From positions 1-64,000 of IMG/VR virus record IMGVR_UViG_3300009149_000023: 64,000 bases of DNA, one strand, 5' to 3'. The position numbers and the translations under genes were made by a program. This DNA comes from a virus. Below, piece by piece: positions 1 to 64,000 of this stretch (positions are counted from its first letter, which is position 1; the number at the start of each line of letters is the position of its first letter). The notes beneath the pieces were generated by a model. It did not search any database. It was not told the DNA's origin and saw only the letters and a program-made list of their open reading frames with translations.

Positions 1-719
1 CCGCCGGCTAAGTTCATCAGTCTTCCTCCAGTGATAGAGAAAGAGCCATTTGTAGATACTACAGCTGTTTTTGTAACATCATTATTATATACTTGGACTT
101 GATCAAGAGAAATTGATCCGCCTGAGTGGACAATTGCTTGTCCTGCGTTTGATGATATAGTGCAACCATTAAAAGCTACTACACCATTTGTCATAGTAAG
201 AGCAACGCCATCAGCTGATTCAATTGTAAAGTTAAACGAGTTTAGATCGTCATTTATAACTACATGTCCTTGGGTATAAATATTGGAACCATTTGTATTT
301 GCATTAACTTCTAGTGTTCCAGAAAATGTAAACTGTCCTACATCACAAGTAGTAGTACCTGTTGTTAAGCCTCCTACAATACTTGTTCTATGTAAACCAG
401 AACCATATAGACTAACACTATCCGGTAATGTTCCTCCAGTATAGATACCAGGAGCCAGTATTATAGTATTTCCAGCAGAAGCTTCTGCTATAGCTTTAGG
501 TAAATCTGCATAAGGTCGTACAGGTGATCCTATACCATCTGCGTCACTTCCTCCGTTTTGTGCTACAAAGATAACGTCATCGCCAAACTTTACATCAGGA
601 CCTAACCAGCCTTTATAGACTGTGTCTTGAAGTAAAAATGCACGAGCGTCGTATTGTCCAGCATTAGCTGAGAATGTCAAACAGAAGGTTAGGACTAGAA
701 TCATTATATTCTTTGACAT
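1..719 (-). CDS. Signal-peptide beta-helix protein (partial, tailspike-like)
   Basis: Open reading frame running off the left window edge, so its C-terminus is missing; 239 codons are visible. Residues 1-20 form a typical Sec signal peptide: a short basic start, a hydrophobic core (IMILVLTFCLTF) and an SANA|G cleavage site. The next section has the layout of pectate-lyase-fold proteins: a 'NGGSDADGIGSP' loop, a helix 'PKAIAEA', then 'NTIILAPGIYTGG', followed by short beta-strand turns rich in Gly, Asn, Ser and Thr. AAGGAGG lies 8-9 bases before the ATG. It is the last visible gene of the minus-strand fibre block, which suggests a tailspike, a fibre-associated protein or a secreted depolymerase. 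A cleavable signal peptide is unusual for a virion protein. The beta-helix fold is likely; enzymatic activity is not shown. Confidence 0.75.
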   Translation of the reverse strand, partial: MSKNIMILVLTFCLTFSANAGQYDARAFLLQDTVYKGWLGPDVKFGDDVIFVAQNGGSDADGIGSPVRPYADLPKAIAEASAGNTIILAPGIYTGGTLPDSVSLYGSGLHRTSIVGGLTTGTTTCDVGQFTFSGTLEVNANTNGSNIYTQGHVVINDDLNSFNFTIESADGVALTMTNGVVAFNGCTISSNAGQAIVHSGGSISLDQVQVYNNDVTKTAVVSTNGSFSITGGRLMNLAG

Positions 720-731
720 TTCTAATCCTCC

Positions 732-1070
732 TTAAATAATGTAAATGAATGAAATTCTATAACCAGCAGTAGGTGCGGTTACAAAAGTGACAACATCTGT
801 TGCTACTGAGTATTCAGAACTTAATGCTATGCCGCCCTCAACAAAAGTTAGCACAGCACCTTTAGGGGTATTGGCTAACGTAAACTGAGCTTGTCCTCCA
901 GGAGCGACAAATTCTTCAATTACCTGTTGTGCAGTTGCTGTCGCTATTGTCTGAATATTTATTGTATAAGTTCCATCTGTTAAGTTCCCAGAAGGTACGT
1001 GCAGTGAATCTCCAGCAGGTAATTGCTGAGGTAAGGCAGCACCTGGAACTAAAGGTCTTTTGATAGCCAT
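732..1070 (-). CDS. Small fibre-associated protein
   Basis: A 112-residue protein with RBS AGGAGGG 7 bases before ATG. After a Pro-rich start, the middle and C-terminus ('VIEEFVAPGGQAQFTLANTP', then alternating beta-strand residues ending in 'YRISFIYII') look like a compact beta domain of the kind found in phage fibre tips and decoration proteins. It lies 12 bases from both the beta-helix gene downstream and the fibre gene upstream, so it is probably cotranscribed and part of the same receptor-contact module. No catalytic motif is visible. The function is inferred from position only. Confidence 0.6.
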   Translation of the reverse strand: MAIKRPLVPGAALPQQLPAGDSLHVPSGNLTDGTYTINIQTIATATAQQVIEEFVAPGGQAQFTLANTPKGAVLTFVEGGIALSSEYSVATDVVTFVTAPTAGYRISFIYII

Positions 1071-1082
1071 GGTGTACCCTCC

Positions 1083-2648
1083 TTAGTTCTGCCAAAGATA
1101 TTGGACATCAACAATTATTTTGCTATTTTGTATTTTTCCTACTCTGATAACATATTGATTATTTGCTGTAGGAACGGCTGTTACTAGCCTTCCTGATGTA
1201 GTAGCTGACAAATAAACCTCATCTCCATCGCTAAAAGTATGTCCAACATATAAAGGAGCTATACCTTCAGATACAACGAGTGCTTCACTTGTTATGCCAT
1301 CTATCTCAGCAATTACGCCAAGCACTTTATAACCATTAGCATCTACAGCTGGATCAGCTATTGTTAATGCAGTCTGATTACTAGAGTTTATGTATACAAC
1401 GTCTCCAACGTTGCCTGTTAAGACTGCAAACCTTAAAGCATGCTGATGAAGGTCTGTTCCGCCCGCTATACCACCTGTTAGCTTATTGAGATTGCTTGCT
1501 TTGACATTTGTTGATATACCGGCTAACTGATTTAACTCTGTAGCAGTAACTGACAATGATACGCCATTAATAGAAAAATTAATAGCATTCAGTGATTGTG
1601 CAATTGCTGTCTCAAGATTAACAGTATCAGTAACTCCACCTAAATTAATAGATACACCTGAACCTTGGATAGTTAAACTACTTGTCAGATTGTATACATC
1701 AACAAAGTTAGTAAATTGTTGAATTGTTCCTGCACTACTATCAACTAAGACAGGTGAGCTTCTTAAAGCATTAAAGTCAGCCTGAGTGACTCCACCGCCA
1801 CCTTCAACACCATCAGCTGGACTTCTTCCGCCAATGAGTTCATTCATGTCTTTCAGATTTGTTCTGTAAGGATAGTAGAAGCTTAATGCTTGTGCAGAAG
1901 TGAATGTGTATTCATTTCCACCGGAAGCATCCACTGAGTAATAAGCTATTGACCAGCGCAGGTCAGATAGATTGTTAGCTGTGCTTACTTCGCCATAAGT
2001 ATCTACAAGAATAAATGTTCCTGTGTCATTACCATTATCTGTATAGTTCTGAACTTCGTATATAGTTGTATCAGGACTGATTAAATAGCGACCTACATAA
2101 TTAATAGGACCACCAACTGAGAAGATACCTGCCCAGCCTACTGTTGCTGAACCATTTGCCCAAGTTAAAGCAACAACTGAGTTATCTGTGTTAACTTCTC
2201 TTTCAGTAACACCGAATACTTCATTATTAGCACCATCGTCTATATAATCCATATCGGCATCAAGGACGATTGTTCTGTAATAGTTTCCTGCAACAAAAGT
2301 TAGTACACCTTCAATAGTAGAATCAGCTTTTGTAGTGTAAGCAACTTCGACATTGCTACTAACAAACTTGCCAGTTACAAGTGTTGCATTTTCTCCCATA
2401 GAAACATTTAGCGTGTTTGATCTGTACTCGACAACTTTCTTTGATTCTAGAGTAGCGTCAGAAAGTTCTAGTGCTGTGTAACCTCCAACCTTCTCGGCAT
2501 CGAGGTTAGGGATTAAATTAGCCCCAACCTCTAACACAAAAGGATCAAGATCAGCTAGTTCCAGTTGTCCAATACGGATGACTGTGCTATCGGTTGCTTC
2601 TAATGGAAGACCAGTAGCGCTGTGTGGATATAAAAGTCTTTCAGCCAT
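1083..2648 (-). CDS. Tail fibre-like structural protein
   Basis: A 521-residue protein with RBS AAGGAGG before ATG. The N-terminal part contains 'NLDAEKVGGYTALEL', close to the 'ADKLGG' and 'ADKLDGYDS' signatures of the large plus-strand fibres in this window. The centre is beta-rich and Gly/Asn/Thr-rich. The C-terminal ~115 residues ('GDVVYINSSNQ', 'GYKVLGVIAE', 'GDEVYLSATTSGRL', 'VIRVGKI') form a beta-barrel-like decoration domain, similar in pattern to DUF2190-type phage domains and to the C-terminus of the neighbouring 2662-3546 protein. The protein is probably a fibre or baseplate-distal structural component. The match to fibres is by signature only. Confidence 0.65.
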   Translation of the reverse strand: MAERLLYPHSATGLPLEATDSTVIRIGQLELADLDPFVLEVGANLIPNLDAEKVGGYTALELSDATLESKKVVEYRSNTLNVSMGENATLVTGKFVSSNVEVAYTTKADSTIEGVLTFVAGNYYRTIVLDADMDYIDDGANNEVFGVTEREVNTDNSVVALTWANGSATVGWAGIFSVGGPINYVGRYLISPDTTIYEVQNYTDNGNDTGTFILVDTYGEVSTANNLSDLRWSIAYYSVDASGGNEYTFTSAQALSFYYPYRTNLKDMNELIGGRSPADGVEGGGGVTQADFNALRSSPVLVDSSAGTIQQFTNFVDVYNLTSSLTIQGSGVSINLGGVTDTVNLETAIAQSLNAINFSINGVSLSVTATELNQLAGISTNVKASNLNKLTGGIAGGTDLHQHALRFAVLTGNVGDVVYINSSNQTALTIADPAVDANGYKVLGVIAEIDGITSEALVVSEGIAPLYVGHTFSDGDEVYLSATTSGRLVTAVPTANNQYVIRVGKIQNSKIIVDVQYLWQN

Positions 2649-2661
2649 CTTCTGTTCCTCC

Positions 2662-3546
2662 TTATGACCTTAAAAATAAGATTTGTGGACTAATTAAGAT
2701 TGTATTAGAATCTTGTTTAGTTCCAACTTTAATTACAGCACCTGTTGTAGGAGGTACGTCAACCACAGTATTACCGTCAAGGTATGTTAGATGTGTTGAG
2801 GTACTTGTGAATGACCATGCAGGGTTAGTATGATCCCCACCAATTCTGATAATTCCAAGCTGTCCTACAAAAATGTCAGCTTTAGCTAATCCTACTAAAC
2901 CAATTTTATCAGGATTTCCTGCAAAGTCGTTTGTTGCTTTATATGCTTTATTATCAATAAGGCATACAGGATCATGCTCTAACAAGCTTTCACCTGCTTC
3001 GATTTCAATTTCCATTGCTCCAGAAACAATCTGAGCAATCAATGATCTTATGTCAGGGTGTGAATCAGTAGCTACATTATGCTCAGCTATTGCTGCCGTT
3101 ATGTAGCTTTCATCTTCTCTGTATAGATCAGGGTCTATAGGATATACATTATAAAGAGCTTCTACAACATGATTATTAATGTAGACAATCTTTACAATTA
3201 AGTCTGATTCAAGTGTTAAGTCTGCTGGAAGTTTAAGTTGAATTAATGCTTCTGGCGGTGGATCAGATTTGTAAAAGTTGTAAGTCATAACAACAAACTG
3301 GTAGCCATCGTCTGTTGTATCTACTGTTAAATCTAAATCCGCAGTATACTCTATAATAACATTTTCTTTTACAACAAGCCCTAAGCCTACTGTAACTTTA
3401 TGATCATTTTTCTTAATTACATCAAGACCCTGAATGATGCCTCTTCCTCCAGGAACAATAACCCTAGAGAAACGATTCAGAATATCTGAATCTAGGCGAC
3501 CATACGGATCTAATGTTCGTATTTGGATATTCGCTTGAGCACCCAT
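2662..3546 (-). CDS. Short tail fibre with shared attachment domain
   Basis: A 294-residue protein. Residues 1-160 are paralogous to the N-termini of the three large fibres at 33.5-42.0 kb: all open with an 'IQ.R.LD....L.SD..N' pattern, followed by a Gly-rich turn, a 'GLGLVVKE' or 'GVAIKD' strand and a 'Y....V...Y.....PPP' segment. This shared part is likely the domain that docks fibres to the baseplate. The C-terminus carries the beta-barrel decoration domain seen in the 1083-2648 gene instead of the LQGG repeats, so it is a short fibre with the same anchor and a different tip. RBS AGGAGG lies 6-7 bases from ATG. Confidence 0.7.
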   Translation of the reverse strand: MGAQANIQIRTLDPYGRLDSDILNRFSRVIVPGGRGIIQGLDVIKKNDHKVTVGLGLVVKENVIIEYTADLDLTVDTTDDGYQFVVMTYNFYKSDPPPEALIQLKLPADLTLESDLIVKIVYINNHVVEALYNVYPIDPDLYREDESYITAAIAEHNVATDSHPDIRSLIAQIVSGAMEIEIEAGESLLEHDPVCLIDNKAYKATNDFAGNPDKIGLVGLAKADIFVGQLGIIRIGGDHTNPAWSFTSTSTHLTYLDGNTVVDVPPTTGAVIKVGTKQDSNTILISPQILFLRS

Positions 3547-3568
3547 TAGATCTCCTCCTATTTATTTT

Positions 3569-4189
3569 TTAAAATCTACTTAACTGACCGTAGCCTTTGT
3601 TCTTAACATAATAGAAATACAGACCGCCCTCCTCCTGAGAGAAAATGGCAATATTAGGCCAGCCGTTGTTCTGAAGTTTTAAAATAAGGCTTTTTTCTAG
3701 AGGAACATTTAATCCAGCTTTGTCTATATCGCTTTTATCAAATACAACAAAGCTGTACTTGTTTTTCCATATATCATCGAAAGCTGTCTTACTCGCAAGT
3801 TTTGGAGCAAATACTTTTCGATAAACTAAGTCGTTGATTCTATTAAAGAATTGTGATACCTTTGAAGAAAACTTCTTGATATCATAGCTAAGTAGGTTTA
3901 CTAAAGAAGCACCTTTTATTACAGCGTACACAGTTTTAATTCTCAGAGTCTTTTCATTCTTAGCACCTCTGTTAACAATGATAGGCTGTGCCTCTGATTT
4001 AAACTCAGTATCACTCTGATCAATTAAGGAATAGGCATTAGTAAGTTTAATATCCCCTAGAATCTTTGCTTCTATCTGCGGTATCATCGCTGATCGTACA
4101 GCATCAGAAATAAAAATAGGGATAAAGATATGTTCAGTGAGTACCTTAGGCTCCATATCTTTAAGGTTTGTTTTTGCCATCTTAGCCAT
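3569..4189 (-). CDS. Conserved-looking unknown protein, 206 aa
   Basis: I place the start at 4189 (MAKMAKTNL) because AAAGGAGG sits 8 bases upstream; an upstream in-frame start at 4219 has no such site. The start overlaps the stop of the nuclease gene (TAATG), indicating translational coupling. The protein is mixed alpha/beta with many Lys. Its C-terminus 'NGWPNIAIFSQEEGGLYFYYVKNKGYG' suggests a small globular domain. No catalytic motif or membrane segment is seen. The coupling to a Cas4-like nuclease hints at a DNA-processing partner, but this is only context. Confidence 0.6.
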   Translation of the reverse strand: MAKMAKTNLKDMEPKVLTEHIFIPIFISDAVRSAMIPQIEAKILGDIKLTNAYSLIDQSDTEFKSEAQPIIVNRGAKNEKTLRIKTVYAVIKGASLVNLLSYDIKKFSSKVSQFFNRINDLVYRKVFAPKLASKTAFDDIWKNKYSFVVFDKSDIDKAGLNVPLEKSLILKLQNNGWPNIAIFSQEEGGLYFYYVKNKGYGQLSRF

Positions 4190-4929
4190 TAGCGTTTTCC
4201 TCCTTTGCGGGAACAGCATTTATTATATTCACAATAAACACATTGTCTCAAATCTAAATAAGCATTAGGTTCTTGTTGCTTTGCGATGCAATCAAATAAA
4301 TGATTAATCTTAGCAATTAGTTTCTTAGCATATTCTCTTAGCTCTTCTTCTCCAAATTCAAATGTTTGCATTCGTGTTAAGGTTCTTTCTACATATAAAA
4401 GCTGCCCGCCACGAATGTGAAAACCATGATCTTCCAAAACTAGGAAGTTTGCAGCAACTTGAAAAACATCCTTCTCACGAAGAACATTACAATCACTTAC
4501 TGTCTTTATCTCTAAGATAACGTCGTTATCTAATACTCCATCAACTCTACAATGAATTTTGTATTTGTCACTATTGCGAGGAAGCTCCGTAGCAGAGAAT
4601 GTATATTTCTTCTGAATGAAGTCATGAATAGAATTACCTACATGTGCCATTAAAAGCAAATGATGGTTCTTAGTTGCCATTTCAAAGTTTACAGTAGCAT
4701 TAGTAAGTCGTAGATAAAGTAAGTTACAACAATCGCCTGCTTCGGATGCTCTAACATACTGTCGAGGCTTTCTTGTTTTTAATTCTTCCTTCATCTCTGC
4801 GCGTAACATAGCGTATAGCTTATCGCTATTAAAGTAGTTTAAAGGCGTATCTTTCTTTACAACAGTTACAGTTGTCTGTTGTGTAGGATCCTCTATGTTA
4901 GATGTAATTTTATTAAGTATATCAGCCAT
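4189..4929 (-). CDS. Cas4-like PD-(D/E)XK exonuclease with cysteine cluster
   Basis: A 246-residue protein, if the ATG at 4929 is used; a GTG at 4941 would add four residues. It shows the RecB/Cas4 nuclease core in order: 'VGNSIHDFI' (98-105, the Gly/His motif I), 'HCRVDGVL' with Asp130, 'ILEIKTV' with Glu140 and Lys142, and 'DVFQVAANFL' with Gln157. One Cys pair lies before the core (Cys67/68) and a cluster lies at the C-terminus (Cys230, 233, 238/239), the arrangement that binds a 4Fe-4S cluster in Cas4 and AddB-type nucleases. It probably acts as a DNA exonuclease in recombination or end processing. It is embedded in a minus-strand block of structural-looking genes, which is an odd place for it. 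There is no CRISPR array in the window. Confidence 0.82.
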   Translation of the reverse strand: MADILNKITSNIEDPTQQTTVTVVKKDTPLNYFNSDKLYAMLRAEMKEELKTRKPRQYVRASEAGDCCNLLYLRLTNATVNFEMATKNHHLLLMAHVGNSIHDFIQKKYTFSATELPRNSDKYKIHCRVDGVLDNDVILEIKTVSDCNVLREKDVFQVAANFLVLEDHGFHIRGGQLLYVERTLTRMQTFEFGEEELREYAKKLIAKINHLFDCIAKQQEPNAYLDLRQCVYCEYNKCCSRKGGKR

Positions 4930-5422
4930 TTTTATGCACACCTGCTTTGTCTATCTCACTGATAAGGCTTTCACGAAGATAAGTAAACGTAGCAGTATAA
5001 GCTTCTTGTTCCAGTTTAGTCTGCAGGGCATTAATTTTTGCTGTAAAAGGAAACATGCATTCAATCATTGTACGAAGCACACCTTTCACTGTATTACTTT
5101 GAATCTGTGAAGGCACCTCAACTTTAAAGGATTCTTTAAGACTTTCAACTTTCTGTAGTTTATTAGCAACTCTTTTTTTAATTTTCATGCGATACTGCTC
5201 TTCGCTTTCGCCTTTAGCAGCTTGACCGAATACAGGACTTGTAGGCCCCTTTACGAGTTTCTTGCTAAGATCAATTAAAGCAAGCTTTATTATAATGTAT
5301 GCTTTAGAAGGATCCGCTCCCTTCAAAAGGATTACATCACCACTTGACGTTTTTCTTAAATCGCTTTTATTCTGCGAGTTTAATGATAGTCTATCTGAAG
5401 ATATCATAGAGCTCAGTTTCAT
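4922..5422 (-). CDS. Unknown helical protein, 166 aa
   Basis: The start is placed at 5422 (MKLSSMIS), 6 bases after GGAGGG. A longer frame to 5542 runs through the upstream gene, has Cys/Tyr-rich unlikely sequence and lacks an RBS. The protein is basic and helical ('KGADPSKAYIIIKLALIDLSKKL', then 'MKIKKRVANKLQKVESLKESF'). It overlaps both neighbours by a few bases (start with 5419-6456, stop with the nuclease gene), so it is part of one translationally coupled operon. Not recognised; a virion or assembly role would fit the context. Confidence 0.55.
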   Translation of the reverse strand: MKLSSMISSDRLSLNSQNKSDLRKTSSGDVILLKGADPSKAYIIIKLALIDLSKKLVKGPTSPVFGQAAKGESEEQYRMKIKKRVANKLQKVESLKESFKVEVPSQIQSNTVKGVLRTMIECMFPFTAKINALQTKLEQEAYTATFTYLRESLISEIDKAGVHKNG

Positions 5423-6456
5423 CCTTTCCCTCCTACTTTGAGAAATGCCCTGCCTATAAACAGAAATGCAAATGTAATAGCTAGTAATGCTGGGATAAAA
5501 ATAGCTACTGCAATAGATGCAGGTGAAGCTGTTTTTAGCCATGCTGCTAAATCTGATAATACAGAACGTAAACCTTTTATTGCTTTAGCAAAGATATCTC
5601 TAATTTTCTTAAAGATAAATTTAGGTCCTGCTAAGGCAACATCTTTCATTTTATCTAAAAAGCCTTCTGTTAGGAAGTCTTCCATTAAACTTTCATTTAC
5701 TATTTGTGCGGTAGCTTCTATATCTTTTGATATGTCTGTAGCTTGCTTAGGATTCTTTAGCCTTTTCTTTACAGCAATAGCTAAAGTGATTATGATTACA
5801 GCACATACAATAGCAAACGCGCCTTTGTTGTTCTTAATAATCTTCTGTAAACTTCTATATAAGGATTTAACTCTAACCCACAGACCATTAGCAATCTTCT
5901 TCTGAGTAGCAGCAATGTTCTTCTTCGCTTTCTCAGCAGGTATAAATTCTTTAACGTCTCCTTGTACAAATGCTACAAGTAATTCTTTTTGTGCGCCAGA
6001 TACTTTAGGAGAAGCTGCTATACGTGTTGCAACAGCCTGTCCTGCCATATCTTTAACATCTATATTCGCGAAGTTTGCTACTTGCTGTAATGGTTCGAAG
6101 GTTTGGGAGAATCCCTCTGAAAAGCGTTGTGAAGTTTCCTGAACCTGTGAAAGTTTTAAGGATACAGATTGAACTGCTCTACCAAATACATTAGGCTTTA
6201 CAGCTTCCTCTGCTTTTTCGACATCATCTAAAATTTTATACGCATCAGAGTATAAGTCATCATCAGTTCCTTCTGCAGCAGGTGCTACAGCTTCTTTAAT
6301 ATCTGAAGGCTTTACGGAGTCTAGTGCTTCATTTAGTTCTTCAGTACTTTCTGAATTTTGTACTTTAGCTTGTACATCGCCTAATGCGCTATTTAAATTA
6401 TCAACAGCAGTTGCAGCTGCATTTGCAATGTCTGATCCTTTGACTTCTTTTTTCAT
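5419..6456 (-). CDS. Two-pass membrane protein of the baseplate-side operon
   Basis: A 345-residue protein. Residues 1-210 are Ala-rich and helical with likely coiled-coil stretches. Hydrophobic spans of membrane type lie at about 213-229 ('AFAIVCAVIIITLAIAV') and 313-335 ('ASIAVAIFIPALLAITFAF'), separated by an amphipathic, Lys-rich region. Together with the 6460-7329 and 9640-10482 genes it forms a set of membrane-spanning proteins in a tail-gene block. Such proteins could be carried in the virion and inserted during DNA entry, or could act at the host membrane late in infection. Neither role is shown by sequence. Confidence 0.6.
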   Translation of the reverse strand: MKKEVKGSDIANAAATAVDNLNSALGDVQAKVQNSESTEELNEALDSVKPSDIKEAVAPAAEGTDDDLYSDAYKILDDVEKAEEAVKPNVFGRAVQSVSLKLSQVQETSQRFSEGFSQTFEPLQQVANFANIDVKDMAGQAVATRIAASPKVSGAQKELLVAFVQGDVKEFIPAEKAKKNIAATQKKIANGLWVRVKSLYRSLQKIIKNNKGAFAIVCAVIIITLAIAVKKRLKNPKQATDISKDIEATAQIVNESLMEDFLTEGFLDKMKDVALAGPKFIFKKIRDIFAKAIKGLRSVLSDLAAWLKTASPASIAVAIFIPALLAITFAFLFIGRAFLKVGGKG

Positions 6457-6459
6457 AGG

Positions 6460-7329
6460 TTACACCTTTGATAGATTGGCTTTCAACAGCTCCTTAGTTG
6501 ATTTTGCTTGCATTTTGATAATATTAAGGGACATTGCACTATTTTCAACGTCATTCAGTTCTTCTGTAGAAGGAACGGAGTTGCTCATGTTATTAGGATC
6601 AGCTGAAAGAGCTTTCTGTTTCTTTCTAGCAATGACAACTAAGATAACACTTACTATAATTACTAGAAGTAACGCAGCACCTAATATTTTCCAAGTGTGT
6701 GCTTGTTTAAGAAGTTGAGCAGCAGATACACCTTTCTTAGCAGCGTCAGCAGCAAATTTGCCTACCTTATCAGCAGCTCCGCCTGCAGCAGCCTTTTTTG
6801 CTTTGTCTTCTGCTTCAGAGTATCCTGGAACGTCTTTCATTTCATCCTGAAACTTCTTAATAACACGTTTACCTTGCGCAATTACTGCCTTAATGAGAGC
6901 ATCAACTTCTGTACCTTTAAATTTCACACTAAACCAGCCAAGTTTAGCGCCAACTTCGCCTGTAAGATCTGGATTAGGTTTAGGCTGATTGCCTGCTTTA
7001 ACATTTAAAATATTGTATGTATCTCCACCCTCACTATCCTTACTTTCTGGAGCAGTACTGCCTGTATTAGAACCATTGTCATCGCTTGGGTACACAGTAA
7101 AGTCATCCACTACCTTTGTTCCTTTACCTTTTCCTTTTCCACTAGCTTCAGTTAATGCATCCTGTAAAGATTTTAATCGAGCATCGGCTGCTTTTTCTAC
7201 TTTACTAAGAGCTGCAGCAGCTTTAGCAAGTTCCATGCGCTTTGTATTTCTAGACGCATTAGTTGGAAGCACCTTTATAGCTTTGGCAGCTTGTAAAAGC
7301 GCTTTATTATATTCAGAAGATACGCTCAT
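6460..7329 (-). CDS. Single-pass membrane protein, coiled-coil rich
   Basis: A 289-residue protein. Residues 1-65 are helical and Ala/Lys-rich. Residues 65-125 are a low-complexity linker (a 'GKGKGKG' run, then Ser/Asp/Gly/Asn). A folded part follows ('GAKLGWFSVKFKGTEVDALIKAV'). One strong membrane span lies at 214-234 ('ILGAALLLVIIVSVILVVIA'), followed by a basic stop-transfer run (RKKQK) that predicts the C-terminus stays in the cytoplasm. It is similar in plan to the downstream 5419-6456 protein. RBS AAGGAG lies upstream of ATG. No family recognised. Confidence 0.6.
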   Translation of the reverse strand: MSVSSEYNKALLQAAKAIKVLPTNASRNTKRMELAKAAAALSKVEKAADARLKSLQDALTEASGKGKGKGTKVVDDFTVYPSDDNGSNTGSTAPESKDSEGGDTYNILNVKAGNQPKPNPDLTGEVGAKLGWFSVKFKGTEVDALIKAVIAQGKRVIKKFQDEMKDVPGYSEAEDKAKKAAAGGAADKVGKFAADAAKKGVSAAQLLKQAHTWKILGAALLLVIIVSVILVVIARKKQKALSADPNNMSNSVPSTEELNDVENSAMSLNIIKMQAKSTKELLKANLSKV

Positions 7330-7341
7330 AAACTTACTCCT

Positions 7342-7911
7342 TTATACACAATATTTTTTGATTACGTCTTCAAGCACTATAACATAATCAGCAAATTGTT
7401 GTTTAGTTTGATCAGCAAGAGGAGCGTACGCTTGTTCGAGGCTCCTAGCACATTCTATAACACGTGCTTCAAGACTTCCTATTAAATCAGAAGGATTAAG
7501 CAACCTTGCTTGAAAAGGTGTAGGCTGAAGCTTTTGTGTTAATTGACAAAAGACCTGTTTAACAGTTCTGATTACAGCAACCGCTATACATGCAACCTCA
7601 ATCTTTTCTTGGCTGAAAGTAACTCCTGCAAGTTTAGGAACATTAGGACCGCCCTTAAAGCCACCACCAGATCGTTCGCTTGATGCTTTCGCAAGTGCAT
7701 GATTAACTCTATCTTTAACAAAGTTATACTCATACACAAATAAGCCTTCAAGCTGGCCCCTAATTGTTTCGTCTAGCGCTTCTTTCTTAGCTTGCATAAA
7801 AAATGGTTTAAGTATTTCAACTAATTTTGCACAAGCAGCTTCTTTCTTTAAAGAAGGCTCAGAACGAAGGTATGTGAAAAAACCTTTAATGTTCTGTTCG
7901 AGATTTACCAT
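7342..7911 (-). CDS. Unknown helical protein, 189 aa
   Basis: All-helical pattern apart from a flexible 'SGGGFKGGPNVPKL' loop near the middle. RBS AGGAGG is placed well for ATG at 7911, and the start shares one base with the stop of the upstream 7911-8234 gene. No membrane span or metal motif is seen. It belongs to the same minus-strand operon as the membrane proteins at 5419-7329 and may be a soluble partner of them. Not recognised. Confidence 0.55.
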   Translation of the reverse strand: MVNLEQNIKGFFTYLRSEPSLKKEAACAKLVEILKPFFMQAKKEALDETIRGQLEGLFVYEYNFVKDRVNHALAKASSERSGGGFKGGPNVPKLAGVTFSQEKIEVACIAVAVIRTVKQVFCQLTQKLQPTPFQARLLNPSDLIGSLEARVIECARSLEQAYAPLADQTKQQFADYVIVLEDVIKKYCV

Positions 7912-8234
7912 TACTCCTCCTGATTCGTTAAGTTATGTGAATTCTGTACTGCATTAGCATTTTGCATAAGAAAAGGGTTACCTGTTGCGGGGTTTTCAAG
8001 ATGCTTCATTTCAGTTTTAATTACTACAGCATTAGCTTCTTTAAGGAATGCTAATTGAGTTTTATCTATCTCGAGTAAACCTTTCAGTAATTCTGCGAAT
8101 GCTTGCTTCTTTCTCCAATCGCCTTGAGCATTACTTATCTGCTCATAAATCATATCACGTAGTATATCAAGCTGTGCAAGCTTTTCTTCTATCTTTACTA
8201 AGTTTTTGTTAATAGTAGCATTTTCACAAGACAA
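7911..8234 (-). CDS. Small coiled-coil protein, 107 aa
   Basis: Begins with TTG (MSCENATINK) after GGAGG with about 7 bases spacing. Residues 10-75 are strongly helical with heptad-like Leu/Ile spacing ('KIEEKLAQLDILRDMIYEQI', then 'FAELLKGLLEIDKTQLAFL'), consistent with a coiled coil. The Asn-rich C-terminal tail is likely disordered. The size and coiled coil resemble small phage assembly or chaperone proteins, but no family is recognised. Confidence 0.55.
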   Translation of the reverse strand: MSCENATINKNLVKIEEKLAQLDILRDMIYEQISNAQGDWRKKQAFAELLKGLLEIDKTQLAFLKEANAVVIKTEMKHLENPATGNPFLMQNANAVQNSHNLTNQEE

Positions 8235-8246
8235 GCTGTGCCTCCT

Positions 8247-9611
8247 TTATAGACAGAAACAATCTAGGTTATTCTCTTTTAGTTTAGCGAGGGTATACCC
8301 AAACTTTCCTGAAAAGAAATTCCGGTAGAATTCTGACACCTCTTCAATTAGTTTGTTTTCATTAAGAGGCTCGGTTACATCAGTTTTTATGTTGGTAAAA
8401 TCACAATCTCTTAGTCTTGATACAAGTTTCTGTATTAATTTGTTCTCTTCCGCTGTTTTAGCAAGCACAGGATTCATATATCCTTGAAGCTCAACAATTG
8501 TTTTATTTGATATTCTAGGCTTAGTAGTTTTCTTTACTTTCTTAGCAGCACATGTTAGTAGCTTCGACAAGTAATGAAAGTTTGTATAAGACAAAACAAT
8601 TGACATATATAAAGAGATTGTGTAGTGATAGTACAAGTTTAGTTCCCTATACATGCTTGTCTTTGTATTTGTCAATGCTGCAAAGAATGGAATAGCTATC
8701 AACTCAGTTAAAGGATTAGGCTCAACAATCTGCTTAGTTAAATCGGGACTAAGTTCATATCGTTTAAGCACAGCAGGAGTAACTATCTTTTCTATTAATT
8801 GCTTTACCATCAACACAGGAAGTAATGTATCACCTTGTCCTTGCTGACTTTCGGTTGAATCATAAAAGAACATACTTTCATAAAAGAAAGCATCTGGATA
8901 AGCGCTAATAAAAATATAGTCAACAACATTCTTAGCATACACAACTAAATAAGTAATAGGGTTTTTATCACAATCTAACACAGGTAATACATTTTCTAAG
9001 ATGTTTACGTATGTATCAATACAAACTGTTTCGGGACTGTCACCTGTTACAAATTTTAGATACTGCCAGAAAGGTTTGTTTGAAGTTGCAGATGCAAACA
9101 CTTTAATCTGAATTAGTTTATATAACTTGTTTAGGATTCCTTCTTTGGATAAAGTCTGTAAAAGGTTTGCAAAGATCTTACTATGAATATCTTTATCCGG
9201 TCTCAAGTCTGTACTATAAAATATAGTATAGAATTTTAAAGACACGCTTGCCGCTAATACAGCTAACATTTCACTTGTGTCAAAAAATATCTGTTTCTTT
9301 TTACTTCTTTGCACAATCTCCAGTTCCCTAACTACCTTAAATAGATCTTCTTTTTTACAGAATTCGAGTAAGCCCCATTTAATCTGAAGAAAGGCTTTAT
9401 ATAAAGCAGCACCATCTCTTGTCTTTACATAGTCAAGAAATGCTTTGTCCATTAAGTTGCTAATGTATTTTGATTTCTCTAATATACTGTCAACTACAGG
9501 AAAGATGTTTTCCCTTTGGTTCCTGATTGGCACATTTTTAATCTTGTAGATGTGCTCTGTACCTTTCACAGTAATGACTAACCTTTTTTCTTCGTTTAAA
9601 GAAATTCTCAT
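8247..9611 (-). CDS. Unknown 454-aa protein
   Basis: RBS and leader GAGGAATACTTA precede ATG; the same leader appears before several plus-strand structural genes. The protein is mostly helical, rich in Lys, Tyr and Phe, with Cys-containing ends ('NLDCFCL' at the C-terminus). The N-terminal 30 residues ('MRISLNEEKRLVITVKGTEHIYKI') look like a small beta domain. Placed between the membrane-protein set and the spike region, it is a candidate baseplate component. No catalytic signature is seen. Confidence 0.55.
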   Translation of the reverse strand: MRISLNEEKRLVITVKGTEHIYKIKNVPIRNQRENIFPVVDSILEKSKYISNLMDKAFLDYVKTRDGAALYKAFLQIKWGLLEFCKKEDLFKVVRELEIVQRSKKKQIFFDTSEMLAVLAASVSLKFYTIFYSTDLRPDKDIHSKIFANLLQTLSKEGILNKLYKLIQIKVFASATSNKPFWQYLKFVTGDSPETVCIDTYVNILENVLPVLDCDKNPITYLVVYAKNVVDYIFISAYPDAFFYESMFFYDSTESQQGQGDTLLPVLMVKQLIEKIVTPAVLKRYELSPDLTKQIVEPNPLTELIAIPFFAALTNTKTSMYRELNLYYHYTISLYMSIVLSYTNFHYLSKLLTCAAKKVKKTTKPRISNKTIVELQGYMNPVLAKTAEENKLIQKLVSRLRDCDFTNIKTDVTEPLNENKLIEEVSEFYRNFFSGKFGYTLAKLKENNLDCFCL

Positions 9612-9639
9612 TAAGTATTCCTCCTAATTATGTAACAAA

Positions 9640-10482
9640 CTAAGCTTGTTCGAAATCTGATCCAGTGAATGCTGAAACCATATCACCAAAACTGGCTGCG
9701 GTATCTGCTATCTCAGATGCTGCAAAAACTTGTTGTGCTATAAAGATTCCTTCGCATACTACAACGCAAGTAGCAGCTACTGTACCGACGCCTGCTGCCA
9801 TAGCAACTACGCCCACAACACTTAATACAACGGGAAGGTTTTGAATCCCCAATCTTTGAAATAGTTGATTGAAGTAATTAAGAACGGGGGAAATGAAGCT
9901 CCAAAGTGTTTTTAGGACTTTTAAAGTGAACATAAGGACAGGTTTTACTAGGTCCCACAATACTCCTGCTATTGCTTTTAGTACTTCTCCTCCTTTTGCT
10001 AACACATCTTTGAAACCTTCTAACAAGTTCTTACCAGTACCCTCCTTAAACATTTTATTCATTTCATCATGAAATTTTTCTAACTGCGTAACTAGTTTCT
10101 TTTGTTCCGCAGCTTGTTCCTTACCAAAGGTTCCTAACAACACAATTGTTGCCGATAGATATGCGATCCTATCGTTAATAGTCATATCTTCTTGTGTGAA
10201 GTTAATTAAGTCAATTGTTTTAACATCTTTCGCTTTCTTATCTATTTTCTTAAGACTAGAGTTAAGATCAGAATCAAATTTAGAAGCAAAGCGTCTGACA
10301 TTCTTTTTAAACTTAGGGTCAACATTCTTTGCATTAGCGACAAAATCTAATACCATACAGAGGATAGCAACACTTTCCTCAAGTTTCTTAGAAGGAGTAT
10401 TTTCCTTGTAAAGAGCATCTATAATCTTTTTCATATCAGGATCTGTTTTTCTACCAAACAGTTCTTTTAAGTCGACTTGCAT
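9640..10482 (-). CDS. Membrane-interacting protein next to the spike
   Basis: The start is set at 10482 (MQVDLKELFG) because TTGGAGG sits 7 bases upstream; the frame extends 30 codons further, overlapping the spike gene, without an RBS. The resulting 280-residue protein is helical and Lys-rich for 150 residues, then has amphipathic Trp/Phe/Leu segments (175-210) and a long Ala/Val/Gly hydrophobic stretch at 215-252 ('LPVVLSVVGVVAMAAGVGTV', then 'CEGIFIAQQVF') that could cross a membrane twice. It follows the spike gene directly. A role in cell-envelope penetration would fit, by inference. Confidence 0.58.
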   Translation of the reverse strand: MQVDLKELFGRKTDPDMKKIIDALYKENTPSKKLEESVAILCMVLDFVANAKNVDPKFKKNVRRFASKFDSDLNSSLKKIDKKAKDVKTIDLINFTQEDMTINDRIAYLSATIVLLGTFGKEQAAEQKKLVTQLEKFHDEMNKMFKEGTGKNLLEGFKDVLAKGGEVLKAIAGVLWDLVKPVLMFTLKVLKTLWSFISPVLNYFNQLFQRLGIQNLPVVLSVVGVVAMAAGVGTVAATCVVVCEGIFIAQQVFAASEIADTAASFGDMVSAFTGSDFEQA

Positions 10483-10498
10483 CACTATCCTCCAAGAT

Positions 10499-12295
10499 TT
10501 AAGCTGTCGCTGTGGCGCTAGGACCACCAGATGTGAGAACGGGGCTAATGCCGCCAAGAGTTGAGCTTCCATTAACTACCAAGTTACCATCGATTGTTAC
10601 ATTACCTTCGTTGATTATGTTAGGAGCCTTTATCTTAATGGTATCGGGAGCTTCTATCAAAGCATTCCCTGTTGCCATGTTAAAGATAAGTTTATGAGCT
10701 GTTGTTCCTGACTTTAGCTCAATGATTTGATTTTGCTCATCAAGTCTTAACTGATGACCTGCTGCTGTTATAGCAGTAATGACGCTGTCCTTCTCACTAA
10801 TTTCTATCATATGCTCACTAGGAGTCATTAATCTTATAAAGCCATCATCTTCATGAGCATTCATATAAAACACATAGCCTTCAGGTAATTGTACTTGAGC
10901 ATACTTCTTGTCTTCATGCTCATTCATTTCAAATCTATATTCTGTAGGTGTCTGCATTTTAATGAACTTATCATCATCATGATCATTTATATAAAAATAA
11001 GAACCTGCCGGGGTTTGAAGTTGGATATACTTCTTATCATCATGCTCGTTCATTTCAAATCTATAGTTAGTGGAAGTAAGCACTTTAATAAATCTATCGT
11101 CGTCATGTGTATTCATAAAGAATAAGTAATTCTCATCTGTTTGCATTTGAATAAACTTTTTATCGTCATGTGTACACAATTCAACACGATAGCCTTTTAG
11201 AGGATCACCTTTCTGATCAACCTCATCCTCTATGCCACCTTGGTCTGAGTCAGGTTCATCGATAGCTAAGTATTTAACTCGATCTTTAGGATCCTCTTGA
11301 CCTATCTTCATATCAGGATCTTTCGTTCTTTCAGACCCTCTGATGCCATTGCCACCTTTAATCCTAATAGTAGATTCTTGTCCGCCTTTGTTTACCCAAG
11401 AACCTTTCTGTCCACCTTTACCGCCACCGAGAGCATTATCTTCGTTTGTCTCATCTTCATTATTATCTTTGTTTTCTCTAGGCTGCCCTTGCTCATCTTC
11501 AGCAGCTTCAAAGCCTTCTCCAATAGGCCCTTTATCTGAGCCAAAAGGTTTAGGCGCATCTTCTCTAGGAGCCCACAGTTCAATATTCTTTCTATCTTTG
11601 TGCTCGTTAACTTCCAAAAAGAAGTTTATGTAAGATCGAAGCATTAAGCGTTCGTTATTGTCTGAAAGAAGAATTCTATGACCATGTGGTGTCTTCATAA
11701 GATAAAATTCTTTCTCTGGTGAGCATTTATTCTTTACTTCTTGTATAGTTGTATGTTTTATAGAGTTAATGCCGAAAGGCAGATACCTACACTGATTAGG
11801 ATCACCATCTTCAAACATTACAAGTATAAAAGCATTTCTGGCAGGAACAGCAAATGAGCCAAAGTCATCATATACTTTTTGATCTTTTCTAGCATTAGGG
11901 TCTTGCTTACCATCAGCCATTTCTTCTGAAGATTGGTGAGGCTGAGGTTTAACTTCTTCACCTAAGACTTTAGTTCCTGATTCTTCTTTAGTGTCAGAAC
12001 CTTCTGTTATCTTATTTCCAAGTAGTTTACCAGCATCACAAACTTTACTTGTATTCTGACTTCCATATAAAAATACAGGATAAGCATATATACCAACAGT
12101 CTCTTCAATGTCCATCATAAGTTCAGGAATGTATACTTCAATTCTGCCTTCTCGCTCTAAAGGCTCATTACCTTCCTTCTCTTCGTGATTGTTTAAAACC
12201 TTAGCTTTATACAGGCCGAAGTATCGCTTTTGCTCCCATCCAGACAGTAAGAAGTTTTTTCTATAGTCTTGGTTATCATCATCACGCCAATTCAT
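10499..12295 (-). CDS. Baseplate central spike, gp5/VgrG-like
   Basis: A 598-residue protein with three parts. Residues ~25-185 form an OB-fold of the gp5/gpV type ('GRIEVYIPEL' 50-59, 'AYPVF', 'GSFAVPARNAFILVMFEDGD' 146-165, 'PFGI'). The motif 'HGHRILLSDNNERLML' (204-219) is typical of gp5-like spikes. After an acidic, Gly-rich linker (~245-365), residues 368-493 hold six exact 21-residue repeats (see repeat entry), followed by a beta-helix-like tail with 'IKIKAPNIINEGNVTIDGNLVVNGSS' pattern (split here 554-579 by description). In the virion it would form the trimeric needle that pierces the cell envelope. No lysozyme domain is present, unlike T4 gp5. RBS GGAGGG lies upstream of ATG. Confidence 0.85.
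   Translation of the reverse strand: MNWRDDDNQDYRKNFLLSGWEQKRYFGLYKAKVLNNHEEKEGNEPLEREGRIEVYIPELMMDIEETVGIYAYPVFLYGSQNTSKVCDAGKLLGNKITEGSDTKEESGTKVLGEEVKPQPHQSSEEMADGKQDPNARKDQKVYDDFGSFAVPARNAFILVMFEDGDPNQCRYLPFGINSIKHTTIQEVKNKCSPEKEFYLMKTPHGHRILLSDNNERLMLRSYINFFLEVNEHKDRKNIELWAPREDAPKPFGSDKGPIGEGFEAAEDEQGQPRENKDNNEDETNEDNALGGGKGGQKGSWVNKGGQESTIRIKGGNGIRGSERTKDPDMKIGQEDPKDRVKYLAIDEPDSDQGGIEDEVDQKGDPLKGYRVELCTHDDKKFIQMQTDENYLFFMNTHDDDRFIKVLTSTNYRFEMNEHDDKKYIQLQTPAGSYFYINDHDDDKFIKMQTPTEYRFEMNEHEDKKYAQVQLPEGYVFYMNAHEDDGFIRLMTPSEHMIEISEKDSVITAITAAGHQLRLDEQNQIIELKSGTTAHKLIFNMATGNALIEAPDTIKIKAPNIINEGNVTIDGNLVVNGSSTLGGISPVLTSGGPSATATA
10817..11194 (-). repeat. Six tandem 63-bp units coding a His-Asp/Glu-Asp ladder
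   Basis: Within the spike gene, residues 368-493 are six consecutive 21-residue units. Each has an aromatic strand, then H-(D/E)-D, then 'KFI.MQT' or a variant. The His residues are at 376, 397, 418, 439, 460 and 481, an exact 21-residue spacing; the seventh position (502) is Lys. Adjacent units alternate between an 'FEMNEH' type and a 'FYINDH' type, which suggests duplication of a 42-residue pair. In a trimeric beta-helix such residues would stack as a ladder. Confidence 0.85.
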
Positions 12296-12382
12296 TAGTA
12301 ACCCTCCAAAGGAAAAAGCACAACATAAAAAACTTATGTGTGTATAACGTAGATATATATCTGAACTTGACTACCTGAAAGA

Positions 12383-13237
12383 TTAAAGTTGCTTGTAGAT
12401 CTCTTTTGTCAGCTCTTTGAATGCTGCAAAGTTATATTTCTTCATACCATCATCAAACAAATCGTACGAGTTTGTTTTAATACAGTACAGTAATGCTAAC
12501 AGGTATGAAGGCCTTTCAACATAAAATAACGTCTTTGGTTTAAACTTAGCATAGGAAAATAGCTGTTGAATAGTTTCGTTTTTATGAAGGAACTCAAACT
12601 CCTTAAATTCCTTAACTAGTTTGTTAATATCATCTAGTTTTAGTTTCTCTAGTTTATCTTTAGCTTCATCATATACAACAGCATCGAAATGCATGAGATA
12701 TTTCTTTAACTTAGCATACTTGATAGGCGCGTGGTCTGGATCAAGAATGGTGTCAATGATGTACTTCTTAACTAAAATTTCAAATAACGCAACCTCTTGC
12801 TTCTGACTGGTTACTATTTTAGCTCTAAGACCTACCTCTCTATAGTAAAAAGAGAATAAGTAAGTTAAAAGGAAGTCATTCATTTTAGGTGTGATAAGTT
12901 GCGGCTTGTTATGAAATGTTTCAAATATTAAACCAAAAGTTATATGAAGGAATATTTTCTTAAGCAAAGCACTTGAAGAAGTTTCGTCACTTAAAAGCTT
13001 CTGTACCTGCATTAAGATAACAACTTTGCCACCATCTACTGCAACATCTAAATAGGGTTCTTTATCGGTTACACCTATGACAACCTTCTTACCTATCTTT
13101 GCGTTGAACAAAGGTATCAATTTTGTTTCACCTGAAACACGTGCTTGAGTTTCAAATATTGTTTTTATCAATTGAAAGTTAGGGTCATTCGGGTTTAAAA
13201 GTGTGTACGGGGTCTTAGGTAACATCTTAATCAACAC
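12383..13237 (-). CDS. Unknown 284-aa protein
   Basis: AGGAGG is followed at 4 bases by GTG (13237), at 7 by TTG (13234) and only at 16 by ATG (13225), so initiation is probably at GTG or TTG. The protein is Lys/Leu/Phe-rich and helical in its second half ('AKDKLEKLKLDDINKLVKEF'). The first 75 residues look like a small alpha/beta fold. No active-site motif is seen. It is separated from the spike gene by 87 bases that contain a short inverted repeat. Role unknown; baseplate or assembly by context. Confidence 0.55.
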   Translation of the reverse strand: MLIKMLPKTPYTLLNPNDPNFQLIKTIFETQARVSGETKLIPLFNAKIGKKVVIGVTDKEPYLDVAVDGGKVVILMQVQKLLSDETSSSALLKKIFLHITFGLIFETFHNKPQLITPKMNDFLLTYLFSFYYREVGLRAKIVTSQKQEVALFEILVKKYIIDTILDPDHAPIKYAKLKKYLMHFDAVVYDEAKDKLEKLKLDDINKLVKEFKEFEFLHKNETIQQLFSYAKFKPKTLFYVERPSYLLALLYCIKTNSYDLFDDGMKKYNFAAFKELTKEIYKQL

Positions 13238-13246
13238 TATTCCTCC

Positions 13247-13648
13247 TTATATAGAAACTTCTGCGTCTACTGTATGGAAAATATCTGTAGATTCATACAA
13301 TGCTAGAACATCATTCACTCTTGCTGACTCAGGAACTTTAATTGTTTCTGTTTTAAAGTCAAGCATAGAGAACATATCATTTACATATAATAGTATAAAG
13401 TAATAGCCGGGATCGCTATACGTATCATAACAAAACAGATCGGGTCTGTAATGATAGCCTGTGTCAAGCTGTATAGATTTTGCTGATTCAAGCAAGTATA
13501 CTTTGTTTCTATCAAGTACACCCATTAAAGGAGAAGGTATAATTAAATCATACTCAGAAAAATAGTACATCTTCCTGTAACGACTTTGCTTGTATCTTAC
13601 AAACTTGTTAGCAGAAACAGAGCTATTAATATTATTTGTTACCTGCAT
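13247..13648 (-). CDS. Unknown 133-aa protein
   Basis: Tyr- and Ser-rich, beta-leaning small protein ('KYFSEYDLIIPSPLMGVLD'-type strands, 'YHYRPDLFCYDTYSDPGYYF'). Its start overlaps the end of the 13632-14366 gene, with GAGGA upstream, so translation is coupled. No motif recognised. Possibly a small structural protein. Confidence 0.5.
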   Translation of the reverse strand: MQVTNNINSSVSANKFVRYKQSRYRKMYYFSEYDLIIPSPLMGVLDRNKVYLLESAKSIQLDTGYHYRPDLFCYDTYSDPGYYFILLYVNDMFSMLDFKTETIKVPESARVNDVLALYESTDIFHTVDAEVSI

Positions 13649-14366
13649 CGGGATCCTCCTCAGGCTTATCTTCTATAAGTAATTGATCTGGATCTGGTTT
13701 ATATGCACCTTTTAGCCATGACTCAGATGCATGCTCAATCCCTATTTCAGATAGTTTATTAACAACTATTTGAATATCAGGAGACATGTTTAAATTCTGC
13801 GTCAGGAACTTCCACTCACCTCTAATCAACTCAATAGGAATGTCAAGAAAACCATTATGGTATTTCTCATGTAGTGTTTTAACTAAAGGCACATAACCTA
13901 CTTTATCTGCAAAGTGTAAACCAATTACAATCTGCGCAACATCAAATGTTGAAAACTTTTCCTTTTCTTGCATTAATGTATCTGTAACCATACAACATAC
14001 ATTAAATAAAGAAATAGGATGGTGATGGATTTCGATACTGCATTCTTCGTTAGTTTCATGTGTTAGTACACATTCAGTTACATTCATCTCAGTTCTAAGG
14101 TATTTAGTCCAGTTTCTGTATTCCGGGGCAGTCCTGACCATCTTCTCAACAGCCTTAATAAAATATTTATAATCATTAACAGTGTAGAAGAAATTCTTTT
14201 TTAGTTCTAAGTTAAACTGACTTTCTTCGATCTTGAAAACAGGATTAGCAGTATCAGCTGCAATATCTTTAATTGATGGTTTGATTATTTCTGCAGTTTC
14301 TGTAACATCTGTGAAGTCTTCCTTTACTTCATCGTCTACGAAAGCTCTTTCTATTTTCTTTCCCAT
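13632..14366 (-). CDS. Phage protein with IEIHHHP motif, 244 aa
   Basis: RBS AGGAGGG precedes ATG. The acidic, disordered N-terminus (1-45) leads into a folded core with 'CSIEIHHHPISLFNV', 'FDVAQIVIGLHFADKVGYVPL' and 'VKTLHEKYHNG'. I have seen this combination of a His-rich 'EIHH.P' strand and a later 'VGLVPL...H...H' segment in uncharacterised proteins of large myophages, but I cannot name the family. Several His residues could bind metal, and an HNH-like fold is one possibility. The C-terminus is acidic and Pro-rich. Confidence 0.55.
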   Translation of the reverse strand: MGKKIERAFVDDEVKEDFTDVTETAEIIKPSIKDIAADTANPVFKIEESQFNLELKKNFFYTVNDYKYFIKAVEKMVRTAPEYRNWTKYLRTEMNVTECVLTHETNEECSIEIHHHPISLFNVCCMVTDTLMQEKEKFSTFDVAQIVIGLHFADKVGYVPLVKTLHEKYHNGFLDIPIELIRGEWKFLTQNLNMSPDIQIVVNKLSEIGIEHASESWLKGAYKPDPDQLLIEDKPEEDPDAGNK

Positions 14367-14397
14367 TTTAGTACCCTCCTAGGAAAATTATTCTGAA

Positions 14398-14625
14398 TTA
14401 ACGTATACCTTCTTGAATTTTACAGATCCATGCATCGTCCACCTTTACTCTAACGTGTGGAAGAAGCTTTGTAAAATTATTATTATCAACTGGCATTGCG
14501 AATATGTATTTTCGTGTTTCATTATCAATAGGATCTATTACTTCTTGTTCATGTACAACATATTGTTTGTCGTTATAGGTGAACTTGTCACCATTACATA
14601 ACATCCAAAAAGCAATTTCTTTCAT
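14398..14625 (-). CDS. Small beta-barrel-like protein, 75 aa
   Basis: Short protein with the pattern 'L.NGDKFTYNDKQYVVHEQE', i.e. two beta strands around a Gly-Asp-Lys-Phe turn. The next gene upstream (14647-15018) has a matching 'LDEGVKFHYKDRVYVKFQ' start, so the two appear to be distant paralogues. RBS GAGGG precedes ATG. Such small SH3-like proteins are common in myophages and are of unknown function. Confidence 0.5.
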   Translation of the reverse strand: MKEIAFWMLCNGDKFTYNDKQYVVHEQEVIDPIDNETRKYIFAMPVDNNNFTKLLPHVRVKVDDAWICKIQEGIR

Positions 14626-14646
14626 TTATTATCCCTCACTAAAACT

Positions 14647-15018
14647 TTAACTTTGGTAGTCTTCCTCAGCCTCTTGTCCTAATACAGTAAAGACCCTATA
14701 TTCGCTAGGATCGTATCGAAACTTTTTAAGAAGTTCATCATTAACTAATATTTGATAAGAATTACCTAGCCATGTTATGTGAACAACACCAAATGTATGT
14801 CTGTGGTCTGTTGAGAATGTAAATCTTTGCAGTTGACATAATTTAGTACATTCCTCAATACTGCCTCCCCATAACTCAGCAGGTATAGCTATAGGTATAT
14901 AACGATACTCTGTAGAAGTAGCTGAAACAGTAGCCCTTATTTGAAACTTTACATAAACTCTATCTTTATAGTGAAACTTTACACCTTCGTCTAAATGAGC
15001 AAATTCTAAATAAGCCAC
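14647..15018 (-). CDS. Small beta-rich protein, 123 aa, GTG start
   Basis: Starts with GTG (MAYLEFAHL), 9 bases after AGGAGG. The first 30 residues resemble the 14398-14625 protein ('G.KF.Y....YV'). The rest is beta-rich with 'YRYIPIAIPAELWGG' and 'FGVVHITWLGNSYQI'. No catalytic residues recognised. Possibly a duplicated small structural protein. Confidence 0.52.
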   Translation of the reverse strand: MAYLEFAHLDEGVKFHYKDRVYVKFQIRATVSATSTEYRYIPIAIPAELWGGSIEECTKLCQLQRFTFSTDHRHTFGVVHITWLGNSYQILVNDELLKKFRYDPSEYRVFTVLGQEAEEDYQS

Positions 15019-15031
15019 AAATTATTACCTC

Positions 15032-16180
15032 CTAGATAGGCTCGTAATAATAAATACTAATAAAGTCATCCTTTTTAATCGGAACGTACAAGCTAATAGT
15101 AGAAGGATCTTTTACTTTGTATTCTCTATCTTCACTCATAATACCCCAATAACTCATAACAGTTATTTTTCTATTACCGATAGGTTCAGGTAAGGTTACA
15201 TCGTAAGGAGCAGTAATGTCGCTATGGTCTACAGTGATTGGTATGTTATATGATTTTTGGAATTCATAGGTAATTTGACCATCTTGGATAATAGAGTCTC
15301 CAATCTTAATCGTATTTACTCCAGGAGTTCTTTCATCGCCCGGGCCTACATACCATTCATAGAATCCTGTATCTATTTGTCCGTTAATAACAATAGACTT
15401 TTTAAACTCATCAACACGCCAATCAGTCTTTAAAACTATATAGGCAGGCAGTTCTATATCCCACTCGAATGTCATGTTAATTCTATAGTCAGGCTTTTCA
15501 GATCCACCATACCATGTTGTTCCATCGGATATAGATGTTAGTCTGATCATAGGTGAACTATTAACAGGGAATACATAATACTGCTGGTCTACACTTCTTA
15601 TAAGTTTTTGATCAAGTTCGGTCTGACTCCAATCAAGAGTATAGTGTTGTCCTGTTGATTCGTTTACATAATCATAAGTAATCATTTCTGTTGGGATCTG
15701 TAATTGTGTAGTGAATTCAGGAAGTATAAACCATTTGTCAGTATCGAACCATTGCATAGTAGCAAATTGATAGTCATGCGCTTCAGGACTTGAATGAGCA
15801 ATAAGTATAACTTCAGAAGTTCCCATAAACCTTTCAAATATAGGAGTAATCTGTACATGGTCGTCTTCATACATTTTCTCATATAAAGTAGACGCAAAGT
15901 AGTAAGCATTTCTTTTAGAATGCTTCCATGTATGATTTGTTTTCTCATCTATCTTACTAAGAGTAAAGTTTCCTGAGAGTAACGGCAATACTGGAGCATC
16001 CAAGTTTCTTGTTTTATAATCAAGCAAGTATTGTAGAGACTTTGTATAGTTTCCGCAAACTACTGTCTCTATAGAATTGTGGCACACCTGTTGAGACATA
16101 TAATTTAGAAAATGTCTGATATACGAACTAAGGTGTATATGAGGTCTAATATTTTGAGTATAAAAGGTTTCAACTGGCAT
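15032..16180 (-). CDS. Unknown beta-rich protein, 382 aa
   Basis: Tyr-, Trp- and Ile-rich with many short strands. The C-terminal half ('IELPAYIVLKTDWRVDEFKKSI', 'GQIDTGFYEWYVGPG', 'YVPIKKDDFISIYYYEPI') looks like a beta-sandwich typical of virion structural proteins. The N-terminal third is more helical and contains several Cys and His residues without a clear metal pattern. Only a weak RBS (GGAGAG) lies near the ATG. It is the second gene of the minus-strand block, so a baseplate or tail role is plausible but not shown. Confidence 0.55.
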   Translation of the reverse strand: MPVETFYTQNIRPHIHLSSYIRHFLNYMSQQVCHNSIETVVCGNYTKSLQYLLDYKTRNLDAPVLPLLSGNFTLSKIDEKTNHTWKHSKRNAYYFASTLYEKMYEDDHVQITPIFERFMGTSEVILIAHSSPEAHDYQFATMQWFDTDKWFILPEFTTQLQIPTEMITYDYVNESTGQHYTLDWSQTELDQKLIRSVDQQYYVFPVNSSPMIRLTSISDGTTWYGGSEKPDYRINMTFEWDIELPAYIVLKTDWRVDEFKKSIVINGQIDTGFYEWYVGPGDERTPGVNTIKIGDSIIQDGQITYEFQKSYNIPITVDHSDITAPYDVTLPEPIGNRKITVMSYWGIMSEDREYKVKDPSTISLYVPIKKDDFISIYYYEPI

Positions 16181-16192
16181 TGTTACTCTCCA

Positions 16193-16672
16193 TCATATTT
16201 TGAATTTTTCAAACTCAATTTCAGCTCCGACACTTTTAACAACTTTCTTCTGACTAGTTGCGTCTATAAAATGTCTTTCGCAGTGTACATATAAATCATG
16301 CTCTCGTAGGAACATATACAGCTGCACTTTCTGCAAAAAATCACCATTAGGTGTTTTAGTTTTACCTAAAGTGATCGTTTCATTTGAGAAGAGTAAACAC
16401 TCTTTATTCCTGATGTGTTTGAATTGGTTGGTGATTTTAAGATGTTGTGACTCTACTGAATCGAGTAATAAGTTCTGTGCTACAAAGATAGAATCATTCA
16501 CATTATCGTATTTCCTGAATACGAATCTACCTGTCACTTCTTTAATTGCTCTATTGTCAAGATCAATGTCTATGTAAGAGTTTGAACGGTGAAACTTTAC
16601 ATCTAATCCTAACAAGTCACTTCCTACTTGAACCGCAAGTTTGTACGTCCTTGGAAAACTAAAAAATCTCAT
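16193..16672 (-). CDS. First gene of minus-strand block, unknown, 159 aa
   Basis: The start is at 16672 (MRFFSFPRTY), preceded by AAGGAGGG; an in-frame ATG at 16699 lies upstream of that RBS. The protein is beta-leaning ('YKLAVQVGSDLLGLDVKF', 'YIDIDLDNRAIKEVTGRFVF') and basic. It is headed by the promoter-like motif at 16723-16734, so it opens the long minus-strand transcription unit. No family recognised. Confidence 0.55.
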   Translation of the reverse strand: MRFFSFPRTYKLAVQVGSDLLGLDVKFHRSNSYIDIDLDNRAIKEVTGRFVFRKYDNVNDSIFVAQNLLLDSVESQHLKITNQFKHIRNKECLLFSNETITLGKTKTPNGDFLQKVQLYMFLREHDLYVHCERHFIDATSQKKVVKSVGAEIEFEKFKI

Positions 16673-16722
16673 TAAAGTAAACCCTCCTTGATGCAACATG
16701 AATAAACGTATGGTACTACATC

Positions 16723-16734
16723 AATTGTTGTGTT
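16723..16734 (-). promoter_or_regulatory. Late-promoter-like motif AACACAACAATT (minus strand)
   Basis: Read on the minus strand as AACACAACAATT, preceded by TAAA and followed by GATGTAGTAC. The copy at 32999-33010 has the same core and nearly the same flank (GAAGTAGTAC). It lies 51 bases upstream of the start of the first minus-strand gene, in the short divergent region, where it would drive the whole 1-16672 block. Confidence 0.65.
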
Positions 16735-16819
16735 TTTACATGTGTGAGAAAAACTCTTAAAATTTAAAAATGTAGAGTACTACTTATACATATGAGTATC
16801 TTTAAAGGAGTGTTCCTAT

Positions 16820-17869
16820 ATGGCTACTATTGTTATAGACCCTACGTATACTATCTCTGCATCTTCCTCAACTGCATCTAACTTAGCAGCACCTACAACA
16901 ACAGCAGGTGCAACAACTATACATCAGCATGGAGGATTAGCTTATGTAACAAGTACATCAGCCACCACAACTAATTATGGTTATTCACTATGGACAGACG
17001 ATATGGGCGGAGGTAGCCTTGCTCCTATAGATGCTGCTAATGAAGCTACCATAAAAATGCAAAGAGATATATATGACTACTACAATGAAAGAGACATGGT
17101 TTATAAATTTATGTATGAACCAGAATGGGGACGAATGCATGAAGATGGTGCTGTTAGGTTTAACTATCATGCTTTTACAGGATGGACAGACTTAGAAGCT
17201 ATAATAGACGAAAAGAATGAGATGTTAAGATTTGCTTTTTACAAGAATAGAGGATGGAAGGACGAGGAGGCTAAAGCAGATGCGAGTGTAAAAATCAATC
17301 TTGCTTATCACAGACACAACGAATGGAAAGATTTAGATTGGTATAAAGAAACAAATCATACTATGTTAATTACAGGATTGTCTGAATGCTTAGAATTTGA
17401 AGATTGTGACGCTCTTCGTGACATGGTTGACTTTGTACTTACAAAGGTAATAACTGAGAATAGAGGGTTAAGCACAACGATGCTTTCAGTATTATATCAA
17501 ATAATGGAAAAGATGGACAAAGCATTCATAAAGGTACTCCTGTTTAAAAATTATGGTGAAGCTAGCGAGGAGATAAGAACAATTCTTGCATGCATTGTAG
17601 AAGACGCTGCTAGCCCTTTTAAAGATTCAGATAGGCTTATGTTAGGTCAAATAGGATTACAGAAATGGTTAAAGCTAAAGGAACACGCAGATAAATATGC
17701 AAAAGTCTATGCTCCTTATATACCAGTACAGACATGGACTAAATCACAGCTAACCTATTGCGGGACAACAGCAGGGGCGCAACAAATTACTAATAGCACA
17801 ACAGTCAGAAAACCTGATGCTTTTGCTACACTGGATATAGCAAAATCTTGGTTAAAAGGAAATAACTAA
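16820..17869 (+). CDS. Unknown 349-aa protein opening the plus-strand arm
   Basis: RBS AAAGGAG precedes ATG by 8 bases. Residues 1-55 are Ser/Thr/Ala low-complexity sequence. The rest is a helical, Trp- and Tyr-rich domain with repeated 'W.D' elements ('FTGWTDLEAIIDEKNEM', 'NRGWKDEEAK', 'HNEWKDLDWYKETNH'): three W-(T/K)-D units about 30-35 residues apart, suggesting an internal repeat. A more acidic all-helical part follows. No enzyme motif is seen. It may be a structural or late protein; it faces the minus-strand block across the divergent promoter region. Confidence 0.6.
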   Translation: MATIVIDPTYTISASSSTASNLAAPTTTAGATTIHQHGGLAYVTSTSATTTNYGYSLWTDDMGGGSLAPIDAANEATIKMQRDIYDYYNERDMVYKFMYEPEWGRMHEDGAVRFNYHAFTGWTDLEAIIDEKNEMLRFAFYKNRGWKDEEAKADASVKINLAYHRHNEWKDLDWYKETNHTMLITGLSECLEFEDCDALRDMVDFVLTKVITENRGLSTTMLSVLYQIMEKMDKAFIKVLLFKNYGEASEEIRTILACIVEDAASPFKDSDRLMLGQIGLQKWLKLKEHADKYAKVYAPYIPVQTWTKSQLTYCGTTAGAQQITNSTTVRKPDAFATLDIAKSWLKGNN

Positions 17870-17873
17870 ACTA

Positions 17874-18320
17874 ATGAAAAGTCAATCAATAATCTGTAAC
17901 ATTTGTAAACAATGTTGCTTAAACAGCAAAGCTGTTATTAGTCACTTAGTTCATAATCATCTTACACCTGCGTCATTAATGAAAATTACTATTGAGGACG
18001 ATTCCGAATTTCATGTGGTAGAGGTCACTAATTTAGATCTTGATGCTATTAACACACAAGCTAACCTTGCTACAACATTATTAAGTGGACAAAAGGCTGA
18101 AGGTAACACTTTAATAATAAATAAAGATCACGTATATACAGTAGAGGATACAGGATTAATAGTTTTGTGTTATTATCCACAAACTAATACAGCTATTTCT
18201 TTAGACAAGAAAGATGTTCCTGTATTATTAGAATCCTTACACGCAGTTATAGCCAAAGAGAATTCTATTAGAATTCAAAAATTAGCGAGCTTTACTTCAT
18301 TAGCTCGAAAGGTAGGTTGA
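17874..18320 (+). CDS. Protein with N-terminal C2H2 zinc finger, 148 aa
   Basis: Residues 8-29 match the C2H2 zinc-finger spacing exactly: Cys8-X2-Cys11-X12-His24-X4-His29 (C-N-I-C ... SHLVHNH). After it comes a mixed alpha/beta domain of about 115 residues with no recognised motif. A small zinc finger at this position suggests nucleic-acid or protein binding and could be regulatory. It starts 4 bases after the previous stop, with AAAAGGA inside the upstream gene as RBS. Confidence 0.6.
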   Translation: MKSQSIICNICKQCCLNSKAVISHLVHNHLTPASLMKITIEDDSEFHVVEVTNLDLDAINTQANLATTLLSGQKAEGNTLIINKDHVYTVEDTGLIVLCYYPQTNTAISLDKKDVPVLLESLHAVIAKENSIRIQKLASFTSLARKVG

Positions 18321-18321
18321 C

Positions 18322-18597
18322 ATGGACAAGTTTATTGGTATCATAGAAAGGCTACAATCTTCTAAAACAATAGCATTAGAAGATATTCGTAGCTTTACAG
18401 ACATTGTTGAAAATAGTTTAAGCATGGCTGTAGATTCTTTAGAAACAGCCAGAACAAGAGAAGCGATGATCTTTTCAGAATTCTTAGACAAACATTCCGA
18501 AAGAAAAATCACAATAACTGAGTTTTTAAAAACAATGAAAGTTACTAAGGATGTTAAAGCAGTATTCAGAGATTTTGTAAATGAGGTTAAAAAATGA
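18322..18597 (+). CDS. Small helical protein, 91 aa
   Basis: All-helical, charged, with likely coiled-coil content ('ENSLSMAVDSLETARTREAM', 'FLKTMKVTKDVKAVF'). AAAGGT lies just before the ATG, one base after the previous stop, and its own stop overlaps the next start. It belongs to an operon of a zinc-finger protein, this gene, a two-pass membrane protein and the 19007-19651 protein. Function unknown. Confidence 0.55.
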   Translation: MDKFIGIIERLQSSKTIALEDIRSFTDIVENSLSMAVDSLETARTREAMIFSEFLDKHSERKITITEFLKTMKVTKDVKAVFRDFVNEVKK

Positions 18598-18917
18598 CTC
18601 AAGTACGTTCCTTTTTCTGCATGTTTTCAACATTTTTTCGTCTGATAGGGATAGGCATTGCTGCCTTTATTGTTCTTTATGTAATAATGAGTTCAGGTTT
18701 TAATCAATGGATGGAGGTTAACCCTTTTGATTCTCAAATGATAAACACGATATTCTGGATAAGTATTTTCAATATCATGTTTATACTCGGACCGAGCTTT
18801 TTACTAATATATGATTTGTTTTATCAAACCAATTCAGAAACGTTTGCTAAAGCACATGAGCATGCACAACAAATTGTAGAAAAAGTACTCTCAACAAAAG
18901 ATGATGAAACAAAATGA
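18594..18917 (+). CDS. Two-pass small membrane protein (holin-like by size)
   Basis: A 107-residue protein with two hydrophobic spans: about 14-34 ('FFRLIGIGIAAFIVLYVIM') and about 51-72 ('FWISIFNIMFILGPSFLLIY'), joined by a short polar loop. The C-terminal tail is charged and helical. Size and two-span topology fit class II holins, but no lysin or spanin is recognisable next to it. It could also be another host-membrane protein. The start overlaps the previous stop. Confidence 0.55.
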   Translation: MTQVRSFFCMFSTFFRLIGIGIAAFIVLYVIMSSGFNQWMEVNPFDSQMINTIFWISIFNIMFILGPSFLLIYDLFYQTNSETFAKAHEHAQQIVEKVLSTKDDETK

Positions 18918-19006
18918 GCCTTTGGTACATATTCAGATACAGAGCAAAACGAATGTTTTGTCTTATGTTGAGAAGAATTGCCATTAATTTAAATCAGGAG
19001 GACTTA

Positions 19007-19651
19007 ATGAGTTCACGGTACAATCACATGCTGAAAGTTGTCAGCACAAAAAACAAGCTAAGGTATTCGGTGCTTAAAGGTTTTGTAGAAGTAGTTTCTA
19101 ACTACAATCCTTTTTTGTACGAGGTTGACGAAGCTTCGTGGGAAGAGATGTCTAAATATAGCACAGTGTGGGAACCTCTATTCAGAGATCATCACTCGCT
19201 TTATTTTAAAGACTTCAAACCAACAGAAGTCGAACTAAAAAATATGTATTGTGCTTATTACGGATTATGCAAAGTGCCTTACCACAAAGTAGCCTTGAGG
19301 GCAAACTTTAAGGAAAATCCATATGTACTTATTCAACAACCTATTAAGAACCTGGAAGTAGCTGCTGAACATCTTAAGACAATGGCAGCACATTTTCCTC
19401 ATATTAAAGAACCTTTCAAGTGGGCAGTAGCTTCAGTTGCTTATTTCTCAGATCCTATTAAGATAATGGATATGATAAAAGCAATTAAGTCAACTACAGT
19501 CGGCGATGCTGTGCAGCATCCTGACGCCTTGCAGAAGGCCCTGAGAAAGGGGTTTGGTGATCAAGCTGACTCTTTAATCGACTTGGTAGATAATTTTAGG
19601 ATAGCACAAGAGAAATACCAAAAAGAAGAATTGGAAATGATGGTTAGTTAA
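19007..19651 (+). CDS. Unknown 214-aa protein
   Basis: The start is put at 19007 because AGGAGG lies 4 bases before this ATG. An upstream in-frame ATG at 18914 would add 31 residues but has no RBS. The protein is mixed alpha/beta with an aromatic-rich N-terminal half ('WEEMSKYSTVWEPLFRDHHSLYF', 'MYCAYYGLCKVPYHKVAL') and a helical C-terminus. A strong terminator follows 31 bases downstream, so this closes the first plus-strand operon. Not recognised. Confidence 0.58.
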   Translation: MSSRYNHMLKVVSTKNKLRYSVLKGFVEVVSNYNPFLYEVDEASWEEMSKYSTVWEPLFRDHHSLYFKDFKPTEVELKNMYCAYYGLCKVPYHKVALRANFKENPYVLIQQPIKNLEVAAEHLKTMAAHFPHIKEPFKWAVASVAYFSDPIKIMDMIKAIKSTTVGDAVQHPDALQKALRKGFGDQADSLIDLVDNFRIAQEKYQKEELEMMVS

Positions 19652-19681
19652 GACTGTTCGTATCTCCTAGTACGACAACAT

Positions 19682-19729
19682 AAAAGAGACTCTGTACGTA
19701 AATGCGTAAAAGGAGTCTCTTTTATTTTT
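19682..19729 (+). terminator. Strong rho-independent terminator
   Basis: Perfect 11-bp stem AAAAGAGACTC / GAGTCTCTTTT. The loop carries a second small inverted repeat (TACG/CGTA), and a T-rich run follows. It separates the 16820-19651 operon from the promoter motif at 19754. Confidence 0.85.
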
Positions 19730-19753
19730 AGGTTGTTTTGCTCATATCGTTAA

Positions 19754-19765
19754 AACACAACAAGT
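19754..19765 (+). promoter_or_regulatory. Late-promoter-like motif AACACAACAAGT
   Basis: AACACAACAAGT preceded by TTAA, 33 bases before the ATG at 19798 and 25 bases after a terminator. It differs from the main form only at the eleventh base (G for T). This copy would start the transcript that runs through the RNA polymerase genes. Confidence 0.6.
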
Positions 19766-19797
19766 GATTGGAATAGTTCATGGAGGTATACTTAATT

Positions 19798-20364
19798 ATG
19801 AGTAAGAAAAGAGGAAAAAGTACAAAGGTCGCAAGTTGGAATTTTCTTGTAGCTAAAGATCGGATTAGAAAAGCTAAACCTTTAGTCTACAAACAATACG
19901 AGAAAGAACTAGTTGAGATAGCAAATGTGACTCGAGCACTATTTGAAAATGCTATCCTCAAGGACATGTATACTAAGCTTGCAAAACAGTTCTTTGAGCA
20001 GATTAAAGGGACTAGAACTTTAGAGCAAGCAGGCGAAATTATTAATGAATTTCTTACACTAGCAAATGAGACTTCAAAATCATCAGCTTTATTCGAAATC
20101 GACGAACAAATCAAAGATGTCGAAAAACAAGTTACCTCAATGACAGACGAAGGCAAAACTCAGGAAGAAATTGATGCTTATGTTGAAGAGCACCTAACTG
20201 CTCCTTTACAAAAGGTATATGAAGATTTAGAATCTGATGGTTTAGTTGAGGATGGCATATTAGCTGATGCTGAAAAAATACTTCAAGAAATTGAAGACGA
20301 GGAAAACCAAGCCGAGGGGGAAATAGATAATGGTAACACTGACGAGTCTGTATCGCTACGCTAA
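19798..20364 (+). CDS. Acidic helical protein, 188 aa
   Basis: The ATG at 19780 overlaps the RBS TGGAGG, so the real start is 19798 (MSKKRGKSTK). The basic N-terminus is followed by a helical core and a very acidic C-terminus (residues ~120-188, rich in Glu and Asp). A head or neck component or an assembly partner is possible. Its end overlaps the start of the 20330-21049 gene. No family is recognised. Confidence 0.55.
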   Translation: MSKKRGKSTKVASWNFLVAKDRIRKAKPLVYKQYEKELVEIANVTRALFENAILKDMYTKLAKQFFEQIKGTRTLEQAGEIINEFLTLANETSKSSALFEIDEQIKDVEKQVTSMTDEGKTQEEIDAYVEEHLTAPLQKVYEDLESDGLVEDGILADAEKILQEIEDEENQAEGEIDNGNTDESVSLR

Positions 20365-21049
20365 ACAAAAATTAGGACTACCTTATGTAGAATTTGAAAA
20401 GTCAGATGATGAGCTTTTCGAAATACTTAAAGAAACAACCATGCCTACTTTTAATCGTTACTTCCCTCATGTTAATAATATGGCACTTGACACACGTTTA
20501 GCTGAAAACTTAACAGATATTCCAAATGAGTATTGGTTAAGAGATCCAGACAATCAAGAAATATTTTCAGTTAGCAAAGTGTTAGATGTATATAACACGT
20601 TAATTGTTCATGGTTATCCTATTGATGTAGCATTCAGACAGTTTGATGATATTCCTAACTGGGCGTTAAGTGTAGATAGAGCTGAAACAGCTTATCTGTA
20701 TTCACCTGCTAGAATGACTTTTTCTTTTATGCCTCCAAACAAAATCAGAGTAATGCCTTCTAATTCAATCTCGGGCGGAGTGTTTACTGTGCAATATGAA
20801 AGAGGTCATAAAGACGATTTAAGCACACTTCAGAATCAATACGAGCATTATCTTAAAGAACTTTTTCTAGCTGATTGCAAACTTGAAATAGGTAACATAA
20901 GAAAGAAGTATCAGAACTTCACAACACCTTTTGGAGAGATTCCTCTGAATGGTGATGATCTTATTTCTCAAGGAACTGCAGAAAGAGAAAAGTTATATTC
21001 TGAGTTTGAAGAAAAAGCTCTGCCGAATATTCTAATCAAAGTCGGATAA
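20330..21049 (+). CDS. Probable neck/connector-type structural protein
   Basis: A 239-residue protein with GAGGGG as RBS inside the upstream gene. It begins with a helical 'SLYRYAKQKLGLPYVEFEKSDDELFEILKETTMPTFNRYFP' type region and continues with 'RDPDNQEIFSVSKVLDVYNT', 'PPNKIRVMPSN' and 'GVFTVQYERGH' beta segments. Its C-terminal helices resemble adaptor proteins of T4-like and SPO1-like phages, where an N-terminal helical bundle is followed by a small beta domain. I would call it neck-like with low certainty; an alternative is a baseplate wedge component. Confidence 0.5.
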   Translation: MVTLTSLYRYAKQKLGLPYVEFEKSDDELFEILKETTMPTFNRYFPHVNNMALDTRLAENLTDIPNEYWLRDPDNQEIFSVSKVLDVYNTLIVHGYPIDVAFRQFDDIPNWALSVDRAETAYLYSPARMTFSFMPPNKIRVMPSNSISGGVFTVQYERGHKDDLSTLQNQYEHYLKELFLADCKLEIGNIRKKYQNFTTPFGEIPLNGDDLISQGTAEREKLYSEFEEKALPNILIKVG

Positions 21050-21073
21050 GTACTAACAGGAGGATTACGCATA

Positions 21074-21721
21074 ATGACGTTTGCATTTGATATTGATGGA
21101 GTTATTGTTGATGTTAATAAAACAGTGCAGCAATATCTCAGAAAAACACATAACCTAACATACAAACAATTAGGTGTACAATATATCTGGCCTAAGCGTT
21201 TGTCTGAGTTTGAAGGTGTATTTGATGAGATGATTCGTCTTGATATAGAAAGGTTCATCTTTCAATCTTTCGATTATATACAAGACAGCATTTACCGTAC
21301 AGCCATCCTAAGCTCAATGAAGACTTTAGGCAAACAAGGACATAAAATTTACATAATTACCAATAGGCCCATTTATACAAAAGATGTTACACGACAGTGC
21401 TTTCCTGAAGATGTAGCTGAACATATAGAAGATTTCTTATTCTTTGAAGAAGGCATAGATACAGAAGGTAATGAAGACCTTTTTAAAATTAAAAGATGTC
21501 AATCGGTTAATGTTGACGTTTTAATAGATGATCGTGCTGATAATATAAAAGCTTTCGCAGAAACTACTAAGCATGGATTTTGGTTTGTCGATGAGATTCC
21601 TGAGGCAGATAGAATCAATGAAATTACAAAGTTAAACTCTGTTATTGTGTGTGACAGCAGTAACTTAAAGAAAAAACTCAGAGAGGTAATATACAATGTC
21701 AACTCGTCTGAAAGACACTGA
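21074..21721 (+). CDS. HAD-family 5'(3')-deoxyribonucleotidase-like phosphatase
   Basis: A 215-residue protein with AGGAGG before ATG. HAD motifs are in order: 'FDIDGVIVD' (nucleophile Asp6, acid Asp8), 'IYIITNRP' (motif II Thr), and 'VDVLIDDRADNI' (motif IV Asp-Asp with an Asn three residues later). Size and motifs match the 5' nucleotidase, deoxy (pyrimidine), type C family, which dephosphorylates deoxynucleoside monophosphates and is frequent in phages. It may tune the nucleotide pool, for example dUMP/dTMP if the genome uses a modified base, but that is speculation. Its end overlaps the RNA polymerase beta-prime start by 26 bases, so the two are cotranslated. Confidence 0.8.
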   Translation: MTFAFDIDGVIVDVNKTVQQYLRKTHNLTYKQLGVQYIWPKRLSEFEGVFDEMIRLDIERFIFQSFDYIQDSIYRTAILSSMKTLGKQGHKIYIITNRPIYTKDVTRQCFPEDVAEHIEDFLFFEEGIDTEGNEDLFKIKRCQSVNVDVLIDDRADNIKAFAETTKHGFWFVDEIPEADRINEITKLNSVIVCDSSNLKKKLREVIYNVNSSERH

Positions 21722-24569
21722 AAAATTCTGTGCCAAACTGATCCCCGTTACCTCTCCTTCTGTATTTAGAAAATTAGGAGAAACTGTAACCTTTGATGAG
21801 AAAGGTATTCTTTCTTATGAGATCTTTGGTACTAATGAGAATGAAAGAAGGGTAAGACACTCTTTCATTAATCTAAAGAATGTTCAAGTTCTTCATCCTA
21901 TTCTATACGATAAACTGAAAATTAATAGTAAGTTAAAAAACATTCTATATAATAAAGGTTCTTACATTATTAAGGGTGGCGAGCTTATTGCTGACCCAAA
22001 TGGAGATACAGGCATATCATTTTTTAAGTCTATTGTAGGAAGATATAAGCCTGAATCAGCTGCTATTCAAAAAGTCTTTGATATTATTAAAGTATCACCT
22101 TTTGCTTTCTTAAATAAGATTATTGTGATACCTCCTGCATTCAGAGAGACTGGAAAAGAATTAGTTTATAGAACCGTAACGGATCTCAATAAAGCATATA
22201 CTTCTTTAATTCGTGCAGCTAATGCAATTGCGGCTTCGGGAGACGCTGATGCTTACTCGGCTGAAATACAAAGGCTCATGGAAAATCTATATATTGCTAT
22301 TAAAGCACAAATTGGTTCCAAAGACGGAATATCAAGATCAAATATTCAAGGAAAACGTTTAGACTTTTCAGGTCGCGCTGTTATTACAATGGACCTGTCC
22401 TTAAAAATAGATGAATGTATTCTTCCTTTAGTTATAGCATTAAAAATGTTTGAACCTTTCATAATTGCTGAGTTTAAGAAACAGCCCGGACGTAAGCCAG
22501 GCGACTATTTAATTTATGATATGTTACAAGATGTTTATGATAATCTTGATGCCAGTGACTATTATGAAGAAGTTAAGAAAGTAATAGATTCAATTGCCGC
22601 AACACGCCTTGTGCTGCTTAATCGTGCACCTTCTCTACATAAACTATCACTGCTTGCATTCAAACCGCGCATAACCTTAGATAAGGTTATCAAACTAAAT
22701 CCTTTTATACTTGATGGATACAATGCTGACTTTGATGGTGACCAGATGGGTGTATACAGTCCTTTGACAAGACAAGGACAAGAGGAAGCTAAAAAACTTC
22801 TACCTTCCAATAACTTATTTAATGTAGCTTCAAGAAAGATATCAACACAGCTTTCTGAAAACTTTGCGTTATACTTATATTATAGTACTGCATGGGAGTC
22901 AACTTCTGCACCCGCAAGTAAGTTAGACACTAATAAAAAGAATCTTGATTTCTTTAGACGTGTTACACTTAAAGGAGAAACAGCTACCGTAGGCAGATGG
23001 TTATTAACTCTTGCTATTAGAGAAGCTGTCTTGGATGATAAGTATCCTATAATTAAGCAGCCTATAAATAAATCAATATTTAGTCAAATGTTATCTGATA
23101 TCTTTATGAAGTATGGTAAGAATGCTTTGATAGGTGTGCTGTATAAAGTTAGAGATTTGACCATGGAATATGGTTCATTACTACCAGACGTACTTCCTGA
23201 AATAAAACTTAGTGACACTGCTAAGAAAGAGCTCCTTCCTAAAATAGAAGAATTAAAACATACTCCTGATGTATGGGATGATATTGTAAGTATAGTAAAA
23301 AGAGATATAAGAAATCATCAAAAGAACTTATACATTCTTCTTGAATCTAAAACAACTAAGCTTGACTGGAATAAGATTACACAGGCGTTAGTTGCTAAAG
23401 GCTATACTCAAACACTTTCAGGTGAGAACAAATTAATGACATCAAGTCAGCTCGATGGTTTAACACAAGAAGAACTTTTAGTGGATACTTCTAATGCTAG
23501 AAGAGGTATTGTTGACAGAGCTCTTATGACAGGTAAGCCTGGTTATTTAACCAGAAAGCTAATTTTTGCATTAGGCTCAACATTACTACATCCTACATTA
23601 AAAGATTGTGGAACTAGCAGAACACTAAAACTAAGAGTAAACAAGAATCATGTTAATAGCTTAGTAGGAAGATATGCTTTATTAAATGGTAAGCTAGTTT
23701 TACTTGAGAAAGCTGATGCTGAAAAATTAGTAGGAAGTACAATCAATGTAAGGTCTCCTGCCTACTGTAAGAGTAAACAAATATGCCATACTTGTTATGG
23801 CATGCTAAGCAAATATGTGAACTCAAAGAACATAGGTATTATAGCTTCTCAAGCTATAGGCGAGTTAGGTACTCAGATGATTATGAGAACCTTCCATGTA
23901 GATACTCTTGTTACTACAGCTAAAAAGACATTACCTACTATTAAAGAATTTAAGTTAACAGATGCAGGTTATGTAGCGATGCAGCCTGTGGTAATACATT
24001 TAAAGAAAGACGATATAGAAGAAAGGTCTGACTTTAGTATAGTAACAAAAGCTATTACTGTCAACGATGCACGATACGATTTTGTATTTACTGTTTCCTT
24101 ATTAGCTGTCGAAGACTCAAGAGAAACAGCAACTACACTAGAGTTAGCATTTCCTAAAGGAGCTATTCCTCTATTCGGAGGCTCAACAGGACATCTAAGG
24201 GATAAGATATCTGAAGTTGATGGTTTATTTGAATTAAGTCAGAAACTAAAAATTAGAGATGCCACAGCATTACTAGAAAGACTATTTGATGAATATTATA
24301 CGCTTGGTAAACTAGATCATGTACATTTTGAATTGTTTATAGGTGCTATGATGAGAAGTAAAGCTAAGCCTGAAATTCCTTTCAGATTATCAACTGATAC
24401 AGCTTACCAATTAGTGCCTATCTCAAAAGTAGCACTTTATGAAAGTCCTCAACTTGCTTTTATATTCCAAAGACAGTCAGATGCTATTATTGCAGGACTA
24501 TATCAAGATACTCTTGAAGAAGACCCAGAAGAACGAACCAAATCCGATTTAGAAGAATATTACTACTAG
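21696..24569 (+). CDS. DNA-directed RNA polymerase beta-prime subunit, single chain
   Basis: A 957-residue protein with the conserved beta-prime blocks in order: 'GKRLDFSGRAVI' (219-230), 'LNRAPSLHKL' (308-317), the catalytic 'NADFDGD' (343-349, three Asp that hold the Mg ion), a partial Zn2-like site (Cys691, 697, 700, in 'SPAYCKSKQICHTCYG'), and the trigger-loop region 'ASQAIGELGTQMIMRTFH' (717-734). It lacks the N-terminal zinc ribbon and much of the length of bacterial beta-prime (about 1400 in E. coli). In phiKZ- and AR9-type phages beta-prime is normally split into two polypeptides; here both halves are fused. It precedes beta, the reverse of the bacterial rpoB-rpoC order. All key catalytic residues are intact, so it should be active. 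Confidence 0.95.
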   Translation: MSTRLKDTEKFCAKLIPVTSPSVFRKLGETVTFDEKGILSYEIFGTNENERRVRHSFINLKNVQVLHPILYDKLKINSKLKNILYNKGSYIIKGGELIADPNGDTGISFFKSIVGRYKPESAAIQKVFDIIKVSPFAFLNKIIVIPPAFRETGKELVYRTVTDLNKAYTSLIRAANAIAASGDADAYSAEIQRLMENLYIAIKAQIGSKDGISRSNIQGKRLDFSGRAVITMDLSLKIDECILPLVIALKMFEPFIIAEFKKQPGRKPGDYLIYDMLQDVYDNLDASDYYEEVKKVIDSIAATRLVLLNRAPSLHKLSLLAFKPRITLDKVIKLNPFILDGYNADFDGDQMGVYSPLTRQGQEEAKKLLPSNNLFNVASRKISTQLSENFALYLYYSTAWESTSAPASKLDTNKKNLDFFRRVTLKGETATVGRWLLTLAIREAVLDDKYPIIKQPINKSIFSQMLSDIFMKYGKNALIGVLYKVRDLTMEYGSLLPDVLPEIKLSDTAKKELLPKIEELKHTPDVWDDIVSIVKRDIRNHQKNLYILLESKTTKLDWNKITQALVAKGYTQTLSGENKLMTSSQLDGLTQEELLVDTSNARRGIVDRALMTGKPGYLTRKLIFALGSTLLHPTLKDCGTSRTLKLRVNKNHVNSLVGRYALLNGKLVLLEKADAEKLVGSTINVRSPAYCKSKQICHTCYGMLSKYVNSKNIGIIASQAIGELGTQMIMRTFHVDTLVTTAKKTLPTIKEFKLTDAGYVAMQPVVIHLKKDDIEERSDFSIVTKAITVNDARYDFVFTVSLLAVEDSRETATTLELAFPKGAIPLFGGSTGHLRDKISEVDGLFELSQKLKIRDATALLERLFDEYYTLGKLDHVHFELFIGAMMRSKAKPEIPFRLSTDTAYQLVPISKVALYESPQLAFIFQRQSDAIIAGLYQDTLEEDPEERTKSDLEEYYY

Positions 24570-24578
24570 GAGGCAGCT

Positions 24579-27500
24579 TTGTATCTGCAAAGATTTAGAT
24601 TATTTAGTTCACGAGACCCTAAACTCCGGTTTGAAGACGAAGGTTATAGAATATTTACTATAGTGGAGAATTCAACTTTTCCTAAACTATATCCTAAGTC
24701 AGGCCTCATGAAAGAAGATTGCCGTATTGTAGTAATCCCTAAAGTTCAGACAAAGTTTGGTTTAGTGCAGACTGCTAAATTAAAATCCGATTACTCCGCA
24801 ACTAAATTAGTTTCGTATATTGATACACATACTATTAAAGAATCCGATAAGAATGCTTATATAGACTTAACACCTGTAATGGACTTTATGCGCCCACGTT
24901 TAAAAAGGTTTGATTCAGATGTTGCCTACAGAACATTTATGGCTATGATGGATAACCTAGATACAGGTCCAGGTAAAAAAGTTTTACTTTATATGCTTGA
25001 TATGACAAGGCCTGCAGCATTACGATTAACAGAGATGTATATAGCTGTATTGATTTATGCTATGATGCGAAGAAAGACTATGCCTTTCCATACAGTAATG
25101 TTTGGTGCTATTGGCGGTGGTAGTAAGTTTAGAAAGATTTATGAAGCTGACGATTCGTTAAACAGTTATCAAAAGATTATATCAACTATGAGGACTGAAC
25201 TTTCACATATGAGTTCAGGTGCCATGTCTATTGCAATGGCGCAGCAAATTAGCGAAGACTTAGATGTGCCTACAGAAAAGGTAATTCCTATTATAAAGAC
25301 TCTAATAAGTGATACACCCCCTGAGCAAAGATCTAGACTTATAAACCTCGCAAATGCTGATCCTAAGAAGATTAGGGAAATAGTAGTTAAGACTTCTCAG
25401 AAGATGACAGGGCATACTATCATTAAAGATCTACCTTTACAGCTAAAGAAAGTTGAAATGAAAACTTTGTCTGCTGATATGCCTAGTGCACAAATTACAC
25501 AAGTAACGGAGTTAACAAAAGCTAAGCAACCTGTTACTTCACTTGATATAAGTTCAGATCTTAATACACATTTAGTTATTCCTAGGATGACTTTAAACGT
25601 TAATTCAGTATCATTAGCTCCTTTAGTTAATCATGTTACTGGTAAAGAGTTTTCAACTACGTTGGATGTTAGCCCTAATCCTAAGTTTTCAGGAACTAAC
25701 CTTATTAAAGTTAAGATTGTTGATTCCAAGACAAATAAAACACAGGACATCGAAGCAATTATCCCTAACTTAAAGTCTGATGGATCCTTTAAGATGTATG
25801 GACAAACATATACACTTAAGAAACAAATTGCGTCACTTCCTGTAGCAAAGTATAAAGAGAATGAGATTTCTATTGAAACATTACTGACTAACTTTAAGCT
25901 TGTTCGCAAAAAAGTAGGGCATAAAGTTTATATCAATTTCAGTAAGTATACTTCACTGCCTTTATTCTATTATTTAGCTGCTGTTATAGGACCAGAAGCT
26001 CTTTGTAAGAAACTAGACATCGAGGTCACTAAAACAGGAAAAGGTTTAACACTGCAACCTAAAGGTGGCTTAGGTTCAATAATTTCTCCAAAGATGCTAG
26101 AATCAACTGACAAAGACTACTTTAAAAAAGAGTTAGAGAAGATGATAGGTAACAGAGGATTAATTCACTACTTAGTAGAGAAGCTTCCAGAAAAAGCAAT
26201 AGATCCTAGCACGCTTGATTTACTTAAAACATCTAAGATGCCAACTAATTTTATTGATATGATTATATTTGCAGCAACAAAACTGGTTAAGGATTTACCG
26301 GAAGCTCCTAATGACCTACATCATAGAAGAATAAGATCAACAGAAGTAGTTAATAAGATATTCTTATCTGGCTTAGATAGAGCACTTAGTACTTATAAAC
26401 AGGATGTAGCTTCTGGTAGAGTAGATGCTGACATTGTAATTGATCCTAACTTTGTTATGAATACTTTGAGAGAAACGGGTGCTATAGACTTTGCGGAAAG
26501 TAAACCTAATCCTGTAGCAGAAATTGCTAGTAAGAATAAAGTAAATTATTCAGGCTATGCTACGTTTAGATCAGAGAATACTCCTATAGCTTTTAGAGAT
26601 ATTCATCCGTCACAGAAAGGATTACTTGATCCAATCGAAACAGCAAAAGATTCTTCAGTGGGAGATCAATTATATTTAACAGTATCTCCTAACATAATGT
26701 CTAATAATAATCTTTTTGTTCCTACAAGCAACCCTGATTCAATGCTAGGCTATACAACTAGCTTAACTCCTTTTCTTGAATCTTCTGCTACCGCACGTAC
26801 AAACATGGGAACCTCTCATACAAAGCAAGCAGTACCTATAGTTGAGTCTGAAGCACCTTTTGTTATGAGTGGTATAGAAGGTGTCTATAAAGACATTACT
26901 TCTGACAAGTTTATTACTAAGTCACCTGTAGACGGAAAAGTTACTTCTATTAAGAAAACTTATATGACTATTACAGACAAGGCTAAAAAGACACATAAGA
27001 TCAATCTTGTTAAACCGCATATTACTACAGGAACAGGTATAGCAATAAATAATGTACATGCACCCGTTGTAAGTGTAGGTGATAACGTAAAGGTAAAGGA
27101 TATCCTAGCTGAAAACTTTACCTTCAAAGGCGGCATTCTTGCTATAGGAAAGAACTTGCTCTGTGCCTTTGCTTTATACAATTCTACTAATTACATGGAT
27201 GGTGTTATCATATCATCACATTTAAAAGAGAGCATGGCTGTTGAAGAGATTAGTAAAAAAGTAGTGTATGTAAATCCTGAAACAGATAGAATACTTCATT
27301 TTCATTCTAAGCTAGGACCTATTGGAAAGAATACAACGCTTATTAAGTATGATACTTCTGCTTTTAACATAGCAGCTTATGAAAGGTCAGTAGTTACAGT
27401 AAAAGGAAATGCTATAGGATCATTAGAAGCTATTGTATTAAAAGCACCTAAGAAGTCCTTAGCAGATGAGCTGTTACGAAAACTTCCAGACATAGATAAG

Positions 27501-28430
27501 AGTAATATAACTGTTATCATTAAGGATGACATAGATAAAACCGTCGAGCTTACATTTGAAGTTAAGTTACTGAATACTCTTAAAGTTGGAGACAAGTTTG
27601 GTAATAAGCACGGAAACAAAGGTGTTATTAATCACATCATTCCTGAAGAAGAAACTCCTTACATTGTAGAAGATGGAAGATGGTTAGATTGTGTATTAAA
27701 TCCTTTGGGACTGTTTGGTCGAACTAACTGGGGACAGTATAAAGAATTATTGGTGTCTGCTATATTGTATGAGTTTAACAAACAGTTTGTAGAGATATAC
27801 AAAGTCAAAGGAAGGAAAGCAGCTTCTGAATATTTTGCTTCTTCTGCTGTTAAGTTAAACAAGATTAAAGATTATGACAAACTAATTCTTTCTAGGCTTA
27901 ACAGGATGTCTGACAAACAGATGAAGGAATTAGTTACTAGCATTAAAAAGGAAGAGCAATTACTTCCTATACACATTCCTCCATTCAAGAGTGCTTCGTA
28001 TAGTGATCTATTAGCATTAGGAGAACAGCTAAATGTAGTTAAGACTATTAGATGTCCTGAACTTGGTAAAGATATTAGAGCATTAGTAGGTTACATGTAT
28101 TTCCATAGGCTAGAGCATTTACCTGAGTACAAATTAAATGCTAGGTCTACAGGTGTTTATAGATACAGAACTAAGCAGCCTGTTGCTGGAAAGAAGATGA
28201 TGGGTGGACAAAGATTTGGAGAAATGGAAAATTGGTGTTTACTTTCACATGATTGTCCTACAATAATGCAAGAGTTTAAGACAGTGCAGTCTGATGACTT
28301 TGATTATAAGAATAAAGTTATAACACAGATACTAAATGGTGAAGTTCCTGAAATGCCTGCAACTAAACAGCATACTGCAATTTACGATATGTTCAAAGCT
28401 TTAATGACCGGGTTGCATATAGATATTTAA
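24579..28430 (+). CDS. DNA-directed RNA polymerase beta subunit, single chain
   Basis: A 1283-residue protein starting at TTG, 5 bases after a perfect AGGAGG and 9 bases after the beta-prime stop. The C-terminal core motifs of beta are clear: 'GDKFGNKHGNKG' (1004-1015, with the two active-site lysines Lys1006 and Lys1014), 'LNPLGLFGRTNWGQ' (from 1040), and 'GGQRFGEMENW' (1209-1219), which interlocks with beta-prime. 'GDQLYLTVSPNIMSNNNLF' is an upstream beta block. The N-terminal ~600 residues are more divergent. With beta-prime it makes the catalytic pair; no alpha, omega or recognisable sigma is in the window, as in other phage multisubunit polymerases. Likely reads the phage promoters marked in this list. 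Confidence 0.95.
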   Translation: MYLQRFRLFSSRDPKLRFEDEGYRIFTIVENSTFPKLYPKSGLMKEDCRIVVIPKVQTKFGLVQTAKLKSDYSATKLVSYIDTHTIKESDKNAYIDLTPVMDFMRPRLKRFDSDVAYRTFMAMMDNLDTGPGKKVLLYMLDMTRPAALRLTEMYIAVLIYAMMRRKTMPFHTVMFGAIGGGSKFRKIYEADDSLNSYQKIISTMRTELSHMSSGAMSIAMAQQISEDLDVPTEKVIPIIKTLISDTPPEQRSRLINLANADPKKIREIVVKTSQKMTGHTIIKDLPLQLKKVEMKTLSADMPSAQITQVTELTKAKQPVTSLDISSDLNTHLVIPRMTLNVNSVSLAPLVNHVTGKEFSTTLDVSPNPKFSGTNLIKVKIVDSKTNKTQDIEAIIPNLKSDGSFKMYGQTYTLKKQIASLPVAKYKENEISIETLLTNFKLVRKKVGHKVYINFSKYTSLPLFYYLAAVIGPEALCKKLDIEVTKTGKGLTLQPKGGLGSIISPKMLESTDKDYFKKELEKMIGNRGLIHYLVEKLPEKAIDPSTLDLLKTSKMPTNFIDMIIFAATKLVKDLPEAPNDLHHRRIRSTEVVNKIFLSGLDRALSTYKQDVASGRVDADIVIDPNFVMNTLRETGAIDFAESKPNPVAEIASKNKVNYSGYATFRSENTPIAFRDIHPSQKGLLDPIETAKDSSVGDQLYLTVSPNIMSNNNLFVPTSNPDSMLGYTTSLTPFLESSATARTNMGTSHTKQAVPIVESEAPFVMSGIEGVYKDITSDKFITKSPVDGKVTSIKKTYMTITDKAKKTHKINLVKPHITTGTGIAINNVHAPVVSVGDNVKVKDILAENFTFKGGILAIGKNLLCAFALYNSTNYMDGVIISSHLKESMAVEEISKKVVYVNPETDRILHFHSKLGPIGKNTTLIKYDTSAFNIAAYERSVVTVKGNAIGSLEAIVLKAPKKSLADELLRKLPDIDKSNITVIIKDDIDKTVELTFEVKLLNTLKVGDKFGNKHGNKGVINHIIPEEETPYIVEDGRWLDCVLNPLGLFGRTNWGQYKELLVSAILYEFNKQFVEIYKVKGRKAASEYFASSAVKLNKIKDYDKLILSRLNRMSDKQMKELVTSIKKEEQLLPIHIPPFKSASYSDLLALGEQLNVVKTIRCPELGKDIRALVGYMYFHRLEHLPEYKLNARSTGVYRYRTKQPVAGKKMMGGQRFGEMENWCLLSHDCPTIMQEFKTVQSDDFDYKNKVITQILNGEVPEMPATKQHTAIYDMFKALMTGLHIDI

Positions 28431-28529
28431 AAATCCCCGTGTAATTTCTCATAACAGTAGTATTTGTTATTATGGACAAATTAAACCCAGTTTTTATGTA
28501 CGAGGGTGCAAGATTAAACTTAGAGGAAA

Positions 28530-28883
28530 ATGATGGCTAAATTTTCTTCTGATAATCCTATTATTATTGTAGATAAAGGTGTTATAAATTTAATTCCTAT
28601 ACTAAGGGATGCTGTTATTTTAGTAGCAGTAAAACATCCTGAAAAGGGAAATAAGTATACAGCTCGTATAACTACTACATTAGGAAATACTTACAATCTA
28701 GGCTTATGGGATACAAGAGACGATGCCGAAACTTTTTTGCATGTTTTAGGTGATCTACTTTACGAGTATGCTGAAAATATTCAGAAATCGGAAAACTTTC
28801 CTGAAATGATGATGAAAACAACATCACAATCAGATGATATAGATACTAAGAAATTCTCAAGGATGTTAAGGTTTGATGATTAA
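28530..28883 (+). CDS. Unknown 117-aa protein
   Basis: Follows the polymerase after a 99-base gap with a weak stem. AGAGG precedes two consecutive ATG codons (28530 and 28533). It has a small alpha/beta fold pattern ('NPIIIVDKGVINLIPILRDAVILVAV', then 'YTARITTTLGNTYNLGL') and a Met/Asp-rich tail. It opens a run of small unknown genes. No family is recognised. Confidence 0.5.
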   Translation: MMAKFSSDNPIIIVDKGVINLIPILRDAVILVAVKHPEKGNKYTARITTTLGNTYNLGLWDTRDDAETFLHVLGDLLYEYAENIQKSENFPEMMMKTTSQSDDIDTKKFSRMLRFDD

Positions 28884-28988
28884 CTTTAACATATCATATT
28901 CAACAAGTCTGTTGACTCATTCACAATCTTTTTTAAACTTTGTAGATAATTTGCTGCCATTATACAGTTTTTATACAGGAGGTGCATA

Positions 28989-29171
28989 ATGTCTTGGGAA
29001 ACTACTTATATGCTTATGAGGCAAAATAGCTATACGTTTCTATGTGTAGGAGTACTACTAGCTGAATGTGGCTTGTTTTACTGGGCCTTTACATTAAAGC
29101 AGTGTGCGAAGAAAGAAGCTAGACTAGTTGAACAAGCACTTGGTAAAGTTAGGAAGATAACTAATGATTAA
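28989..29171 (+). CDS. Small single-pass membrane protein, 60 aa
   Basis: A perfect AGGAGG lies 6 bases before ATG. One hydrophobic span at about 15-35 ('YTFLCVGVLLAECGLFYWAF') is followed by a charged helix. Its end overlaps the next gene. Typical of small phage accessory membrane proteins; function unknown. Confidence 0.5.
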   Translation: MSWETTYMLMRQNSYTFLCVGVLLAECGLFYWAFTLKQCAKKEARLVEQALGKVRKITND

Positions 29172-29445
29172 TTTTCTAAAACTTAAGTGCAGGTTCGCGG
29201 AGATGGTTAATTTGAGGCTTTTACTAGAACAATGTGTCTCTATTACGAAACAAACATCAAACCACGACTCTGTACCCATAATAGTTTGTTATCTTCCAGG
29301 AAATGGTAATCAAGTATTTTACTATGAAAGTCACCAAGAGAATCTGCGTGACGCTGACTATGACAGATTATTCATGTATTTAAATGACATACAAGATACA
29401 AAAGAAAAACAACTCACTAGAAAATTAAATATGGAAGATAATTGA
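29164..29445 (+). CDS. Unknown small protein, 93 aa
   Basis: Overlaps the previous stop, with AGGAAG as RBS. Contains a likely beta-strand pair ('SVPIIVCYLPGNGNQVFYY') and a charged C-terminal helix. Part of the accessory run between polymerase and fibres. Not recognised. Confidence 0.45.
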   Translation: MINFLKLKCRFAEMVNLRLLLEQCVSITKQTSNHDSVPIIVCYLPGNGNQVFYYESHQENLRDADYDRLFMYLNDIQDTKEKQLTRKLNMEDN

Positions 29446-29453
29446 GGTAGTTT

Positions 29454-29714
29454 ATGAAAGTTAGAACAGGTTTTGTTTCTAATAGTAGTTCTGCTAGTTT
29501 TGTGATAGAAGATTTTACTTACCATATAACAGTTGAGCAAACCTATGCGCTTCTTAACTGTCATGATAAAATAAACGATTGTTGGGAAGTAAATGTAAGA
29601 ACAGGAGAGCGTCCTGAACTTAGAGGACACACTTTTATGGATAACGGGGACATGAGTCAATTTATGAATAAGATAAAAATACCTAAAGAATGCGTAGAGT
29701 GGGATGAAGACTAG
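29454..29714 (+). CDS. Small protein with N-terminal RTGFVSNSSSASF motif
   Basis: An 86-residue protein starting 'MKVRTGFVSNSSSASFVI'. This opening, a basic residue then 'TGFVSNSSSSSF', is in my recollection a recurring N-terminus of many otherwise unrelated small proteins of large phages, with unknown function. The Ser run could be a modification or sorting tag. GAGGT precedes ATG. The remainder contains two Cys and an acidic tail, with no catalytic motif. Confidence 0.6.
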   Translation: MKVRTGFVSNSSSASFVIEDFTYHITVEQTYALLNCHDKINDCWEVNVRTGERPELRGHTFMDNGDMSQFMNKIKIPKECVEWDED

Positions 29715-29973
29715 TAACTTTAATTTCTTGCATCAAAGACAAATTGACTATACGTTTCAGCCTGTATTGTTTGGCAGAAGGGAGTCTGCTTTCACTGTCC
29801 TTTACTCATACAGTAGAACTTTTCATAAAAGAAAAATATTAACAAAAAGGTACTTTAGCCAGTTCACATTACTAAATAGAAAAGAAATAATGCATATAGA
29901 AAAGAGAAAGGATAATTGGTTACATACTTGTTTATTTTTTGTGAGGTTTAACGATGAAAGATGTTTGCCATGA
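29704..29973 (+). CDS. Possible small basic protein, 89 aa
   Basis: This frame overlaps the previous gene by 11 bases and the next by 20 and has only a poor RBS (AGAG). The product is basic and aromatic-rich without a clear fold pattern. It fills what would otherwise be a 240-base gap, so I list it, but it could be spurious. Confidence 0.35.
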   Translation: MKTSNFNFLHQRQIDYTFQPVLFGRRESAFTVLYSYSRTFHKRKILTKRYFSQFTLLNRKEIMHIEKRKDNWLHTCLFFVRFNDERCLP

Positions 29974-30244
29974 TTGTATCCTACAACGTTATCTACTTAA
30001 ATCTGCAAAACATATAATGCCTGATACAACTGGACAGTGGGATGTAGTAATTGCTAAACCTTATAGTCCAGGTAATCCCGAGGAAGATGCAGAACTTACA
30101 CGTATTGTTAATAGAGAATGTTTTTTAAATACGATGTTTTCAGGAGTTATACAAGAAGTGATTACATATAGAAACGGAACTAAAATTACAGTAATAGAAC
30201 CCCGATTAGCTGTGAGGAGTATACATTGTCAACTACTCAAATAA
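29954..30244 (+). CDS. Unknown 96-aa protein with CHDC
   Basis: Starts 'MKDVCHDCILQRYL' after GAGGT. The Cys-X2-Cys at positions 5 and 8 could contribute to a metal site, but no second pair is seen. The middle is acidic. Overlaps both neighbours slightly, as elsewhere in this accessory run. Not recognised. Confidence 0.48.
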   Translation: MKDVCHDCILQRYLLKSAKHIMPDTTGQWDVVIAKPYSPGNPEEDAELTRIVNRECFLNTMFSGVIQEVITYRNGTKITVIEPRLAVRSIHCQLLK

Positions 30245-30573
30245 AGCCACGTGAGCAAATGAGTTTTATAGGAACGAATGATACACCTAGAGACTTTTGT
30301 CATATTATTACTGCAATATGTAAACCATGGTGGGTACGTAATCATCTTCGGTATGCTGTGGAACCAAGTTATACAGGAAGTGACTATGGTTTTTCTACAT
30401 TCTCTTCAAATGATCAACATATACTTGCAGCAGCTGATTGTTATTGTTTTGGTAATAGAGTTGAGATAAGGAGTTATGATTTTAATGAAGCTTATTCGAG
30501 GAATGAGTATGATTGCAAACCAGCTAATAGTCGCATAAGTTGGATAACGGAAAGAAGGTATATATGGTCATAG
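30226..30573 (+). CDS. Unknown 115-aa protein, TTG start
   Basis: Starts at TTG (MSTTQIKPRE), 6 bases after GAGGAG. Aromatic-rich, with 'DFCHIITAICKPWWVRNHLRY' and 'DYGFSTFSSNDQHILAAADCYCFGN'. It shares a loose plan with the following 30564-30827 gene. No motif recognised. Confidence 0.45.
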   Translation: MSTTQIKPREQMSFIGTNDTPRDFCHIITAICKPWWVRNHLRYAVEPSYTGSDYGFSTFSSNDQHILAAADCYCFGNRVEIRSYDFNEAYSRNEYDCKPANSRISWITERRYIWS

Positions 30574-30827
30574 CTTCGACTGATGTTTCATTGTTTCCTA
30601 CATGTAACATATCACGACAAGAATCTTCTCAACGATATTTAATAAGCTGTTTTTTACAAGCACGTGTTAATCGTCAGCAAGAATGGTTTAACCATGAGGA
30701 GCATTGCATTATGTATAGACGACTGTTTGGTTCAACCCGCCATCGGCTTATTTTAAGCAGTGTTAAAGGTGGCTATACACTAATAACATCTATATTTAAT
30801 AATGAGGGGAAGCGCGAGTATTTATGA
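30564..30827 (+). CDS. Unknown 87-aa protein
   Basis: I choose the ATG at 30564, 5 bases after AGAAGG, rather than the in-frame TTG at 30540. Contains 'FPTCNISRQESSQRYLISCFL' and 'HRLILSSVKGGYTLITSIF'. Overlaps the end of the previous gene. Function unknown. Confidence 0.45.
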   Translation: MVIASTDVSLFPTCNISRQESSQRYLISCFLQARVNRQQEWFNHEEHCIMYRRLFGSTRHRLILSSVKGGYTLITSIFNNEGKREYL

Positions 30828-30906
30828 ATGACATTGACAATCTTACATTTTTTAAATCCTTCTTTGTTCTAAATATGAACTAACACATTTTAGGAAGGTA
30901 AGGGCT

Positions 30907-31041
30907 ATGAATACTAGATGTATAGAATTGAGTTGTGACACAGCAGCTGAAGCCCTCATAAGTTTTTATATATTTTCACATTCTTGTTTCATTATAGACA
31001 AGGGTGAAAAAAGCTCGATAGCACGAAGAAGGTTTTTATGA
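30907..31041 (+). CDS. 44-aa partial paralogue of the next gene
   Basis: Small frame with GGAAGG upstream of ATG, reading 'MNTRCIELSCDTAAEALISF' and ending 'ARRRFL'. Residues 11-25 (DTAAEALISFYIFSH) are identical to part of the C-terminal half of the 31038-31265 protein, and both end in 'RRFL'. The DNA behind this identity is a 42-bp perfect repeat. The stop overlaps the next start (ATGA). It is either a truncated duplicate still translated, or a leader peptide left by duplication. Confidence 0.55.
   Translation: MNTRCIELSCDTAAEALISFYIFSHSCFIIDKGEKSSIARRRFL
30940..30981 (+). repeat. 42-bp direct repeat, copy 1
   Basis: Starts ACAGCAGCTG and ends TTTTCACAT; identical to 31158-31199. The distance between copies is 218 bases. 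Both copies are in the same reading frame of adjacent paralogous genes. Confidence 0.9.
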
Positions 31042-31265
31042 ATGAAATTAACATAGACTACTTTACTGTAAAGTTTCAGAATGAGGATCGAAAATTGATA
31101 TATTTTAAAAGGGGACGAAGTTTTGAACATAACTGTCATACAGCAATTCTTTATGATACAGCAGCTGAAGCCCTCATAAGTTTTTATATATTTTCACATG
31201 CAGCTTATATCGTTGAATGGTGTGACAAGCGTGCAGTAGAACAAAGGAGGTTTTTATGGGTTTAA
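31038..31265 (+). CDS. Unknown 75-aa protein, duplicated C-terminus
   Basis: AGAAGG then TTTTT precedes ATG, the same leader as the next gene (AGGAGGTTTTT). The N-terminal half ('DYFTVKFQNEDRKLIYFKRG') is beta-like; the C-terminal half contains 'DTAAEALISFYIFSH', also present in the 30907-31041 frame. Not recognised. Confidence 0.52.
   Translation: MNEINIDYFTVKFQNEDRKLIYFKRGRSFEHNCHTAILYDTAAEALISFYIFSHAAYIVEWCDKRAVEQRRFLWV
31158..31199 (+). repeat. 42-bp direct repeat, copy 2
   Basis: Identical to 30940-30981. Together with the similar leaders and 'RRFL' ends, it shows a recent tandem duplication of a small gene. Confidence 0.9.
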
Positions 31266-31807
31266 AAATAGCAAAGCTTTCTGAGAATTTTTATCAGAAA
31301 GAGGAATTACGATTCATTAAATACTGTTGCCAGAAATACTTAGATAAGAATCCTGGCTGGAGAGATGAGTTTGACGAACAATTTCATATTAGATTTTGTC
31401 ATCATATGTGTACATGTTGGATGGATGATAAATGGTTTGATGATGAAAACTTCCTGATACGTATGATGGGTATGTTATTTTGCGGCGTTCCAAGAATTGT
31501 TAATAACAAAGAAAGAGCTATGCAAGTATTGTCGGAGCTCTATAGCTTAACGCAGGATAGTTTAATTACCTTATCAGAATTAATAGGTGAATTATCCTAT
31601 AGAGTAGTAGAGGATCGTAAAGAGTTTAAGTTTCATGATTTGAATACTTACTACCTTAACAGTAGATTTGAATATATTTTTGAGATAGTAAAAACTCCTG
31701 CAATAGTTAGAGTACTTACTTTCCTAAAACCATACAATGAGCAAATGCATAAGATAGTAAAAAACGAACTCATAAAGGAAAGTGATAATGAGGTTATAGG
31801 AGCATGA
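31256..31807 (+). CDS. Unknown helical protein, 183 aa
   Basis: RBS AAAGGAGG precedes ATG. All-helical, rich in Glu, Phe, Tyr and Trp, with a Cys/His-rich stretch near residues 35-55 ('FHIRFCHHMCTCWMDDKWF') that could bind a metal. It overlaps both neighbours and belongs to the accessory run. Not recognised. Confidence 0.52.
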   Translation: MGLKIAKLSENFYQKEELRFIKYCCQKYLDKNPGWRDEFDEQFHIRFCHHMCTCWMDDKWFDDENFLIRMMGMLFCGVPRIVNNKERAMQVLSELYSLTQDSLITLSELIGELSYRVVEDRKEFKFHDLNTYYLNSRFEYIFEIVKTPAIVRVLTFLKPYNEQMHKIVKNELIKESDNEVIGA

Positions 31808-32073
31808 CTAAATCAATCTTTAACCATATCTCACACTCCTATATATTTCAGAATACTGCATTAAGTCAAAAGAAGTTTTCTGAAAGGATAGTAACAAGTT
31901 ACCCACACCATAGAAAAAGAACAGTAATCTTAGAGCTCACATTACATCAGATGATTATTGCTTATGCCTATCAATTTTTGTTTACTATTAGATGGTTTCC
32001 TTTAAAAGACCCTCGTCACTTAAACATAAGTCTCCTAAGGCCACACCTCTACAACTGGAAACACACTAAGTAG
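31804..32073 (+). CDS. Unknown small basic protein, 89 aa
   Basis: AGGAG lies close before the ATG and the start overlaps the previous stop (ATGA). Basic and His/aromatic-rich ('HRKRTVILELTLHQMIIAYAYQFL'). No motif is seen. It is the last gene before the SpeD gene. Confidence 0.45.
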   Translation: MTKSIFNHISHSYIFQNTALSQKKFSERIVTSYPHHRKRTVILELTLHQMIIAYAYQFLFTIRWFPLKDPRHLNISLLRPHLYNWKHTK

Positions 32074-32117
32074 CCGTTTTGTATTAATATCTTATACATA
32101 AAGGGAGGGTTCATGAA

Positions 32118-32507
32118 ATGGCTTTAGGGTCCCACATAATAGTTGATTTAGAAAATTGCGACAAAGCTTTGCTTAACGATGCTACCTTTATTGAACAACT
32201 TCTAAAAGACGCTGTAGTTGTAGCAGGTGCTACCGAGTTAAATACTTATGTACACTCATTTAATCCGCAAGGTATAACGGGTGCTACTGTTTTAGCTGAG
32301 TCACATATCACTATACATACTTTTCCAGAGTTAGGCGTAGCTTGTTTAGACGCTTTTACTTGTGGAGATCATACCAAACCACAAGCAGCTATTGATCATA
32401 TGGCTAAAGCATTGAAAGGAACGATGAATGAAATAACTGGTCTTACTAGAGGGAAAGATTTTAAGTTTCTTACCGAAGAAGAAAGGAATGCTATAGTTTA
32501 TGACTAA
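32118..32507 (+). CDS. speD: S-adenosylmethionine decarboxylase-like pyruvoyl enzyme
   Basis: A 129-residue protein with GGGAGGG before ATG. It matches the class 1b (Bacillus/Thermotoga type) proenzyme along its length. The self-cleavage site is 'LAESHITIHTFPE', cutting between Glu61 and Ser62 so that Ser62 becomes the pyruvoyl group. The processing His67 and catalytic Cys82 ('AFTCGDHTKP') are present. The reaction would be decarboxylation of S-adenosylmethionine to the aminopropyl donor for spermidine. Some SpeD homologues are known to have changed to ornithine or arginine decarboxylation, so the substrate is not certain. Residues after ~112 are not SpeD: they match the start of a helix-turn-helix module cut by the TAA stop (see 32508). 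Confidence 0.92.
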   Translation: MALGSHIIVDLENCDKALLNDATFIEQLLKDAVVVAGATELNTYVHSFNPQGITGATVLAESHITIHTFPELGVACLDAFTCGDHTKPQAAIDHMAKALKGTMNEITGLTRGKDFKFLTEEERNAIVYD

Positions 32508-32609
32508 GTACGAACTCTTAGGAAACAGGGTGTTAAGAGAAAAGACATTGCTAAGAAATTTAATATGCGTTATGAGATGATTTGGGCTATTTGCAAGGAT
32601 ACTACATAA
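32508..32609 (+). pseudogene. Helix-turn-helix segment in frame after the speD stop
   Basis: Directly after the speD TAA, the same frame continues for 33 sense codons and reads 'VRTLRKQGVKRKDIAKKF', then 'NMRYEMIWAICKDTT', then TAA. Together with the last speD residues ('FLTEEERNAIVYD') this is a textbook HTH layout: helix 1, 'LRKQGVKRKDIAKKFNM' turn, recognition helix 'RYEMIWAICK'. There is no start codon or RBS for the segment alone. It is either the remains of a SpeD-HTH fusion broken by one stop, or a readthrough extension. Confidence 0.6.
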
Positions 32610-32619
32610 AGGAGCACAC

Positions 32620-32979
32620 ATGACTGACCACTCACTTTCTTATAGTGAAAAAGATGGCTGCCTAATCTTTTCACTACAGGGGCCTCTTAATTATATTTCC
32701 TGTACTGTGCTAGAATCACAAAAACTTTACTTTGTTGAGAAAGCCGTGGAAGATAAAGTAAAAGCAATAATTATTGATTTTAGTGCTGTAGGCTATGTGG
32801 ATAGTGCAGGTATCTCTGTTTTGCTACAATACTACGCAGTTTGTAAAGATTTAAACATACCGTTAGCATTAATTTCAATGAATTCAATAGTATACAAAGT
32901 CTTTCGAATAACTAATTTAAATCGACTTTTCTTAATTACCAAGACTTATTCTGAAGCAATAGAATCCATTAATCAGTAG
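32620..32979 (+). CDS. STAS-domain anti-sigma-factor antagonist, SpoIIAA-like
   Basis: A 119-residue single STAS domain with AAGGAG before ATG. It has the family's features: an N-terminal beta hairpin, 'VKAIIIDFSAVGYVDSAGISVLLQYYAVCK' as beta strand, phospho-site loop and helix (about 48-77), then 'IPLALISMNSIVYKVFRITNLNRLFLI'. Asp61-Ser62-Ala63-Gly64 is the position of the phosphorylated Ser in SpoIIAA and RsbV. Such proteins bind anti-sigma kinases and so free a sigma factor. In a phage with its own polymerase this suggests interference with a host partner-switching pathway. No kinase or sigma factor is seen nearby. Confidence 0.9.
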   Translation: MTDHSLSYSEKDGCLIFSLQGPLNYISCTVLESQKLYFVEKAVEDKVKAIIIDFSAVGYVDSAGISVLLQYYAVCKDLNIPLALISMNSIVYKVFRITNLNRLFLITKTYSEAIESINQ

Positions 32980-32998
32980 TTTCTCCTCATAACGTAAA

Positions 32999-33010
32999 AA
33001 CACAACAATT
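32999..33010 (+). promoter_or_regulatory. Late-promoter-like motif AACACAACAATT
   Basis: AACACAACAATT preceded by GTAAA and followed by GAAGTAGTAC. It lies 20 bases after the STAS gene stop and 56 bases before the 33066 ATG. It would drive the fibre operon. Confidence 0.65.
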
Positions 33011-33011
33011 G

Positions 33012-33038
33012 AAGTAGTACACTTTAGTACTACTTTTT
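33012..33038 (+). terminator. Hairpin with T-run overlapping the promoter region
   Basis: Perfect 9-bp stem AAGTAGTAC / GTACTACTT with a six-base loop, then a T run (five T's, the first inside the stem). It works as a terminator shape for the upstream genes. Because it begins 2 bases after the promoter-like motif, it would also form a hairpin at or near the 5' end of the downstream transcript. Confidence 0.65.
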
Positions 33039-33065
33039 CTGTGTTTATTCAAGGAGGTTTACCTT

Positions 33066-33476
33066 ATGCCAGCAAGAGAATTTAACAAAGAGAAGTTAGC
33101 AGCTTACTCTAAAAAGAAGCTTCATCCCCGTCACATCTATTCAGAAATCACATTCGACATTGAAAAGTTACCTGAGGACATAGGTAAAGGTTATCAGGGA
33201 ATACTACTGTCTGACGGGTTTCCTATTATACACATTTCATACTTTGATTTCTTAGGACGTGTTGAGAAGAAAGCAGATGCTACGAAGTATATGACATACA
33301 TCACAGAAAAGTATAAAAGATTGGATGAAGTTTCTATTACAACTTGGGAGCTTCGCTCTCTTGTAGATGCAAAAGAACTTAGTCAAAAATTAATAGATGA
33401 GTTGCTTGATTCATATGTAATGTATTTGAGACTGCAAGTACAGTATAAACCAGAAGCTGAACTTAGTAATGCATAA
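33066..33476 (+). CDS. Unknown 136-aa protein before the fibres
   Basis: RBS AAGGAGG precedes ATG. A basic N-terminus ('REFNKEKLAAYSKKKLHPRH') leads into an alpha/beta core ('YSEITFDIEKLPEDIGKGYQ', 'IIHISYFDFLG') and a helical end. It is the first gene of the fibre operon and could be a fibre-assembly helper. Not recognised. Confidence 0.55.
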   Translation: MPAREFNKEKLAAYSKKKLHPRHIYSEITFDIEKLPEDIGKGYQGILLSDGFPIIHISYFDFLGRVEKKADATKYMTYITEKYKRLDEVSITTWELRSLVDAKELSQKLIDELLDSYVMYLRLQVQYKPEAELSNA

Positions 33477-33496
33477 TATAAAGGAGGAATACCTCG

Positions 33497-35635
33497 ATGT
33501 CTGACCAGAGTGCAATCCAACACAGATATCTAGATCCATTTGAAAAATTAACATCGGATACTACTAACAGGATTCTGATGGCTGTCTACCCAGACGGCAA
33601 AGGTTTGAAGACGGGACTAGAACTTTCAATTAACGGAACTGACCCTAGAGTAGTTGATGTTACACAAGGTGTAGCAATTAAGGACTTTGTAGTTATCAAC
33701 TACTTTGCGGACTTTACTATTACGTTCGATGAAGCAGTAGTACCTGATGATTACTATGTAGTTGTTCTGGAGTATAGATATCAGAAGATGTCTCCTCCTC
33801 CAATAGCAATTGTTAAAATCATTGAAGCAGCTGATTACTCTCCTTTATTTCATATTGTATTAGGAGTACTTCATGTAGCTGGTAACCAGATTGTAGGAAT
33901 TACCAACCAGCATCCAACTATTCCTGAAATAGTAAGACCTGCTGCCGCATTAAGTGATCATAATTCACTTCCAAACCTTCAGGGTGGCCTTGCAGTAAGT
34001 GAATACTATCATTTGACACAAGCTGAGTATGCAATAGTTCATCAATTGTTTTTAGATGGACAGTTAGATCATAACGAACTAACAGGCATTCAAGGTGGTG
34101 CTCCTGGTTCAGGTGGAAGTCCTGGAGAAAGATATCATCTAACATTATGGGAACATGATCATGTACAGCAAGCTCTTGCAGGAACTTGGAAGGTTCCTTT
34201 TGCTGACAAGCTAGATGATCATCCTGCTGCAGATTTTTCTTTAGTAACACATACTCATATACATAATAGTTTGTCAGATTTACAAGGCGGTAATGGTACA
34301 GATGAGTTTTATCACTTTACAGTTGACGAACATTCCGATCTTCAGGGTGTACTTGATGGAACCTTTGCAATAGACGATTCCTTACGACTTGGTGGAAAGC
34401 TTCCTAGTGAGTATGCAGATGCTATTCATAACCATGTGCATAATACATTGGACAATCTGCAGGGAGGGAATGGTACGGATGAGTTCTACCACTTCACTGC
34501 CTCAGAGCATGTTAATATCCTTGGGGTCCTTTCAGGCTCTTATAAAGCGTCTGATGCTGACTTACTTGATGGATTAGATTCTAGTGCATTTGCATTAGCT
34601 GTTCATACACATGTGCATAATGATCAGGTTGATTTACAAGGCGGCATATCTACTGAAAGATATCATTTAACATTAGCAAGCTATAATAATTTGCAAGGAT
34701 TGATTGCAGGAACTATCTCAGTTCCTAATGCAGACAAACTTGACGGCTATGACTCAACAGATTTTGCAACAGCAACTCATACACATACTCACAATAGTCT
34801 TTCCAACCTTCAAGGTGGTAATACTACTGAACGTTATCACGTGTATAGTAATTGGTACAATGCTATGCAGAATGCGACAACACCTTCAAGTACAAATCCA
34901 TTTATGACTATAAATGATTTGTCAGCTATCCAGCATAATGCTATTGGTGGTCTACAAGGTGGAACAACTAATCAGTATTATCATTTCACACAGGCACAGC
35001 ATACTGGCTTAACTGGCGGTGGAGATGCTTCTGCTTATCATAATCACAATACATGTTATTACACTAAAGCAGTAGCTGACAGCAGATACTTAAGAGTAGA
35101 TGGTTTTAATCCGATGCAAGGAAACCTTAACATGGGTAACAATCGCGTGCAGTATGTTGCTACTCCTGTAAGTTCTACTGACGGTGTAAACAAAGCGTAT
35201 GTTGATGGTTGGACTCCTTCAGCGATTTGTCATAATGAATTGACTAACATTCAGGGCGGTACATCAACAGAAAGATACCATATTAGATTAAATCAATATA
35301 ATATGCTCACAAACTCTAATGGAACTGTTGACGATGCTTCAACAATGCATCATCACGATAGTTGTTATTATACTAAGACAACTTCTGATGGAAGGTATCT
35401 CTTTGCAGCCGGTGGCTCAATGACAGGAACTCTAAATGCAAATAATAACAGAATTTGCGGACTTCCTTCATCACCTCTTACTGCAACAGAAGCTGTTTCT
35501 AAAGCATGGGTTGATTCCTTAGCAGGTGTTCCAACAGGAGCTGTTGTAGGTAAACAAACTAACGACGGCTTAACAGGTTTCGCAGCATTAAACATTCAAG
35601 ACAGTGCCGGAATGTGGTTGTACCAGAAATCATAG
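33497..35635 (+). CDS. Tail fibre 1 with LQGG repeats
   Basis: A 712-residue fibre. Residues 1-150 are the attachment domain shared with three other proteins in the window. Then come eight repeats of the form H-N-x-L-x-x-(L/I)-Q-G-G-x-x-x-(E/D)-x-Y-H-(L/F)-T, spaced 50-75 residues, several with 'ADKLD.HDS..FA' linkers between them. Repeats of this LQGG...YHLT type are typical of long phage tail fibres. The C-terminus ('TNDGLTGFAALNIQDSAGMW') lacks the extended receptor-binding domain found in fibres 2 and 3, so it may be a proximal fibre section or a partner. RBS AAGGAGG precedes ATG. Confidence 0.88.
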   Translation: MSDQSAIQHRYLDPFEKLTSDTTNRILMAVYPDGKGLKTGLELSINGTDPRVVDVTQGVAIKDFVVINYFADFTITFDEAVVPDDYYVVVLEYRYQKMSPPPIAIVKIIEAADYSPLFHIVLGVLHVAGNQIVGITNQHPTIPEIVRPAAALSDHNSLPNLQGGLAVSEYYHLTQAEYAIVHQLFLDGQLDHNELTGIQGGAPGSGGSPGERYHLTLWEHDHVQQALAGTWKVPFADKLDDHPAADFSLVTHTHIHNSLSDLQGGNGTDEFYHFTVDEHSDLQGVLDGTFAIDDSLRLGGKLPSEYADAIHNHVHNTLDNLQGGNGTDEFYHFTASEHVNILGVLSGSYKASDADLLDGLDSSAFALAVHTHVHNDQVDLQGGISTERYHLTLASYNNLQGLIAGTISVPNADKLDGYDSTDFATATHTHTHNSLSNLQGGNTTERYHVYSNWYNAMQNATTPSSTNPFMTINDLSAIQHNAIGGLQGGTTNQYYHFTQAQHTGLTGGGDASAYHNHNTCYYTKAVADSRYLRVDGFNPMQGNLNMGNNRVQYVATPVSSTDGVNKAYVDGWTPSAICHNELTNIQGGTSTERYHIRLNQYNMLTNSNGTVDDASTMHHHDSCYYTKTTSDGRYLFAAGGSMTGTLNANNNRICGLPSSPLTATEAVSKAWVDSLAGVPTGAVVGKQTNDGLTGFAALNIQDSAGMWLYQKS

Positions 35636-35646
35636 GAGTAAGATAG

Positions 35647-36138
35647 ATGCCATCCCAAGACCTAATCCAAAGAAGGTCTTTAGACTACAAACAGCGAGTT
35701 ATATCAGATACAGTAAACTTAAAGTTTGCAGCATTAACAGTCTGGCCTGACAATGTTGTAATAGATGGTTTTGAACCAATTAAACTATCCAATACTAAGC
35801 TGAAAATTACTCCTGGTTATGGTTTAAAGGACCGTGTACTCATAACGTACATAGACAAGGTAGAAATAGATACTACCTTGCTTGCTGACGCAGATTACTG
35901 CGTGGTAATGCATTACGAACGGGATTTGGTAGAGCCGCCAAACGCTGCTGAAATAAAAACAATTACTTTAGCTGAATATCAAGCTAATAGCACTAAGTAT
36001 GTGTTCTTAGCATATCTTGAAGTAGTTAATGGTTTAATTGTTACTTTGCTAGATCATCATCCTACCATCAGTACCATCAGAGTTCCTAGATGGGGACACT
36101 CAGAACTATCAGGTCTCCAAGGTGGTAAGGTAACATAA
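35647..36138 (+). CDS. Tail fibre 2, N-terminal part before an in-frame TAA
   Basis: A 163-residue product of the shared attachment domain ('IQRRSLDYKQRVISD' start), ending in the first LQGG repeat: '...HSELSGLQGGKVT' then TAA. The same frame continues after the stop as 'NEYYHLSEAEHTALSS', which completes the repeat and aligns with '...DEFYHLSEAEHTAVGS' of fibre 3. The stop therefore interrupts one coherent fibre gene, which spans 35647-38865. If the stop is real and not read through, only a short anchor would be made. GGAG precedes ATG. Confidence 0.8.
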   Translation: MPSQDLIQRRSLDYKQRVISDTVNLKFAALTVWPDNVVIDGFEPIKLSNTKLKITPGYGLKDRVLITYIDKVEIDTTLLADADYCVVMHYERDLVEPPNAAEIKTITLAEYQANSTKYVFLAYLEVVNGLIVTLLDHHPTISTIRVPRWGHSELSGLQGGKVT

Positions 36139-38865
36139 AATGAATACTATCATTTATCTGAGGCTGAGCATACAGCCTTATCCTCTTTAGTTGTTTCTTC
36201 TACTTTAGATCACAATGCTGACCTTTCTAACATTCAAGGTGGAGACGTTGATGAATATTATCATTTTCTAGCAGATGAAGGGCTAGGCATCAGTGCTATT
36301 TTGTCAGACGATCAAGTTGCTTGGCATGCTAATTTTATCTATACAGATTTAGGCGGTTTTGTAAACGCTGACAAATTAGGGACATTATCTTCAACAGATT
36401 TAGCATTAGCTGTTCATACACATGAGCATAAAAGCCTTTCAGATCTACAAGGCGGTGTTGCGGATGAGTATTACCATTTTGATCAAACAGAACATGCAGG
36501 CTTACAAACTATACTGACATCCTCTGTTGTAGAAAATACTGAAAAGCTTGGAGGAAGATTAGCTAGTGATTTCGCATTAGCAATACACAATCATCAACAC
36601 TATAATTTATTAAATGTTCAAGGCGGTGCTGCTTTTCAGCAATTCCATCTTTCATTGAATGATAGAAATAGTATAAATGCTATTGCTAATGAAACTGTGC
36701 CTTTTCCTAATGTAGACAAGCTAGACGGAAAGGACTCAACTGGTTTTGCATTAGCAGAACATGTGCATAGCCATACTACTTCTTTTACAGGAAAGCAAGG
36801 TGGGACAACTAATCAGTATTATCATGTTAAGGCATCTTCTATCTCTTTCATAGCGAATGTTATTTCAGGAGCGCAGAAGATTCCTAACGCTGATCTTATA
36901 AATGGTAAGACAGCGGCAGATTTCGCCTTCTCAGGCCATACACATAATCATGGCAATATTAATAATACGCAAGGTGGCGTGTCTGGACAGAAATATCACC
37001 TTACTAAAAACTTTTATGATTCGTTAAGTGCTTCCAACAGTCCGAGTGCAACTAATGTTTTATTAACTAAATCTTTTGTTAACTCAAACAACCTTCAGCA
37101 TACTAATTTATTAGTGCAAGGTGGTCAGTATCATTTAACTAGTTCACAAGTAAATCTGTTAACTGGTGCTTTTGATGCTAGCTCGTTACACGTTCATGGA
37201 AGTAGCTATTATACAAAAACTTTATCTGAAGGCAAGTATGTTAATGTTACAGGAGATTCTATCCCTGTTAATAGTTTAAGTATTGGTAATCATAAGATTA
37301 CTAATTTAGCTATTCCTGTTAGTTCGAGTGATATAGCTTCAAAAAGTTACGCGGATACTAAACTTGCTGGATCTTTAAATCATAATCAGATAGCAGGTCT
37401 TCAGGGCGGTTCCTTTAATGATTACTATCACATAAAAAGTTCATCACTTACTAATTTAACAACAAGTATTGATGGATCGCTTGAACATTTGCATGCTAGT
37501 AGATACTATAAGAAGTCAGTTGCTGATACTACTTTTATAGATGTCGCTGGTGATACTATAACATCCAATCTTAATATGAATGGGAACAGAATTAATGTTG
37601 CTCCATTAGCAACAGATCCTACTGACATAGTTACTAAAAGCTATGTTGAGGCAGCAGGAGTAATAATTCCTACTGGCACATTGCTAAGACATACATCTAA
37701 CAATGCTACTGCTATGACTAGTAGTGGTTATGTACAAGTTAATAAAACAATATCTTTCCCTTCTCTAATAGCAGCAGGTTCTGCTGATACTCTTCACAGG
37801 CATGTGTATCCTGTAGGTTTTAGCCAGAAAGGCGAGGCTGCAAGATTAAATAGTTATACTGTTGCTAATAACAGTGCTGACTCTCATGTATTTATTGTAG
37901 TAAAAGAAGACGTCCTTGCCCCGTACGGAGGAATGTTATATCAAGTTTGGTATTGTTATGATGCTAACGTAGCAACAAATTCAGTATCACTTGTGCAGAC
38001 ATTTACAAGTGAGCCTGTTTTCCCCGGACCTGTAAATCCTCCTCCACCTGACCCTAGTTACCCAGTTCCTGCTTTCTTAACATTTGTAAAGATAGCTGGA
38101 AAGTATTATTCTGTATTTGCAAATAGTTTACAAGAAAGCACTGACTTGTTATCATGGACAGTAAAAGCAAGTGTAGGTAACTCGTCAGCGAAGTTAGCAT
38201 ATAACGCTGTAGACAATACTATCGGCATTATCACAGCGGCAGGGCAATTTACTCGATATGATATTAGTGCAGGTACAAAGCTCGGTCCTATAAACATGGG
38301 ACTAGCTGGAACATCTATTGCAAACTTTGATATATTCCCTGCTTTAAGTAATACAGGAAACATTGTAGGATTTTATGTCTATAAAAAGACAACAGGAGAA
38401 ATGATATTTATTAACATACTTAAAACAGGCGCAGCCTTACAGTATAAAAAGGTTTCCTTAGGCGTCACCCCTTCGGCAGGTAATCGTGACTTTACAATGC
38501 TTAACGGAAGTGCAGGACATTTCCATATGATGGGCTATCCAACTACAGGAGGGCTTAATACTATATTAGCTCCTTGCGTTTATACTCCTGGTTATAGTTA
38601 TGTTACAACATCTGTTGCCATTTCTAATTATGCATCCGCTGGTGTTTCTCAACATTACAGTGGTGGCTCTGCCTACGCTGTAGAAGTTGAACAAGTTGTA
38701 GGGCCTACTGATTACTTTACTTGGATAAAAGTACAAACAACAAAGTTTTCAGGTTCAAGCAATTATTCAGTTCCTGCGGTGTCAATGTCTGTTAGAGCAG
38801 ATACATCAGTTGTTAATGATAGAATGTTACTTGAGCAATCTAATTTTTATTATAAGAAGTTGTGA
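36139..38865 (+). CDS. Tail fibre 2, repeat and receptor-binding part after the TAA
   Basis: In-frame continuation of the 35647 gene. It carries the rest of repeat 1, seven more LQGG-type repeats, 'NADKLG' linkers, and a ~400-residue C-terminal domain (from 'GTLLRHTSNNATAMTSSGYV') paralogous to the C-terminus of fibre 3, likely the receptor-binding head. No ATG with an RBS lies near the break; the first near-cognate start is TTG at 36301 without a Shine-Dalgarno site. So expression probably needs the upstream start, by readthrough or after reversion of the stop. Confidence 0.75.
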   Translation, partial: NEYYHLSEAEHTALSSLVVSSTLDHNADLSNIQGGDVDEYYHFLADEGLGISAILSDDQVAWHANFIYTDLGGFVNADKLGTLSSTDLALAVHTHEHKSLSDLQGGVADEYYHFDQTEHAGLQTILTSSVVENTEKLGGRLASDFALAIHNHQHYNLLNVQGGAAFQQFHLSLNDRNSINAIANETVPFPNVDKLDGKDSTGFALAEHVHSHTTSFTGKQGGTTNQYYHVKASSISFIANVISGAQKIPNADLINGKTAADFAFSGHTHNHGNINNTQGGVSGQKYHLTKNFYDSLSASNSPSATNVLLTKSFVNSNNLQHTNLLVQGGQYHLTSSQVNLLTGAFDASSLHVHGSSYYTKTLSEGKYVNVTGDSIPVNSLSIGNHKITNLAIPVSSSDIASKSYADTKLAGSLNHNQIAGLQGGSFNDYYHIKSSSLTNLTTSIDGSLEHLHASRYYKKSVADTTFIDVAGDTITSNLNMNGNRINVAPLATDPTDIVTKSYVEAAGVIIPTGTLLRHTSNNATAMTSSGYVQVNKTISFPSLIAAGSADTLHRHVYPVGFSQKGEAARLNSYTVANNSADSHVFIVVKEDVLAPYGGMLYQVWYCYDANVATNSVSLVQTFTSEPVFPGPVNPPPPDPSYPVPAFLTFVKIAGKYYSVFANSLQESTDLLSWTVKASVGNSSAKLAYNAVDNTIGIITAAGQFTRYDISAGTKLGPINMGLAGTSIANFDIFPALSNTGNIVGFYVYKKTTGEMIFINILKTGAALQYKKVSLGVTPSAGNRDFTMLNGSAGHFHMMGYPTTGGLNTILAPCVYTPGYSYVTTSVAISNYASAGVSQHYSGGSAYAVEVEQVVGPTDYFTWIKVQTTKFSGSSNYSVPAVSMSVRADTSVVNDRMLLEQSNFYYKKL

Positions 38866-38880
38866 GGGAGGATACACTAA

Positions 38881-41800
38881 ATGAGCGTCGACCAAAGATT
38901 AATACAAGTACGTTCAGTTGATCCACTCCAGGAGATTACATCCGATGGAGTGAACAATAAACTAAAAGCTATAGTGTCTGAGAACAAAGGTGTCTTCAGT
39001 GGCTTTGAGTTTATTCAACTGACACCTACTACTTTCAAAGTAAACCCTGGTATATGTTTGAAAGACTATGTAACTATTAAATATGATGAAGCGGTTACCT
39101 TAGAAATTACCTCCCTTGGTGATGGCTTTCATCACATTGTATTAGAATATGTTTATGAAAAAACTATCCCTTTATATATAGCAGAGATTAAAATAGTAAC
39201 CCCAGCAGAGTATACTGCTGAGCCTGCTAAGTATTTATATTTAGGAACTTTACAGATTGATCTAGCAGCAATTGTTTATTTATCACAAGTATATCCAGCA
39301 GACCCTTCTTTATTTAGAAGAGTACTTTTAACACACAACTCTTATGAAGACTTACAAGGTGGTCAGAAAACTACGGATGAATTTTATCATTTATCTGAAG
39401 CAGAACATACAGCCGTTGGTTCTATGGTTGTTCCTACAGGAATGCCTCATAATGGTCTTGGTCACCTTGAAGGTGGTAATGGCACAGATGAATTTTACCA
39501 CTTTATAGCAAATGAATGGTCAGGTATTGTAGCTGTAATGAATGACGACCAAGCAGCTTGGCATCTTAACCCTCTATACATTGGAGGCAGTTTTGTAAAT
39601 GCCGATAAGCTAGGAACTAAAGATGCAACAGATTTAGCATTAGCTGTTCATACTCATGTGCATAATGACTTAAATACTATTCAAGGTGGAGTAGCAACAG
39701 AAAGATATCATGTTGACGAACAAGAACATATTGACTTGTCTGCTATACTAGCTACACACACTGTGGAGAACACAAGTAAGCTAGGAGGAAGGCTGGACAG
39801 TGACTTTGCTTTAGCAACTCATGTTCATGATCATTCTGGTGTAGAGATTTTAAGTCAGCAAGGCGGACAAGCAAATGAATACTATCATTTATCTGATAGT
39901 CAGTTAGTAACCATATGGGACATAGTACAGGAAACTGAGAAGTTTCCTAATGCTGACAAGCTTAACGGCCACGATTCATCATACTTTGCTTTAGTAGGTC
40001 ATGTACATAGTCATAACGATGAATGGACAAACCTACAAGGTGGACAAGCAAATGAATACTATCATCTAAGTGCAGCTAACTTAACATTCCTTCAAGAAGT
40101 TATCAGTGGAGCCACGAAGGCTCCGAATGCTAATCTACTTGGTGGTTATGATAGTTCTCATTTTGCTCAAGCTAATCATACACATAACCACAGTAACCTG
40201 TTAACTATTCAGGGAGGCATTTCGGGCCAACAGTATCACTTAGACGCAGACTTTTATGATGCTTTAACTAATGCAGCTACCCCGACGGGAACAAACTATT
40301 TATTAACAGGTAGTGACTTTTCTGTAGGAGTCCTTGATCATAATGACTTAACTACTATTCAAGGCGGAAGCTCAACTTATAGAATGCATTTAACACAAGC
40401 TCAACATGGAAGTTTGTCTACAGGTATAACAACGACATTGCATGCACATTCGGCTTATTACAGGAGATCAGAGTCAGATGCTAACTATGTAAACAGAACA
40501 GGAGATACTTTAGCAGCGCTTAATCTCGCTAATCATAGTATTATTGGATTAGCTGCTCCATCTGTTTCTACAGACTTAGCAAACAAACAATATGCTGATA
40601 GTCATTTAGCATCAGCTTTTGATCATAATGCTGTTCAAGACATCCAAGGCGGCATCCCGACTGAAAAATATCACTTTACCTTACAGCAATTTAATGAACT
40701 GACTGGAGTCGCTGTAGTAAGTCAACATGAGCACGATGGAAGATATTACACACAATCATTAAGTGACACTGCTTTTATAAACAGGAATGGTGATATGTTA
40801 ACTGGAACTGTTAACATGAGTAACAATAGAGTTACAACTGTTCCTTATGCATCTGTTGCTACAGACATAGCAAGTAAGCAGTATGTAGAAGATAATGCGG
40901 GCATACTTCCAACAGCGAGTGTATTAAAACATTATAGCAGAAATGCTTCTCCTATGACAGGTAAAAGTTTTGCACATATAAATAAAGCTGATAACTTCTT
41001 TGATAACTTTACTGCAATAGCAACTAAAGCATTTCCTACAACTCCTCCGTGGACTCCAACATCAGTGCAACTAAGCTTTACTTTTTCACAGTATGACGCT
41101 TTTTCTGATTCAACTATTGTTATGGGGTCAGCATTGTCCACTGGACAAGGTTTTGCTTCTTTTGTTCAAAAGATTTCATCGTCCCATACAGTAACAGATA
41201 TCGCAACTGTTAACTATTGGTTATTCTGTTCACCTATTGTTAGACATCCTGCAAACGGAAAGTATTATGTTTTATCTATGGATGATGGCTCAGGCGGTAT
41301 TACGCCTTCTGACAATAATGTTAAACTATTATCATCTACTGATTTAATTAGTTGGAGTGCGGCTGATAGCAATGTATTTACTGGCAACATGACATCCAGC
41401 CCACTGTTCGGTTATCTATTAGCAGAAGGCAATTATATCTATGCTTTAATTTTCACCGGAGGAGGAACTCCGGGCAATTCAGTAAGATTCTATAGCTGGG
41501 ATGTAACTTCCGGTCATGCAAGAACATTATACTTTACACGTTCAGTAGGTGCTGTTACTAAGTTTGATGGATTGTTTAATTTCAACAATGCAGGCTTTAT
41601 GACTACTATTAACAATAAAGTAAGCGTATTCGATACAGCAGGTACTTGGGTTGATATAACAGCTTCTAGTCCTGCGCAAGTTGCTGCTGTTAATAGTAAT
41701 ACACTAGTAACAAATGATTGGTCAGGTTCATCTATACAGTTAGGCGCTTACAACGGTGAATCAACTCCTAACGGTATAACACATATCTTATATTCATCAG

Positions 41801-42033
41801 TAAATGCAATAAACGTTTCTCAGAATATGAGAACAGCTTCATTAGCAACAAGAAGTAATGCTACATACTTTGTGGGGAGACCTAATACAGGTATGGGTGC
41901 TTTAGACTTATATAAGATTTATAGAACCACTACTACACATGCTTTCAAGAGTCCTTTGATGACTAATAATAACTACGCAAGCAATACTCTCGCTCAAAAA
42001 TTCAATAATCAATACTACTATAAGAGGTCATAG
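38881..42033 (+). CDS. Tail fibre 3 with LQGG repeats and receptor-binding domain
   Basis: A 1050-residue fibre with an intact frame. It has the attachment domain (1-150), eight LQGG/IQGG...YHL repeats, 'NADKLG.KDATDLA' linkers, and a beta-rich C-terminal domain of about 380 residues beginning 'GILPTASVLKHYSRNASPMT', ending 'QKFNNQYYYKRS'. Fibre 2 ends very similarly ('SNFYYKKL'). The C-terminal part of fibre 2 and fibre 3 differ strongly, as expected of receptor-binding regions under selection. GGGAGG precedes ATG. Confidence 0.9.
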   Translation: MSVDQRLIQVRSVDPLQEITSDGVNNKLKAIVSENKGVFSGFEFIQLTPTTFKVNPGICLKDYVTIKYDEAVTLEITSLGDGFHHIVLEYVYEKTIPLYIAEIKIVTPAEYTAEPAKYLYLGTLQIDLAAIVYLSQVYPADPSLFRRVLLTHNSYEDLQGGQKTTDEFYHLSEAEHTAVGSMVVPTGMPHNGLGHLEGGNGTDEFYHFIANEWSGIVAVMNDDQAAWHLNPLYIGGSFVNADKLGTKDATDLALAVHTHVHNDLNTIQGGVATERYHVDEQEHIDLSAILATHTVENTSKLGGRLDSDFALATHVHDHSGVEILSQQGGQANEYYHLSDSQLVTIWDIVQETEKFPNADKLNGHDSSYFALVGHVHSHNDEWTNLQGGQANEYYHLSAANLTFLQEVISGATKAPNANLLGGYDSSHFAQANHTHNHSNLLTIQGGISGQQYHLDADFYDALTNAATPTGTNYLLTGSDFSVGVLDHNDLTTIQGGSSTYRMHLTQAQHGSLSTGITTTLHAHSAYYRRSESDANYVNRTGDTLAALNLANHSIIGLAAPSVSTDLANKQYADSHLASAFDHNAVQDIQGGIPTEKYHFTLQQFNELTGVAVVSQHEHDGRYYTQSLSDTAFINRNGDMLTGTVNMSNNRVTTVPYASVATDIASKQYVEDNAGILPTASVLKHYSRNASPMTGKSFAHINKADNFFDNFTAIATKAFPTTPPWTPTSVQLSFTFSQYDAFSDSTIVMGSALSTGQGFASFVQKISSSHTVTDIATVNYWLFCSPIVRHPANGKYYVLSMDDGSGGITPSDNNVKLLSSTDLISWSAADSNVFTGNMTSSPLFGYLLAEGNYIYALIFTGGGTPGNSVRFYSWDVTSGHARTLYFTRSVGAVTKFDGLFNFNNAGFMTTINNKVSVFDTAGTWVDITASSPAQVAAVNSNTLVTNDWSGSSIQLGAYNGESTPNGITHILYSSVNAINVSQNMRTASLATRSNATYFVGRPNTGMGALDLYKIYRTTTTHAFKSPLMTNNNYASNTLAQKFNNQYYYKRS

Positions 42034-42050
42034 TATGATAAGGAGTGAGT

Positions 42051-42176
42051 ATGCAACAAGACACAACACAAGTAAAGGTAGACGACCATGAACTCGAACG
42101 CCCGCCCTCTCTTGACTCAGTATTGGAACTGCTTGAATGGATCATGCGACCCGACGAAAAAGAAAAAGGGGAGTGA
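42051..42176 (+). CDS. Small acidic protein, 41 aa
   Basis: Short frame starting 'MQQDTTQVKVDDHELERPPS' and ending in a charged tail, with AAGGAG 5 bases before ATG. It sits just after fibre 3 and ends 1 base before the next start. Translation is likely from the RBS; function unknown. Confidence 0.5.
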   Translation: MQQDTTQVKVDDHELERPPSLDSVLELLEWIMRPDEKEKGE

Positions 42177-42177
42177 C

Positions 42178-42300
42178 ATGGTCATAGCAAAAGATGATAA
42201 GGATCTCAATTACGGTTTGAACTATACAACCGATGAACATTTACTTGCATTTCACGATAATGAACTATTAAAGAAGAAGGAGCCTAAAGATGAGCTTTAA
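42178..42300 (+). CDS. Small charged protein, 40 aa
   Basis: Starts at 42178 (MVIAKDDKDLNYGLNY), with AAGGGGAG upstream. A longer frame from 42088 runs across the previous gene and has no RBS. Ends with 'KKKEPKDEL' and overlaps the next gene's start. Unknown. Confidence 0.48.
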   Translation: MVIAKDDKDLNYGLNYTTDEHLLAFHDNELLKKKEPKDEL

Positions 42301-42562
42301 GCATGAATTGAGTGCTATACTAGTAGAAGCACTTGAGGTTACTGATAAGGTTGCACTAACAGACAAAGACGTACCTAGTCTAACAGTACCTAAACTAATA
42401 GCATTTATTAGGCGGACTGGTAAGAAAAGTGAAACCTTAGCTGCATTAAATAGTATTAAGAGTCGTTTGGAAAAAGAGAACCCTCGCGTATCAAAAAAAG
42501 CTGCAGAATTAGTTGAAGCTTTGAAAAAAGATTCCGCTTGGGCAACCTTGAAACAGAAGTAA
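42290..42562 (+). CDS. Helical small protein, 90 aa
   Basis: AAGGAG lies 5-6 bases before ATG, inside the upstream gene. All-helical, Lys/Leu/Ala-rich, with 'VPSLTVPKLIAFIRRTGKKSETLAALNSI', a pattern reminiscent of small SAP/HeH-like nucleic-acid-binding helices. That similarity is weak. Cotranscribed with the neighbouring small genes. Confidence 0.5.
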   Translation: MSFKHELSAILVEALEVTDKVALTDKDVPSLTVPKLIAFIRRTGKKSETLAALNSIKSRLEKENPRVSKKAAELVEALKKDSAWATLKQK

Positions 42563-42571
42563 GGAGTTACA

Positions 42572-42757
42572 TTGTTTAAGTCTAAAGAGGAAGCGCTGCT
42601 TGCAGCGAAGAAAACAATAGCTTGGTTAGATTCTGATGAAGGCAAACAAGCTATGCAAGATGCTATTAAGAAAGGAACACCTTTTTCTGACAAGATAGCG
42701 CGGGCTCGAAGAATTGATCCTGCACTGCTTAGAATACCATTGTGCCCTTTTCGGTGA
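42572..42757 (+). CDS. Small helical protein, 61 aa, TTG start
   Basis: Starts at TTG, 6 bases after AAGGAG. Reads 'MFKSKEEALLAAKKTIAWLD', then 'GTPFSDKIARARRIDPALLR'. Amphipathic and basic. It ends 19 bases before the promoter-like motif at 42777, so it closes the fibre operon. Unknown. Confidence 0.48.
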   Translation: MFKSKEEALLAAKKTIAWLDSDEGKQAMQDAIKKGTPFSDKIARARRIDPALLRIPLCPFR

Positions 42758-42776
42758 TTTATTGTAAGTTTGTTTA

Positions 42777-42788
42777 AACACAACAATC
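42777..42788 (+). promoter_or_regulatory. Late-promoter-like motif AACACAACAATC
   Basis: AACACAACAATC, preceded by TTTA, 39 bases before the ATG at 42827, whose leader GGAGGAATACTTAAT is also seen after the motif at 49909. Confidence 0.6.
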
Positions 42789-42826
42789 GATAGATACTTA
42801 ACTTTCTTCAGGAGGAATACTTAATC

Positions 42827-43411
42827 ATGACGACTGTAAATCAAATCACTACCTACAAACACAAGTTACTTTACCAAGTTAGTAAGAAGGTCGCTACTCA
42901 TTTAAATGAGGTAAACTGGCAGGGACAAACCGAAAGATTGTATCATACGTTGGTAATCATGTTAGAACAAATGATTGATAGACTTGCAGTTTCACGAATG
43001 AGAGTTGCTGTATGGAATGTGTTAGGTACTGAAAAAATTTCATGTGAGTACGAACTAGGTGCTTGTTTAAATGAACTATGTTACAATTCTGTTTCATCTT
43101 CATCTTACTTAATAGACATAATTGTTTCTTACATAGTTGAAAAGAAGAAAGAAGATCCAGCAGAATTTTTTAGAAAATGTGTTGTAGAGTTCACAGCTAT
43201 TTGGTTGGATGAACGAGGTGAACATATTGGGCATGACGATCCCATTACCGAAACAGATATTTATTCTCTGTTATTACATGAGCCTGAAACACGAAAGTTA
43301 GTTCAAGCTATGCTTATAACTAGAGGAATTTTAAAACCTTCAGCAGAACCAGTTGAAGATGTTAAAGGCAATCAGCCTGAACAATTAGAATTATTTGATC
43401 AAGGAGCTTAA
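42827..43411 (+). CDS. Unknown helical protein, 194 aa
   Basis: RBS and leader AGGAGGAATACTTAATC precede ATG. Helical, with 'YHTLVIMLEQMIDRLAVSRMRVAVWNVLG' and 'HDDPITETDIYSLLLHEPETRKLVQAML'. First gene after a promoter-like motif, so likely made late. It could belong to the head or tail assembly set, but no family is recognised. Confidence 0.55.
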   Translation: MTTVNQITTYKHKLLYQVSKKVATHLNEVNWQGQTERLYHTLVIMLEQMIDRLAVSRMRVAVWNVLGTEKISCEYELGACLNELCYNSVSSSSYLIDIIVSYIVEKKKEDPAEFFRKCVVEFTAIWLDERGEHIGHDDPITETDIYSLLLHEPETRKLVQAMLITRGILKPSAEPVEDVKGNQPEQLELFDQGA

Positions 43412-43414
43412 ACA

Positions 43415-43717
43415 ATGTCCGACAGCAAAAGTAGAACTAACTTAATGATAGATGCAAGACACTACTTCACTGCTGTATGGAAGTCAGAGCAACTTGCAAA
43501 TAATATTCCTTGCTTTGAGAATGTTTTAGAGAAAGCAACTGATCTTGCAATGTTATCTGCTGCTTATGAACTAAATGAAGCATTAGCAGAAGAGTTAGCT
43601 GCTCGTGCATTAACAGAGCAGACTATGAATGTAGAATGGATTCAGCAAAAACTTACCTCTCTTGGTAAGCAGAACGATAAAATCATTTACTTGATTAAGA
43701 AGGTGTTAAGAGCATAA
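43415..43717 (+). CDS. Small helical protein, 100 aa
   Basis: CAAGGAG precedes ATG, 3 bases after the previous stop. Helical and Ala/Leu/Glu-rich ('DLAMLSAAYELNEALAEELA'). It is cotranscribed with 42827-43411. Function unknown; an assembly helper is possible. Confidence 0.52.
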   Translation: MSDSKSRTNLMIDARHYFTAVWKSEQLANNIPCFENVLEKATDLAMLSAAYELNEALAEELAARALTEQTMNVEWIQQKLTSLGKQNDKIIYLIKKVLRA

Positions 43718-43811
43718 CTAGCTACCGCTTTTCAAAGATAAACGAATATATCTGAAGGATTAGAAAAGCACATGCAGTATGCTGAACAGGATAGAAGGAG
43801 GTTTCTATATC

Positions 43812-44846
43812 ATGAGTAATAACATCAAAACCCTACTGGAACAAATTGAAGCCAAATACAATGGCCCAATCGAACCACTTATTCGCGCAAAAGCTAATCT
43901 TAATGCGGGAGTAGACTATAGCACACTAGGTAAAAGACTTCAGGGTTTCATTTCGCAGAAACTTTATGAGTCTCTTAGCTCAGGCAGTGTAGTTGACGTT
44001 GACGGATTGTGTGAAAACATTATCGGTATTATCCGTGAAGAAATGGATGAACGTGAACTAGTAAAACATGAAAAAGGTGACAAAGACGAAGAAGAGGAAG
44101 TGCAAAAAGAAGCCACAGACTCTGACAATGATAACGAAGCAGAGTTTCGACAGGATGATGATGCTGTAACTGAATCTCTAGAAGAGCAGGTTAACGCAAT
44201 CCTTGAAGAACTGGAAGGCGAAGAAGAAAAAGAAAAAGATGGATCTCTTGAAGAAGAGATTAATCAGATCTTTGAAGATCTTGAGGATGAAGGCGAAGGA
44301 AGCGACGAAGCTGATGAACAGGAAGAGCCTGAATGTATTCCTAACCCAAAGTTTAAAGCAAAAGAAGCTCCAGCCGAAGAAGTTCCAGCCGAAGAAGAAA
44401 AGAAAGATGACGAAGATCTTTCTTTAGAAGATCAGATCAACACAATGCTTGATGAACTTCTAATAGAAGGTGAAGGTGAAGGCGAAGAAGAAGAAGAGAA
44501 AGATGAACCCGCTATGGATGAACTTGAAGACGAAGAAATTGAAAAAGAAATTTCTGAAATCCTCGAAGCTCTTGATAAAGACGACGACGAAGAGAAAAAA
44601 CCTGAAACAGTAGAGGAATCTCTTTCTGAACTCGTTTCCAGTATCCTTGAAGAACTTGAAGATGACAAAGACAACGCTGAAGACATCGTCAATGAAATGA
44701 AAGAAGGTGCTGAAGAAGAAGAATCAGTAGAAGACATCGAGAAGAAAGTTGAAAGTGTTCTCGAAAGTCGTGGAATCAATATCGGATCCAATAAAGTTAA
44801 AGCTCTTACAGAAGCTCTTGTGAATTCAATTCTCAAGGATCTGTAA
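43812..44846 (+). CDS. Glu-rich protein with repeated SLEEQI..ILEEL helix
   Basis: The start is 43812 (MSNNIKTLLE) because GAAGGAGG lies 9 bases upstream; a further ATG at 43779 lies before that RBS. The 344-residue protein is extremely acidic. After a folded N-terminal part (1-90), a 13-residue amphipathic helix recurs: 122-134 (SLEEQVNAILEEL), 145-157, 204-216, 242-254, 270-282 and, degenerate, 306-318 and 332-344 (LTEALVNSILKDL). Acidic linkers, some with Pro/Ala, join them. The copies look like multiple docking helices for one partner. A scaffold, prohead-core or internal head role fits its place just upstream of the head cassette, but is inference. Confidence 0.65.
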   Translation: MSNNIKTLLEQIEAKYNGPIEPLIRAKANLNAGVDYSTLGKRLQGFISQKLYESLSSGSVVDVDGLCENIIGIIREEMDERELVKHEKGDKDEEEEVQKEATDSDNDNEAEFRQDDDAVTESLEEQVNAILEELEGEEEKEKDGSLEEEINQIFEDLEDEGEGSDEADEQEEPECIPNPKFKAKEAPAEEVPAEEEKKDDEDLSLEDQINTMLDELLIEGEGEGEEEEEKDEPAMDELEDEEIEKEISEILEALDKDDDEEKKPETVEESLSELVSSILEELEDDKDNAEDIVNEMKEGAEEEESVEDIEKKVESVLESRGINIGSNKVKALTEALVNSILKDL

Positions 44847-44871
44847 TCTCAAATTTTAACTACGTTTACAG

Positions 44872-44908
44872 TATGGCGGAGTGTTTAGTCGCTCCGCCAT
44901 ATTTTTTT
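44872..44908 (+). terminator. Strong rho-independent terminator
   Basis: Perfect 10-bp GC-rich stem TATGGCGGAG / CTCCGCCATA, ten-base loop, then seven T's. It ends the 42827-44846 operon. Confidence 0.92.
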
Positions 44909-44933
44909 GCCAATTTCCTAAGGAGGAATACAA

Positions 44934-45362
44934 ATGAAGAAGATTAAGATACTAACCGCAGGAAGGATTAAGCTTCCCTACTTTGGTACTTTCCAAGAAA
45001 TGCGCTTACCTGCAACTATCCCCTATTCATCAGCAGCTGAAATGATTTGCAGGTCACACAAACTCAAGTTTGAAATTATCGATGAAGTAGAAGCTAGTGT
45101 TCCTAAAGTTGATCCTATTAAGGAAGAAGCCCCTAAAGTAGAAGAAGTACTTCCTGAGTTAAAGGATGAACTAGTCAAAGAACTAGAAAAAGAAGGAGTG
45201 ATAGCAGAAGAAGTAGTTGCTGGCCAGGAACTTCCGGATCCTAACGAACTTGCTAAACAAGAAGAAGCGAAGAAGTTAGTTGCGGAAGAGAAAGCCAAAA
45301 AGAAAGCTAAAGAACAGAAAGAAAAAGAAAAGAAAGCTAAAGAGCAAAAAGCTAAGAAATAA
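44934..45362 (+). CDS. Charged protein, 142 aa
   Basis: RBS AAGGAGG precedes ATG. Residues 1-55 are a small folded domain ('KKIKILTAGRIKLPYFGTFQ', with 'PYSSAAEMICRSHKLKFEII'); the rest is Glu/Lys/Pro low-complexity sequence ending in a 'KEQKEKEKKAKEQKAKK' helix. It follows a terminator, so it has its own start signal or relies on readthrough. Possibly a head-associated or nucleic-acid-contacting protein by charge. Unknown. Confidence 0.55.
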   Translation: MKKIKILTAGRIKLPYFGTFQEMRLPATIPYSSAAEMICRSHKLKFEIIDEVEASVPKVDPIKEEAPKVEEVLPELKDELVKELEKEGVIAEEVVAGQELPDPNELAKQEEAKKLVAEEKAKKKAKEQKEKEKKAKEQKAKK

Positions 45363-45397
45363 TCACGCAAGTTTACAGCCTCAGGAGGGTTACTTTA

Positions 45398-45667
45398 ATG
45401 ACAACGAATCTTTACAAGCTAGTGATGATTTTAAAAGGTGGTAGAGCTGTCGTGATAACCACATCTTCAAGCAGAGAAGACCTTTTGGTACAATTTGAAA
45501 TTGTGTTAGAAAGGATAAAAGACAAAGCAAAATTTATCCACTTAAACAGTGGAGACGACGATGCTTTAATATGTGTTGATGAGATTGCTACTATAATGAT
45601 TAGTGATTCTCAGAATTCATATTCTATGTCTCAAAATAACGATCATAAAAGAAGGAGTAATAGCTAA
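45398..45667 (+). CDS. Unknown small protein, 89 aa
   Basis: CAGGAGGG precedes ATG. Small alpha/beta pattern ('YKLVMILKGGRAVVITTSSS', then 'FIHLNSGDDDALICVDEIATIMI') with a polar tail. Reads into the next gene with a one-base overlap. Not recognised. Confidence 0.5.
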   Translation: MTTNLYKLVMILKGGRAVVITTSSSREDLLVQFEIVLERIKDKAKFIHLNSGDDDALICVDEIATIMISDSQNSYSMSQNNDHKRRSNS

Positions 45668-46155
45668 TGTATTCCTTTCTTTATTTCCTAGGAGGCTTTG
45701 TTACATGTTTGGTGTTAGCAATAGCATACAATCATAGAGCTAATAAAGCACCCAAGATCAACAATCATTTAAACGAGTTCAAGACAGCTCTTGCTCTAAT
45801 ACAATTTTTCTGTGAAAGAGCTTATGAGTTATTTTATCGTTTAAAGATACAACCTACAAACATTATAAAAGAACCTTTATCTAATGTAGAGTATGCTGCA
45901 TTAAGAAAAGACTTTTATAAGTTTACGTTGGAACAGATGGGTGACGAGCTTGCTAAGGTAGGAAGTTTCTATTTTGGCGGCACAATTCCACTTATCCGTT
46001 ATATTTCTAATTACTTTGAGGATAAGTTGATGGAAACTAGATCAACAGCTTCATTGGATTTGTTTAACACATCCACCAGACAAGGAAAGCAGCGTTTAGC
46101 TGATCTTGCTAAGCAATATGTTGAAGTTCGGCCTGACCGGGCTGAAGGGAAGTAA
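45667..46155 (+). CDS. Protein with N-terminal membrane anchor, 162 aa
   Basis: AAGGAG precedes ATG. Residues 2-22 ('YSFLYFLGGFVTCLVLAIAY') are a hydrophobic anchor, followed by a basic helical domain with 'EYAALRKDFYKFTLEQMGDEL'. It ends 3 bases before the portal gene. A T4-type head cassette has a membrane-bound step (gp40, proheads start on the membrane), so an initiator role is conceivable. No sequence family supports this. Confidence 0.52.
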   Translation: MYSFLYFLGGFVTCLVLAIAYNHRANKAPKINNHLNEFKTALALIQFFCERAYELFYRLKIQPTNIIKEPLSNVEYAALRKDFYKFTLEQMGDELAKVGSFYFGGTIPLIRYISNYFEDKLMETRSTASLDLFNTSTRQGKQRLADLAKQYVEVRPDRAEGK

Positions 46156-46158
46156 TCA

Positions 46159-48144
46159 ATGGGATTTGATACACAATTAAAAAACTTAAAAGATACTTTA
46201 TTCGGAGCTTCAGTTGTTTCAGTTGATGATGCTATAGAGCAGGTAACTAAGGAGATCATCACTAAACAAAAGTTTAAGACTACTACCATTGTTGAGCTTC
46301 TTAGAAATTTAACAAAGTTAGAAGGCAAAGAGGAAACCGATCAGCCTGGAACTTCTTTTGTTGAAATGCTTAAGAAAGGTGTCTCAAGAAAGAAGTTTGC
46401 TCCAGAGACAGATAGGTCAGAAAGATATAGACAAATTGATTATATCTATGATAACAATCCTCAGGTTGCGCAGGCTCTTAAAGTGTTTGTGGATAACTGC
46501 TTGTCTCCTGACGTGTTTACTAAAAACACTTTAGACGTAATTTGTACATTACTTCAGTCAGAGGATACATCAGAATTTGAACAAGCTAAACGATATATGC
46601 TTTCTATTCAGAAACATTATAAGATGGAAGAGCATGTAACGGAGATAACAGCCTTGTTCTTAAAGTATGGTGATGTGTTTGTAGAAGTTATTAATCCTAA
46701 AGAAGAATTAATGTACTACGGTGTACTGCAAGAAAAAGCAGCATCCGCTGATGACCATGTTAGACATTATTCTTTAGCCGGTCCGCCTTTACATGAATTC
46801 ACACAATCGTCTACTACACTACTAGAACAAAATATGCCTAAGATAACGGGCGGTGATGTTCTTATGGAAGCAGACACTAGTGAAAGAAGTGCTGGCGAAG
46901 GAACTGGTAAAAAAGATACATCTGGTTTAAACACTGATGGAAAAGAAAAAGACGTTAAGAAAAGTAAATGGGAACTTAACGATCTTAGGATTAAAGTACA
47001 CAACCCCAACAACGTTATAGTGTTGCAGGAACAAGGTATTATCTTAGGCTACTTAGTTTTAGAAGCTAAGGACACCGGAGCAAGTTTTGCTGGTGGTGGA
47101 ATGTCTGGTGGTGTAAGTGAAACAGGGGCTGTAATAGATGAAATAGTTAGAAACATTCTTCAAAAAGCAGGAGACCTTTTACAGCGTCCCGGATTAAAGA
47201 ATGATTCTGAAGCTATTAACATACTATACAATTTATTAAAAAGAGAGAAGTTAAAGTTAGGTGAGATGGTAACTAGGTTAGTTATGCCTAACCGCTTACA
47301 GCACTTCAAACTTCTTCCTTCTAAGTTTGACCCTTATGGAGAGTCTATATTCTATCCTGTGCTGTTTACAGCAAAACTTCTCACTACATTAAGAGGAGCC
47401 TTAGTTATTTATAGACTTTCAAGAGCGCCGGAAAGGCGCGTGTTCAATATTGAGACAGGTCTATCGAGAGATGCTGCTGCTATAATTGAACAGGTTAAGA
47501 ATGAAATGGATAGACGAGAAGTTACTATCGACGATTTAGGATCGATAGATACAATCTCTTCTATGACATCTACCTTTGAATCTATTTACTTGCCTATGAC
47601 TAATGGTAAGAAGTTCATAGAACTTGAAACTATGCAAGGTGGACAACTTGCTGACAAAGTAGAAGATATTAACTTTGTACTAAAAGAAGTCCTTTCAGGA
47701 TTAGGAATCCCGCCAGCACTATTAGGATACGAGGCAGACATTGAAAGCAAATCGACTTTATCGCAACAAAATATTAAGTTTGCGAGAAGCATTATTCAGA
47801 TACAAAAACTACTATCGCAGTACTTCACTAATCTATACTTGATGACTGTTGAGATAACAGAACCAGAAATGATCAATCTAGTTACTATGACAACTGCCGT
47901 AGCTCTAAAACCTCCTAGAAGTTTAATGCTTGCAGGCTTAACAGAAATGGCTGAAGAATTAGACAAGCTTGTTGATACTTTTAAGAAGCTTGAATATCCT
48001 GTTGAAAGGATTATTAGTTATTACTTCGGTGATATTATGGAGCCTGAGATACTTGAACAGTATAGAGTGCAAGCTAGAGCTGAAAAGCAGATACTAGCTG
48101 CTGGAGACGAAGAAGATGAAGGCGGCGAAGGTGGAGGCTTTTGA
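46159..48144 (+). CDS. Portal protein, T4 gp20-like
   Basis: A 661-residue protein of the gp20 class. Diagnostic stretches are 'RYRQIDYIYDNNPQVAQALK', 'FLKYGDVFVEVINPKEE', 'GESIFYPVLFTAKLLTTLRGALVIYRLSRAPERRVFNIETG', and 'EVLSGLGIPPALLGYEADI'. The YRLSRAPERRVF motif is characteristic of T4-like portals. Twelve copies form the DNA channel and head-tail vertex; terminase docks on it. There is an acidic, Lys/Gly-rich insertion at about 235-275. The gene order portal, small charged protein, protease, coiled-coil proteins, capsid matches T4 (20-67/68-21-22-23). The stop overlaps the next start by one base. Confidence 0.9.
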   Translation: MGFDTQLKNLKDTLFGASVVSVDDAIEQVTKEIITKQKFKTTTIVELLRNLTKLEGKEETDQPGTSFVEMLKKGVSRKKFAPETDRSERYRQIDYIYDNNPQVAQALKVFVDNCLSPDVFTKNTLDVICTLLQSEDTSEFEQAKRYMLSIQKHYKMEEHVTEITALFLKYGDVFVEVINPKEELMYYGVLQEKAASADDHVRHYSLAGPPLHEFTQSSTTLLEQNMPKITGGDVLMEADTSERSAGEGTGKKDTSGLNTDGKEKDVKKSKWELNDLRIKVHNPNNVIVLQEQGIILGYLVLEAKDTGASFAGGGMSGGVSETGAVIDEIVRNILQKAGDLLQRPGLKNDSEAINILYNLLKREKLKLGEMVTRLVMPNRLQHFKLLPSKFDPYGESIFYPVLFTAKLLTTLRGALVIYRLSRAPERRVFNIETGLSRDAAAIIEQVKNEMDRREVTIDDLGSIDTISSMTSTFESIYLPMTNGKKFIELETMQGGQLADKVEDINFVLKEVLSGLGIPPALLGYEADIESKSTLSQQNIKFARSIIQIQKLLSQYFTNLYLMTVEITEPEMINLVTMTTAVALKPPRSLMLAGLTEMAEELDKLVDTFKKLEYPVERIISYYFGDIMEPEILEQYRVQARAEKQILAAGDEEDEGGEGGGF

Positions 48145-48722
48145 TGAATGACGCTTTCAACAAGTTCTTAACCTTACTTGAACAAGCGGAGGATAGTTAT
48201 CCTTTCTTAGACGATGTAACTGCGCCAGAGCCGCTAACAGAAGCTCCTAAAGCTGAAGAAAAGAAAAGTAAGGAAAAAAAGAAGAAAGAAGCTCCTGATC
48301 CTTTTGCAGCAGGAGACGAAAAGAAAGAAGACGCACCTGCCGGGGATGAAAAGAAAGAAGATGCTCCTGCAGATGACAAGGATCCTTTTGGTGGCGGAGA
48401 TGCAGCCGAAGGTGGTGAAGAAAAAAGTGATGAAGATGTATTCAAGAGTTGGATAATCATTCAGACTACCATTAAAGCTTTAAAGAACTACCTTGTATTA
48501 CTTGATCTATTACTTAGACGCGACTTTGAAAAGAAGTTCTTTGAATTTCAGAAGAAGGTTGCTTCTTTTGATGATACTTTACAGATTCTAGTAAAGTATT
48601 GGAAGAACATCAAAGAACGCGATAAAATTATTAAACTTGTGCAGCATACGTCTATTGCACTGAAGAAAGATTTCATTAATCTCTTAAAGGAAGCTAAACA
48701 TGATGAACAACACAAATCGTAA
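48144..48722 (+). CDS. Charged head-assembly protein between portal and protease
   Basis: Start at ATG 48144 (MNDAFNKFLT), 6 bases after GGAGG; a TTG three bases earlier also reads in frame. Residues 35-100 are low-complexity Lys/Glu/Asp/Ala/Pro sequence with two copies of 'GDEKKEDAPA', then a helical domain (105-192). T4 has small acidic prohead proteins (gp67, gp68) at this position, so a prohead core role is likely from order and composition. Overlaps the protease gene by 23 bases. Confidence 0.65.
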   Translation: MNDAFNKFLTLLEQAEDSYPFLDDVTAPEPLTEAPKAEEKKSKEKKKKEAPDPFAAGDEKKEDAPAGDEKKEDAPADDKDPFGGGDAAEGGEEKSDEDVFKSWIIIQTTIKALKNYLVLLDLLLRRDFEKKFFEFQKKVASFDDTLQILVKYWKNIKERDKIIKLVQHTSIALKKDFINLLKEAKHDEQHKS

Positions 48723-49383
48723 CGGTCTTTACATACTATCAGAAGAACCTTTGTTTGAGTCAGAGATTGTCATTGACAAGAGCAGAGCTGACAACACAGT
48801 AATAGCGAGAGCAGTTATGCAGATTACTGATGTTATGAATGCTAACCGCAGAATTTACCCTAGAGAGCTTTTAGAAAGGCATCTTGAATTAGCACAACCT
48901 ATGATTGCTAAAAGAAGATTATTCGGAGAAGCAGATCATCCACCAGCAGATGCACCTATGCATAGAATACTTTCAATTCGCTTTAAAGACAGTTGTCACT
49001 GCTTTAATAAAATGTGGATTGATCAAGAAAGAGGTAGAGGTGTTGTAAGAGCTATAATCGAAACTACTCCTACTACTTGGGGTTACACTTTAGCCGCAAT
49101 GTTAAGAAAAGGAATGGGTGTAGGCTTTTCTCTAAGATCAACAGGTCGCGTACAGATGAGAGGGGATGTTGCTTATGTGGCTGAGCCTTTCAAATTCGTG
49201 ACGTATGACGCTGTTATTAATCCTTCCAATGAAGCCGCTTTCGTAGAAGAAATACTAACAGAAGCAAGCAATTGTGTAAAAGAAAGATATTTAACAGAAG
49301 GCAAAGAATTAACGTCTTTAATTGAGTCTTATATTGAAGCTGAAGTTAGAGATTGTGCATCCAGAATGCTTAGGTTCCTGTAA
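48700..49383 (+). CDS. Prohead maturation protease, T4 gp21-like
   Basis: A 227-residue serine protease of the U9/S77 type. 'MQITDVMNANRRIYPRELLERHL' and 'RRLFGEADHPPADAPMHRI' match the conserved N-terminal blocks, with His in 'EADHP'; 'GMGVGFSLRSTGRV' carries the Ser nucleophile region, and 'FVTYDAVINPSNEAAFV' the downstream block. It would cleave the scaffold and capsid precursors during head expansion. AAGGAAG precedes a tandem ATG ATG. Position between portal and capsid genes agrees. Confidence 0.88.
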   Translation: MMNNTNRNGLYILSEEPLFESEIVIDKSRADNTVIARAVMQITDVMNANRRIYPRELLERHLELAQPMIAKRRLFGEADHPPADAPMHRILSIRFKDSCHCFNKMWIDQERGRGVVRAIIETTPTTWGYTLAAMLRKGMGVGFSLRSTGRVQMRGDVAYVAEPFKFVTYDAVINPSNEAAFVEEILTEASNCVKERYLTEGKELTSLIESYIEAEVRDCASRMLRFL

Positions 49384-49392
49384 GAGGATAAT

Positions 49393-49824
49393 ATGCTTAT
49401 TAATTTTAAAGCCTTAGAACAAACTTTACGTCCTATTGTTAAAAGACCTAATGTATTTAAGGTAGCTATCGTTATTGATAAGCTATCAGGTCAAGGTGGA
49501 GATGTTAGAGTTTCTACATACGATGATAAAGACAACAGAGTAAGTTTTTGGCGACAGGATGCTGCAACTCCAGCTAAACGCGGAGAAGTTAAAGTTATTA
49601 ATGAAACAGTTGCCTCTATGAAGAACAAACTCGTCATTAATTTTCTTGGCTTAGAGCGCATATTAGCACATCTTTCTAGACGAAGTGCTGCACTAGAACG
49701 CATTCTTATTTTGTTTGACTTGATAAATGGTGTAGCTAAGATTAATGTTTATCGTGGTAATAAAGAAATTCAATCTTGGGCAGAAAAAGCAAGTCATAAT
49801 TCGAAGGTTATCAAACTCAGGTAA
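49393..49824 (+). CDS. Unknown 143-aa protein in head cassette
   Basis: AGAGGA precedes ATG. Basic alpha/beta protein ('NVFKVAIVIDKLSGQGGDVRV', 'LVINFLGLERILAHLSRRSAALERILILF'). It sits between protease and coiled-coil genes, in the place where T4 carries core genes. Not recognised. Confidence 0.52.
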   Translation: MLINFKALEQTLRPIVKRPNVFKVAIVIDKLSGQGGDVRVSTYDDKDNRVSFWRQDAATPAKRGEVKVINETVASMKNKLVINFLGLERILAHLSRRSAALERILILFDLINGVAKINVYRGNKEIQSWAEKASHNSKVIKLR

Positions 49825-49908
49825 ATGGATTTAGTACTAGAACCAGGAGACTGATTCTTAGTTCTTTTTACTTTAAAATTTCTAATACGTTTATAGTACA
49901 GTTCTATA

Positions 49909-49920
49909 AACACACTAATT
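49909..49920 (+). promoter_or_regulatory. Late-promoter-like motif AACACACTAATT
   Basis: AACACACTAATT preceded by CTATA, with two changes in the central part. It is 22 bases before the ATG at 49942, the closest spacing of the set. Would drive the scaffold and capsid genes. Confidence 0.5.
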
Positions 49921-49941
49921 GAAGAGATGGAGGAATACTTA

Positions 49942-50220
49942 ATGCACGTTGAAGGGATTCTCACACAAGAGACAGATATTGTCTTGAAAAGAGACACTGT
50001 AGACAAACTAACTGAAAAGCTAGTGAAAGACACTAATAAAGACATTTACAACAGACTTAGAATTGTAAGAGCGTGTACAACTAGAGTCTCAAATGATACT
50101 ATTAAAGTTAAAGAAGAAATTTCAATTTTAGAAGACAAAATTGAATTAAATGAAACGGAAATTCAGAAGTTACTTCTTGTAATAGCTTCGGCTATAGAAC
50201 AGGAGGCTGCAAATGAGTAA
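49942..50220 (+). CDS. Coiled-coil protein, possible scaffold part, 92 aa
   Basis: The start is 49942 (MHVEGILTQE): the ATG at 49927 is part of the RBS ATGGAGG. All-helical, with heptad repeats in the second half ('KVKEEISILEDKIELNETEI'). It lies right upstream of the next coiled-coil gene and the capsid gene, the position of T4 scaffold gp22, so a scaffold or core role is likely. Overlaps the next gene. Confidence 0.55.
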   Translation: MHVEGILTQETDIVLKRDTVDKLTEKLVKDTNKDIYNRLRIVRACTTRVSNDTIKVKEEISILEDKIELNETEIQKLLLVIASAIEQEAANE

Positions 50221-50539
50221 GCCGTTAACCATAACACCAATCGGAGAGAGAAGTCTCTTTGATGAAGTGTTGAACGAGCAACTAACACAGCTCGTGCTTC
50301 AAGAAGTTTCTCAAGACGCGAAGGAAAAGAAAGAGCGAATTAATAAAATTGAGAACTTACTCTTGAAACACAGAGCCGTTTTGAAAAAGCTACGCAGTAA
50401 ACGTGAATCACTTTTAGTTGAGTTCGACCGCCAAGAGCGAAGGAAGAAGGAATTACGCGATCTCATCCAAAAGATTCAAACAGTTAAGTTAGTTGTACCA
50501 GCTGATGTAAAAGCTGAAGTAAGACAAATCTTTAATTAG
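50213..50539 (+). CDS. Coiled-coil protein before capsid, scaffold candidate, 108 aa
   Basis: AGGAGG precedes ATG. Charged and helical throughout ('RINKIENLLLKHRAVLKKLR', then 'LVEFDRQERRKKELRDLIQKI'), a long coiled coil with basic residues. It is the last gene before the major capsid gene. T4 gp22 is larger (269 aa), so if this is the scaffold it may be divided between this gene and the previous one. Confidence 0.58.
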   Translation: MSKPLTITPIGERSLFDEVLNEQLTQLVLQEVSQDAKEKKERINKIENLLLKHRAVLKKLRSKRESLLVEFDRQERRKKELRDLIQKIQTVKLVVPADVKAEVRQIFN

Positions 50540-50572
50540 AAACAAGTTAAAAACTATCGGAGGAACACTTTT

Positions 50573-52006
50573 ATGAGACAGATTCTTTTAGAGACCAAAC
50601 AACGCCTAGAAGCTAATCATGGCGTGAACATGGTTACAGAAATGCAGCGTATCCTCGCTGAACCAGTACTTTTTGAGGAATATATTGACGGCTTGTCACA
50701 GGGCATGAATGATGCCGATGCTGAGCAGTTTAAAGTTCTTGCAGAGAATACTGGTGCTAACCTGATGGAAAACTCCATCTTCGGTTATAATCCTTATGCA
50801 GTTTTGGTTATGCCTCTTCTTAGGAAGTTCTGGCCACGCCTTTCTGTTAAGGAAGCTGTAACTGTATCCCCAATGAGCAGCCCAAGCGTTGTTCGTTATT
50901 TCATTAAGCCTATGGCTAAAACCTATCTGGGAACAGAAGTCGAACTTCCAGATTTCAACAACAACGTATCACTCGGACCACAAGTTCCTGTGACTCCAGC
51001 TGTTGTCGTTCCTTCCCAGACTGATCTTCTGAATCTTCTTGGATTGACTTCCGCAATGGGTTCAATCTCTAGAACTCTCAGAGTAACTGCAGTATCCGAT
51101 GGAACTAACACTGAACCATGCAGCATCGAGACAGACATCGATGGTAACTTCTCTTCAGCTGTTACTTTCCAGGCTACTTCAGTAACAGACGTCATCCAGG
51201 GTCATGTTGATTTTAAGAATGGTATAATCAGCCTTAGCTCAGTTGGTGGAGTCATCACTGGCGCTACTCTGTATGCTATCGTCTCTCTGGAACAGAATAC
51301 TATTAATACAAACATCGAATTCAGAACTGAAAAGATTTTGTTCGAAGCTCTGACACGAAAGCTTAGTGCTCGTTGGTCAGTTGAGTTTGAACAGGATACT
51401 AAAGCTCTGTTCAATCTCGATGCACAGGCCGAGCTTATCAGCATCATGAGCAATCAGATTGCTGTTGAAATCGACAAAGAAATCATCACCGAACTTCTGA
51501 CTACAGTACAATTCCTGCACAACACAGCTATCGATACTTTTGATAAGACTGTTCCTGCTGGTTTTGCTTTAGGTCCGAAGGCTTGGTACGAAAACATTCT
51601 TGTTAAGATGAATGCTCTTAGCCAGACTGTATACAAAGATACAAACATCGCACCTGCGAACATTATTCTTTGTAACCCAAGCGAAGCTGCTATCCTTGAA
51701 ACAACTAACAGGTATGTATATGTAAGTGATGGCTTCTCCGGAAGCGAGCACACATATCGCGTAGGCACACTGGAATCAGGTAAGTGGAGAGTTATCGTAA
51801 CTCCTATCGTTCCTGAAGGCAAAATGCTTATGCTCATCAAACCTGCAGAAGAAAGAGCAGCTGTGTATTTCTACTGCCCATACATTCCAGTAACTATTTA
51901 TCCGTTCCCACTAGGAACCATGCCAAGCATGACACTTATGACTCGCTATGCGAAAGCAGCAGTGCGTCCTAAGGGTATTGCTTTGCTCAATGTTGTTGCT
52001 ACATAA
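50573..52006 (+). CDS. Major capsid protein, T4 gp23-like
   Basis: A 477-residue protein with CGGAGG before ATG. N-terminal helical region (1-65) is probably removed by the protease. 'FGYNPYAVLVMPLLRKFWPRL' and 'VTVSPMSSPSVVRYFIKPM' are gp23-type N-arm/early-core features; later 'RWSVEFEQDTKALFNLDAQAELISIMSNQIAVEIDKEIITEL' is the long spine helix region, and 'CNPSEAAILETTNRYVY' with 'IPEGKMLML'-like sequence belongs to the A domain. Codon use here is visibly richer in CTG, CTT and ATC than in neighbours, as expected of a very highly expressed gene. A strong terminator follows. Confidence 0.9.
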   Translation: MRQILLETKQRLEANHGVNMVTEMQRILAEPVLFEEYIDGLSQGMNDADAEQFKVLAENTGANLMENSIFGYNPYAVLVMPLLRKFWPRLSVKEAVTVSPMSSPSVVRYFIKPMAKTYLGTEVELPDFNNNVSLGPQVPVTPAVVVPSQTDLLNLLGLTSAMGSISRTLRVTAVSDGTNTEPCSIETDIDGNFSSAVTFQATSVTDVIQGHVDFKNGIISLSSVGGVITGATLYAIVSLEQNTINTNIEFRTEKILFEALTRKLSARWSVEFEQDTKALFNLDAQAELISIMSNQIAVEIDKEIITELLTTVQFLHNTAIDTFDKTVPAGFALGPKAWYENILVKMNALSQTVYKDTNIAPANIILCNPSEAAILETTNRYVYVSDGFSGSEHTYRVGTLESGKWRVIVTPIVPEGKMLMLIKPAEERAAVYFYCPYIPVTIYPFPLGTMPSMTLMTRYAKAAVRPKGIALLNVVAT

Positions 52007-52032
52007 GAGTAGTTTCAAACGCTAAGAAATCA

Positions 52033-52068
52033 AGAAGGCTCAGTTTCGGCTGAGCCTTCTTTTTTTTT
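52033..52068 (+). terminator. Strong rho-independent terminator after capsid gene
   Basis: Perfect 11-bp stem AGAAGGCTCAG / CTGAGCCTTCT, loop TTTCGG, then a run of T's. It ends the head operon right after the major capsid gene. Confidence 0.95.
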
Positions 52069-52101
52069 GCCTTTTCACTATTTTAGGGAGAACATAATTG
52101 T

Positions 52102-52983
52102 ATGATTCAACTATATCAAATTGGTACAACACTAGCATCGCTAGGGCTGATCAGACAGGCTTTAGAGGAAGAAGGAGAACGCACTGCGCTAAAAACTCTT
52201 GACACTTTAATGGTATCTATCTATACACTCATAGGTCTAAGCCAGGCTGCTGCAAAGTCTGTTCATGAAGAAAAAATCATCCCTAAACTCCAAAAAGCTC
52301 CTATACACGCTTACTTCACTGAAAGGATACAAGACCTAACTAAGAATAAAACTATTAGTGTGCACTCAGCTCCTCATGCAATAGAGCAAAAAGGGTTACA
52401 ACCTTGTTTTATAGTTCCTGGAATTAAGAATAAGATTTTTGTAGACCCAGTAGTTATGGATAGACTACATGTGCCCCCTAAGTTTACTAGATACCAAGTG
52501 CAGATAGCTTTGCTATTACATGAGTATGGTCATTTAAAACTAAACCACGATAAATACTATGAAAGTTTTAAGAAAAGAGTACTACCTAATATCTTGTTTA
52601 GTTTAGGTAAACATCTCTTAACTAGAATGGCAATCAAACGTATTGAAGAAAATGCTCATGATATGACCGATGAAGAAAAGAGCAAGTTCTTTAACTTTGT
52701 CGTTCTGTGTGCTGTTTCCTATACAATAGTTGAAATACTAGCTGTGGCTTATTTCAAGAGAGAACCTGAATATGCAGCTGATACAGAAGTTAAGGGAGCA
52801 TTTAAAGATGCTTACGAAGCTTATCTTAAATCAATGGCTAAAGCTGAACAAGCACAGACTGCCCACTATGACAAGTTAATGAGGATATTTAAAACTGTGC
52901 TTAAACATATAAAAGACATATCATCTCAGAATCCTACGTTTGAACAGAGACTCAATAAAGTTGCTAAATCGGACACCCCGTAA
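52102..52983 (+). CDS. M48-like zinc metallopeptidase, membrane-associated
   Basis: A 293-residue protein. 'LLLHEYGHLKLNHD' holds the HExxH zinc motif (His140-Glu-Tyr-Gly-His144). About 80 residues later 'EPEYAAD' (221-227) gives the third ligand Glu and the Asp of the M48 pattern. A hydrophobic span lies between at about 199-218 ('FVVLCAVSYTIVEILAVAYF'), and a weaker one near the N-terminus. Domain order matches M48-family proteases such as HtpX, although shorter. In a phage head/tail block it could process a virion protein or cut host membrane proteins. GGGAGA precedes ATG. The terminator upstream separates it from the capsid operon. Confidence 0.78.
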   Translation: MIQLYQIGTTLASLGLIRQALEEEGERTALKTLDTLMVSIYTLIGLSQAAAKSVHEEKIIPKLQKAPIHAYFTERIQDLTKNKTISVHSAPHAIEQKGLQPCFIVPGIKNKIFVDPVVMDRLHVPPKFTRYQVQIALLLHEYGHLKLNHDKYYESFKKRVLPNILFSLGKHLLTRMAIKRIEENAHDMTDEEKSKFFNFVVLCAVSYTIVEILAVAYFKREPEYAADTEVKGAFKDAYEAYLKSMAKAEQAQTAHYDKLMRIFKTVLKHIKDISSQNPTFEQRLNKVAKSDTP

Positions 52984-53011
52984 AAACCTTAATAGATCGA
53001 GCATTTTCTGA

Positions 53012-53023
53012 AACACAACAATT
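53012..53023 (+). promoter_or_regulatory. Late-promoter-like motif AACACAACAATT
   Basis: AACACAACAATT preceded by CTGA, 31 bases before ATG 53054 and 29 bases after the metallopeptidase stop. Starts the tail-assembly operon. Confidence 0.65.
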
Positions 53024-53053
53024 AGAAGAACATCACCAGGAGAATTAGTAATT

Positions 53054-53830
53054 ATGGAAAAATCATATCTAGTAGAACTGTTTGAACAGAATGTTAGTTC
53101 TGTGTGGAAAGAGCATTCTCCTGCAGAACTATACTCAGTAACAGATAGGCAAGCAGCTAAGTTTAAACGACTCACTTATGGTAGAGAAGCTGAACAAGGT
53201 AAAGTTTTCCTAGAAGCTGTAATGCTACATGGAATGCTAGCTGTTGCTGATAGACTTAAAAGCAAACTTGGTTCTAAGTTTTTTGCATCAGTTCAAGCTG
53301 ACTATGGAAAACTTCTTGTGAAACTTAGAGGACATGCTTCGATGGATGAGCTAAGAACTATTGTTAAGCATCAAGGTTCCATTGCTGCTAAAGTAAGTGA
53401 AGTACTTCTTAAAAGAGGCACGCTTCAGCTAAGTGATGATAGAGTAACGATGTTTACTATAGGAGGTATTGCTAAGTTTCTTGAACAATATCTTTTACCT
53501 GCACCTACTGCTTGGAGAATTAGAGGTGGTCTTACTTCTAGGGTAGAGAAAGGCGGATCAATTCAACATCAAGCCTTAAAACTATATGTATCCTTTGCAG
53601 CACAAGCAGCACATGCTCTTGGTGAATTACTTGCACTAGTTATGTTTATTAAAAAGCATAACGTTAACAGACAGACATTAGAAAAAGATTCTGCTTATTA
53701 CAATAGACTAAAAATGGAACTAACAAAAGCATATAGGTCAGCAACAATGGTACTACCTACACTTGCTAGGATGGATCCTTTGAAGCTACTGCCTAACGTT
53801 AAACCCATTACACCGCAAAGAGCGGCATAA
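53054..53830 (+). CDS. Unknown structural-type protein, 258 aa
   Basis: CAGGAG precedes ATG. Helical and Leu/Ala/Lys-rich, with a Gly-rich turn at 'TIGGIAKFLEQYLLPAPTAW' and 'RGGLTSRVEKGGSIQHQALKL'. It opens the operon of baseplate hub, terminase and tape-measure genes, right after a promoter-like motif. A tail-completion or neck role is a guess; no family match. Confidence 0.55.
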   Translation: MEKSYLVELFEQNVSSVWKEHSPAELYSVTDRQAAKFKRLTYGREAEQGKVFLEAVMLHGMLAVADRLKSKLGSKFFASVQADYGKLLVKLRGHASMDELRTIVKHQGSIAAKVSEVLLKRGTLQLSDDRVTMFTIGGIAKFLEQYLLPAPTAWRIRGGLTSRVEKGGSIQHQALKLYVSFAAQAAHALGELLALVMFIKKHNVNRQTLEKDSAYYNRLKMELTKAYRSATMVLPTLARMDPLKLLPNVKPITPQRAA

Positions 53831-53892
53831 ACTACTTTAAAGGTAGTTAAGAATAGTTACTTTAATTAATTTTTTCAAGGAGGTTTACACCT

Positions 53893-54666
53893 ATGAACGG
53901 ACCCTTACCAAAGATGGATCTTCCTCAGTACGACGTTATCACCCCGCAGACTAACAAAACATTTACCCTGAGGACAATGACAGTTGCGGAAGAAATGAAG
54001 CTGAAAGGCTCATTAATCACACCAGAGCAAATTGTTTCACACGTCACAGCAGTGCTTTATGACTGTATTGTTAACAAGCCTGAAGACATCAAAGACATCA
54101 AAGACTTCATGACCAAAGTAACAACTCACGACCGGCAAGCACTATTGTTCGGCTTATTTCATGTTACTCATGGCGAAATTCAAAAGTATCCTGTTGAGAG
54201 TTGTAAAGGTTGCGGCAAGTCCTACGAGTATAACTTCCCTACTGATTCTTTATGTAAGATTACTCAGTATGAGGGCGAAGAAGATATACTTACTATGTTA
54301 GTAGAAGTTAAGCTGCCTATCTCTAAGCTATCTTGCTTTATTAAGCAGCCAACAATTAGAGATGAAATCGTTGCAGCTAAAACTGCTGTACAGATTCCAC
54401 ATGACAAAGAATTCTTGGATGAATTAATCTTTGTAGAGAAATTTACAAAAGGTGCTAAAGAGTTTTCTGAGATCATGGAGAAGCTTAGTTTGTTCAAAGC
54501 TCTGCCTTCTAAGGACAGGCGTGTACTTTGGCAGAAGTATACTGAACTGTTCGGACAGTATCAAGTTAAGGTTTCCGGAGAAGCTGTTTGTCCTTTCTGT
54601 AAGACCGAGATCGAGATAAATATCGATTTCATGGAAATCTTTTTTCGCATGGTTTATGAGCAGTGA
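53893..54666 (+). CDS. Baseplate hub assembly protein, T4 gp26-like candidate
   Basis: A 257-residue protein with AAGGAGG before ATG. The plan fits the T4-type baseplate assembly family: N-terminal 'TFTLRTMTVAEEMKLKGSL', helical middle, and two CxxC pairs (Cys104/107 'ESCKGCGK', Cys233/236 'AVCPFCKT') that would bind one zinc, framing the helical section. It is followed by a short gene, a hub-like gene and terminase. I assign it by pattern and context rather than by close identity. Confidence 0.55.
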   Translation: MNGPLPKMDLPQYDVITPQTNKTFTLRTMTVAEEMKLKGSLITPEQIVSHVTAVLYDCIVNKPEDIKDIKDFMTKVTTHDRQALLFGLFHVTHGEIQKYPVESCKGCGKSYEYNFPTDSLCKITQYEGEEDILTMLVEVKLPISKLSCFIKQPTIRDEIVAAKTAVQIPHDKEFLDELIFVEKFTKGAKEFSEIMEKLSLFKALPSKDRRVLWQKYTELFGQYQVKVSGEAVCPFCKTEIEINIDFMEIFFRMVYEQ

Positions 54667-54856
54667 GCCTAGTGACTTTCTCGAGATAGTTTATAAAAAC
54701 ATCGCTCAGTACCAATTCCTTTCAAAGGCGCCTTTCTCAGACATTTTTTCAATGCCCGCAAGGTATTTACCTATCGCAGTGAAAGAACTAGGCGAGAAGA
54801 CGCGAGAACTATTGAAGGCACAGGCTTCAATGTTTCTTCCTATTAAGACTGATTAG
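54656..54856 (+). CDS. Small protein coupled to hub assembly gene, 66 aa
   Basis: Starts at ATG 54656 inside the end of the previous gene, without an RBS, so it is probably expressed by translational coupling. Reads 'MSSEPSDFLEIVYKNIAQYQ' and on with a helical pattern and 'SMPARYLPIAVKELGEK'. In T4-like phages small hub-assembly chaperones lie near this gene. Function not shown. Confidence 0.5.
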   Translation: MSSEPSDFLEIVYKNIAQYQFLSKAPFSDIFSMPARYLPIAVKELGEKTRELLKAQASMFLPIKTD

Positions 54857-54870
54857 AGGTAGCAAATAAA

Positions 54871-56238
54871 ATGGCAACAAATGATTCCATTCGAGGGGCA
54901 GCTGCTCCTCCGGGTGCAGACACTGGAAGTAATGACGTAACATCGGGCGCTTCACAGCGCCCTTTTTATTCATTAGAAGTTGCATGGATAGTTAGTGAAA
55001 AAGGTGAAGCAGGTAGCACAAAGTCTATAGACATTTCACCTTTTGTCATGCGTTTAGTTATTGATAAATCAGTTCGGATACTTGCTCCTATAATAACAGT
55101 TGAGCTTAGGCCTACTGTTAGAGGTATTTTAAAATACAAAATAGGAGTAGCAGACACAGTAAAAATAAAATTATGGAAGTCAGAAGGGACAGGAAAGAAA
55201 CAACTAGAGCTAACCGCTGAGATGTATCCTGCTGAATTCTCTTTCTTATATCATAGGATGAAGACTGAGAATAGTTTTGAGCATGCTGATAAGTCTCCTC
55301 TATCTCTTTTGCTGTATCCTACATTTTTTAACAAGATACTTGCTCATCCTAAAAATCAGATATTTAAAGAACCTAGGAAGCTCGATAAATCTTTCTTGGA
55401 AGAAGTAATTCAATCTGCTTTTAAGAATGCTCCAGGTAAGACTGAATTTGACATACAGATAGACGAACCAGATAACACTGTACAACTTCCTCCTAGGTTT
55501 ATGGTTCATAAAACCCCATTAACTGATTACATGCGTTACTTAGTACAGCGATACGGATTATATAAGTCAGCAACGTTGTTTTATGCTGATTTTCCTGATA
55601 TGAAAGAAGGTGCAGGAGATAATGCAAAACCTGTTATTAATTTAAAAGCGTTGCATAAAGATTCAGAGGAGCTTGCTTTTAGTTTGGTACTTTCAAATAC
55701 TAATGAGAAATACGAACTGCAAGAGAAAGAACATTTCATTTATCTTGCAGTTAATGAAACAGATAGAAAACCTGATGCAGCCATGCAATATAAGACAGCT
55801 ACTAACTATCTTATATTTACTAGAGACTTTCTTTATAAGAGAGCGAAGTTAGGGCTTGAAGGTTTGCAAAAAGAAATTAAAGATGTGTCGGAAGTAATGT
55901 CAGCTGAGCAATTCTTCGAGATTGAAGACTTCTGGAAGATCGAAAAAACTAGCATGACTAACACTATTGATAACAAGTTTTCACATATTCCTTATTACTC
56001 AGATTGTCTAACAGGGCTAAGGGTTGTTCCTTTTACTCCTGATTTCTTCTTCCCCTTTGATAAACTTAGGGTAGGCAGATTAGTTACTATTGACGTTAAA
56101 GATCCTGACTTTATACAAGCAGATGGTAAATTGATAGGTAAGTATATGATCAGAGATATCACAATTAATATAACTAGACAATCAGGTGGTCAGGATCGTT
56201 GGGACATAATTCCCACATTTAGTTTAATAAGGAGGTAG
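54871..56238 (+). CDS. Baseplate hub-like protein, 455 aa
   Basis: AGAGGT precedes ATG. After a Gly/Ala/Ser-rich N-terminus (1-30), beta-rich sections ('KSIDISPFVMRLVIDKSVRI', 'ITVELRPTVRGILKYKIGVADTVKIKLW') are followed by a helical 'TPLTDYMRYLVQRYGLYKSATLFYADFPD' and a final beta domain with 'PFDKLRVGRLVTIDVKD' and 'IRDITINITRQSGG'. This layout (beta, helix-tower, OB-like end) resembles gp27/gp44-type hub proteins, to which the gp5-like spike attaches. Medium-low certainty. Confidence 0.5.
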   Translation: MATNDSIRGAAAPPGADTGSNDVTSGASQRPFYSLEVAWIVSEKGEAGSTKSIDISPFVMRLVIDKSVRILAPIITVELRPTVRGILKYKIGVADTVKIKLWKSEGTGKKQLELTAEMYPAEFSFLYHRMKTENSFEHADKSPLSLLLYPTFFNKILAHPKNQIFKEPRKLDKSFLEEVIQSAFKNAPGKTEFDIQIDEPDNTVQLPPRFMVHKTPLTDYMRYLVQRYGLYKSATLFYADFPDMKEGAGDNAKPVINLKALHKDSEELAFSLVLSNTNEKYELQEKEHFIYLAVNETDRKPDAAMQYKTATNYLIFTRDFLYKRAKLGLEGLQKEIKDVSEVMSAEQFFEIEDFWKIEKTSMTNTIDNKFSHIPYYSDCLTGLRVVPFTPDFFFPFDKLRVGRLVTIDVKDPDFIQADGKLIGKYMIRDITINITRQSGGQDRWDIIPTFSLIRR

Positions 56239-56242
56239 AATT

Positions 56243-57913
56243 TTGGCTAAGCCGTCACCACAATGGATTCAAGAAGAGTTTACAAGATGTAAAAGCTCTT
56301 TTCCTTATTTTGTTGAACACTATTGTTATGTCAATACGGGTGCCGGTTTCCAGTTAATGAATTTAGCTGCTAAGCAAAAGAAACTCTGTGATAAACTAAT
56401 TGAAGACAATAACGTTTTAATACTTGGTTCAAGACAGACAGGTAAGACTACAATAATGGTTTGTTATTGTGCATGGGTAATGTTATTCTTTCCTGGAATG
56501 GACATTACATTCATATCAAGAAAAGAAGCACAGGCTAAAGAACAAATGGTTGATCTTGAAATATTGTTTGAAAGACTTCCTGATTTCTTAAGACCAACGT
56601 TGAAACCAAATGCTGCGACAGAAAAGAAAGTATTAGAAACAGGATCAAAGATTAAAATTGAATCTGTTCTCACTAATCCAGAAGGTAAAGGTCGAGGTAT
56701 GAGGTCTCATATTGTTTGGATCGATGAGGCTGCATTCTTAAAAACATTAAGCCCTTTGCTTTCGGGTTTGCTGCCTACTACGGCTCAACGTTTCCAGATG
56801 GCTAAGAAACATAATCTGCCTCATGGTATAGTAATGACTACAACGCCTAATGGAACAAAAGGTGTTGGTAAAGTATTTTATGACTATTGGGAAGCAGCAG
56901 AAGAGAGTAGAGTAAAGTTCGAAGACGATGGAGAACGCAATAGAGAGATATTACAAAACTGCTTCTTTACATCCTACAGAGTGCATTGGTCTGAAATGCC
57001 TTTCTACGATGAGAAATGGTATGAAGGTGAAAAGAAGAAATTTGGTAAACGGTTAAGAGAGTTTCATCAAGAATATGATTTGTCATTCTTAGGAGGAGAG
57101 GATACTTTCCTTCCTGATTCCGTAATAGAAGCACTTACGTCTAAACCTCCCATCAAGAAAGAGGGAGCTCTTTGGATTTGGAAAACAGCTGACTTATCTC
57201 ACGTTACAGGCGGTAAGGTTAAAGAATATTTAATAGCTGTAGATGTTGCTACTATGTACGGACATTGTAAATCAGCTATTCAGGTATTGGATATGGATAC
57301 GTTAGAACAGGTAGCTGAGTTTAGTGATAAACTTCCTATAGGTCCTCCTATACCTTATAACTTAACAGATGAAATATCAAAACTAGTCATGTTATATCCT
57401 AACTGCACAGTGACTTATGAGAATAACGGTGTAGGAAATCAGCTGGTAGAACAACTTCCTTTTCATCCTGTTATAGGTCCGAAACTTTATAAGGAAGATG
57501 AAAAGAAAAAGAAGACAGGATTTCATACATCCGAGAAAAGTAAAGAAGATATCTTTAATCAAGTATATTCATTGTTACTCAATAGAGCAGACACTATAAA
57601 CTCTTCTAGGTTAATAGGAGAACTTGTTGGATTAATTAATAGTAAGACAGGCAAAGTAACTAAGACATCAACAGCAACAGATGATTTAGTTTTAGCCTTA
57701 GGTCAAGGTTACGTAGTATTTTCTAGATTATATTCAAATCCTGTAACTGCTATCAATTCTCATCCAGAAACGGAGCAAAATCTGAAACATGTCCTTTTAA
57801 TGAATGTTAAAGAAACGGATAACCCTTACACGCAGGCAAGTCAGGAGCTATCAAAAGAGCAGATGATTGAAATCATTAACCGTCTTAAGTCACAAAGTAA
57901 GGGAGGGAAGTAA
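56243..57913 (+). CDS. Terminase large subunit, T4 gp17-like
   Basis: A 556-residue packaging motor with TTG start 7-8 bases after AGGAGG. ATPase: Walker A 'GSRQTGKTT' (62-70), Walker B 'IVWIDE' (157-162, catalytic Glu162), coupling motif region 'GIVMTTTPNG'. Nuclease (RNase H fold): 'YLIAVDVATM' with Asp, 'VTYENNGVGNQL' with Glu, and 'DDLVLALG' with Asp. It would translocate DNA into the prohead through the portal and cut the concatemer. Here it lies within the tail operon, away from the portal gene; no small terminase is recognised nearby. The stop overlaps the next start (TAATG). Confidence 0.93.
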   Translation: MAKPSPQWIQEEFTRCKSSFPYFVEHYCYVNTGAGFQLMNLAAKQKKLCDKLIEDNNVLILGSRQTGKTTIMVCYCAWVMLFFPGMDITFISRKEAQAKEQMVDLEILFERLPDFLRPTLKPNAATEKKVLETGSKIKIESVLTNPEGKGRGMRSHIVWIDEAAFLKTLSPLLSGLLPTTAQRFQMAKKHNLPHGIVMTTTPNGTKGVGKVFYDYWEAAEESRVKFEDDGERNREILQNCFFTSYRVHWSEMPFYDEKWYEGEKKKFGKRLREFHQEYDLSFLGGEDTFLPDSVIEALTSKPPIKKEGALWIWKTADLSHVTGGKVKEYLIAVDVATMYGHCKSAIQVLDMDTLEQVAEFSDKLPIGPPIPYNLTDEISKLVMLYPNCTVTYENNGVGNQLVEQLPFHPVIGPKLYKEDEKKKKTGFHTSEKSKEDIFNQVYSLLLNRADTINSSRLIGELVGLINSKTGKVTKTSTATDDLVLALGQGYVVFSRLYSNPVTAINSHPETEQNLKHVLLMNVKETDNPYTQASQELSKEQMIEIINRLKSQSKGGK

Positions 57914-59136
57914 TGAAAGTACCACAAGCGCCTTTTGTAGGAGCACCTGTATATGGTTTACCTCCTATGTCTTGGGAGATTCTAGATACCAAGTGGGAGA
58001 AAGTAGTACTGAATGGATTTTTCATAGTTAAAATAACCCCTGTAAAGATAGACATCAAGTGGGACGACGATAAAGCTTCTGGTGTTTTAACGCCACGTGC
58101 TGTAACTACTAAACCACATGATGAAATTCTAGGCAAAATATCAAGCGACTTAGGTGTATCTGGTTCTTCTTTTTATTTCGCAACACAAGCTAGAAGTTTA
58201 ATGGAAACTATGGAAAATAACTTTGGAGAAAGTTTTTACCAACAAGCAGCAGATGCAGGTTCTACTATGGGAACATATTTTAGCCAGTTTAGGCAACTTC
58301 ATGGAGGCACAGGAACAAAAGAGCAATTTAGCAAATTTGTAGGACAAATTGCAGACTCCGCTGGATCGAGTCTCCTCAAAAACATAGCATCAGGTCTTGT
58401 AACTGCAGCAGATAAGGCTATTAGTGGGATCGGAAAAGCAGGGGTTGGAGATATAGCAAATGTGCTGACAGGCGGGCGTGTTGATTTGCCTAGAGTATGG
58501 ACAGGGTCAAGTTGGAGTTTCGATAGCACGCTTAACTTTAAGTTTATAGCTCCCTCAGCTAACCAACAAGATGTAATTGATCATGTTGTAACGCCCATCC
58601 ATATCTTAAAGTATTTAGCAGCTGCTATTTCAAGAGATGGTGGTTTGATTTACAATGAGCCTCCTTTCCTAGAAGTAGAAATCCCTTTCCTTTATTATAA
58701 CCCAACATGCGGTTTTCGTTCTTTAAATATAGAGCATGGCGGTGATAATGGTACCTTTAGTTTTGATCAATTGCCTTTAATAACAAATGCATCAGTGCAA
58801 TTTGAATCATTGAGACTTGTGCAACCTACTTTAATAGATAAAGACCCACGTGGTTCTTACGATATATCTACTAAAAAGTCATTTGCTTATAGTTCAGGGA
58901 AAGGCACAGCTGGCGGTAATGGTACATTACGTCCAGGAAGAAAAGCAGAAAACTTAAATGATGTTTTCCAGGACCCTAGTACTAGCTCATCCGCAGGAAA
59001 GCGCTCTGCTCCTGAAGGCGCTGACACTGAACCTCAAAATATTGCTAACTTTGCAGCACCTAATATAAGTAAACCAAGTGCTAATCAAACTATTGCTGCG
59101 CAGAGAGACGTTGCTGACAAATTGAAAGGTTTCTAA
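57913..59136 (+). CDS. Baseplate tube-cap protein, gp48/gp54-like candidate
   Basis: A 407-residue protein with AAGGGAGG before ATG. 'GRVDLPRVWTGSSWSFDSTLNFKFIAPS', 'VTPIHILKYLAAAISRDGGLIYNEPPFLEVEIP' and 'CGFRSLNIEHGGDNGTFSFDQLPLITNASVQFESLRL' follow the order and spacing of the myophage proteins that cap the baseplate and start tail-tube polymerisation (T4 gp48/gp54). N-terminus has helices with small Gly-rich loops. The C-terminal ~90 residues are Ser/Pro/Gly/Asn-rich and flexible. It sits immediately before the tape measure, as expected. Confidence 0.62.
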   Translation: MKVPQAPFVGAPVYGLPPMSWEILDTKWEKVVLNGFFIVKITPVKIDIKWDDDKASGVLTPRAVTTKPHDEILGKISSDLGVSGSSFYFATQARSLMETMENNFGESFYQQAADAGSTMGTYFSQFRQLHGGTGTKEQFSKFVGQIADSAGSSLLKNIASGLVTAADKAISGIGKAGVGDIANVLTGGRVDLPRVWTGSSWSFDSTLNFKFIAPSANQQDVIDHVVTPIHILKYLAAAISRDGGLIYNEPPFLEVEIPFLYYNPTCGFRSLNIEHGGDNGTFSFDQLPLITNASVQFESLRLVQPTLIDKDPRGSYDISTKKSFAYSSGKGTAGGNGTLRPGRKAENLNDVFQDPSTSSSAGKRSAPEGADTEPQNIANFAAPNISKPSANQTIAAQRDVADKLKGF

Positions 59137-59147
59137 GGAGATAAAGT

Positions 59148-62100
59148 ATGAATGATAAAGATCTAATTATTCTACAAGGTTTGCTTGAAGAACTAAGAAC
59201 GCAGACCCGTACGGAAATTGCTCAAAAAGTAGAAACTCTTCTTGTTGAAGCTAACAAAGATTCCTTTACCAAAAAAGACGTAAATGAATTAAAGAAAGTA
59301 CTTAAAGATATTGAGAAGTCTGCTGATATAGGTAATGCTGACTTAGCTGAAACAGTTACCGACGTAAAGCGGGTCCTTGAGAAAAGTTCCCCTAAACTTG
59401 ATACATTAAATAAAACAGTTAGAGGCACAACAGGCGCAATTGATAAGTCTTCTAGAAGTATATCAGGCGCAGTAAAAGAATCAGCTCGAGAGTCTGCAGG
59501 ATTAATATCAACTCCTATTAGACTACTAGACAAGACAATGAAGATGTCTGCTAATGCAGTTAGTTCTTTAGCTTTAGCTTCTACCTCTACTGTCAGAGGA
59601 GCTAATGCAAGATTAGGTGTAAGAATAGGATCCGACTTAACTAGACTTAGAGAAAGCCTTTTAGAAAGAGATGACTTCCATAGAGATAGCGAAGAGACTT
59701 TAGTTGAAAGCATAGCTTTTGCTATTCCTTATAGACTTAAACAGTTAGCTGAGATAAGTGGAAACTTTGCTTCGTCCTTTGCTGGAAAGATGACGGATGC
59801 CTTTTCAACAGGCACTGGGATACAGTTTGGTACTTTAATTGATGAAGTAAAGAAGATAAACCCTGTATTGACGGGATTAGGTAAACTTGTAGGCGCAGTG
59901 TTTTCTCCTATAGGATCACTATTTAAGTTACTACACGGTGTACTGTCTTCCACCTTTAAGAAAACATTCAGTTACTTAATTTCTGGTATTGGAGGTTTAT
60001 TTTCTCCTATTACTAATAGATTCACTAAAGAGGGAAGAGAAAAGCTAGACGAGTACGCATTTCAGCATAAGCAGATGCGCACACTAGAAAAGATTGAAGC
60101 TAATACTAAAGAAGCAGCTAAAGGAAAAGGCGGCAGTATACTAAGTGCGCCTTTTAGAATGATTAGGTGGTTAGCTAAACTTCCTTTAAATATGATTACA
60201 GGCGGGCTAGCTACTTTAGCTAATCCTGCTGCTTTAATAAGCTTACTTGCTAAGTCTTTAGGTTTCCTAGCTGTAGGCGGTTTAGGCGCAGCTGTACTAT
60301 TACCTCCACAACAAAGACGACAAGTTGCAGCAGCTATGTTTAAATATCTGCCTAGTGCTATTAAACCAGGCTTCCTTAAAGCTTTCGGTGCAGCAGGCGC
60401 AGGTTTATTTGGAGATCAAGATGTAAATGATTGGGAGAAGGACGCTGCAGAAGATGCTAAGACTAGTGATAGACAAAAAATTACTGATGCATATTATGAA
60501 AAAATGCTTGATGGAATTGGTAATGTTAAATCAGGTGTAGGCTCACTAAAAGATAAGATGGCAAAGCCTTTAGGTACCATCGCAGACTATAGTAAACGAG
60601 GCGCTAAGAATACACAAGACATGGCACTGGACCTTTCTACCTCTTTTAAGAAAGGTGGTGTGTTCGGTGTATTAGGCTTCCTTGCTAAACAATGGCTTAA
60701 ATTTGAATTCTTTAAGATAGGTTTAGCTTTAAAAGGATTAGTATGGTTAATGAATCCTTTTAGATGGGTTAAGGTGTTTACTAAAACACTAGCTGGAGCG
60801 CTAACAAGTGTTACTAGAGGCATTGGTGGTATGCTAGGCAATGCTTTTAAGAAAACTACGGATCTTGTACTGTGGCCCTTCAAGAAAGCACTCGCTATAC
60901 CTAAAGCGCTAGGTAAAGGTATCTTAGGTATGTTCGGAGTTAAGTTTGACAAAGATATGGAAAAGAAGAAACAATCTTTGTTTGGCAAGTTATTCTCTTT
61001 CGGTAAGAAAGAAGAAGAAAAGAAGAAAGGCTTCTGGGGAAGTCTATTTCCTGATAAGAAAAAAGAGAAAGAAAATATCATAGGAACTATCACTACTAAA
61101 GGGAAAGAGTTTTGGAATAAGTTCTTCCCTGGTAAAAAAGAAGTTGAGAAACAGAAACAAGGCTTGTTCGGTACTTTACTTGGCAAAGGTAAAAAATTAT
61201 GGGATGATTTCTTTCCTGATAAGAAAGAAGCTGCAAAGAAGAAAGATGATCTATTCGGTACTATATTTAGTAAAGGAAAGGATTTATTCAAAGGCCTCTT
61301 TGCTGACAAGAAGGGTGCTGCTGAAAAAGTTGTAAAGCAGCAAACTGCTGCGGGGAAAACATCTGCAGCTACTGGTACAATAGAGCCTCCTAAAAAGAAC
61401 ACTAGCAAAGTGATGAGTTACAAAGAGTGGCAGGCTTTATCGAAAAAAGAACAAGATCTATCTAACGATTTTAGTGGCCAAACGTCTCACCTAACTGCAG
61501 AGAAAGTTACAGGCACAATAAAGCTGCCTGAAAAGAAAACACTTAAGCAGAAGGCGCAAGAAAAGCTTAACTCAGTAAAACAATCATGGGAAAACTTTTA
61601 TAAAAGTAATGAAGAAGCGGTTGAACAAACAACAGCTACCGTAGATGATTTAAACGCAAAGCAAGAGACTAAGTCTAAGAAACTATTTAATGTTTTTAAG
61701 ACAAATCTTGCTAAGCTATCTGGTGGCATGTTTGACTTTTGGAATTTTGCACAAGACGGGCAAGGTAACATAATAGACAAAGTAATACTAAGTTCTGATA
61801 AACATCTTGAACAAGCAAATAAAGCAAATAAACAAGCTGAAGAACTTTTAAGCACAATAGATGTTGACCTTTCTCAATTTCAAGTATCTCAAGAAAAGTT
61901 AACAACACAGGCTGAAGAGCAGACTGGAACTATAACGGATAGCATCTGGAAGTTTGCTAGAAAAGGATTAGAGCAAGCTGATGGTTTAAGAAAGAAGTTG
62001 CTTGGACAAGAAACCAGAATACTAGAAATTGATGGTGAGCAAGTTGCAGCGGCTTCTGAAGAAAGAAAGAAATCCCTTGAAGAAATTGTCATGGGTTCGG

Positions 62101-63896
62101 AAAAGAATTTAGGAAGTAAAATAGACTTAATAGCTGCCGGCAAAGGTTTCTTAACAGGAACAGCTGTTACGGGTAGCCCTGTACTTGGTTTAATAAATGC
62201 AATTAGATCGAGTCAAAAATCTTCAGCAGGAGACATAACAACTTCCGTAGGAGCATTAGAGCAACGTATGATGACTGCTAATGATTTACTACAGGGTATA
62301 TTAGGAGCTATTAGAGAGTCAGGTAGTGTAAGTGTTGCTGATAAAGCAGTAGCAGACTTCGCTAATGCAACTTCTTGGAACTTAATAGAAAAGCTTGATG
62401 AGGCTGTAGTTCCTGAAGTTAAGGAAGTTGCAGAAAAGAAAGAACCTTCTAAGATAGAAGCATTAGGTGCACTGTCTCCTGCCGAAGAAAAGAAAGAGGC
62501 AACTACATTTGCTGCTACCGTAAGTGCAAGTGAAAGTCTTAAAGCAATTAGAAGTGCTTTGTTAGGAGAAGGAGAAGCAGGCAAAGGTATAGTTGGCATG
62601 TTAGGAGGGTTATTCCATCGCAAGGATAAAGAGGAATCTTCCGGTCTTCTTGGAGGCTTATTAGCAGGCGTAACAAACGCTGTTTCTGGATTAACCTCTA
62701 CTTTTACCGGTGCTGTTGCCGGAGGTCTTTCCGGGCTACTTGCAGGGCTTCTTCCGTGGGTTACAGGTACAGCACTTCCTGCTATAATGGGTGTCCTTAC
62801 AGGAGCAGCTACAATGGCTCTTATTACAGCTGCAGTGGTCCTGGCTCTAAAAATCGGTACTGACTTAGGTACTGCTTTGCGAAAGATGCGAGAGTATAGT
62901 AGAGTCTTGAAAGAAGAAGAATTTAATGTTGACCAAAAAAGAGGTATTTTAGAACTTGCTCAAGATATACAGTCTGGTAAAAAACAATTTGCATCTGAGA
63001 AAGAAAAAAGGGATGCAACTGCTAGTATAGTATTCTCAGCACAAGAAGCGCTTAAAACACAGAAAGAGGCTCAGGAAAAACTTGCGAGTATGCAACAAGA
63101 CTACTCAAAAATGGGTTTCTTAGAAAAAAAGAAACAGGCAGTAGCAATGGCTGGACTACAAGCTAGAGTAGACTCAATGAAAACAGAAGGTAAAATGTCT
63201 GAGCAAGCAATTGCACTGTTAACAGCGCCTAAGGAGCATCTTGAAAAACTGGGGATTAAGTATGCAAAGAACGTACAAACACCAGAATCAATACTTGAAG
63301 CGAATAAGTCGTATACACAATTTATGCAAAACAAGAAAGACGGTAAACAGCAGACAGATAGCTATTTCTCAACGTTTACTCCCGAGAAACTTGCGACTTA
63401 TGGGAAGGCAATTGAAGCACACAAAGCTGTAGCTGATCAGTATATTGCGAGCAAACCAGACTTTACACACTTAAAAAATCCTACAGGTATTCTTAATACA
63501 GGGGCTGACTTTAAGCCATTTAAGTCAGGAGAGGAAGAAGACAAATGGTGGAATGATGCCTACCTTGAAAGGATGAAGAAAAGAGAAGAAACTGGTATTA
63601 TTAAACAGGGGGCAGAAACTTGGGAAGCTCCTACATTTGAAGAAGAACGTATGGCAGCTGAAGAAGCAGCAAGACAAAAGAAAATGAAGGATGAAGAAAA
63701 GGGTAGAAATTCACTAGGAAAAGAACTTGCCGCAGGTGCAAAAACAACAGCTAGTACTTTAGCCGCAGCCTTTAACAGCTTTACACAGTCATCCTCTACA
63801 AGTTCAAATGTTTCTAATAATAGTAACGTTACACATAACAATCCAATTATGGCATATGACAATGACAGAGTCCGAGCACTTCATGGGAGAGGATAA
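59148..63896 (+). CDS. Tape measure protein, 1582 aa
   Basis: The longest frame in the window. N-terminus is helical and coiled-coil-like; hydrophobic patches occur at about 338-387 ('MITGGLATLANPAALISLLA', 'FLAVGGLGAAVLLP') and about 1197-1238 ('GLLAGLLPWVTGTALPAIMG', then 'ATMALITAAVVLALKIG'), typical of tape measures that insert in the host membrane. Residues ~600-720 carry four imperfect ~30-residue repeats of the form 'LFGTLL.KGKKLW.DFFPDKKE'. Long helical regions follow. At about 1.5 angstrom per residue (a rule for tape measures) the tail would be roughly 235 nm, long for a myovirus. AAGGAG precedes ATG. Confidence 0.85.
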   Translation: MNDKDLIILQGLLEELRTQTRTEIAQKVETLLVEANKDSFTKKDVNELKKVLKDIEKSADIGNADLAETVTDVKRVLEKSSPKLDTLNKTVRGTTGAIDKSSRSISGAVKESARESAGLISTPIRLLDKTMKMSANAVSSLALASTSTVRGANARLGVRIGSDLTRLRESLLERDDFHRDSEETLVESIAFAIPYRLKQLAEISGNFASSFAGKMTDAFSTGTGIQFGTLIDEVKKINPVLTGLGKLVGAVFSPIGSLFKLLHGVLSSTFKKTFSYLISGIGGLFSPITNRFTKEGREKLDEYAFQHKQMRTLEKIEANTKEAAKGKGGSILSAPFRMIRWLAKLPLNMITGGLATLANPAALISLLAKSLGFLAVGGLGAAVLLPPQQRRQVAAAMFKYLPSAIKPGFLKAFGAAGAGLFGDQDVNDWEKDAAEDAKTSDRQKITDAYYEKMLDGIGNVKSGVGSLKDKMAKPLGTIADYSKRGAKNTQDMALDLSTSFKKGGVFGVLGFLAKQWLKFEFFKIGLALKGLVWLMNPFRWVKVFTKTLAGALTSVTRGIGGMLGNAFKKTTDLVLWPFKKALAIPKALGKGILGMFGVKFDKDMEKKKQSLFGKLFSFGKKEEEKKKGFWGSLFPDKKKEKENIIGTITTKGKEFWNKFFPGKKEVEKQKQGLFGTLLGKGKKLWDDFFPDKKEAAKKKDDLFGTIFSKGKDLFKGLFADKKGAAEKVVKQQTAAGKTSAATGTIEPPKKNTSKVMSYKEWQALSKKEQDLSNDFSGQTSHLTAEKVTGTIKLPEKKTLKQKAQEKLNSVKQSWENFYKSNEEAVEQTTATVDDLNAKQETKSKKLFNVFKTNLAKLSGGMFDFWNFAQDGQGNIIDKVILSSDKHLEQANKANKQAEELLSTIDVDLSQFQVSQEKLTTQAEEQTGTITDSIWKFARKGLEQADGLRKKLLGQETRILEIDGEQVAAASEERKKSLEEIVMGSEKNLGSKIDLIAAGKGFLTGTAVTGSPVLGLINAIRSSQKSSAGDITTSVGALEQRMMTANDLLQGILGAIRESGSVSVADKAVADFANATSWNLIEKLDEAVVPEVKEVAEKKEPSKIEALGALSPAEEKKEATTFAATVSASESLKAIRSALLGEGEAGKGIVGMLGGLFHRKDKEESSGLLGGLLAGVTNAVSGLTSTFTGAVAGGLSGLLAGLLPWVTGTALPAIMGVLTGAATMALITAAVVLALKIGTDLGTALRKMREYSRVLKEEEFNVDQKRGILELAQDIQSGKKQFASEKEKRDATASIVFSAQEALKTQKEAQEKLASMQQDYSKMGFLEKKKQAVAMAGLQARVDSMKTEGKMSEQAIALLTAPKEHLEKLGIKYAKNVQTPESILEANKSYTQFMQNKKDGKQQTDSYFSTFTPEKLATYGKAIEAHKAVADQYIASKPDFTHLKNPTGILNTGADFKPFKSGEEEDKWWNDAYLERMKKREETGIIKQGAETWEAPTFEEERMAAEEAARQKKMKDEEKGRNSLGKELAAGAKTTASTLAAAFNSFTQSSSTSSNVSNNSNVTHNNPIMAYDNDRVRALHGRG

Positions 63897-64000
63897 TGAG
63901 CACTGGATCTTTAGTTAGGCACTATTATCAATACTTAGAAGAATACATTACTATGACGCATAGTACGTATAGTAAAAGCGGCAATGCGGTTTATTGTGAT
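63896..64000 (+). CDS. Partial gene at the right window edge
   Basis: Starts at ATG 63896, sharing one base with the tape-measure stop (TAATG), with GGGAGAGG upstream. Visible protein is 35 residues ('MSTGSLVRHYYQYLEEYITM', then 'THSTYSKSGNAVYCD') and continues beyond the window. By position it should be a further tail or baseplate protein. Confidence 0.6.
   Translation, partial: MSTGSLVRHYYQYLEEYITMTHSTYSKSGNAVYCD

Follow-up and report, generated by a model that had tools for sequence, protein, structure and literature searches.

A complete phage speD gene followed by a candidate helix-turn-helix remnant

The speD locus and its genome setting

The window analyzed here covers positions 1-64000 of a viral contig that is 73,096 bases long and encodes the capsid, portal, and terminase proteins of a tailed phage. 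On its plus strand, the open reading frame at 32118-32507 encodes a protein of 129 amino acids and ends in TAA; its family matches identify it with certainty as a class 1b S-adenosylmethionine decarboxylase (SpeD). The match to the family extends over residues 2-112 (PF02675, 8.5e-36; TIGR03330, 3.3e-37), and the TIGR03330 score of 127.2 bits, against a cut-off of 75.65, covers positions 2-112 of 112, a full-length match. The residues required for self-cleavage and catalysis, S62, H67, and C82, are all present, with the roles of the self-cleavage Ser and the catalytic His and Cys taken to be those described for SpeD (PMC10407285), and E61 S62 H63, H67, and C82 are invariant in the alignments. 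From what is known of the family, the proenzyme is predicted to self-cleave at Ser62 to form the pyruvoyl group, and the mature enzyme would supply the infected cell's spermidine synthesis with decarboxylated S-adenosylmethionine.

The speD product would end at the TAA at 32505-32507, which lies 69 residues from the ESH motif. In the 76 cellular SpeDs that were compared, excluding a few fusions and extended open reading frames, the same distance is 56-83 residues with a mode of 69, so that the TAA sits at the usual end of a SpeD. With the domain whole, the key residues kept, and a length of the cellular type, the SpeD domain is complete at the TAA. The C-terminal tail, residues 113-129 (KDFKFLTEEERNAIVYD; 32454-32504, plus strand), appears to be lineage-specific, as it differs in a relative that is 58% identical. 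A preliminary description of the locus had called this end "not SpeD-like". The family models indeed do not reach residues 113-129. Variable C-termini are common to SpeDs at large, however, as seen in 80 phage and 76 cellular SpeDs, and the observation, though correct, carries little weight. Homology with the tails of Firmicute SpeDs was considered and rejected after a shuffle test, in which residues 113-129 matched cellular SpeD tails no better than their own shuffles did.

Two features of the surroundings may be recorded here. An extra, out-of-frame ATG that opens a tiny reading frame is found a few bases 5' of the true speD start, at 32113-32120 on the plus strand (TTCATGAAATGGC), and the 58% identical relative has an equivalent ATG upstream of its own speD (TTCATGCAATGGC), so that the pattern is common to both phages. 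Directly 3' of speD, at 32620-32979 on the plus strand, is a STAS-domain gene of the anti-sigma-factor-antagonist type (PF01740, 1.9e-17; TIGR00377, 8.2e-15, which barely exceeds the cut-off). This is unusual company in a phage with its own RNA polymerase: at 21696-28430 (plus strand), two large open reading frames in the same frame and in the order beta'-beta represent a phage-encoded multi-subunit enzyme. The beta' frame, of 957 amino acids, is matched by Rpb1 domains 2 and 5, and the beta frame, of 1283 amino acids, by Rpb2 domains 3, 6, and 7; a scan of viral contigs returned no relative of the latter.

Helix-turn-helix resemblance behind the stop

As the preliminary description had it, to the exact coordinates, a single in-frame TAA at 32505-32507 is followed by 33 open codons (VRTLRKQGVKRKDIAKKFNMRYEMIWAICKDTT), which with their own TAA at 32607-32609 occupy 32508-32609 on the plus strand. 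An open run of at least 33 codons follows the stop in 19 of the 71 genes, mostly through overrun into the next gene, so the length of this stretch alone is not unusual. Its codon usage scores 0.16 bit per codon, compared with a gene mean of 0.23, a value that is reached by none of 41 off-frame open stretches and by 12% of those on the reverse strand. The stretch ranks among the most gene-like of the non-genic open stretches in the window.

The claim that helix-turn-helix (HTH)-like coding sequence continues in the same frame after the TAA was supported by the family models. Taken by themselves, the codons after the stop give a Pfam HTH_7 match with an E value of 0.0057 (17.2 bits). When the query is joined across the stop, as had been proposed, the match is retained and the score rises, to 20.1 bits (E 7e-4) with the stop as X and to 22.2 bits (E 1.5e-4) with the TAA read as Q. 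All of these scores (17.2 to 22.2 bits) are under the curated Pfam cut-off of 23.8. A six-frame search of the whole 73-kb record with stops read through placed the sole HTH_7 match at this site, at 32499-32564 on the plus strand, with an E value of 1.7e-4 that applies to HTH_7 alone, as one family; HTH_23 has no match anywhere in the record. The match starts at Tyr128, two residues before the stop. FLTEEERNAI, which had earlier been taken for the first HTH helix, is thus mostly outside it and LTEEE wholly so.

Structure prediction points in the same direction. An AlphaFold model of the 53-residue tail, built from the single sequence with the stop read as Gln, contains helices at residues 10-26, 31-38, and 42-50 with a mean pLDDT of 77, and a model of the full read-through product, the alignment for which held no homologue covering the HTH part, has the same helices at about 81-90. 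Both models thus predict a three-helix HTH fold. The best Foldseek matches are the HTHs of serine recombinases and resolvases (2r0q, probability 1.00, TM 0.68, E 0.2), and VIA-align returned TrpR, DeoR, KorB, and resolvases with Z up to 6.6, a value that the tool itself warns is middling for helical folds. A sequence search of the PDB with the tail gave k-cTRP5 as its sole match, a weak one (E 0.16). The 33 codons have no significant direct homologue in phages or plasmids (best E about 3). The nearest look-alike was the beginning of a large protein of a Streptomyces phage (GirlPower), which preserves the same spacing across the position of the stop and was set aside at its E value of 3.

The placement of the stretch is also informative. 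Its terminal TAA lies 10 nt from the STAS start, close to the genome's median gap of 11, and the Shine-Dalgarno sequence of the STAS gene, AAAGGAG, overlaps that TAA (32607-32609). If the HTH frame is disregarded, the gap between speD and the STAS gene becomes 112 nt, the fifth longest of 70. The 10-nt gap and the AAAGGAG overlap hint at a former coding sequence with its end at 32609. The frame contains no ATG, GTG, or TTG 5' of the second helix, however, and as it stands is therefore not a normal gene.

Whether the resemblance to an HTH is genuine has to be weighed against chance, that is, a short, lysine-rich open stretch that never encoded anything. The sub-threshold HTH_7 scores and the want of a near homologue leave room for this explanation. 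There were 71 gene ends and many frames to pick from, the E value of 1.7e-4 needs correction for the large number of HTH families, and the codon score is equaled by 12% of the reverse-strand open stretches. Against it stand the uniqueness of the HTH_7 site in 73 kb, a model that predicts an HTH with fair confidence from sequence alone, gene-like codons in the correct frame, and a frame that stops directly at the Shine-Dalgarno sequence of the next gene. On these grounds we consider pure chance unlikely. The HTH resemblance is probably more than accidental, with support that is moderate rather than strong, and HTH_7, the models, and the codon usage together tip the balance toward a genuine HTH-coding origin of the post-stop stretch.

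SpeD relatives and the question of a fusion

SpeDs are a familiar component of phage genomes, and ornithine or arginine decarboxylases have arisen from some of them (PMC9992855, PMC10407285). The present protein resembles the phage class 1b SpeDs of those reports in its S, H, and C residues and in being an accessory phage gene. It differs from most of them in running longer past the conserved core, as phage SpeDs often end at RG+1, and the locus is unlike theirs in the putative HTH remnant after the stop; its substrate class is a sequence-based assignment. In most of 80 phage SpeD loci the conserved Arg is no more than a few residues from the end, and some carry tails of unrelated sequence; an HTH is present in none of them, whether as part of the tail or directly after the stop. 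Likewise, an HTH follows the SpeD core in none of the 76 cellular SpeDs. Long cellular SpeD frames run into other sequence, which in two cases is by eye spermidine synthase-like (L140, L143).

The closest relative found (G001) shares 58% identity in SpeD and 72% in the capsid protein. Its SpeD ends in RGESFNFSDSAHLVQTQ, followed by unrelated sequence, with no HTH after the core, and both the tail and the gene neighborhood differ. A capsid protein search recovered five related contigs, of which this relative alone has a SpeD; the remaining four, in which none was detected, are fragments. This distribution suggests that speD is an accessory gene. The five contigs hold no relative of the STAS gene, and searches of viral contigs by SpeD alone, by terminase, and by the RNA polymerase beta subunit gave no near relative; no close relative with the same speD neighborhood was found. 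A literature search on SpeD, HTH, and fusion yielded nothing relevant by title or abstract.

These comparisons bear on the central proposal of the preliminary description, a decarboxylase joined to a DNA-binding module. An intact SpeD-HTH fusion could exist in the phage, or in part of its population, if the TAA were a recent nonsense mutation or an assembly or sequencing error. In keeping with this, SpeD and the HTH share a frame, the predicted first helix spans the stop, and treating the TAA as a residue adds 3 bits (X) or 5 bits (Q) to the HTH_7 score. In addition, at a distance of 3.6 kb, a second in-frame TAA breaks a tail-fibre gene, which makes a nonsense change or an error at speD slightly more likely. 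However, no SpeD-HTH protein was seen among the 80 phage, the 76 cellular, and the nearest relative's SpeDs, the SpeD is already of normal length at the TAA, and its apparent absence from the four other capsid-bearing contigs, which are fragments, suggests an accessory gene. We regard an intact fusion as distinctly unlikely. As a working arrangement the SpeD-HTH fusion is not supported: it is absent from all the homologues compared, which end with no conserved sequence downstream, an outcome that the preliminary description had named as refuting; the SpeD of this phage has the usual cellular length without an HTH; and no signal of TAA readthrough was found.

The interrupted tail-fibre gene, at 35647-38865 on the plus strand, consists of LQGG-type repeats and has one in-frame TAA at 36136-36138, reading LQGGKVT before the stop and NEYYHLSEAEH after it. 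Fibre repeats flank this TAA on both sides. The frame after it comprises 908 codons, in which the first ATG, GTG, or TTG start is a TTG at 36301. The neighboring fibre paralogue at 33497-35635 is intact.

Fusions of SpeD with another SpeD-type decarboxylase have been reported (PMC10407285). Those fusions and the long SpeD frames indicate that further domains can follow SpeD; the known fusions have an enzyme as partner and keep the frame open, whereas here an HTH lies behind a stop. The locus also shows that an HTH-like tail behind a stop is weak evidence for a fusion. If a fusion were true, the HTH could anchor the enzyme to DNA or place the operon under the enzyme's own control. We know of no earlier example of a pyruvoyl enzyme with a DNA-binding tail, and a true fusion would be the first known to us. 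As found, the locus is best classed as that of an ordinary accessory speD of a phage, and at most it captures a coding fragment in the course of decay between two phage genes.

Origin of the post-stop stretch

An ATG at 32500-32502 on the plus strand overlaps the SpeD stop (ATGACTAA), as is often the case between neighboring phage genes, and opens a frame of 26 codons in another phase. A separate small HTH protein might be made today from this ATG with the help of ribosomal frameshifting, or else from a non-standard start, and the end of the HTH frame beside the next gene would agree with it. However, the frame of the ATG is not gene-like (codon score -0.08), the necessary change of frame comes with no recognized slippery site, and the nearest AAAGGA is 13 nt away, a long spacing. 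A conceptual product shifted at CTC-TTA matched no Pfam family at E values up to 1. Such a protein is therefore very unlikely.

Programmed readthrough of the TAA to yield a small amount of SpeD-HTH is extremely unlikely, for although an open frame of the correct phase follows the stop and the fibre gene has a similar TAA, TAA is the commonest stop (44 of 71 genes), no tRNA gene, and hence no suppressor tRNA, was found in the record, and the downstream RNA has no unusual structure (z +0.54). UAA is generally the least leaky of the stops, and neither a terminator nor an RNA structure was found directly after the SpeD stop. The earlier suggestion of a readthrough site thus found no signal behind it. 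There is only a slim chance that a SpeD with a resolvase-type HTH at its C-terminus is produced, whether by the phage population or by this phage through readthrough; such a polyamine enzyme would bind DNA and might control its own operon.

The reading that we favor, at somewhat better than even confidence, is a complete SpeD that ends at its own stop and is followed by an HTH remnant that is probably untranslated. Behind the stop, the frame would hold the 3' portion of a sequence coding for an HTH, one that would no longer be, or never have been, translated at a useful level. The stretch has no normal start 5' of its second helix, and a good stop sets it apart from SpeD. Under this reading it would be the relic of an HTH segment that was once translated, and two origins can be proposed. 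It may derive from a mini-gene that overlapped the end of speD, starting at the ATG across the stop (ATGACTAA), and later lost its frame, which fits the normal length of the SpeD. Alternatively, recombination may have added an HTH tail to speD in the same frame, and a nonsense change may then have severed it, which fits the better HTH score obtained with a residue in place of the TAA. The available sequences do not distinguish between the two origins. A plain neighboring relic does not predict the gain in HTH_7 score with the TAA read as a residue.

With regard to the kind of HTH, both the best family match and the best Foldseek match are the C-terminal HTH of serine recombinases and resolvases (HTH_7; 2r0q, 1gdt, 2gm4), in which the HTH is the last domain. 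The present stretch differs from them in its score below the cut-off, in having no recombinase catalytic domain, and in the SpeD and stop that precede it. The T of FLTEEERNAI and the G beyond the stop are 20 residues apart by our own count, which puts FLTEEERNAI about five residues farther from the conserved glycine than in HTHs of the resolvase type. Finally, searches with degenerate DNA patterns matched one other open reading frame and the tails of two phage endonucleases, which were named GIY-YIG-like by eye from their sequence; this record contains no GIY-YIG domain. The HTH tails of these homing endonuclease-like proteins and the post-stop stretch have G-V-x-x-K-D-I-A-K-K-F-N in common.
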